From assembly GCA_022823045.1 (NCBI GenBank), contig JAJDXW010000271.1, forward strand, positions 1 to 33,790: a stretch of 33,790 nt of DNA, given 5' to 3'. The notes beneath the pieces were generated by a model, which saw only the letters and a list, made by a program, of their open reading frames with translations, had not been told where the DNA came from and did not search any database. The stretch comes from Gammaproteobacteria bacterium (GTDB lineage Bacteria > Pseudomonadota > Gammaproteobacteria > HK1). A program made the position numbers and the translations under genes. This document shows positions 1 through 33,790 of the stretch, in pieces (the first letter of the stretch is position 1; each line of letters begins with the position of its first letter).

Positions 1-280
1 CGATCGCTTCCTTCAGGCTCTTCAGTCCCACTCCCTGGACGCGCAACGCCTCGGCACGGGCAATGAGATCCTTGAGCGAACGGCCCAGCCGGTCGAGGCG
101 CCAGACCACCAGCGTGTCGCCGGCGCGCAGGTACACGAGCGCGTCGCGCAGGCCAGGCCGATCGGCGGCGCTGCTCGCGGTGTCTTCGAAAATCCGATCG
201 CACCCGGCCGCCTCAAGCGCATCACGTTGCAGATCGAGCGTCTGGTCATCGGTCGAGACGCGGGCGTAGCCGATGAGCAT
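1..280 (-). CDS. Serine recombinase / Tn3-type resolvase, N-terminal catalytic part (truncated by window edge)
   Basis: Minus strand from ATG at 280 reads MLIGYARVSTDDQTLDLQRDALEAAGCDRIFEDTASSAADRPGLRDALVYLRAGDTLVVWRLDRLGRSLKDLI..., with the classic YARVSTxxQ and RLDRLGRS resolvase motifs. The ORF track misses it because no stop lies in the window. Confidence 0.93.
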   Translation of the reverse strand, partial: MLIGYARVSTDDQTLDLQRDALEAAGCDRIFEDTASSAADRPGLRDALVYLRAGDTLVVWRLDRLGRSLKDLIARAEALRVQGVGLKSLKEAI

Positions 281-300
281 TGGGCAGAGTCTGGAAAGGG

Positions 301-335
301 CCGGGAAACGGTATCAACCATACCATGATTCCCGG
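301..335. repeat. Imperfect inverted repeat (hairpin or dimer-site-like) upstream of resolvase
   Basis: CCGGGAA-ac-GGTAT-CAACC-ATACC-atga-TTCCCGG. Outer arms of 7 bp and inner arms of 5 bp are perfect inverted repeats. Confidence 0.6.
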
Positions 336-486
336 ACAGACTTCGCAGACGCGAGAAGCCCTGATTCCGCGAAGCCGGGAGCGTCCGCGCGTACCTGTCC
401 GGAAAACGGCCGTTTCTCAGACGGCCCTTCGAACCCTCAAGCGGCCACGGCCGGCGAGATCGTTCGCAGCGAATGTGAGCACGGGC

Positions 487-618
487 CGATGATTGCAAGT
501 ACGTCGCAGATATTGTGAGTACGTTCGCACGGAGCGTGAGTATTCCGGCTCCGCCAGTCGCAGCTAATCCGAGCAGAAATCGCCGATGTTTGCGAGAAGA
601 CCGCTCGATGATTGCAAG
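487..618. repeat. 13-bp direct repeat CGATGATTGCAAG (487-499 and 606-618) bounding a short AT-richer segment
   Basis: Exact 13-mer at both positions. The interior also has two copies of (A/G)AGTACGT(T)CGCA. Confidence 0.6.
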
Positions 619-627
619 CAGCTACAG

Positions 628-1890
628 CTACGCCGTGAGGTAGTCGAAGGCGGCGAGGGCGTGGGTGCGGAGCACGTGGTGGAACTCCTCGATGCTGACG
701 CTCTCGTCCGCCGCCCCCATACCCGCCGGAGAGCAGCCGTGGACGAAGGCGGGGACCCCCCGCGCCCGCCAGAACCGGGTGTCGGTCCCCCCGAGCCCGA
801 CCACCGGCCGAGGGGTCACCCCCCGCGGGCCGGCCCCGGCGTTGCGCACGAGGTGCCCCACCATCTCGTGCCCCGGGTCGGACCAGTTCGCCTCGATGTC
901 CCCGGTGTCGAGCTCCTCGAAGCGCACGCCCTCATGGCGGCCCGCAATCGAAGCCACCTCCCCTCGCACCTCGTCCCGGGAGATCCCGACCGGAAGCCGG
1001 AAGTCGACGTCCAGCACGCACTTCGCGGGCAGCATGTTGATCGAGACGCCTCCGTGCACGGTTCCGACGTTCACCGACACCCGGCGCATCACCTCCGCCG
1101 CCCCGGCCCCGAGCGAAGCCTCGATGGCCGCGCGTACTTCCGGCCGGTCGAGGGCCTCCCGGACGACGGAAGGCTCGTCGGGGGCCTTCGACTCGATCGT
1201 CTCGAGATCCCGGACGAGATGGGCGGCGAGCCGGTTCGCGCTCGCCCCGGTGTGCGGGTAGGCGCTGTGGCCGCCCGGCCCCTCGACGGTGAACCGGAAC
1301 CAGAGCATCGACTTCTCGCCGAAGCGAACCGTTCCGAGGCCGCTCGGCTCGGTGTTGAGCACGCAGTCTCCGAGCACCTCGTCGCCGCAGCGCTCGGTCA
1401 GCCAGCCGGACCCCCACCGCCCCCCGGTCTCCTCGTCGGAGACCACGGTCAGGGTGACCCGGCCGGGAAGCTCGTTCCGCAGGCGGTGAAGGTACGCGTG
1501 CGCGAATAGGAGCGCCGTCGTCCCGCAGTTCATGTCGACGGCCCCCCGCCCGTGGACCCGGCCGTCCGCGAGGTCCCCGGAGAAGGGATCGCGCGACCAC
1601 GCGGCGGGGTCGCCGGGCGGGAACACGTCGAGGTGCCCGTTCAGCACGAGATGCCGGCCGGCTCCGCGGCTGGCGAACGTGCTGACGAGGTTCGGCATCT
1701 CCGGGCGCGGCGCCTCGGTACGCCACGAGGCCCCCTCTTCGGCGAGGAACCGGGACACGAGATCGGCCGCGGCGCGGGTATCGCCGGGCGGATTTGAGGT
1801 GTCGATCCGGGTGAGAGACCGGAGCAGCGCGACCTGCCGCTCGCGCTCCCCTTCTATCCACCCGAGGAGCCGGTCGCGAGGCGCGGTCAC
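628..1890 (-). CDS. M20 family metallopeptidase / ArgE-DapE-type deacylase
   Basis: GTG start at 1890: MTAPRDRLLGWIEGERERQVALLRSLTRIDTSNPPGDT...LVLNGHLDVFPPGD...GRGAVDMN...VSDEETGG. Its GTG overlaps the upstream TGA stop (GTGA, 1887-1890). Confidence 0.88.
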   Translation of the reverse strand: MTAPRDRLLGWIEGERERQVALLRSLTRIDTSNPPGDTRAAADLVSRFLAEEGASWRTEAPRPEMPNLVSTFASRGAGRHLVLNGHLDVFPPGDPAAWSRDPFSGDLADGRVHGRGAVDMNCGTTALLFAHAYLHRLRNELPGRVTLTVVSDEETGGRWGSGWLTERCGDEVLGDCVLNTEPSGLGTVRFGEKSMLWFRFTVEGPGGHSAYPHTGASANRLAAHLVRDLETIESKAPDEPSVVREALDRPEVRAAIEASLGAGAAEVMRRVSVNVGTVHGGVSINMLPAKCVLDVDFRLPVGISRDEVRGEVASIAGRHEGVRFEELDTGDIEANWSDPGHEMVGHLVRNAGAGPRGVTPRPVVGLGGTDTRFWRARGVPAFVHGCSPAGMGAADESVSIEEFHHVLRTHALAAFDYLTA

Positions 1891-3125
1891 GCGAGGGTTC
1901 CGAGCGGCCGCATCTCGTGGACGACGACCCCGTCCTTGACGACGAGGGTGCAGTCCGAGCCCCCGATCCGGTAGGCGATCCCGCGCGGGTCCTCCGTGTC
2001 CCACGCCGCGAGGTCGGCGGCGCGGCCGGGCGCGATCCGCCCCGCCTCGTCCGAGAGACCGAGGGCGCGGGCGCCGTTCACGGTGAAGCCGCGGAGCGCC
2101 TCCTCCGGGGTCAGCCGGAAGAGATAGCAGGCGAGGTGCATCTGCGAGGCCGGGGACACGGTGGGCGAGCTCACCGGGTTGGAATTGGTCGCGAGGGCCA
2201 TCGGCACCCCGAGCTCGCGGAAGAGGTCGACGGGGGGCTTCCGGGTCTCGTGGAAGGTGAGGTGCGCGCCGGGAAGGAGGGTCGCGACGGTGCCCGCCTC
2301 GGCCATCGCCTCCACCGTCGCCCGCGAGGCGTACTCGAGGTGGTCGGCGGAGAGCCCGCGGTGCTTCGCGACGACCCCGCCCGCCCCGAAGTCCGTGTAC
2401 TGGTCCGCGTGGAGCTTGACCGGGAGGCCGAACGACCGCGCGCGGTCGAAGAGGCGCCCGATCTGCCCGTGGCTGTATCCGTTCGCGTCGCAGAAGCCGT
2501 CGACGTGGTCGACGACGCCCTGTCGCGCCGCCTCGGGCAGGACCTCCTCGCACATGAACGTGACGTAGTCGTCCCGGCGTCCGCCGAACTCCTCGGGAGG
2601 AAGCCCGTGCGCCCCGAGGTAGGTGGAGACGACGGTGACCGGAAGGTCCTCGCCGAGCGCGCGCGACACCCGCATCTGGCGGAGCTCGGTGTCCCGGTCG
2701 AGGCCGGCCCCGGACTTGCTCTCGACGGTGGTGACGCCGTTCGCGACGAGGCGGCTCATGCGGCGCCGGCTCGCCGCGTAGAGGGCCTCCTCGGAGAGCG
2801 CCCGGGTGCGCTTCGCCATCGCCCAGATCCCGGCCCCCGCGGGCTCGAGATCCCACCGCCCCCCGCCCTGGGACAGCACCTCGAAGTCGTCCAGGCCCTC
2901 TTCTCCGTAGACGATGTGGGTGTGCGGGTCCACGAGCCCCGGGGTGACGACCTGCCCCCCGAGGTCACGCACCTCGCCCGCCTGGTCTTCGCGCGCCGCG
3001 GCGCTCGGCCCGATCCAGGCGATCTTCCCGTCCGTGATCCCGATCGCGCCGTCCGCGACGAGCCCGAACGGCTCCTCGCCGTCCATCGTCGCGACGTTGG
3101 CATTCGTCAGCAGCAAGTCGAACAT
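1887..3125 (-). CDS. Imidazolonepropionase-like amidohydrolase (divergent HutI family)
   Basis: MFDLLLTNANVATMDGEEPFGLVADGAIGITDGKIAWIGP...TPGLVDPHTHIVYG...KLHADQ...SADHLEY...ATNSNPVSSP...AYRIGG. GGAGAGG RBS upstream of the ATG at 3125, preferred over the track start at 3158. Confidence 0.85.
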   Translation of the reverse strand: MFDLLLTNANVATMDGEEPFGLVADGAIGITDGKIAWIGPSAAAREDQAGEVRDLGGQVVTPGLVDPHTHIVYGEEGLDDFEVLSQGGGRWDLEPAGAGIWAMAKRTRALSEEALYAASRRRMSRLVANGVTTVESKSGAGLDRDTELRQMRVSRALGEDLPVTVVSTYLGAHGLPPEEFGGRRDDYVTFMCEEVLPEAARQGVVDHVDGFCDANGYSHGQIGRLFDRARSFGLPVKLHADQYTDFGAGGVVAKHRGLSADHLEYASRATVEAMAEAGTVATLLPGAHLTFHETRKPPVDLFRELGVPMALATNSNPVSSPTVSPASQMHLACYLFRLTPEEALRGFTVNGARALGLSDEAGRIAPGRAADLAAWDTEDPRGIAYRIGGSDCTLVVKDGVVVHEMRPLGTLA

Positions 3126-3268
3126 CCGCCTCTCCTTCGTTCCGGGCCTCACCCGCACATTTCACCGATTCCGCGGCCGGCCGCCGCCCATCCTCCTGCC
3201 GTCCGGCGCGCCCGTACGCCCGCGCGCGGAAGATCGGCGAGACCTGTGCGGGCGGAACGCTCGGGCAA

Positions 3269-6200
3269 TCAGACCGCAGCGTACTCCAGGAGCAGGTCCT
3301 TGGCGTCGACCGACTGCCCCGGCGCGACGTGCAGGGCCGAGACGGTGCCGTCGCGCTCCGCGTGCAGGGCGGTCTCCATCTTCATCGCCTCGATGGTCAT
3401 GAGGAGGTCGCCGGCCACCACCGGACGCCCGGTCGACACCGCCACCGAAGCCACCATTCCGGGCATCGGAGCGGAGACGTGGCAGGCGTTGGCCGGGTCC
3501 GCCTTCGGAAGCCGCACGACGGTGGCGGCCGCCTCGCGGTTTTCGATCTTGACGCTCCGCGGCTGCCCGTTCAGCTCGAAGAACACCCGCACGCTCCCCT
3601 CCTCGTCCGTCTCGCCAATGGCGAGGCACCGGATGACGAGGGTTAGACCCCGCCCGAGCTCGATCGTGATCTCCCGCCCCGGCGGCAGTCCGTAGAAGTA
3701 GGCCTCGGTCGGGAGCACCGACACCGGCCCGTACCGGGTACGGTGCGCCGCGTAGTCGATGAAGACCCTGGGGTACATGAGGTACGAGCAGAGCTCCTCG
3801 TCGGAGAGCGTCCAGCCGGTCGCCGCCTCCGCCTTCGCCCGCTCCGCGGGGAGGTCCGCGGCGGGGAGCGCCGCGCCCGGGCGCCCGTCCATCGGCTCCT
3901 CCCCCTTGAGGATCTTGCGCGAGAGGGCTTCCGGGAACCCCCCCGGCATCTGGCCGAGCTCGCCCCGGAAGAGACCGATGACCGATTCGGGAAACGCGAT
4001 CTCGCGGCCCGGGTCCTCGACGTCCGCGCGCGTGAGCCCGCCCGAGACCATCACCAGGGCGAGGTCGCCGACGACCTTCGAGGTCGGGGTGACCTTGATG
4101 ATGTCGCCGAACATGCGGTTCACCTCCGCGTAGGCGTTCGCCACCTCGTGCCAGCGCTCGGCGAGCCCGAGGGAACGCGCCTGCTCGCGGAGGTTCGTGA
4201 ACTGCCCCCCCGGCATCTCGTGCAGGTAGACCTCCGAGGCGGGGGCGCGCATGTCGGTCTCGAATGCGGCGTACTGCGCCCGGACCGCCTCCCAGTAGTC
4301 CGAGAACTCCCGGATGCGGGCGGGGTCCAGCCCGGTGTCGCGGGGCTGGCGGCGAAGCGCCTCGACGACCGACCCGAGGCAGGGCTGGGAGGTGAAGCCC
4401 GAGAGGCTGTCCATTGCGAGGTCGACCGCGTCGACCCCCGCGTCCACCGCCGCAAGGACGCTCGCCGCGGCGACGCCCGAGGTGTCGTGGGTGTGGAAGT
4501 GGACCGGGAGATCGGTCTCCTGCCGGAGGGCCGTCACCAGCTCGTGCGCCGCCGCCGGCTTGAGCAGCCCCCCCATGTCCTTGATGCCGAGGACGTGGGT
4601 CCCCGCGTCGCGAAGCTCGCGCGCCATCCCCACGTAGTAGTCGAGGTCGTAGCGGGCGCGGCCCGGATCGTGGAGATCCGCGGTGTAGCAGATCGCCGCC
4701 TCGCAGATCTTCCCCGTCTCGCGGACCGCGTCGATGGAGACCCGCATGTTCTCGACCCAGTTGAGGGGGTCGAAGATGCGGAAGAGGTCGATGCCGGACT
4801 CCGCGGCACGGACGATGAAGGCGCGCACGACGTTGTCCGGGTAGTTGGTGTAGCCCACCGCATTCGACGCGCGGACCAGCATCTGGAGGAGGAGGTTGGG
4901 GATGCGGGCGCGGAGCTCGTGGAGCCGCTCCCACGGCGACTCGCCGAGGAAGCGCATCGCGACGTCGAAGGTCGCCCCGCCCCAGCACTCGAGAGAGAAG
5001 AGATCCGGCAGGTGGTGCGCGTACGCGTCCGCGACCATGCGGATGTCGTGAGTGCGCATCCGGGTCGCGAGGAGCGACTGGTGGGCGTCGCGCATCGTCG
5101 TGTCGGTGACGAGGACCCGGGTCTCGCCCCGCATCCACTCCGCGACCGCCTCCGGTCCCTGCGCGTCGAGGAGGGCCTTGGCGCCGTCGGACCGCACGCC
5201 CCCGGAGGCGGACCCGGGCCCGGAACCGGACCCCGTCCGGCGGGGCGGGCGGGGGGTCTGCGCGTGGGCGGGCGGCCGGGGGCGTCCCGCCACCTCCGGA
5301 TGGCCGTTGACGGTGACCTCGGCGATGTAGCGGAGCAGCCGGCTCGCCCGATCGCGCGGGCGCGGGAAGGACAGCAGCGCCGGGTTGTCGTCGATGAAGC
5401 GGGTCGTGACCCGGCCGTCCCGGAATGCCTCGTCGCCGACGAGGCGCTCGAGGAACGCGATGTTGGTCGCGACCCCCCGGATCCGGAACTCCCTGAGGGC
5501 GCGCCGCATGCGGCCGATCGCGCCCGCCCGGGTGGGCGCCCACACGGTGACCTTCTCGAGGAGCGAGTCGTAGTGCCGGGTGATGACCGCCCCCGCGTAG
5601 GCGGTCCCGCCGTCGAGGCGGACCCCGAATCCCGTCGCCGCGCGGTAGGCAGTGATCCGTCCGTAGTCGGGAATGAAGCGGTCGAGGGGGTCCTCGGTCG
5701 TGATCCGGCACTGCACCGCGTGCCCCCGGAGCACGATGTCCTCCTGCGGCGGGCAGGCGGCGTCCGGCCCGTCCCCGATGTCCGCGCCCTCCGCGACGCG
5801 GATCTGGGCCCGGACGAGGTCCACCCCGGTCACCTGCTCGGTCACGGTGTGCTCGACCTGGATGCGGGGGTTCACCTCGATGAAGTGGAAGCGCCCGGTG
5901 TCCTGGTCGTGCAGGAACTCCACCGTCCCTGCGTTGCGGTAGTCCGCCTCGCGCGCGATGGCGAGCGCGTAGCCGACAAGCTCCTCGCGCTCCGCCGCGC
6001 CGAGTCCGGGGGCCGGGGCACACTCCACGATCTTCTGGTTGCGCCTCTGCACCGAGCAGTCGCGTTCGAAGAGATGGACGATGCGGCCGTTCGCGTCGGC
6101 GAGCACCTGGACCTCGAGGTGCCGGGCCTGCCCGATGAACCGCTCGAAGTAGATGTCGTCCTTGCCGAAGGCGGCGGCCGCCTCGCGCCGCGCCGCGAGG

Positions 6201-6751
6201 AGAGCCGCCTCGAGGGCGTCCGGACTCTCGACGACCCGCATCCCGCGCCCGCCCCCTCCCCAGCTCGCCTTGAGGATCCCGGGGAAGCCGATGGCGCGCA
6301 CGACCTCGAGGGCCGCCCCGGGGTCCGCGGGCAGGGCGTCCGTCGCGGGCACCGTGGGCACTCCGGCGGCGGCCGCGATGGCCCGCGCGGAGACCTTGTC
6401 GCCGAGCCGCCGGAGGGTCTCGGGCCGGGGGCCGATGAAGGCGATCCCGGCCGCGGCGCAGGCCTCCGCGAACTCCGGCGACTCGGACAGGAACCCGTAC
6501 CCCGGGTGGATGGCGTCGGATCCGGTCTCGACCGCGACCCCGATGATGTCGTCCACCGCGAGGTAGGCGGTGACGGGGCCGAGGCCCTCGCCGATGCGGT
6601 ACGACTCGTCGGCCTTGGAGCGATGGAGGGAGAGCCGGTCCTCGTCGGCGAAGACGGCGACCGTGGCCTTCCCCATCTCGTTGGCCGCGCGCAGCACCCG
6701 AATCGCGATCTCGCCGCGATTCGCCACCAGGATCCTCGAAAACTCGCTCAC
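3269..6751 (-). CDS. pyc: Pyruvate carboxylase, single polypeptide (BC-CT-BCCP)
   Basis: GTG start at 6751: VSEFSRILVANRGEIAIRVLRAANEMGKATVAV... biotin carboxylase, then VLVTDTTMRDAHQSLLATRMRT carboxyltransferase, and a C-terminal EAMKMET biotinylation motif. 1160 aa. Confidence 0.95.
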   Translation of the reverse strand: MSEFSRILVANRGEIAIRVLRAANEMGKATVAVFADEDRLSLHRSKADESYRIGEGLGPVTAYLAVDDIIGVAVETGSDAIHPGYGFLSESPEFAEACAAAGIAFIGPRPETLRRLGDKVSARAIAAAAGVPTVPATDALPADPGAALEVVRAIGFPGILKASWGGGGRGMRVVESPDALEAALLAARREAAAAFGKDDIYFERFIGQARHLEVQVLADANGRIVHLFERDCSVQRRNQKIVECAPAPGLGAAEREELVGYALAIAREADYRNAGTVEFLHDQDTGRFHFIEVNPRIQVEHTVTEQVTGVDLVRAQIRVAEGADIGDGPDAACPPQEDIVLRGHAVQCRITTEDPLDRFIPDYGRITAYRAATGFGVRLDGGTAYAGAVITRHYDSLLEKVTVWAPTRAGAIGRMRRALREFRIRGVATNIAFLERLVGDEAFRDGRVTTRFIDDNPALLSFPRPRDRASRLLRYIAEVTVNGHPEVAGRPRPPAHAQTPRPPRRTGSGSGPGSASGGVRSDGAKALLDAQGPEAVAEWMRGETRVLVTDTTMRDAHQSLLATRMRTHDIRMVADAYAHHLPDLFSLECWGGATFDVAMRFLGESPWERLHELRARIPNLLLQMLVRASNAVGYTNYPDNVVRAFIVRAAESGIDLFRIFDPLNWVENMRVSIDAVRETGKICEAAICYTADLHDPGRARYDLDYYVGMARELRDAGTHVLGIKDMGGLLKPAAAHELVTALRQETDLPVHFHTHDTSGVAAASVLAAVDAGVDAVDLAMDSLSGFTSQPCLGSVVEALRRQPRDTGLDPARIREFSDYWEAVRAQYAAFETDMRAPASEVYLHEMPGGQFTNLREQARSLGLAERWHEVANAYAEVNRMFGDIIKVTPTSKVVGDLALVMVSGGLTRADVEDPGREIAFPESVIGLFRGELGQMPGGFPEALSRKILKGEEPMDGRPGAALPAADLPAERAKAEAATGWTLSDEELCSYLMYPRVFIDYAAHRTRYGPVSVLPTEAYFYGLPPGREITIELGRGLTLVIRCLAIGETDEEGSVRVFFELNGQPRSVKIENREAAATVVRLPKADPANACHVSAPMPGMVASVAVSTGRPVVAGDLLMTIEAMKMETALHAERDGTVSALHVAPGQSVDAKDLLLEYAAV

Positions 6752-6909
6752 CGGTCCCGCGTCCCCATGCCGGGTCGACCCGCAGGTGACGATACACCCT
6801 CGGGCGGCGCCGTTCGAGAGCGAGCCGGCATTCCGCCTCGTCGCGGAATTCGGGCTCGGGGGATCGGCGTGTCGGCTGAAGTCGGACCGCGCCTTCGGCC
6901 GGGGCCGGC

Positions 6910-9255
6910 CTACCGATCCGGGCTGCCCGGAACGCGCATTCCCTTTTCCCGCCCCACCAGCCACGCGCCGAGCGCGGGGAGCAGCACCACCGCCCCCACC
7001 ATGTTGACGAGGAACATGAACGTCAGCACCGTGCCCATGTCGGCCTGGAACTGGAGCGGGGCGACGATCCAGGTCGCCACCCCCGCGGCCAGGGTAAGGC
7101 CGGTGAGCACCACGCCGGCGCCGGTGGTGGCGAGGGTGCGCTCGTAGGCGGCGGCGAAGTCGAGCCCCTCGGCAAGGTGGGTGCGGAGCCGCCCGTAGAT
7201 GTAGATCCCGTAGTCCACCCCGATCCCCACTCCGAGGGCCACCACCGGCAGGGTGGAGACCTTGAGCCCGATCTCGAGGAGCGCCATCAGCGCGTAGGCG
7301 AGGAGCGACACGATTGCGAGCGGCACGACGATGCACACGGTCGCGGACACCGAGCGGAAGGAGAGCAGGCAGAGCACGATGACCGCGGCGTAGACGTAGG
7401 CGAGGATCGGGAACTGGGACGCCTCCACCTCCTCGTTGGTCGCGGCCATCACCCCGACGTTGCCGGACGCGAGCCGGAACGCGATGCGCTCGTTGGCGTT
7501 CCCGGCGTTGAACGCCTTCACCGCGCCGACGACACGCTCGATGGTGCCGGCCTTGTGGTCGGCGGTGAAGATCGACACCGGCATCACGCTGCAGTCGAGG
7601 TTGAGCAGGCCGCTCCCAGTCGGCACCGGCGAGACGGATTGCACGAGCATGTAGCGATTGCGGGGGAGCGTCCGCCACTTGAGGCTTCCCTCGTTCCACA
7701 TCGCGTTGATGCCGCGGGCGACCCCCGCGAGCCCGACCACGGACTGGACGCCCTCCACGTTCCGCACGTGCCATTCGAAGTCGTCGAGGGTGCGCATCAC
7801 CTCGTAGTCGATGCAGCCCTCCTCCACGGTCTCCGCGATCACCGTCAGCACGTCCACCCCGACGTCGAATCGGTCAGTGATGACGGCGGAATCGAGGTTG
7901 TACACGGAGTCCGTCCGCAGCTCCGGCACCCCCCGGTGCTCGTCGCCCACCCGCACCTCCGGGGCGAGGTACGCGCCCGCGCCGAGCAGCGCCACGGACA
8001 CGCCGATCACCGCCGCGGCGGGTCCGCGGTGCGCGAGCCGAGCAACCCGGGACCAGAGCGGCCGCAACAGATCGTCGCGCTCCCGGGCCCGGCGCCGCTC
8101 CGCATCATCCGCCTCGAAATACGAGAGCAGCACCGGCAGCAGGGCGAGGTTGGTGAGGATGATCGCGGCGACCCCGAGACTCGCGGTAATCGCGATCTCC
8201 TTGATGACCTGCACCTCGATGAGCGAGATGGTGACGAAGCCCACGGAGTCGGAGGCGAGCGCCACCGCGCCCGGGAGGAGGAGACGGCGAACGCTCGCCC
8301 GCGCCGCCTCGAGCCCGCTCGCCCCGCCGGCCGCCTCCGCCCGGACCGAGCTCACCATCTGCACCCCGTGGCTCACCCCAATCGCGAACACCAGGAAGGG
8401 CACCAGGATGGACATCGGATCGACGCCGAATCCGAGCCCGGTGAGGCCTCCGATCTGCCACACCACCGCGACGAGGGAGCATGCGAGCGGCGGCACGGTC
8501 AGGCGGACGGAACGGGTGTAGGCGTAGACGAAGAGCGCGGTGACGAGGAACGCGATCCCGAAGAACGCCATGACCCGGACCGCCCCGTCCGCGATGTCGC
8601 CCACCATCTTGGCGAAGCCGATGACGTGCAGGTCGACGTGCACGTCCACGTCCCCGCCCGCGCCGGCCTCGCGGCGGATGCGCTCGAGCTCGCGCGCGAC
8701 CTCGAGATAGTCGAGCCGCTCGCCGGTGTTGGGGTGAAACTCCTGGAGCTTGGCGGCGACGAGCGCGCCGGTGAAGTCGTTCGCCACCAGGCGGCCGACG
8801 ATGCCCGCCTTGACGGCGTTCTCCCGCACCCGGGCGAACCCGGCTTCGGTGGGCTCGAAGTCCGCGGGCAGCACGTTGCCGGCGGCGACCCCGTCCTCCA
8901 CCACCTCGATGAAGCGCACGTTGGGGGTGAGGAGCGAGTACACCTGGGTCCGATCGACGCCCGGCAGGAAGAACATTGCATCGGTCACCTTCCGGAGCGC
9001 GGCGAAGAACCCGGGGGTGAACATGTCGCCGTCGCGCGCCATCACCGCGATCAGCACGCGATCGGCGCCGCCGAACTCGTCACGGTACTCGAGGAAGGTC
9101 CGCATGTACTCGTGCTCGACCGGCACCAGCTTGGTGAATCCGGCATCGACCTTGAGCCCGGTCGCGAGCCACCCCATCGCGAGGGTGACGAGCGCGAACG
9201 CCGCGAGCACGAGGGGGCGCCGGGCGAAGAGGAGCCGTTCGATGCGAGCCGTCAC
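6910..9255 (-). CDS. RND superfamily (MMPL-type) transporter
   Basis: 781 aa: MTARIERLLFARRPLVLAAFALVTLAMGWLATGLKVDAGFTKLVP...; two membrane-helix clusters, e.g. VPFLVFAIGVSHGVQM and VVALGVGIGVDYGIYIYGR, typical of RND/SSD permeases. Confidence 0.9.
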   Translation of the reverse strand: MTARIERLLFARRPLVLAAFALVTLAMGWLATGLKVDAGFTKLVPVEHEYMRTFLEYRDEFGGADRVLIAVMARDGDMFTPGFFAALRKVTDAMFFLPGVDRTQVYSLLTPNVRFIEVVEDGVAAGNVLPADFEPTEAGFARVRENAVKAGIVGRLVANDFTGALVAAKLQEFHPNTGERLDYLEVARELERIRREAGAGGDVDVHVDLHVIGFAKMVGDIADGAVRVMAFFGIAFLVTALFVYAYTRSVRLTVPPLACSLVAVVWQIGGLTGLGFGVDPMSILVPFLVFAIGVSHGVQMVSSVRAEAAGGASGLEAARASVRRLLLPGAVALASDSVGFVTISLIEVQVIKEIAITASLGVAAIILTNLALLPVLLSYFEADDAERRRARERDDLLRPLWSRVARLAHRGPAAAVIGVSVALLGAGAYLAPEVRVGDEHRGVPELRTDSVYNLDSAVITDRFDVGVDVLTVIAETVEEGCIDYEVMRTLDDFEWHVRNVEGVQSVVGLAGVARGINAMWNEGSLKWRTLPRNRYMLVQSVSPVPTGSGLLNLDCSVMPVSIFTADHKAGTIERVVGAVKAFNAGNANERIAFRLASGNVGVMAATNEEVEASQFPILAYVYAAVIVLCLLSFRSVSATVCIVVPLAIVSLLAYALMALLEIGLKVSTLPVVALGVGIGVDYGIYIYGRLRTHLAEGLDFAAAYERTLATTGAGVVLTGLTLAAGVATWIVAPLQFQADMGTVLTFMFLVNMVGAVVLLPALGAWLVGREKGMRVPGSPDR

Positions 9256-9407
9256 GGGCGCGTCAGAGGCGTCGTGAGCGCCTGACCGAGGGACGCCGGA
9301 AGCCGGTGGCGGGTTGCCGAAAGAGCGTCGGGTCGGCGTCCGCGTGATTCCATGGAGAGAGGTTCGCTCGGCGCCCGGCCGCGGATGGCGTGATCTTCAT
9401 CGCTAAG

Positions 9408-10433
9408 CTACTCGCCTTGCGCGAGCCGCTCGACGCCGAACTCTCCGACGAGCAGCACCCCGCCGTCCGCGAGCGGCAGCGCGGCCGAGATACCGGCGCG
9501 CGACGGCAGCCGGCGGGCCGACACGCTGCGGCCGTCGTCCCGGCTGGTGAGCACGCTGCCGTCCAGGCCGGTGATCACGATCGAGCCGGACGACAGCCGG
9601 ACGGCTCCGGTCAGGCTCGCCCGGGTCCCCGTTTCCACCCGGGTCCAGGTCTCGCCTCCATCCTCGGAGCGGAAGAGGTGGCCCCGGAGCCCCATCAGGA
9701 GCACCCGGTCCTCGTCGAGGGCGAGCCCGCCGAACCACGAGCCCGCATAGGGGGAGTCGAGCTCGCGCCAGGTCCTGCCCCCGTCGTCGGAGCGGTAGAC
9801 GACGCCCGCCTCCGCCGCGATGTAGAGGCGCCGCGACCCGGACCGCGCCGAACCGTCCCTCCCCTCCGCCACCGGCACCAGCGCGTTCAGGTGGAAGTCG
9901 TCCTCGCTGACCGCCCGCGAGGTCCAGGTCTCCCCCCCGTCCTCGGTGGCGAGGAAGTAGCCGTAGGCCCCGACCGCGAGGCCCGTCCGCTCGTCGCGGA
10001 ACCAGACGTCGAGCAGGGGACGCTCTTCTTCCGGCGCCTCGTGCACCAGCGACCACGTCTCGCCGCCGTCGCGGGTGCGGAGGATCACCCCGTCGTGTCC
10101 CACCGCCCAGCCGATGCGCTCGTCGTGCAGGTGCACCGCGGTGAGGAGGGCACGGGTCGGCACCGGGGACTGCGTCCAGCTCGCGCCGTCGTCGGTGGAC
10201 ACGAGGACGTGGCCGCGTTCGCCGACCACCACCAGGCGCGAGCCGGCCGCGGCCCCGTCGAGCAGCAGGGACCGGACCGCGAGCGGCGCCTCCACCGCCT
10301 CTTCCGCGCCCGCGCCGGCCGCCGCGAGGGCTCCCAGCAGGATGAAGCTCCGGACCGCGGGCCGGAGCGGGCCGGCGCGACCCGACGCGAGAGGCCGAAC
10401 CGCGGCCCGGAGCAACGAAGCACAACCCGGCAC
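9408..10433 (-). CDS. YCF48/BNR-repeat (photosystem II stability/assembly factor HCF136-like) exported protein
   Basis: 341 aa with signal-peptide-like N-terminus (FILLGALAAAGAGAEE) and repeated S-x-DGGxTW motifs (STDDGASWTQ, TRDGGETWSL, TEDGGETWTS, SDDGGRTWRE, SEDGGETWTR). Confidence 0.85.
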   Translation of the reverse strand: MPGCASLLRAAVRPLASGRAGPLRPAVRSFILLGALAAAGAGAEEAVEAPLAVRSLLLDGAAAGSRLVVVGERGHVLVSTDDGASWTQSPVPTRALLTAVHLHDERIGWAVGHDGVILRTRDGGETWSLVHEAPEEERPLLDVWFRDERTGLAVGAYGYFLATEDGGETWTSRAVSEDDFHLNALVPVAEGRDGSARSGSRRLYIAAEAGVVYRSDDGGRTWRELDSPYAGSWFGGLALDEDRVLLMGLRGHLFRSEDGGETWTRVETGTRASLTGAVRLSSGSIVITGLDGSVLTSRDDGRSVSARRLPSRAGISAALPLADGGVLLVGEFGVERLAQGE

Positions 10434-10513
10434 GGGAGACCGATTCGCGGGTCGCAGCGCCGCTCCGCCCTCCGCGCCGGAGGGCGGCCGCTATCCGCCG
10501 GCGGGGGCCGGGG

Positions 10514-11905
10514 TCATCGCCGGCCCTCGCGGCGCAGGGCCGCGGGGGTGAAGTCCCGGGACTTGAAGTCCGGGTCCCAGGTGCACATCGGGAACTCGTT
10601 GTCGAGGCCGTAGGCGAGGTAGCGCCCCGCCTGGAGGTCGGTGTGGACCTCCAGGGTCGGCCACATGAGCGGCTTCTCGTAGTAGTTGATGAGGTGGCCT
10701 TCCGACACCCGCCAGAGCTCGTCGCGGTTGTCGTAGATGTCCGCGCCCACGATCTGCCAGGAATCCTCGTCCACGTACAGGGTGCGCCGCTTGTAGATGT
10801 GGGTCGCTCCTTCCTTGAGCGTCGCCTCCACCACCCACACCCGGTGCAGCTCGTAGCGAAGGTGCGCGGGATTGACGTGCAGGGGCTTCAGGATGTCGGT
10901 GAACGCGAGAGCGCCGCTGTGCAGCCGGTAGGCATTGTAGGGGACGTACATCTCGCGCTTGCCGACGAGCTCCCAGTCGTAGCGGTCCACCGCGCCGTTG
11001 AACATGTCGAGCTGGTCGGCGGTGCGAAGCCCGTCCGAGGAGGTTCCGGGGTTGTCGTAGGCGAGGTTCGGAGCGCGCCGCACCCGGCGTTGGCCGGGAT
11101 TGTAGGTCCACGCGTTGCGGGGCTCCCGGAACTGGTTCATCGTCTCGTGCACCAGCACGAGGTCCCCCGCGAGACGCGCCGGCGCGAGCGTCTTCTGCTT
11201 GAAGAGGATCATCGTGTTGCCGAGCTCCGCGACCGTCATGTCCGGCAGCGAGTAGCGAAGCTCGACCTCCAGGCTCTGCTTGACCAGGGTGTAGGCGCCG
11301 CCCCGGGTGACCGCGGCCTGGCCGATGACGCACGCCACCGTCTCCCCCCGGTAGCGCAGCAGGTGGTTCCAGATGACCTCGAGGCCGCTCGACGGAATCG
11401 GGAACGGGATGCCGATGACCGCATCGCCGACGCCGTTGCCGCCGTCGACGAGTCTCGCGGTGGCGGCGGTGCTCCGGGTCGCGTCGTAGATCCGCTGGGG
11501 GAAGGAGGCGCTCCGCCGGGTCGGATAGACCGGCATGCGGAAGCTCGGGTAGGTCTCCAGCATGCGCTGGTGCCCGACCGAGAGCCGGTCGCGGTGCTCG
11601 TCGAGGTTGCCGGCGTCGATGACGAAGAGGGGCCGGTCGTCCGCGAACGGGTCGCGGTGGTGCTCCCCGACGGTGTAGCCGGCCGGGGGCTCGGTGATGC
11701 CGCCGGTCCACTCCGGGATGGTGCCGTCGGCGCTGCCGGCGCGCTCGCCGCCGAGGGGGGTGAGGTCCTCGCCGAGCCGCGCGATCTCGCCGGCGGAGAT
11801 CCCGGCCGAGGCGGGCGACGCGAGGGCGCACCCGAGGACGAGGAAGGCGCCGGTTCGAAACCCGGTTCGGATCAGGGTCGATTTCGTTACGTTGATGACG
11901 TTCAT
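10514..11905 (-). CDS. DUF1329 family periplasmic/lipoprotein-carrier-like protein
   Basis: 463 aa: signal peptide, then GISAGEIARLGEDLTPLGGERAGSADGTIPEWTGGI...RRVRRAPNLAYDNPGTSSDGLRTADQLDMFNGAVDRYDWELVGKREMYVPYNAY, characteristic of DUF1329. Confidence 0.9.
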   Translation of the reverse strand: MNVINVTKSTLIRTGFRTGAFLVLGCALASPASAGISAGEIARLGEDLTPLGGERAGSADGTIPEWTGGITEPPAGYTVGEHHRDPFADDRPLFVIDAGNLDEHRDRLSVGHQRMLETYPSFRMPVYPTRRSASFPQRIYDATRSTAATARLVDGGNGVGDAVIGIPFPIPSSGLEVIWNHLLRYRGETVACVIGQAAVTRGGAYTLVKQSLEVELRYSLPDMTVAELGNTMILFKQKTLAPARLAGDLVLVHETMNQFREPRNAWTYNPGQRRVRRAPNLAYDNPGTSSDGLRTADQLDMFNGAVDRYDWELVGKREMYVPYNAYRLHSGALAFTDILKPLHVNPAHLRYELHRVWVVEATLKEGATHIYKRRTLYVDEDSWQIVGADIYDNRDELWRVSEGHLINYYEKPLMWPTLEVHTDLQAGRYLAYGLDNEFPMCTWDPDFKSRDFTPAALRREGRR

Positions 11906-11917
11906 GGCCTCGGAACC

Positions 11918-14086
11918 TCAGAACGAGTACTTGACGGAGGCGGAGATGAAGTCGCGGTCCGCGAGCTCGGTGCCCTTGCCCGAGTACCGCGTGTAGCCGA
12001 TGTCGGCTTCCCAGCGGCTGAGGTAGTCGGCGCGGAGCCCGAGGGTGAGGGCGGTCCGCCCCTCCACGAACGGCCCGGCGGGGGCGGGGCTGTTGCCGCT
12101 CACGTCATGCAGGAACTGGGTGTAGGGGTAGAGGTTGACCGCCCCGATCGCGTTGTTGTAGTCGAGACGGGCCGCGAGCCGGTAGCCCCACGAGGTGGCA
12201 TCGGCGTCGGCCTTCCCCTCTCCGAGCGTGCCGCCGGCGGGGCTTTCCAGGGGGAAGTCGGCCGCGGTCAGCTCCGCGGCGGCCACGCCCTTGCCCTTCG
12301 GCATGTCGTGCACCCGCATCAGGGCCGCCTCGGCGAGGAACACCATGGCGTCCGCGCCCAGCTCGTTCGGCCCGAACACCCGGGTGGCGGTCGCCTGGAC
12401 CTGGCTCACGTTGCGCCGGAGGTAGCCGACGGTGTCCGCGTCGTAGAGGCCGGCGGCGACGTTGTCGGCGATACAGGCTCCCCCTGCTTGCGCTTGGGGG
12501 ACCCCGGCGGCAATTTTCCCGGGGATGCAGTCGCCCAACCCGGTGAACGGTGCGAGGGCGTCGGCGAACACCTTGCGCTCGGCGAACTGGAGCGGCGCGT
12601 CGCGACGGTAGGAGTACTCGCCCTGGAGGGCCCAGCCGGAGGCGCCGAGCTCGGTGCTGAAGCTGACCCCGAAGAGCTGGATGTCCTCGGGATACTCGAG
12701 GAAGTAGTACCCCTAGTCGGCGTAGGCGTCGATGCCCGCGGCCTGCGCGGCGCCACCGGCGAGGGCACCCACGTTGGCAGTGGTTTCCTGCTGAACCCGC
12801 TGTGCGAGGGCGCCGCACTCGGCGCTGGCCTGTGGACTGGCACACTGCGCCGCGGCCAAGGCCTGTGCCACGGCGCCCTGCACGATTTGCTGAACAGCGG
12901 TATTGGCGGCGCTTCCGGGGACTCTGGGGTCCCCGATGGTTCCGGCCGCCAGCAACCCGGCGCCGGCGTCCGCCGCCGTCCCGGTGTGCGCCCCGACGAC
13001 CGGCAGGCGGCTGTGGTAGTTCATGTAGTAGAAGCCGAGCTCGGTGTCGTTCAGCCCTTCGGCGAGATAGCGGACCGCGATCCCCCACTGGCCCGAGTCC
13101 TCCGCCTCGCGGTCCGCATGGCGCGGGGCGATGAGGAAGTCCGGGTCCGGCGAGGTAAGGGGGGCAAAGGCGGGGGCGACGGACGTGGCGGCGAAGACGG
13201 TGAAGGGGTTCTGGCCCGCGGTGAGGCCCATGTCGCCGAGGTCCAGGCCGGGCAAGGCGATCACCGCCTTCTCCGCGCCCGGGCCGGCGTAGTCGGTGAC
13301 CGAGAAGTAGCTCCCCACCGGATCGATTTCGGTCGGTTCCCAGTCCAACTGGTAGAACCCCTCCACCGACAGGAGGTCGGTCGGGGCCACCGACAGCGAC
13401 ACCAGCCCGACCGGCAGCAGCGCCTCGCGGAGCTCCGAGCCCGGCCGCCGGAGCTTGCTCACGTCGAAGGGGTTGATGGCGTTGATGCCGTTCGGGATGA
13501 AGGTGCTCTCGCCCCAGTTGAGGACGTGCTTTCCGAGCCGGAAGTCGAAGGCCGCGTCGCCGGCATCGAACGCGGCCGCGACGTAGGCGTCGAGCACCTC
13601 GAGGTCCCGGCCCACGCGGTCCTGCGCCGCGTCGCTCAAGGGGGTGCGTTCCCGCCTCCCGTTCCGGTTCTCGTGGTCGACGAACCCGGTGGCCCGGAGG
13701 AACGCGCCGAAGCCGCCGACGCCGATGTCGAGGTCGGTCGTGAACTTCGATGCGTTGCTGACGAGGCCGCGGTCGTAGTTGAGGTTGCCGTCGTTGTCGT
13801 TGGCGCCGGACGCGAGCCTCGCGTCGCGCTTCGCGACGCGGTAGGTCATGCCGTGCGAGATCGTGGTGTCGAGGCTCCCCTGCAGATCGCCGTCGCCGAA
13901 CTCGATCGCCTGCGCCGGCAGCGCGTGCAGGAGCCCACCCAGGGCGAGGGCTCCCGCCGCGAGCGCGATCGAGGCGAACGCGGGGCTCGCGGGTGTCGTC
14001 GGCCGAAACGGCGCGCCGTGCGGGGGCCGCCGTACTCGCTGCGAGCGGTCGAGCCTCGCCGGGCCGGTTTCAGGAATGTTCCTCAT
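11918..14086 (-). pseudogene. DUF1302 family outer-membrane protein interrupted by one in-frame TAG (12713-12715)
   Basis: ORFs 12713-14086 and 11918-12571 lie in the same minus frame. Read through the TAG it gives ...GIDAYAD*GYYFLEYPEDIQLFGVSFSTELGASGWALQGEYSYRRDAPLQFAERKVFADAL...FISASVKYSF, which is continuous DUF1302 sequence with an aromatic C-terminus. Confidence 0.85.
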
Positions 14087-14438
14087 GGCGTCCCCTCGGG
14101 TCCGATGGTGGTGGCTCGGTCCTGTGCCGGGGAGCGAATCCGCGCCACTTCGTGCTACGGACCCGGTGCCCGGAAAAACGGGCGCGATGACGATGCCGGG
14201 TCCGGCCTCCTGCCGCTTCGAACCACCGATATCGATTGTAATTTTGTAAGCATATCATCAACTCAATCCCGTCAGCGCGCGGATTTCCACGCCTGGCAGC
14301 GGGCCGCGCACCCCGGGGTCGGTCAAGGCGCCCCGCCGGGCTTCGCCGATCCGGCCCACCCGCCCGCACGCCCCCGCCGAGCATGCCCGCCCGGCACGGT
14401 GGCGGAGTCCGTCGTGCCGACGCGGGCGGCGGCCCCGG

Positions 14439-15377
14439 TCAATCGAAGACGACCTTTGGAAAGTAGAACGACACCACCCAGTTCGGCTGGTCCACGACCT
14501 CGCTGATGCGAAGGTCGGCGCACACGCTGCAAAGGAGATAGGCGTCGACGGCGGCGAGGCCGTGCAGGGACCCCAGGAGGTCGATCATCCCGCTCACCGC
14601 CGCCCGCGCCCCCGCGAAGAGATCGGGGCCGATCCCCGTCGTCACGTGGTAGCCCTTCCCGTCGAGGTGCCGCGACACCGGGCCCGGCGTCTCGTAGCGC
14701 GGGAAGGCGAGGTTCGCCCCCTTGACGAGGCCGAAGGTGAGGGCGAGCTCCATCGGGCTCTCGATCGCGGTGCCGCAGACCTCCCCATCGCCCTGGGCCG
14801 CGTGGGTATCCCCGACGGAGAAGAGGGCCCCCGGCACCGCGACCGGCAGATGGAGCACGGTGCCGGCCGAGAGGTCGCGGATGTCCATGTTGCCGCCCAC
14901 CTCCCGCGGCGGGACGATGGAGTGGAGGCCGGGCGCGGCGGGCGCGACGCCGATGGTGCCGCAGAATGGCTTGAGCGGCACCCGGCCGCCGGGTCCGAAG
15001 GCGGCCGGGGCGAGGGTCCCCGCGTCGTAGCGCCAGACGTGGAGGGCCGGCTCCGGGAACTGGTCGGCGAGGAGGCCGAATCCGGGGATGTTCGCGGTCC
15101 AGCCCCAGCCGGAAGGCGTGAACGACTCGATGGAGACCCGGAGCGCGTCGCCGGGCTCCGCTCCGTCGACCCGGACCGGCCCGGTCACCGGGTTGACGCG
15201 GTCGAAGTCGAGGGCGGCGACGCCGGCGACCGTCGACTCGGGGCCGAGCTGCCCGCCGGAGGCGTCCACGGTCTCGAAGCGGACGGTCTCGCCGGGGGCG
15301 ACGGTGAGCGCCGCGGGATTGGCGTTGTCCCAGCCGAAGTGGTGGTGCTGCCGATGAATGGTGTGGTCGCTCTTCAC
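14439..15377 (-). CDS. Acetamidase/formamidase family protein
   Basis: 312 aa: HHHFGWDNANPAALTVAPGETVRFETVDASGGQ...PLKPFCGTIGVAPA...VPPREVGGNMDIRDLSAGTVLHLPVAVPGALFSVGDTHAAQGDGEVCGTAIE, typical FmdA/AmdA motifs. Confidence 0.93.
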   Translation of the reverse strand: MKSDHTIHRQHHHFGWDNANPAALTVAPGETVRFETVDASGGQLGPESTVAGVAALDFDRVNPVTGPVRVDGAEPGDALRVSIESFTPSGWGWTANIPGFGLLADQFPEPALHVWRYDAGTLAPAAFGPGGRVPLKPFCGTIGVAPAAPGLHSIVPPREVGGNMDIRDLSAGTVLHLPVAVPGALFSVGDTHAAQGDGEVCGTAIESPMELALTFGLVKGANLAFPRYETPGPVSRHLDGKGYHVTTGIGPDLFAGARAAVSGMIDLLGSLHGLAAVDAYLLCSVCADLRISEVVDQPNWVVSFYFPKVVFD

Positions 15378-15452
15378 TGTCAGGGACCTCGTTGAGCTTT
15401 CCGGCGGTGAACGAAGGGCCCGCCCTTCATCGGGCCGGGCCTCCCTTTCCGT

Positions 15453-17492
15453 CTACCAGCGGGCGAGCCCGGTGCACATGAGGGCGCCGCTCGGGTCCAC
15501 CTCGATCGTCCAGCCGGGCGGGGCGACGGTGGTGCCCCCCGCCTCCTCGACGATCGCGGGTCCTTCGACCCGGCTCCCGACCGGAAGCGACTCCCGGTCG
15601 ATGACCTCCGTGTCCCGCCACTCGCCGAACCACACCGGCCGGCGTTCAACCACCGGGTCGCCGCCGCCCCGCGGCGCGAAGTCGAGGGCGGGCTGGTCGA
15701 CCCCGCCGATCGAAACGAGCCGGACGTTCACGATCTCGATGTCGTTGCCGGGATCGGCGTAGCCGAAGGTCTCCTCGTGCCGCGCGTCGAACGCGGCCCG
15801 GAGCGCCGTCCAGTCCGGATCCTCGGGGTTCCAGGGGATGGGGAGGGTGAAGGACTGACCGACATGACGAACGTCGAGGGTGAACGCGTGCCGGTGCCGG
15901 CCGCGCTCCACCCCGTCCGCCTCCAGGGTCGCGGTCCCGTCCTCGCGCATCGCCCGCGCGCGCGCCCGCAGCTCGCCGACGGAGAGCTCGGAGACCCGCC
16001 CGCCCCAGGCATCCACCGCGTCGCGGCGGAGATCGGCGAGCATCTGCCCGAGCGCGGAGAGATGACCGGGGAAGCGCGGCACCATGACGCGGGTGATGCC
16101 GAGCTCCTCGGCCACCGGCATCGCGTGCATCGGCCCCGCGCCGCCGAAACCGAGGAGGGTGAAGTCGCGGGGGTCGAAGCCGCGGTGCACCGAGACCTCG
16201 CGCACCGCCCCCGCCATCCTCGCCACCGCGATCCCGAGCGATGCGCTCGCAAGGTCGACGGGGTCGCCCCCTCGCTCGCGCCGCGCCGCGAGCGCCTCGA
16301 ACGCGGCGCGCGCCTTCCCCGCGTCGAGCACGAGCCCGCCCGCAAGCGGGCGCCCGACCGGCAGGCGGCCGAGGAGGAGGTTCGCGTCGGAGACCGTCGG
16401 CTCGGCGCCCCCCCGGCCGTAGCAGGCCGGCCCCGGCACCGCGCCCGCGCTCTGCGGCCCGACCGCGAACGTGCCGTCGGGCTGCACCCACACGATGGAG
16501 CCGCCGCCCGCCCCGATGGTGTGGATGTCGAGCTGCGGCATCTTGAGGGGGAAGGCGTCGATCCGGTTGTCGTGCGACATGCGGGGCGCGAGCCCGTGCA
16601 CGAGGGCGACGTCGGTGCTCGTGCCCCCCATGTCGAAGGTGATGATGTCCCGGGCGCCGGCGCGCTCCGCGACCCGGACGGCGCCGGTGACCCCGCCGAC
16701 CGGCCCGGAGAGGAACGTCGCCGCGCATCGCTCCGAGGCCGCGGCGAGGGTCATCGACCCCCCGTTCGAGCCCATGATGTTGACCGGCGCCGCGACGCCG
16801 CGATCGACGAGCGCGGTCTCGAGCTCGGCGAGATAGCGGCGCATCACCGGGGTGAGATAGGCGTTCAACACCGCCGTCGAGGTCCGCTCGAACTCGCCCC
16901 GCTCGGGGGTGAGGGCGGCGGATTCGGAGATCGGGACGCCGCCGAGGCGCGCCCCGAGCGCATCGGCGGCCGCCCGCTCGTGACCGCGATCGAGGTAGCT
17001 GTGGACGAGCGCGACCGCAATCGCCTCGACTCCCTTCTCGCGGAGCGCGGCGGCGAGAGTGTCGAAGTCGAAGCCGTCGATCGGCCGCACCACCTGGCCG
17101 TCCGCCGCGAGCCGCTCCGGCACCTCGAAGCGGCGGTCGCGAGGGACGAGCGGCGCGGGGCGCTGCCACTCGGGATCGAAGAGCCCGCCGACGAGCCGCC
17201 GCCCCTTGCCGATCTCGAGGAGATCGCGGAAGCCCTCCGTGGTCACGAGTCCGGTCCGGGCGCCCTTGCGCTCGAGGAGGGAATTGGTGGCGATCGTCGT
17301 CCCGTGCACGAACGCCCGGAGCGACTCCGGGGCCAGCCCGAGCGCGGCGAGGGCGTCGAGCACCCCCCGCCACTGCTCTCCGGGAATCGAGGGCACCTTC
17401 GCCGAATGAAGGGCGCCGTCTTCTCCGTACGCGATGAGATCGGTGAACGTCCCGCCGACGTCCACGCCGACGATATGGGACGTCTCGCTCAC
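15453..17492 (-). CDS. hyuA: Hydantoinase/oxoprolinase family protein, subunit A
   Basis: GTG start at 17492: VSETSHIVGVDVGGTFTDLIAYG...FVHGTTIATNSLLERKGARTGLVTTEGFRDLLEIGKG...ITFDMGGTSTDVALV...IGAGGGSIVWV. The track ORF is over-extended to 17729. Confidence 0.93.
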   Translation of the reverse strand: MSETSHIVGVDVGGTFTDLIAYGEDGALHSAKVPSIPGEQWRGVLDALAALGLAPESLRAFVHGTTIATNSLLERKGARTGLVTTEGFRDLLEIGKGRRLVGGLFDPEWQRPAPLVPRDRRFEVPERLAADGQVVRPIDGFDFDTLAAALREKGVEAIAVALVHSYLDRGHERAAADALGARLGGVPISESAALTPERGEFERTSTAVLNAYLTPVMRRYLAELETALVDRGVAAPVNIMGSNGGSMTLAAASERCAATFLSGPVGGVTGAVRVAERAGARDIITFDMGGTSTDVALVHGLAPRMSHDNRIDAFPLKMPQLDIHTIGAGGGSIVWVQPDGTFAVGPQSAGAVPGPACYGRGGAEPTVSDANLLLGRLPVGRPLAGGLVLDAGKARAAFEALAARRERGGDPVDLASASLGIAVARMAGAVREVSVHRGFDPRDFTLLGFGGAGPMHAMPVAEELGITRVMVPRFPGHLSALGQMLADLRRDAVDAWGGRVSELSVGELRARARAMREDGTATLEADGVERGRHRHAFTLDVRHVGQSFTLPIPWNPEDPDWTALRAAFDARHEETFGYADPGNDIEIVNVRLVSIGGVDQPALDFAPRGGGDPVVERRPVWFGEWRDTEVIDRESLPVGSRVEGPAIVEEAGGTTVAPPGWTIEVDPSGALMCTGLARW

Positions 17493-17499
17493 GGCCCGC

Positions 17500-19512
17500 C
17501 TACCGCGGAACGGTGTGCACGGCGCGCACCTCGACCGGGTCACCGGCGTGCGCGCCGAGGGCGGCGAGAGCATCGGCGCTGAGCGCGAGATCGGGGCGTT
17601 CGACGATCCGCGCCCAGCCCCGGAGCGCCGCCCCGCACGCGGGGGTCGCGACCTCGACGAGGGCTCCGCTCTCGACCTCAAGCCGGCGCGCGAGCGCGGC
17701 CGGCAGGCCGATGCAGCGGCGCGGCCCATCGAGGTCCGGCTCGTTCGAGACGGTCACCGGGGCGACGACCCGTTCCGCCCGCAACCGGGCCCGCTCCGCT
17801 TGCGTCGCGTCGCGATCGAAACCGCCGCGGTCGGGCTCGACGACCACCCCGTAGCGCTCGCGCGCCTGCCCGGGGCTGAGATAACCGAGCGCGACGTCAC
17901 CGGCCACCCGGCCGGGGTCCCGATCGAGGGGATCGCCGTATCCACCCCCGCCCGAGGTCTCCATGCGCACCACGTCGCCCGCCTCGAGGGGGAAGCCGCC
18001 GACCTTGCCCGGCACCGGGGACGGCTCGACGGTCTCCCCGCCCCGCACGACCGTGAATCGGTTCGCGGCGCCGCCCACGCCGCCTGCCACCCCGAAGGGA
18101 GGGATGATGTTCTTGTCCGCGAGCACCGAGAGGCTCGCCTCGCCCGCAAGCACGCGCACGTCGCGCCGCACCCCGAGGCCGCCCCGGAACTCGCCGTCTC
18201 CGCACGAGCCCTCCCGCAGGCCGTAGGACTCGATGCGCACCGGGCACTGCGCCTCGATCACCTCCGCGGGCTGGACCGTGTTGAAGTCCCCCTCGGGGAA
18301 TGCGCGCACCCCGTGGTTGCCGTCGGTCCGCCCGGTCGCCCCCGTGCCCGCGGCGGGATACTCGTAGAGGAGGAAGATGCCGTCGCGCCCCGGGTGCGGC
18401 CCGGAGACGTAGACGTGGTTGCCGCCGCCCTTCAGATCCCCTACCCGCCTATCCGGCAGCGCTTGGCCGAGGGCGGAGACGACGAGGCCGCACATGAGCG
18501 CCCGGCACTCGACCATCCCGCCGCAGGGCGCGGGCAGGGTCGCGTTGAGGAAGCTTCCGGGCGGGTTCACGATCTCGATCGGAGTGAACGAGCCGTGGTT
18601 CACCGGGGTGTCGGGGTCGAGGCACGACTTGACGATGCTCGCCACCGCGTTGAACGCCATCGCGGGTCCCACGTTGGTCGGCCCCTTGGTCTGGGGCGAA
18701 GAGCCGGTGAAGTCGGCGACGAGACGGTCGCCGTCGACGGTGAGGGCGAGCCGCCCGCGAAGCGGCGCCTCCCCGTGCCCATCGCTGTCGAGATAGCCCT
18801 CCGCGTGCCAGGTCCCGTCCGGGATCCCCGCGATGCGCTCGCGCATCACCTTCTCGGCGCGGCCGATGAGCTCCTCGATTGCCTCGAGCAGGGCCGCGCC
18901 GCCGAAGCGCACGAAGAGCCGTGCGACGTGCTCCGCCGCCTTGCGCGACGTCCCGTACATGGTGTTGAAGTCCCCGCGCCGCTCGCGGGTGATGCGCATG
19001 TTGTCGAAGAGGAGGCTCAGGAAAGCGTCGTTCATCCGCCCCCGATCGCAGATGCGGGTGGGCACGATGCGCAGCCCCTCCTGGTAGATCTCCTGCACCC
19101 GGCCGGAGAGGCTCCCCGGGGTCATGCCGCCCACGTCCCCCCAGTGGCAGCGGGTCGCGGTGAACATCGCGAGCCTTCCCTCGTGGAAGACCGGGAAGAG
19201 CATGAGCACGTCGTTGAGGTGGGTGCCGCCCGTGTACGGGTCGTTGTGCAGGAAGATGTCGCCCTCGTGGATGTCGGCACCGAAGGTCCGCACCACCTCC
19301 GTCGTCGAGTAGGGCACCGAAAAGTTGTGGATGGGGTTGTCGTCGACGCCCTGGGCGATGAGCCGGCCGTCGGGCGCGACGAGGGCGCACGAGAAGTCGT
19401 GCCCCTCGTAGATGATGGACGAGTACGACGAGTGGATGACGTTCGCCCGCATCTCGTTGACGACCGCCACCAGGGATTCGCGTATCAGCTCGAGCCGGCC
19501 GATCTCCTGCAT
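17500..19512 (-). CDS. hyuB: Hydantoinase B/oxoprolinase family protein
   Basis: ATG at 19512: MQEIGRLELIRESLVAVVNEMRANVIHSSYSSIIYEGHDFSCALV...HNDPYTGGTHLNDVLM...HWGDVGGMTPGS...ETSGGGGYGDPLDRDP. Ends 7 bp before the hyuA start. Confidence 0.94.
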   Translation of the reverse strand: MQEIGRLELIRESLVAVVNEMRANVIHSSYSSIIYEGHDFSCALVAPDGRLIAQGVDDNPIHNFSVPYSTTEVVRTFGADIHEGDIFLHNDPYTGGTHLNDVLMLFPVFHEGRLAMFTATRCHWGDVGGMTPGSLSGRVQEIYQEGLRIVPTRICDRGRMNDAFLSLLFDNMRITRERRGDFNTMYGTSRKAAEHVARLFVRFGGAALLEAIEELIGRAEKVMRERIAGIPDGTWHAEGYLDSDGHGEAPLRGRLALTVDGDRLVADFTGSSPQTKGPTNVGPAMAFNAVASIVKSCLDPDTPVNHGSFTPIEIVNPPGSFLNATLPAPCGGMVECRALMCGLVVSALGQALPDRRVGDLKGGGNHVYVSGPHPGRDGIFLLYEYPAAGTGATGRTDGNHGVRAFPEGDFNTVQPAEVIEAQCPVRIESYGLREGSCGDGEFRGGLGVRRDVRVLAGEASLSVLADKNIIPPFGVAGGVGGAANRFTVVRGGETVEPSPVPGKVGGFPLEAGDVVRMETSGGGGYGDPLDRDPGRVAGDVALGYLSPGQARERYGVVVEPDRGGFDRDATQAERARLRAERVVAPVTVSNEPDLDGPRRCIGLPAALARRLEVESGALVEVATPACGAALRGWARIVERPDLALSADALAALGAHAGDPVEVRAVHTVPR

Positions 19513-19647
19513 CCGTTCCCCTCCCGCTGCTTGGGTACCCGGCATCGCCGGACCGCGCCGGGACGCGCCCCGGCCGCAAGCCCTATCATTGCACACCGGC
19601 TCGGCCATTCCGGCGGACCCCGGCGCAACGATGCAGGAGAACGCGAG

Positions 19648-20388
19648 ATGAGAGAGGAGATCGTCGACATCGCCACCGCGGACGGCGCGATGGAGACTTT
19701 CGTCTGCCGGCCGGAGCGGGGCGGACCGTACCCCCCCGTGCTCTTCCTGATGGACGCGCCGGGGATCCGGGAGGAACTCCACGACATGGCGCGCCGGCTC
19801 GCGACGGTCGGCTTCTTCGTGATGCTTCCCAACCTCTACTACCGGGCCGGGCGCGACACGAAGTACGGCCCCCACGTGCTCGTCGCCGCGAGCCCCGACA
19901 ACGCGCGGATGCTGGCCGTGCGGCGGAAGATGACGATCCCTCCCGTCATGGAGGACGTCGGGGTCATGCTCGACTTCGCGGCCAGCCACGAAGAAGCGAC
20001 GGACGGCCCGGCGGGGACCCACGGCTACTGCATGAGCGGCCCGTACGCGCTCGCCGCCGCCGCCCGCTACCCGGACCGGATCGCGGCCGCCGCCTCCTTC
20101 CACGGCACCTGGCTCGTGAGCGACGCGGAGGAGAGCCCCCACCTCACGTTCGAGAAGACGAAGGGCGAGGTCTACATCTCGTGCGCCGAGCACGACGAGG
20201 TCGCCCCCCTCGACATGGTCGAGGAGCTCCGGGGCCACTTCGAGGCGTCGGGGGCGACGGGCGAGCTCGAGATCCATCCCGGCGCGCACCACGGCTTCGC
20301 GTTTCCGGAGCGCTGGTGCTACGACAAGGCGGCCGCGGAGCGGCACTGGGAGCGGCTCATCGCCCTCTACCGCCGCCGCCTCGGCTGA
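19648..20388 (+). CDS. Dienelactone hydrolase family protein
   Basis: MREEIVDIATADGAMETFVCRPERGGPYPPVLFLMDAPGIREEL...HGYCMSGPYALAAAARYPDRIAAAASFHGTWL...AEHDEVAP...HPGAHHGFAFPER: Cys nucleophile (GYCMSG), Asp and His. Confidence 0.92.
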   Translation: MREEIVDIATADGAMETFVCRPERGGPYPPVLFLMDAPGIREELHDMARRLATVGFFVMLPNLYYRAGRDTKYGPHVLVAASPDNARMLAVRRKMTIPPVMEDVGVMLDFAASHEEATDGPAGTHGYCMSGPYALAAAARYPDRIAAAASFHGTWLVSDAEESPHLTFEKTKGEVYISCAEHDEVAPLDMVEELRGHFEASGATGELEIHPGAHHGFAFPERWCYDKAAAERHWERLIALYRRRLG

Positions 20389-20404
20389 CGTTCGGACCGT
20401 CTCC

Positions 20405-20794
20405 ATGCCATCCGCCGTCCAGACCAGGTTCCAGCCGCTCGTACGAGATCTGATGACGACATTGCTTGTACGCTGTCCCTCCCTGCTCGATGGAGTCGAC
20501 AAGCGCAATCTGCTGGATCGTGACTATTGCAAGAACGTTCTCCGCCTTCAGATCAGCAACCTTCCGTTGCTTCGAAGAGTACGGGATGGCAGAAACATAT
20601 CAGGCCATGACAGGTATTACGCGGACGAGTACGGTGAGTTCCACGTCTGTAGCCAATGGTGGAAAGCTCACCACGCCGCCAATGCCCGAAGCCTTCTCAA
20701 ATTCGTAATCAGGCTCGCCGAGAGGAAAGCCGGAAACCCAGACACGGCACGGCTCGAAAGACACATGGCCGCGTTCCGGGACTACCTGGGATGA
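20405..20794 (+). CDS. Hypothetical protein (129 aa)
   Basis: MPSAVQTRFQPLVRDLMTTLLVRCPSLLDGVDKRNLLDRDYCKNVLRLQISNLPLLRRVRDGRNISGHDRYYADEYGEFHVCSQWWKAHHAANARSLLKFVIRLAERKAGNPDTARLERHMAAFRDYLG. Balanced, globular-looking composition; noticeably less GC-rich than its neighbours. Start uncertain (an ATG at 20453 is also possible). Confidence 0.65.
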   Translation: MPSAVQTRFQPLVRDLMTTLLVRCPSLLDGVDKRNLLDRDYCKNVLRLQISNLPLLRRVRDGRNISGHDRYYADEYGEFHVCSQWWKAHHAANARSLLKFVIRLAERKAGNPDTARLERHMAAFRDYLG

Positions 20795-20846
20795 ACGGGA
20801 TGAGCGCTCGAGACTTCCAGGGCGGAGCGGGGGACGACGGAGCGGC

Positions 20847-23800
20847 TCAGTGGAAGTCGCGGGAGGGGAAGAGGCGGCGCGCCTCGTTGCGAGGATGGCG
20901 GCGGGCCGAAGCGGGTGATGACCCGCTTGCCGGCGAGGCGATGCCCGGCTCCCCGGGCAGGACGGCGGCGCCCTCCCCTCCCGCCGCGCCGTCCGCGAGG
21001 CGCCCGAGCCATTCCGAGAGGTCGACGATCCGCTCGGCGATCACGTGGACCACCGACTCCGAGGACTCGACCCGACCCTCGACCCGCATCAGGCGGGCAT
21101 CCTGCACCTCGAACCGGAAACGCTGGAATACCCGATCCCACACCACGACGTTCACCACCCCTTCCATGTCCTCGAGGGTGAGGAAGACCACCCCCTTCGC
21201 GGTTCTCGGGCGCTGCCGCGCCAGCACCACCCCAGTCACCGCCACCCACCGGCCGGAGCGGACTCTCCCCAGCTCCCCACTCCAGGTGACCCCCGTTCCC
21301 ACCGCCTCGCGCAGCAGGGCCACCGGATGGCCGCGGAGACTGAGACCTACCGAACGATAGTCGGCCGCGATCTCCTCGCCCGGCGGGGCCGGCGGCAGGG
21401 TGACCGGTGGCTCCGACCCCCGGTCCGGCTCGCCCGACGCCGCGAAGAGGGGGAGCGGCGGGCCCTTCAACCGCTCGACCGCCCACCATCCCTCGCGCCG
21501 CCCGAGATCGAGTGAGCCGAACGCATCCGCGGCGGCAAGGGCGGCCATCGCCCGCTCCCCGAGGCCGGCCCGGCGGAGAATGTCGTCCGCCTCGCGGTAG
21601 CCGTTGGCGCGCGCCGCCACCAGCCGCCGGGCGGGCTCCTTCCCGAGCCCCTTCACGAGGCGCAAGCCGAGGCGAAGCGCGTACCCGTCCCCATCGGCGG
21701 CCGGCTCCAGGGTCGAGTCCCACTCGCTCGCGTTGACGTCGACCGGGCGCACTTCCACCCCGTGATCGCGCGCGTCGCGCACGATCTGGGCCGGGGCGTA
21801 GAAGCCCATCGGCTGGCTGTTGAGGAGCGCGCAGGCGAACACGTCCGGGTAATGGCACTTGAGCCAGGCCGAGGCGTACACCAGGATCGCGAAGCTCGCC
21901 GCGTGGCTCTCGGGGAAGCCGTACTCCCCGAACCCCTCGATCTGCCGCCAGCACTGTTCGGCGAACTCCGGGGTGCAGCCTCGCGCCACCAGCCGTTCGA
22001 GGAAGCGGCGGCGATACTGCGGCAAGGTTCCGACCCGCCGGAAGGTCGCCATCGCCCGGCGCAGCCCGTCCGCTTCCTCGGGGGTGAACCCCGCCCCGAT
22101 GATGGCGATCCGCATCGCCTGCTCCTGGAAGATGGGCACCCCCCGGGTCTTGGCCAGGACCGGCTCGAGCTCCGGCAGCGGATAGCGGACCTCCTCCTCC
22201 CGGTTGCGCCGGCGCAGGTAGGGATGGACCATGCCCCCCTGGATGGGACCCGGGCGCACGATCGCCACCTCGATCACGAGGTCGTAGAAGGTGCGGGGCT
22301 TCATGCGGGGAAGGAAGCTCATCTGGGCGCGGCTCTCCACCTGGAACACCCCCAGGGAATCGGCCCGACCCAGCATGTCGTAGACGGCCGGATCCTCCGG
22401 GGGGATCCCGGCGAGATCGAGCCGGCGGCCATGATGGGTCGCGAGGAGCTCGAAACCCCGGCGAAGGCAGCTCAGCATGCCGAGCCCGAGCACGTCCACC
22501 TTGAGGATCCCGAGCGCCTCGAGGTCGTCCTTGTCCCACTCGATCACGGTGCGATCGGGCATGGCGGCCGGCCCGATCGGGACCACCTCGTCGAGCCGTC
22601 CCTGCCCGATGACGAACCCCCCCGGGTGCTGGGAGAGGTGACGCGGGAACCCGACGAGGGTCCGGGCCACGGCGAGGGCATGGCGCAGCCGGGGCGCCCC
22701 GGGGTCGAGCCCGAGGGCGCGCACCGTCTCGTCGTCCGGCACCTCGCCGCGAGCGTGGGCGGAGAGGAGCGAGGTCACCCCCTCGGACAGCCCGAGAACC
22801 TTCCCCGCCTCGCGGAGGGCGAGCCGGGCCCGGAAGTGGATCACCGTCGCGGTGAGCGCGGCGCGGTGCCGCCCCCACCGTTCGTACACGTGCTGGATCA
22901 CCTCCTCCCGGCGCTCGTGCTCGAAGTCGACGTCGATGTCCGGCGGCTCGCCCCGCTCCTCGGACACGAAGCGTTCGAAGAGGAGATCGCTCTGATCCGG
23001 GTCGACGGCGGTGATCCCGAGCACGTAGCACACCGCGGAGTTGGCCGCCGACCCCCGCCCCTGGGCGAGGATCTCCTGCGAGCGTGCGAAGCGGACGAGG
23101 TCGTACACGGTGAGGAAGTAAGGCGCGTAGCCGAGTCGGGCGATGATCGCGAGCTCGCGCTCGAGCTGGCTCTCTACCGGGGCGGGGATCCCGAAGGGGT
23201 AGCGCTCGCCCGCTCCCTTCCGCACCGCCTGCTCGAGCCGGGCCATGGCGGGACGCCCGTCGGGGCCGGCCTCGTCCGGGTAGTCGAGGCGGAGTTGGTC
23301 GAGGGAGAAGCTGATCCGGCCGGCGATGTCCAGGGTGGCCTCGACCGCCCCGGGACGGTCCCGGAAAAGGCGCGCCATCTCGGCCGGAGACTTGAGCCGG
23401 CGCTCGGCGTTCTTGAGAAGGCCGAGGCCCATCTCGTCGATGCACCGGCCGGCGCGAAGGCAGGCGAGCACGTCGGCGACGGGGTGCCGGTCCGCCCGGT
23501 GCATGAGGACCGCGTTGGTCGCGACGAGGGGGACTCCGGCCGATCGGGCGGCGCGTACCGCCTGTTCTTCCCGTGCATCGTTCGGAGGCGCCGCCAGCCA
23601 GCGCCGGAGCGCGAGCCACATCTGCCCGGGAAAGGCCGCTCGCCAGGAGGAGAGGAGCGGGGCGAGGTCCGGTTCCGGACGGTCCGGCGGCAGCACGATC
23701 AGTACCATCCCCCCCGCCGCGGAGAGGAGATCGTCGGCGCGGAGCACCCGGTTCCCGGTTTCGCCTTCGCCCTCGCCTCCGCTTCCGCCTTCGAGCCCTT

Positions 23801-24281
23801 CCCGGCCCCGGCCCGCGCCCCGGTTCCGATTCCGGGCCCCTCCCCCCGCTCGTGCCTTGCCCCCCTCCTTCCCTTTGGTCAGCAACCGGGAGAGCCGCCC
23901 GTAGGCGGCCCGATCGCATGGGTAGGCGAGCACGGACGGCGCGTCCGCGAGCTCGAGCCGCGCCCCGACAATCGATCTCACGCCCGCCGCACGCGCCGCC
24001 GCATGGACCCGCACCGCTCCGGCGAGCGTGTCGTGGTCCGCGACCCCGAGGGCCGCAAGGCCGAGGTCGGCCGCCCGCTGCACCAGCTCCTCGGGATGGG
24101 AGGCGCCCCGCAGGAAGGAGTAGTTCGTGATCGCCTCCAGCTCCGCGTAGCGGGCGGCATTCCCCCCCGAGCCCGTCCGGGAGACGGCGCGAGTCCGGCC
24201 GGAGGTCCGGGCTGGGCTCAGGGGAAGAGTCCGTGCAGGAACCAGCGCGGGGGGCCAGGGTGCAGGTCCCGGTAGATCCAC
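20847..24281 (-). CDS. dnaE2: Error-prone DNA polymerase III alpha subunit DnaE2 (ImuC)
   Basis: YAELEAITNYSFLRGASHPEELVQRAADLGLAALGVADHDTLAG PHP domain; SAANSAVCYVLGITAVDP, PDIDVDFEHERREEVIQHVYERWG, HPGGFVI, QEQAMRIAI. Sits in an imuA-imuB-dnaE2 arrangement. 1144 aa; exact start uncertain. Confidence 0.94.
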   Translation of the reverse strand: MDLPGPAPWPPALVPARTLPLSPARTSGRTRAVSRTGSGGNAARYAELEAITNYSFLRGASHPEELVQRAADLGLAALGVADHDTLAGAVRVHAAARAAGVRSIVGARLELADAPSVLAYPCDRAAYGRLSRLLTKGKEGGKARAGGGARNRNRGAGRGREGLEGGSGGEGEGETGNRVLRADDLLSAAGGMVLIVLPPDRPEPDLAPLLSSWRAAFPGQMWLALRRWLAAPPNDAREEQAVRAARSAGVPLVATNAVLMHRADRHPVADVLACLRAGRCIDEMGLGLLKNAERRLKSPAEMARLFRDRPGAVEATLDIAGRISFSLDQLRLDYPDEAGPDGRPAMARLEQAVRKGAGERYPFGIPAPVESQLERELAIIARLGYAPYFLTVYDLVRFARSQEILAQGRGSAANSAVCYVLGITAVDPDQSDLLFERFVSEERGEPPDIDVDFEHERREEVIQHVYERWGRHRAALTATVIHFRARLALREAGKVLGLSEGVTSLLSAHARGEVPDDETVRALGLDPGAPRLRHALAVARTLVGFPRHLSQHPGGFVIGQGRLDEVVPIGPAAMPDRTVIEWDKDDLEALGILKVDVLGLGMLSCLRRGFELLATHHGRRLDLAGIPPEDPAVYDMLGRADSLGVFQVESRAQMSFLPRMKPRTFYDLVIEVAIVRPGPIQGGMVHPYLRRRNREEEVRYPLPELEPVLAKTRGVPIFQEQAMRIAIIGAGFTPEEADGLRRAMATFRRVGTLPQYRRRFLERLVARGCTPEFAEQCWRQIEGFGEYGFPESHAASFAILVYASAWLKCHYPDVFACALLNSQPMGFYAPAQIVRDARDHGVEVRPVDVNASEWDSTLEPAADGDGYALRLGLRLVKGLGKEPARRLVAARANGYREADDILRRAGLGERAMAALAAADAFGSLDLGRREGWWAVERLKGPPLPLFAASGEPDRGSEPPVTLPPAPPGEEIAADYRSVGLSLRGHPVALLREAVGTGVTWSGELGRVRSGRWVAVTGVVLARQRPRTAKGVVFLTLEDMEGVVNVVVWDRVFQRFRFEVQDARLMRVEGRVESSESVVHVIAERIVDLSEWLGRLADGAAGGEGAAVLPGEPGIASPASGSSPASARRHPRNEARRLFPSRDFH

Positions 24282-25747
24282 AACCGGGCGCCTTCCTCGG
24301 TCTCGACCCGCCAGTAGTCACGCCCCGCTGGCTGGCCGCCGTCCCCGCCCGCGCCCTCCCCTTCTCCCCACCACTCGGAGACGATCCGCTCGGGGCCGCG
24401 GGCGATCCGCAGGCGTACCGGGCGGCCACCCCGCAGGCAGAGAACGGCGGGAGGTTCGAGCGGATCGTCCGGCCCTCTCTCCACTCCGACCTGCTCCGGG
24501 GAGGCGAGCAGCCGCAACGGCCGTGGGGTTCCCCCACCCGCCGCGGCAAACGAGGGAGCGCGAAGCCCCGGGGTGGAGACGGGCGCGCGGCGGGACGCGG
24601 AGGCCAGCACCGGTTCGACCTCGAACGCCGCCTCCGGACGATGCCGGGCGGCCGGTCGGAACCGGACCAGGTTGCGGGACCCGAGCCGGGTCGAGAGGCG
24701 CTCCCACAACCCTTCCGGGTCGGATCCGATCCCGGGGTCGAACGGCTCCACCGCCACCGCCGCGAGGTCGAGGCGGGCCACTCCCCCGCCCGGATCGAAC
24801 GCCTCCGGCCGTTCCCGAAAGAGAGCGAGCCACCGCTCGGGATCACGGAGCCCCCGTCCCGCATGGACCTCGATCCGCCGCCGACCGGAGCCCGGAGCGT
24901 CGAAACCGAGGACGAGGATCATCTTCCGCGCCCCGAGATCTCCCCCGCGGAGCCGGCGGCACACCTTCTCCAGCAACGCGGCCGAGATCGCTTCGATCGA
25001 TGCGGGCTCCCGCAGGGGCTCCATCCCCTCCCAGTCGACACGAAGCCGCGGACGGGGCGAGCGTACCCCCAGCGGCTCGGGCCCCCGTCCATTCGTATCG
25101 AGCATTCGATCGAGGCGCCGAAGCAGCCGCTCGCCGAACCGTTCGGCGAGAGCCGTTCGGGAACGGCTCGCGAGGTCGCCGATGCGCCGCAACCCGACCC
25201 GGTGCAGCCGCGCCGCGCCTTCGGCATCGAGACGAAGGGCCTCCACCGGGAGCCTCCGCACCTCCTCCGGGGTTCCGATGGTGAGCTCCGCGCTCGCGAA
25301 ACGGGCAAGCCCCCAGGCGGCCCCGGCGGCCCCCGCCACCGCCGCCCGCACCGACCACCCCCCCTCCGCGAAAACGCGGCGGCAGTCTTCCAGCATGGCC
25401 CGCTCGCCGCCGAAGAGATGGGCGGTTCCCGTCACGTCGACCAGGAGATCGTCCATCCCCCGGACGACCCAGGGTCCGTGCCGCTCGGCCGCCCGCGCCG
25501 CCGCCTTCATCGCCCGGGCTTCACGTTCGCGATCCGGAGGGCTCGCCAGCAGGGACGGACACCGCGCGCGCGCGTCGCCCCACCCCATGCCGGGCCTCAC
25601 CCCCTCGGCTTCCGCCGCTTCCGACACGGCCGCCACCTTCGTGCCGCCATGCACGACCGTCACCACCGGCCGGCCGCCGTCCCGGTACGACCGGGTCAGG
25701 CACTCCGTCGCCAACCGGGGAAACCACACGCAAAGCACCCGTCGCAT
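24218..25747 (-). CDS. imuB: ImuB, Y-family polymerase-like mutasome protein
   Basis: MRRVLCVWFPRLATECLTRSYRDGGRPVVTVVHGGTKVAAVSEAAEAEGVRPGMGWGDARARCPSL...GMDDLLVDVTGTAHLFGGERAML, typical ImuB; adjacent to dnaE2. Confidence 0.92.
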   Translation of the reverse strand: MRRVLCVWFPRLATECLTRSYRDGGRPVVTVVHGGTKVAAVSEAAEAEGVRPGMGWGDARARCPSLLASPPDREREARAMKAAARAAERHGPWVVRGMDDLLVDVTGTAHLFGGERAMLEDCRRVFAEGGWSVRAAVAGAAGAAWGLARFASAELTIGTPEEVRRLPVEALRLDAEGAARLHRVGLRRIGDLASRSRTALAERFGERLLRRLDRMLDTNGRGPEPLGVRSPRPRLRVDWEGMEPLREPASIEAISAALLEKVCRRLRGGDLGARKMILVLGFDAPGSGRRRIEVHAGRGLRDPERWLALFRERPEAFDPGGGVARLDLAAVAVEPFDPGIGSDPEGLWERLSTRLGSRNLVRFRPAARHRPEAAFEVEPVLASASRRAPVSTPGLRAPSFAAAGGGTPRPLRLLASPEQVGVERGPDDPLEPPAVLCLRGGRPVRLRIARGPERIVSEWWGEGEGAGGDGGQPAGRDYWRVETEEGARLWIYRDLHPGPPRWFLHGLFP

Positions 25748-26390
25748 CGCTCCACTCCACCAACCACTCGTGCGGCCTTCCCCGGCGCACCCGCCGGAGC
25801 GTCCACCGCCACCGGATCCCTCGTTCCGATCCCGGCACGGGAGCCGCCTCCCAGCCGCTTTCCGCCCAGCTCATGTCACGCGCCCGGGCCAGGAACACGA
25901 AGCCGAGCCCCTCGCCGACCTCGGCCGCGAGCTGGAGCCGGCGGCCGTGCACGGATCGCAGCCCCCCGGCCGTCTCGACCACCACCGCGGCGAGCCCCCG
26001 CTCGCGAAGCGCCGTTTCCGCCGCCCCGAGCGCCGCCGTCTCGCTGTCCGTGCGGGCCATCACCAGGCGGTGCGGGTCCAGGCCGAGAGCGGCGAACCCC
26101 GGGGGATGAATGGGAGGAAAGGGACCGCCTTCGACGACGCACCACAGGACCGGCCCGCGCAGACGGGAGCACAGTACCGCCGCGAAAGCGGCGGCCCCCG
26201 GCCCGGTCACCGCATGCACCCGCCCCCGGGTCAGGCCGCCGCCGAGCCAGCCGTCGATCTCCCCTCCGTCCACGCTCGTCCGGAGCCGCTCCCGCCTCCC
26301 TTCGAGCGCCCCGATCCGGGTCCGCAGCTCCTTCCGTACGCTCTTCATGTCGGAATCGCAGCCGCTCGTGCGGCCCTTTTGGTTCTTCAT
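25521..26390 (-). CDS. imuA: ImuA, RecA-like mutasome protein
   Basis: ...GEIDGWLGGGLTRGRVHAVTGPGAAAFAAVLCSRLRGPVLWCVVEGGPFPPIHPPGFAALGLDPHRLVMARTDSETAALGAAETALRERGLAAVVVE... typical ImuA. Start is 26390 or 26348; overlaps imuB by 227 bp. Confidence 0.85.
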   Translation of the reverse strand: MKNQKGRTSGCDSDMKSVRKELRTRIGALEGRRERLRTSVDGGEIDGWLGGGLTRGRVHAVTGPGAAAFAAVLCSRLRGPVLWCVVEGGPFPPIHPPGFAALGLDPHRLVMARTDSETAALGAAETALRERGLAAVVVETAGGLRSVHGRRLQLAAEVGEGLGFVFLARARDMSWAESGWEAAPVPGSERGIRWRWTLRRVRRGRPHEWLVEWSDATGALRVVSPVGDGVPDPVVPGRRPAGGDGRAWRHEGGGRVGSGGSRGGEARHGVGRRARAVSVPAGEPSGSRT

Positions 26391-26398
26391 AGGTTTTC

Positions 26399-26427
26399 TT
26401 TATGGCGCGTCTCGCACCCGATGTCAA
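26399..26427 (-). promoter_or_regulatory. Candidate sigma70-type promoter for imuA
   Basis: Minus strand: TTGACA (26427-26422), 17-nt spacer, CATAAA (26404-26399), just upstream of the imuA ATG at 26390. Confidence 0.45.
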
Positions 26428-26723
26428 TCGGACGCTCCGTTCCGGGAGCCGGAAAGAAACCGGGGGAACGCTCGTCAACGGGTCCGGCGTGAGAATTCCG
26501 CCGCTCTTCGGTTCTCTCGCAACGAAGGTCGACGAACCCGCACACCCCGACCTCGTGCGCAATCCGTTCGCGGAAGATAGTCATCGTTGATCGATGGACA
26601 GACTAAAACTGATATATCAACGGATTATGAACGTTTATTTGAAAACAATCTTGAAAGCGGAGACCTTGACCCCGGAGCAGTCAGGTAATCTATCGTCCAG
26701 GGAAGGTCCCGGTGCGACGGACG

Positions 26724-26753
26724 TGGACTCCCGCATGGATTTCCCGCTATGAT
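26724..26753 (+). promoter_or_regulatory. Candidate promoter for the predicted outer-membrane protein at 26815
   Basis: TGGACT (26724-26729), 18-nt spacer, TATGAT (26748-26753). Confidence 0.3.
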
Positions 26754-26814
26754 CCACGCTTCGGACCGGAACGGGTTCTTTCCCAGGATCGCTCAGGGAA
26801 CGCGTGGAATCGCC

Positions 26815-27471
26815 ATGAAGCGTCACAGCAGGATCCCCACTTTCCTGATCGTTGCGGCTCTCTGGTGCGGCGCGGCCCACGCGCAGAATGCCCCCGCCGA
26901 GGAGAGGGACGAGGTCGCGTTCCGGCCCTGGATCGGCACCCTCGGCGTTCACTTCCAGTCCGAGCACCTGTTCGAGGCGCCGGCCCGCGTCCCCTTCCCC
27001 GGTGCTCACGGCTCCGGCCGGGAGATTTCAAGCCAGGCCAACGCGGTGGGGCTGCCCGGACTCGGGCTCGGCGGCGTGTGGCAGCCGTTCCGGAACGGCT
27101 TCCAGCTCAACTTCGCGATGTATCTCGACCCGGTCGAGTCGGGCGAGCCCGAGGGCTTCCGGTCGCGGGCGCTTTCCGACCCCGGCTTCCCCTCCGATGA
27201 TCTCGTCTCGTTTCCCCTGGATTTCGAAGCCGTTTCGTACGTGGGTCTCGGCTGGAAGACGAACGGCCCGGGGCTGGGGGTGAACCTCGATGTCGGGGCT
27301 TTCCTGTCCGAGGGGTATTCCCTGCGCGGCGATGCCTGCCTCGGCTCCGACCCGACTCCGTCCGAATGCGGCGCCGCGTCGCTCGGGAGCAGGCGCGGCA
27401 AGCTGCCCGGATCGTTCCGCGGGTTCGAGTGGTATCCGGTCGTCTCGCTCGGGATCGAATATCGCTTCTGA
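26815..27471 (+). CDS. Predicted exported outer-membrane beta-barrel protein, unknown family
   Basis: MKRHSRIPTFLIVAALWCGAAHAQNAPAEE... signal peptide with AHA|Q cleavage-like site, alternating-hydrophobicity strands, ends ...WYPVVSLGIEYRF with a C-terminal Phe. Confidence 0.7.
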   Translation: MKRHSRIPTFLIVAALWCGAAHAQNAPAEERDEVAFRPWIGTLGVHFQSEHLFEAPARVPFPGAHGSGREISSQANAVGLPGLGLGGVWQPFRNGFQLNFAMYLDPVESGEPEGFRSRALSDPGFPSDDLVSFPLDFEAVSYVGLGWKTNGPGLGVNLDVGAFLSEGYSLRGDACLGSDPTPSECGAASLGSRRGKLPGSFRGFEWYPVVSLGIEYRF

Positions 27472-27598
27472 TCGCCCGGGTCCGGATGGAAGGCCCGGGC
27501 CACTCTCTTGAACCGGCGATGACGAGAGGTCCCGCTCGCGGGGCCGCCTCCCCGGCGAAGCCCCTGCCGCCCATCCGCCGGCCGCCCGGCCCCCATCG

Positions 27599-30500
27599 AT
27601 GACGGGGTACTACCTGCCGGGCTCCGCCGCGCTTCCCGGGTTCCGGTTGGGGAAGGTTCTCGCCCGGCTGCGGCGGGAGCTGCCCGCGCTCATCGACGGG
27701 GCGGCGTGGGCCGCGTACTTCGTCGATGCGGCGGCCCCGCTCGGCGAGGAAGAGCTCGCCGCCCTCGCCCGCCTGCTCGACGCCTCCCTCCCGGTCGGGA
27801 CCTCCGGGCGCGCCTCCGATGCCCCTTCCCCCGCGGCGGCGCACGGCGCGAAGGCCGGATCCGCGGCGCCCCGCACCGAGACCTCCGGGTCCCCGGATCT
27901 CCCCGGCCGCGCCAGGGTCCTGGTCACCCCTCGGGCGGGGACGATCTCGCCGTGGTCGAGCAAGGCGACCGACATCGTCCGCAACTGCGGCTTCGATCGG
28001 GTGCGCCGCGTGGAGCACGGGACCCTCTGGGTCCTTTCCGGGGTGAACACCCTCACCGAGGGGGCGCTCGGGACACTCCACGACCGCATGACCGAGCGCG
28101 TCTCGCCCCTCGGCGAGCTGCCGGTCCCGGACTCGCGGTCCGCGGCCTGCACCCGGGACCTCGCGGTGCCCCCGGATCTCTTCCGCGAAACCCCGCCGGA
28201 GCCGCTCGTCCGGATCTCCCTCCGCCACCAGCCGGAGCGCGCCCTTCGCGACGCGGACCGGCGGCTCGGACTCGCCCTCAACGAGGACGAGGTCCGGTGG
28301 CTCCGCGACCGGTTCGGCGCGCTCGGCCGGGATCCGACCGACGCCGAGCTCATGATGTTCGCGCAGGCGAACTCCGAGCACTGCCGGCACAAGATCTTCA
28401 ACGCTTCCTGGACGGTGGACGGCCGTCCCGCGGAGCGGTCGCTCTTCGACATGATCCGCTACACCCACGCGGCGAGCCCCGGACGGGTGCTCTCCGCCTA
28501 CCACGACAATTCCGCGGTCATCGAAGGCGGTCCCGTGGCCTGGTTCGGTCCGGACCCCGCGACCGGAGTCTATCGCCATGCCGCGGAGCGGTCCGGGCTT
28601 CTCATGAAGGTGGAGACCCACAACCATCCCACCGCGGTCTCCCCCTTCCCGGGCGCCGCGACCGGCTCCGGCGGCGAGATCCGGGACGAGGCGGCCACCG
28701 GACGCGGCGCGGAGAGCCGGGCCGGACTCGTCGGGTTCAGCGTGTCCTCCCTTCGCATTCCGGGCTTCGAGCAGCCGTGGGAGGCGGACGGTCCCGGCAC
28801 CCCCCCCCACATCGCGAGCGCTCTCGACATCATGCTCGATGCCCCCATCGGCGCCGCCCGGTTCAACAACGAGTTCGGACGGCCCGCGCTCTGCGGCTAC
28901 TTCCGCACCTTCGAACAGGCGAAGGAAGGCGAAGGGGGGACGTGGCACGGCTACCACAAGCCGATCATGATCGCGGGGGGGATGGGCCGGATCCGCGCCC
29001 GGCACGTCGCGAAGGCGGTCCTGCGGCCGGGAACGCTCATCGCGGTGCTGGGCGGCCCGGCCATGCTGATCGGGCTCGGCGGAGGGGCCGCCTCCTCCAG
29101 CGTCGTCTCCGGCCCCGGCGCGGACCGCCCCAGCGCCCCGCGGGAACGAGCCCCCGTGCGCGACGACAGACCCGAGCCCGACGACGTTCGCCGACCCCGG
29201 AGGCTCGACCTCGCCGATGACGGCGGCTCGGAAGTCTCGGACGATCTTCGCGGCCCGGAGCTCGACCGTGCCGAACGCGGCCTCTCGAGCGTTGCGAAGG
29301 ACCTTCACCGCCAGGAGCTCGACTATGCCCGGCACGGCCCTTCGAAGGTCGCGGACGAGCTTCACCGCCGGGAGCTCGACTTTGCGTCCGTTCAGCGAGA
29401 CAACGCGGAGATGCAGCGCCGCGCCCAGGAAGTCATCGACTCGTGCACCCGGCTCGGAGACTCGAACCCGATCCTCTCCATTCACGACGTCGGAGCGGGA
29501 GGGCTCGCCAACGCGGTCCCGGAGCTCGTCCACGCGGCGGGGCTCGGGGCGCGCGTGGACCTCGGGGCGATTCCGACCGCGGACCCCGGCCTGAGCCCGA
29601 TGAAGCTCTGGTGCAACGAGGCCCAGGAGCGCTACGTCCTCGCCCTCGATCCGGCCGAGCGGCCCCAGGTCGAATCGATCTGCCGGCGCGAGCGTTGTCC
29701 GATCTCCGTCATCGGCGAGGTCACCGAAGCGCCCCGCATCGAGGTGCGGGACTTCAGACGCGGCGAACCGGCCGTCGACGTTCCCCTCGACCTCGTCCTC
29801 GGGGACGCTCCCCGCCTCGCCCGCGAGGCGCGGCACGCCCCGGACGCGGCACGAGAGGCGGTCGCGCTGCCGGCCGGCATCGACGCCATTTCGATCCTCG
29901 GCCGGGTGCTGCGGCTGCCGTGCGTCGCCGACAAGACGTTCCTCGTCACCATCGGCGACCGCAGCGTCTCGGGCCTCGTCGTCCGGGACCAGATGGTCGG
30001 CCCCTGGCAGGTCCCGGTCGCCGACTGCGCGGTCACCGCCGCCGACCACCTCGGCTTCGCGGGAGAGGCGATGGCGATGGGCGAGCGTTCCCCTCTCGCG
30101 GTCCTCGATCCCGGCGCCTCGGCCCGCATGGCGATCGGGGAGGCGCTCACGAACCTCGCCGCGGCCGGGGTCGGGGCCCTGTCGGAAGTCGTGCTCTCCG
30201 CGAACTGGATGGCGGACGCGGGCCGGGACGACACCGCCCTCCTCGACGCGGTCCGGTCCGCGGCCCTCGAGCTCTGCCCGGAGCTCGGGATCCCCATACC
30301 GGTGGGCAAGGACAGCCTCTCCATGCGAACCGCATGGCGCGACGGCGGCCGCGAGCGCGCGGTGAGCGCGCCGGTGTCCCTCGTCGTGTCGGCATTCGCG
30401 CCGGTCGGCGACGTCCGGCGCGCGCTCGTTCCGATGCTCGTGAAGGAAGCCGAAAACCGCCTCGTGTTCGCCGACCTCGGACTCGGGCGCGACCGGCTCG

Positions 30501-31942
30501 GGGGCTCCGCCCTCGCCCAGGTCTTCGGGGTCCGTGGAGGCGATCCGCCGGACGTCGAAGCCCGGGTGCTGCGCGAATTCTTCGATGCGGTGCAGGCCCT
30601 CGTCGCGGAGGGGCTCGTGCTCGCCTACCACGATCGATCCGACGGCGGACTCGCCGCCACCCTCTGCGAGATGGCGTTCGCGGGACGGACCGGGCTTCGC
30701 ATCGATCTCACCCCGCTCGGCCCGGAGCCCCTGCCCGCCCTCCTTTCCGAAGAGCTCGGCGCGGCCCTGCAGGTGCGGGCCCGCGACGCCCCCCGGGTCC
30801 TCGAACGGCTGCGGGCCATCCCGCGCCTCGCGCCGCACGTCCATTCGATCGGTGAGGCGCACGAGGGCGACCGGATCCGTTTCGAGCACCGGGGCGCCAC
30901 CGTCCTCGACGCCGCCCGCGTCGATCTCCACCGGGCCTGGTCGGAGACGAGCTGGCGGATACAGGCCCTCCGCGACAAGCCGGAGTGTGCCCGCGAGGCC
31001 TTCGACGCCCTCCTCGACGAAGCCGACCCCGGCCTCGGGGCGAGCCTCGCGTTCCCGTACGGACGCATCGCCGCGGAGCCCGGGCGCGCGACGGGCGGGG
31101 CGGCGAACCCGGAACGTCCGGCGGCCGCCGCCGCGGGCGTCCCGTCGGACCTCTCGCCCAGCCTCTCGCACGGCCGCCCGCGCGTCGCGATCCTCCGCGA
31201 GCAGGGGGTGAACGGACACCGCGAGCTCGCCGCCGCCTTCGATCGGGCGGGATTCGAAGCGGTCGACGTCCACATGACCGACCTGCTCGAGGGCCGGCAG
31301 ACCCTCGATCGCTTCACCGGGCTTGCCGCGGGAGGAGGCTTCTCCTACGGCGACGTGCTCGGCGCCGGCGGCGGCTGGGCGGCGGGGGTGCTCCATCGCG
31401 AGGGGCTGCGCGAGGCGTTCCGCGCGTTCTTCGCGCGCCCGGACACGTTCACCCTCGGGATCTGCAACGGCTGCCAGATGCTGGCCCGGCTTGGCTCTCT
31501 CGTCCCGGGGGCGGACGCCTGGCCGCGCTTCCTCCCCAACCGCTCGGGGCAGTTCGAGGCGCGCCTGGTGATGTGCGAGATCCTCGACTCGCCCTCGCTC
31601 TTCTTCCGGGGGATGGCGGGCTCGAAGCTGCCGGTGGTGGTGGCCCACGGAGAAGGGCGGGTCGAGACCGGCCCGGCGGTCCCGGCGCCCTGCCTTCGGT
31701 TCGTCGACAACCGCCACCGGCCGGCGGAACGCTACCCCGCCAACCCGAACGGCTCTCCGGGCGGCCTCACCGGGTTCACCACCGGGGACGGCCGCGCGAC
31801 GATCCTGATGCCGCATCCGGAACGCACGTTCCGCACGGTGCAGCTCTCCTGGCATCCCCCGGGGTGGGGAGAGGAGAGTCCCTGGATGGAAATGTTCCGT
31901 AATGCCCGAAGATGGTGCGAGGAGACGGCGAGCGGCCTATGA
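27599..31942 (+). CDS. purL: Phosphoribosylformylglycinamidine synthase (large single-chain PurL)
   Basis: Motifs: [105 protein letters not shown] (glutaminase). 1447 aa. Confidence 0.96.
29172..29399 (+). repeat. 57-bp tandem repeat array (about 4 units) inside purL
   Basis: The segment (a/g)(a/g)gCTCGAC recurs at 29201, 29258, 29315 and 29372, exactly 57 bp apart. Protein units: ..[18 protein letters not shown] / [19 protein letters not shown] / [19 protein letters not shown] / [19 protein letters not shown]. Confidence 0.88.
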
Positions 31943-31966
31943 TCCCGGTACGACCTCGACTCCCTC

Positions 31967-31990
31967 GCCGCATCCGCCCGAGGATGCGGC
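31967..31990 (+). terminator. 9-bp perfect stem-loop between purL and msrP (possible terminator or attenuator, no U-tract)
   Basis: GCCGCATCC-GCCCGA-GGATGCGGC, 25 bp downstream of the purL stop. Confidence 0.4.
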
Positions 31991-32053
31991 CGCGGACTTC
32001 ACCGGCGGCGCCGTCCGTCTCGCGGCCCGTACGCTGAAAGGAGGATGAGACCC

Positions 32054-33022
32054 ATGCCGATCAGGACGTCACGCCACGGACCGGGGCGCATCCGCCCCTC
32101 CGAGATCACTCCGAAGGACGTCTGGCTCGACCGCCGCACGCTGCTCCGGAACGCCGGGTTCGGGCTCGCCGCGCTGGCCGCCCCGGCCGCCTTCTGGCCG
32201 CGGCTCGCCCACGCCCGGCGCAAATTCGACGACCTTGTCAAGTCGAAGTGGACGGTCGACGAGGAGCCGACCTCTCTCGACGACATCACCTCCTACAACA
32301 ACTTCTACGAGTTCGGGACCGGAAAGGGCGATCCGGCCCGCTACTCGGGAGACTTCAAGCCGCTCCCGTGGTCGATCCGCGTCGGGGGAGAGTGCGAGAA
32401 GCCGGGGGTCATCGACTACGAGGACCTCATCGGCTCCTTTGGCGTCGAGGAGCGGGTCTACCGTTTCCGCTGCGTGGAGGCATGGTCGATGATCGTTCCC
32501 TGGGCGGGGATCCAGCTCGACCGGGTGCTCGCGCGCTTCCAGCCGACCTCGAAGGCGAAGTACGTCGCGTTCGAGACCGTGTACCGGCCGGAGGAGATGC
32601 GGGGGCAGCAACGCGGCTTCCTCGACTGGCCCTACGTCGAGGGGCTTCGCATCGACGAGGCGATGCACCCCCTCACCCTGCTTGCCGTCGGCATTTACGG
32701 CGAGGAGCTTCCGAACCAGAACGGCGCTCCGGTGCGCCTCGTGGTGCCGTGGAAGTACGGGTACAAGAGCATCAAGTCCATCGTCTCGATCACCTTCACC
32801 GAGACGGAGCCGCCGACCACCTGGAACATCCAGGCCCCCCACGAGTACGGCTTCTACTCCAACGTGAACCCGGAGCGGTCCCACCCCCGCTGGAGCCAGG
32901 CGCGGGAGCGCCGGCTCGGAGGTGGGTTGTTCGCGAAGAAGATAGCGACCCTCAAGTTCAACGGCTACGAGGAAGAGGTCGGGCCGCTCTACGCCGGCAT
33001 GGATCTCATCCGGCACCACTGA
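32054..33022 (+). CDS. msrP: Protein-methionine-sulfoxide reductase catalytic subunit MsrP (YedY)
   Basis: [22 protein letters not shown] Tat-like signal; [37 protein letters not shown] (molybdopterin Cys), [20 protein letters not shown] lies at good spacing from the ATG at 32054 and abuts the track ATG at 32045. Confidence 0.95.
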
Positions 33023-33032
33023 GGCCGGAGCC

Positions 33033-33683
33033 TTGGCGCGCGCCGCCGCCCTCCTGCGCCCGGGATTCGGGTGGCTGAAGGCGGCGGTATTCCTCGCCGC
33101 GCTGGTCCCTCTCGCGGCCATCGCGGTCCGTGCCTCGTCCGGTGACCTCGGTGCGAACCCGGTCGAGACCATCCTCCATCACTTCGGGGAGTGGGCGCTG
33201 CGGCTGATGCTGGTGACCCTCGCGGTGACCCCGCTGCGCCGGCTCACCGGGTGGAACCAGGCGGTGCGCCTGCGCCGGATGCTGGGACTCTTCGCCTTCT
33301 TCTACGCGGTGCTCCACCTCGCGACCTACGTGGTCCTGGATCGGTCGCTCCTCCTCTCGGAAGTCCTCGAGGACCTGACCGACCGGCCCTACATCATGGT
33401 GGGCTTCGCCGCATTCGTGCTGCTCGTGCCCCTCGCCGCGACCTCGACCAACGCCATGGTCCGGCGGCTCGGGGGGCGGCGCTGGCGACAGCTTCACCGG
33501 ATCGTCTACCTCGCCGCCGCCGGCGGGGTGATCCACTTCTGGTGGCTGGTGAAGGCGGACGTCCGCGAGCCTCTCATCTACGCGGCGGTGCTCGCCCTCC
33601 TCCTCGTCCTCCGCCTCCCGCCGGTGGTGCCCTTCCTGCGCTCCGTGCCCGCCCGTCTCCGCCGCCCCCCCACGCCCGGCTAG
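33033..33683 (+). CDS. msrQ: MsrQ (YedZ) heme-binding membrane subunit
   Basis: TTG start; NPVETILHHFGEWALRLMLVTLAVTPLRRLTGWNQAVRLRRMLGLFAFFYAVLHLATYVVLD...RRLGGRRWRQLHRIVYLAAAGGVIHFWWLVKADV. Confidence 0.94.
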   Translation: MARAAALLRPGFGWLKAAVFLAALVPLAAIAVRASSGDLGANPVETILHHFGEWALRLMLVTLAVTPLRRLTGWNQAVRLRRMLGLFAFFYAVLHLATYVVLDRSLLLSEVLEDLTDRPYIMVGFAAFVLLVPLAATSTNAMVRRLGGRRWRQLHRIVYLAAAGGVIHFWWLVKADVREPLIYAAVLALLLVLRLPPVVPFLRSVPARLRRPPTPG

Positions 33684-33790
33684 TGTCACGTCACACATGA
33701 TATGTCGCACTAAAGGTGATAGATTGCCGGTCCTCGGTACAGAAGGGTCCGGGCATGAAACGCTACGTGGTGACATTGGACGAAGCGGAA
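33681..33790 (+). mobile_element. Probable IS630-family insertion sequence, left end and start of transposase (truncated by window edge)
   Basis: TAGTGTCACGTCACACATGATATGTCGCACTA, followed at 33755 by ATG encoding MKRYVVTLDEAE, which resembles IS630-type transposase N-termini. Composition changes abruptly at the msrQ stop. Confidence 0.55.
33755..33790 (+). CDS. Putative IS630-family transposase N-terminus (partial)
   Basis: MKRYVVTLDEAE running off the window; only 12 codons visible, so the family call rests on recall of similar N-termini. Confidence 0.5.
   Translation, partial: MKRYVVTLDEAE

Follow-up and report, generated by a model that had tools for sequence, protein, structure and literature searches.

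A 57-bp repeat expansion of varying length, confined to one genus, in a PurL loop whose length is normally fixed

The enzyme considered here belongs to the large-type PurL, or phosphoribosylformylglycinamidine (FGAM) synthetases (TIGR01735, NF003672; Salmonella structure 1t3t), with which it shares its domains, invariant motifs and predicted fold, but the link between two of those motifs spans 91 residues rather than the canonical 8. Two lines of published work bear on such an insert. According to the accessible part of PMC2639597, Legionella pneumophila carries intragenic tandem repeats that vary between strains; the in-frame coding units and differing copy numbers described there are also found at our locus, whereas our array sits in the gene for a conserved metabolic enzyme, its units have aged and diverged, and the variation lies between species rather than strains. 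Conserved signature indels, in turn, serve as lineage markers, and the part of PMC9318685 available to us names both such indels and PurL. Like them, the insert sits at a defined site in one clade only; unlike them, it varies in length within that clade and is internally repetitive. The long polar inserts in PurL of a sister genus (g2) provide a third comparison, in the same enzyme and family, but these occupy other loops and no 57-bp unit was noted in them by eye. A literature search on low-complexity inserts in bacterial enzymes found no match with the terms used.

An otherwise ordinary PurL with an in-frame 57-bp array

The window, by which we mean the whole 33,790-nt stretch of DNA analyzed, carries purL at 27599–31942 on the plus strand, encoding 1447 residues in a frame that is intact in the list of open reading frames. 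Over its whole length the protein exceeds both curated NCBIfam cut-offs (NF003672, 1705 bits against 783; TIGR01735, 1586 against 1123), which identifies it as a large-type phosphoribosylformylglycinamidine synthase. The Pfam domains FGAR-AT_N, FGAR-AT_linker, FGAR-AT_PurM_N-like, AIRS_C and GATase_5 all score above cut-off and the AIRS N-terminal domain falls slightly below (22.9 versus 24), so that the N-terminal, linker, duplicated AIRS-type synthetase and glutaminase domains are accounted for. In a 66-sequence alignment, the insert is bordered on its N-terminal side by a conserved glycine-rich motif (29051–29098, plus strand), with G281, G282, P283, I287, G288, G290, G291, A293, S295 and S296 invariant, and on its C-terminal side by the native LDFASVQR motif (29375–29404, plus strand), with L389, D390, S393, V394, Q395 and R396 invariant. 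Antisense to purL runs a 1582-codon open frame (27107–31855, minus strand), probably a side effect of codon usage at high G+C, and 3' of the gene (32045–33683) lie frames that by eye resemble an MsrP/MsrQ (YedY/YedZ) pair.

The expanded link occupies residues 501–591 (29099–29371, plus strand) between GGGAASS and ELDFASVQ, a gain of 83 residues. With unit boundaries set in register with the native motif, three clear units of 57 bp follow one another on the plus strand, u2 (29222–29278), u1 (29279–29335) and u0 (29336–29392), each recovered by Tandem Repeats Finder (TRF), by a direct-repeat search and by unit-to-unit comparison. The last of them, u0, ends in the native ELDFASV, as originally predicted, and its counterpart is present in both sister species of the genus, with 10 and 12 of 19 residues identical. 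Upstream lies a decayed unit, u3 (29165–29221, plus strand), identical to u0, u1 and u2 at 24–32 of 57 nucleotides and sharing only 3–6 of 19 residues with them. The original prediction of about four units thus stands for three, with a weak fourth; its coordinates leave out some 22 residues at the N-terminal end of the insert (29099–29164, plus strand). This part is unlike the units, being either non-repetitive or wholly decayed, and resembles the insert of one sister species (genome G002) in spots, such as PSAPR.

That the 57-bp array is real follows from several measures. TRF reports 2.9 copies of 57 bp at 29220–29385 with 72% matches and a score of 157, against scores of at most 50 for each remaining array in the window, and the direct-repeat search yields three 69-nt copies at an exact 57/57 spacing with 71–72% identity to the reference copy. 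Self-identity at an offset of 57 across 29164–29398 is 0.63, a value reached in none of 20,000 codon shuffles and not matched at any offset in 3,000 shuffles. The array therefore consists of in-frame, head-to-tail units above chance, as expected of an intragenic tandem repeat, and these are mutually about 67–72% identical. Units u0, u1 and u2 share GAGCTCGAC letter for letter and repeat the native codons for ELD(F)A, consistent with a duplication that extended into native sequence. The old link was not simply copied to give the unit, since about 12 of the unit's residues match nothing clear in the native protein. The insert is rich in charged residues (23% DE and 23% RKH, with 18% hydrophobic, versus 13%, 14% and 29% for PurL as a whole), and a Pfam search with the inserts of all three species of the genus gave no match at E values up to 1.

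Link length among relatives

How fixed is this link elsewhere? The original prediction held that proteobacterial PurL normally has a short one, and among 111 PurL loci with a readable link (relatives plus 80 GTDB contigs among the matches listed, some genomes appearing twice) the distance from GGGAASS to LDFASVQR is exactly canonical in 104; nine further loci gave no readable link. The seven non-canonical loci comprise two overlapping records of one family member, G003, with four additional residues, and five records from the three genomes of the genus. All three of these are expanded, by 83 residues in the window, 65 in G002 and 45 in G001, the last a single-contig genome. Elsewhere in the family, 14 further genomes lack an expansion apart from the four residues in G003; for several of them the canonical length was taken from the adjacency of two matches rather than from sequence. 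The insert is therefore neither common among PurL homologs nor present as an equally long, repeat-free link in close relatives outside the genus; it behaves as a clade-specific signature indel and at the same time shows the length variation between related genomes that is typical of tandem repeats. In a draw of 274 genomes from the class, 235 matched the segment adjoining the link; this search reached only the adjacent segment and so was not used for link length.

Traces of the same periodicity remain outside the window. Self-identity of the G001 insert peaks at an offset of 57 (0.54), in accord with in-frame tandem duplication involving native coding sequence as originally proposed, and the G002 insert has no clear peak there (0.414 at 57). 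Two units can be discerned in G001 and about two weak ones in G002, next to the three clear and one decayed in the window. Three genomes with expansions of differing size, including one assembled as a single contig, point to an origin at the stem of the genus, and the simplest history suggested by these sequences would be a single expansion in the ancestor of the genus, after which units were gained, were lost or decayed.

Structure, constraint and origin of the insert

We modeled residues 205–1150 with AlphaFold2 from the 66-sequence alignment, in which the other 65 sequences lack such an insert. The model (pTM 0.86) has a body mostly at pLDDT 70–98, and Foldseek matches it to Salmonella PurL with a TM score of 0.85–0.87 normalized by query and about 49% identity across the fragment. 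The insert region (residues 497–598) lies at pLDDT 28–56 and contains a single weak, low-confidence helix at residues 564–591 (fragment residues 360–387). In a control model of a PurL of canonical length the corresponding loop (fragment residues 289–314) is likewise below pLDDT 50; a few other stretches of the control are also low, so that low confidence is not specific to the link loop, nor does low AlphaFold2 confidence amount to proof of disorder. Given the low confidence of the canonical loop, the insert most likely extends a PurL loop that was already mobile.

Mutant structures of Salmonella PurL include deletions of residues 450–451 (6jt8) and 452–453 (6jt7) and the point mutants D464A and D464A L465A (6jt9 and 6jta). 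With chain numbering and an apparent eight-residue tag offset, all of these sites would fall within the link loop, and a two-residue shortening of the Salmonella chain coincides with the matching stretch. A paper from 2020 reportedly deals with loop function in Salmonella PurL. The accessible part of PMC3815217 (PLoS One) contains no discussion of the link loop.

Between species of the genus, dN/dS is 0.50, 0.63 and 0.48 in the insert and 0.24, 0.25 and 0.22 in the body, the insert values deriving from only 52–63 codons at dS 0.8–0.9 with an uncertain alignment inside the insert; amino acid identity is 44–46% in the insert versus 76–81% in the body. Comparison of the window's units by the NG86 method gave dN/dS of 0.36/0.46 (u0–u1), 0.46/0.39 (u0–u2) and 0.51/0.27 (u1–u2), unit-to-unit ratios that scatter from about 0.6 to 1.9 on very few, noisy sites and reveal no consistent purifying signal. 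The insert is under relaxed constraint. With a dN/dS about double that of the body, no consistent purifying signal between units and the low pLDDT, we find no support for the suggestion that a helical repeat is under selection.

We favor, with considerable confidence, an explanation in which one tolerant, flexible loop grew by lineage-specific, in-frame tandem duplication in a PurL that is otherwise ordinary and intact. An assembly artefact or sequencing error would be one alternative, and the window's own genome is indeed split into 432 contigs, with contamination estimated at 7.3%. However, three independent assemblies carry an expansion, the two others with diverged inserts of their own and one on a single contig, which argues against misassembly; the units are only about 67–72% alike, unlike duplication errors in assembly, and the purL frame is open. 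We regard an artefact as extremely improbable. A mobile in-frame repeat had also been suggested, and the in-frame insertion within a conserved gene would fit the arrival in purL of such a repeat or of a palindromic element like those of Rickettsia. Yet neither DNA nor protein searches of the own genome found a second copy of the unit, the best non-self hits having E values of 0.003 (short GC-rich DNA matches) and 0.07 (protein), and the repeat search returned zero inverted pairs at the array. With no dispersed copies, inverted repeats or palindrome, the unit lacks the hallmarks of the Rickettsia type and does not behave as a dispersed element, and both the native motif codons within the units and the differing insert lengths speak against a mobile origin, which we consider very unlikely.

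A selected functional segment merits more thought. The insert might act as an interaction tether or as a lid on the active-site loop, its length tuning PurL activity, ammonia coupling or the enzyme's assembly with further purine enzymes. All three species retain it at one site between invariant motifs, the best units share a recurring L/H-R-x-x-L-D pattern, and the Salmonella deletion and point mutants with solved structures (6jt8, 6jt7, 6jt9, 6jta) would map to the link loop. The low interspecies identity and doubled dN/dS of the insert point the other way, as do lengths that differ by 18–38 residues between species, and we judge a selected segment unlikely. Its retention in all three species nevertheless means that the insert may not be purely neutral.

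In the model of loop growth that we prefer, the short mobile loop between GGGAASS and LDFASVQR would have lengthened in the ancestor of the genus, where a 57-bp stretch that overlapped the native codons for ELDFASV underwent in-frame tandem duplication; slipped replication or unequal recombination is the presumed cause. The units would afterwards have drifted in number and sequence between species, most likely leaving a charged, mainly disordered surface segment. We propose that the enzyme tolerates the insert because the loop was already mobile, and predict that activity is retained. The mechanism is likely an ordinary one, and the surprise its site in PurL.

Loop growth elsewhere in the family

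The PurL proteins of the sister genus g2 (G010, G016, G015, G013 and G003; loci L041–L045) carry long, polar, low-complexity inserts in other loops: one site follows GGYFRTLE, another is the linker that leads to the glutaminase domain, and G013 has a further insert ahead of AYHDRSDGG. In carB, all three genomes of the genus (loci L209–L211) have a small, genus-specific and variable Gly/Glu-rich insert after LKKLGFSD and an additional short insert in SCYEGDGF. In a comparison of six genes chosen for convenience rather than as a survey, ileS matches in the genus are some 20–30 residues longer than controls and rpoB matches of G001 and G002 13–18 residues longer, both by span and unaligned, the own-genome rpoB being split over two contigs and left outside the length comparison; gyrA and purF show no such lengthening in the genus. 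G013 carB has an insert of its own of about 40 residues. The rpoB matches of G003, G010, G013 and G015 span about 90–95 residues more than those of G016 and controls, which could reflect a known type of RpoB lineage insert.

Could a genome-wide excess of tandem repeats be the cause? The own genome has 2.0 TRF arrays scoring at least 100 per 100 kb, compared with 2.75 in G001, 4.75 in G015 and 2.0 in the control G035; being no richer than this one control, it led us to reject that idea. Of the own genome, 350 kb were sampled for arrays, and two that rank among the strongest lie on contig C27 (L133), both in Thr/Pro/Lys-rich frames: 4.9 copies of 99 bp (17429–17916) and 6.3 copies of 42 bp (18403–18666). 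G015 has arrays at 183 and at 122 bp, both divisible by 61 (L180:10823–13480; translations RFIPARAGNT and GSSPLARGT), which look like a type I-E CRISPR array.

One may speculate that the expansion is a lineage-specific disordered regulator of tunable length, placed in the mobile loop through which both halves of PurL chemistry are coupled, in a family that enlarges several central-enzyme loops; we think this quite unlikely. In an enzyme that is otherwise ordinary, the purL insert enlarges a loop whose length is normally fixed, and it does so in one genus and to differing extents. Since link length is fixed in nearly all loci, the borders are invariant and two-residue deletions exist in Salmonella, the natural series of 45, 65 and 83 additional residues directly tests what extra length a mobile PurL loop can accommodate. 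It also offers an example, traceable across species, of a protein enlarged through in-frame duplication, and it points to a bacterial family in which the loops of central enzymes may enlarge repeatedly.
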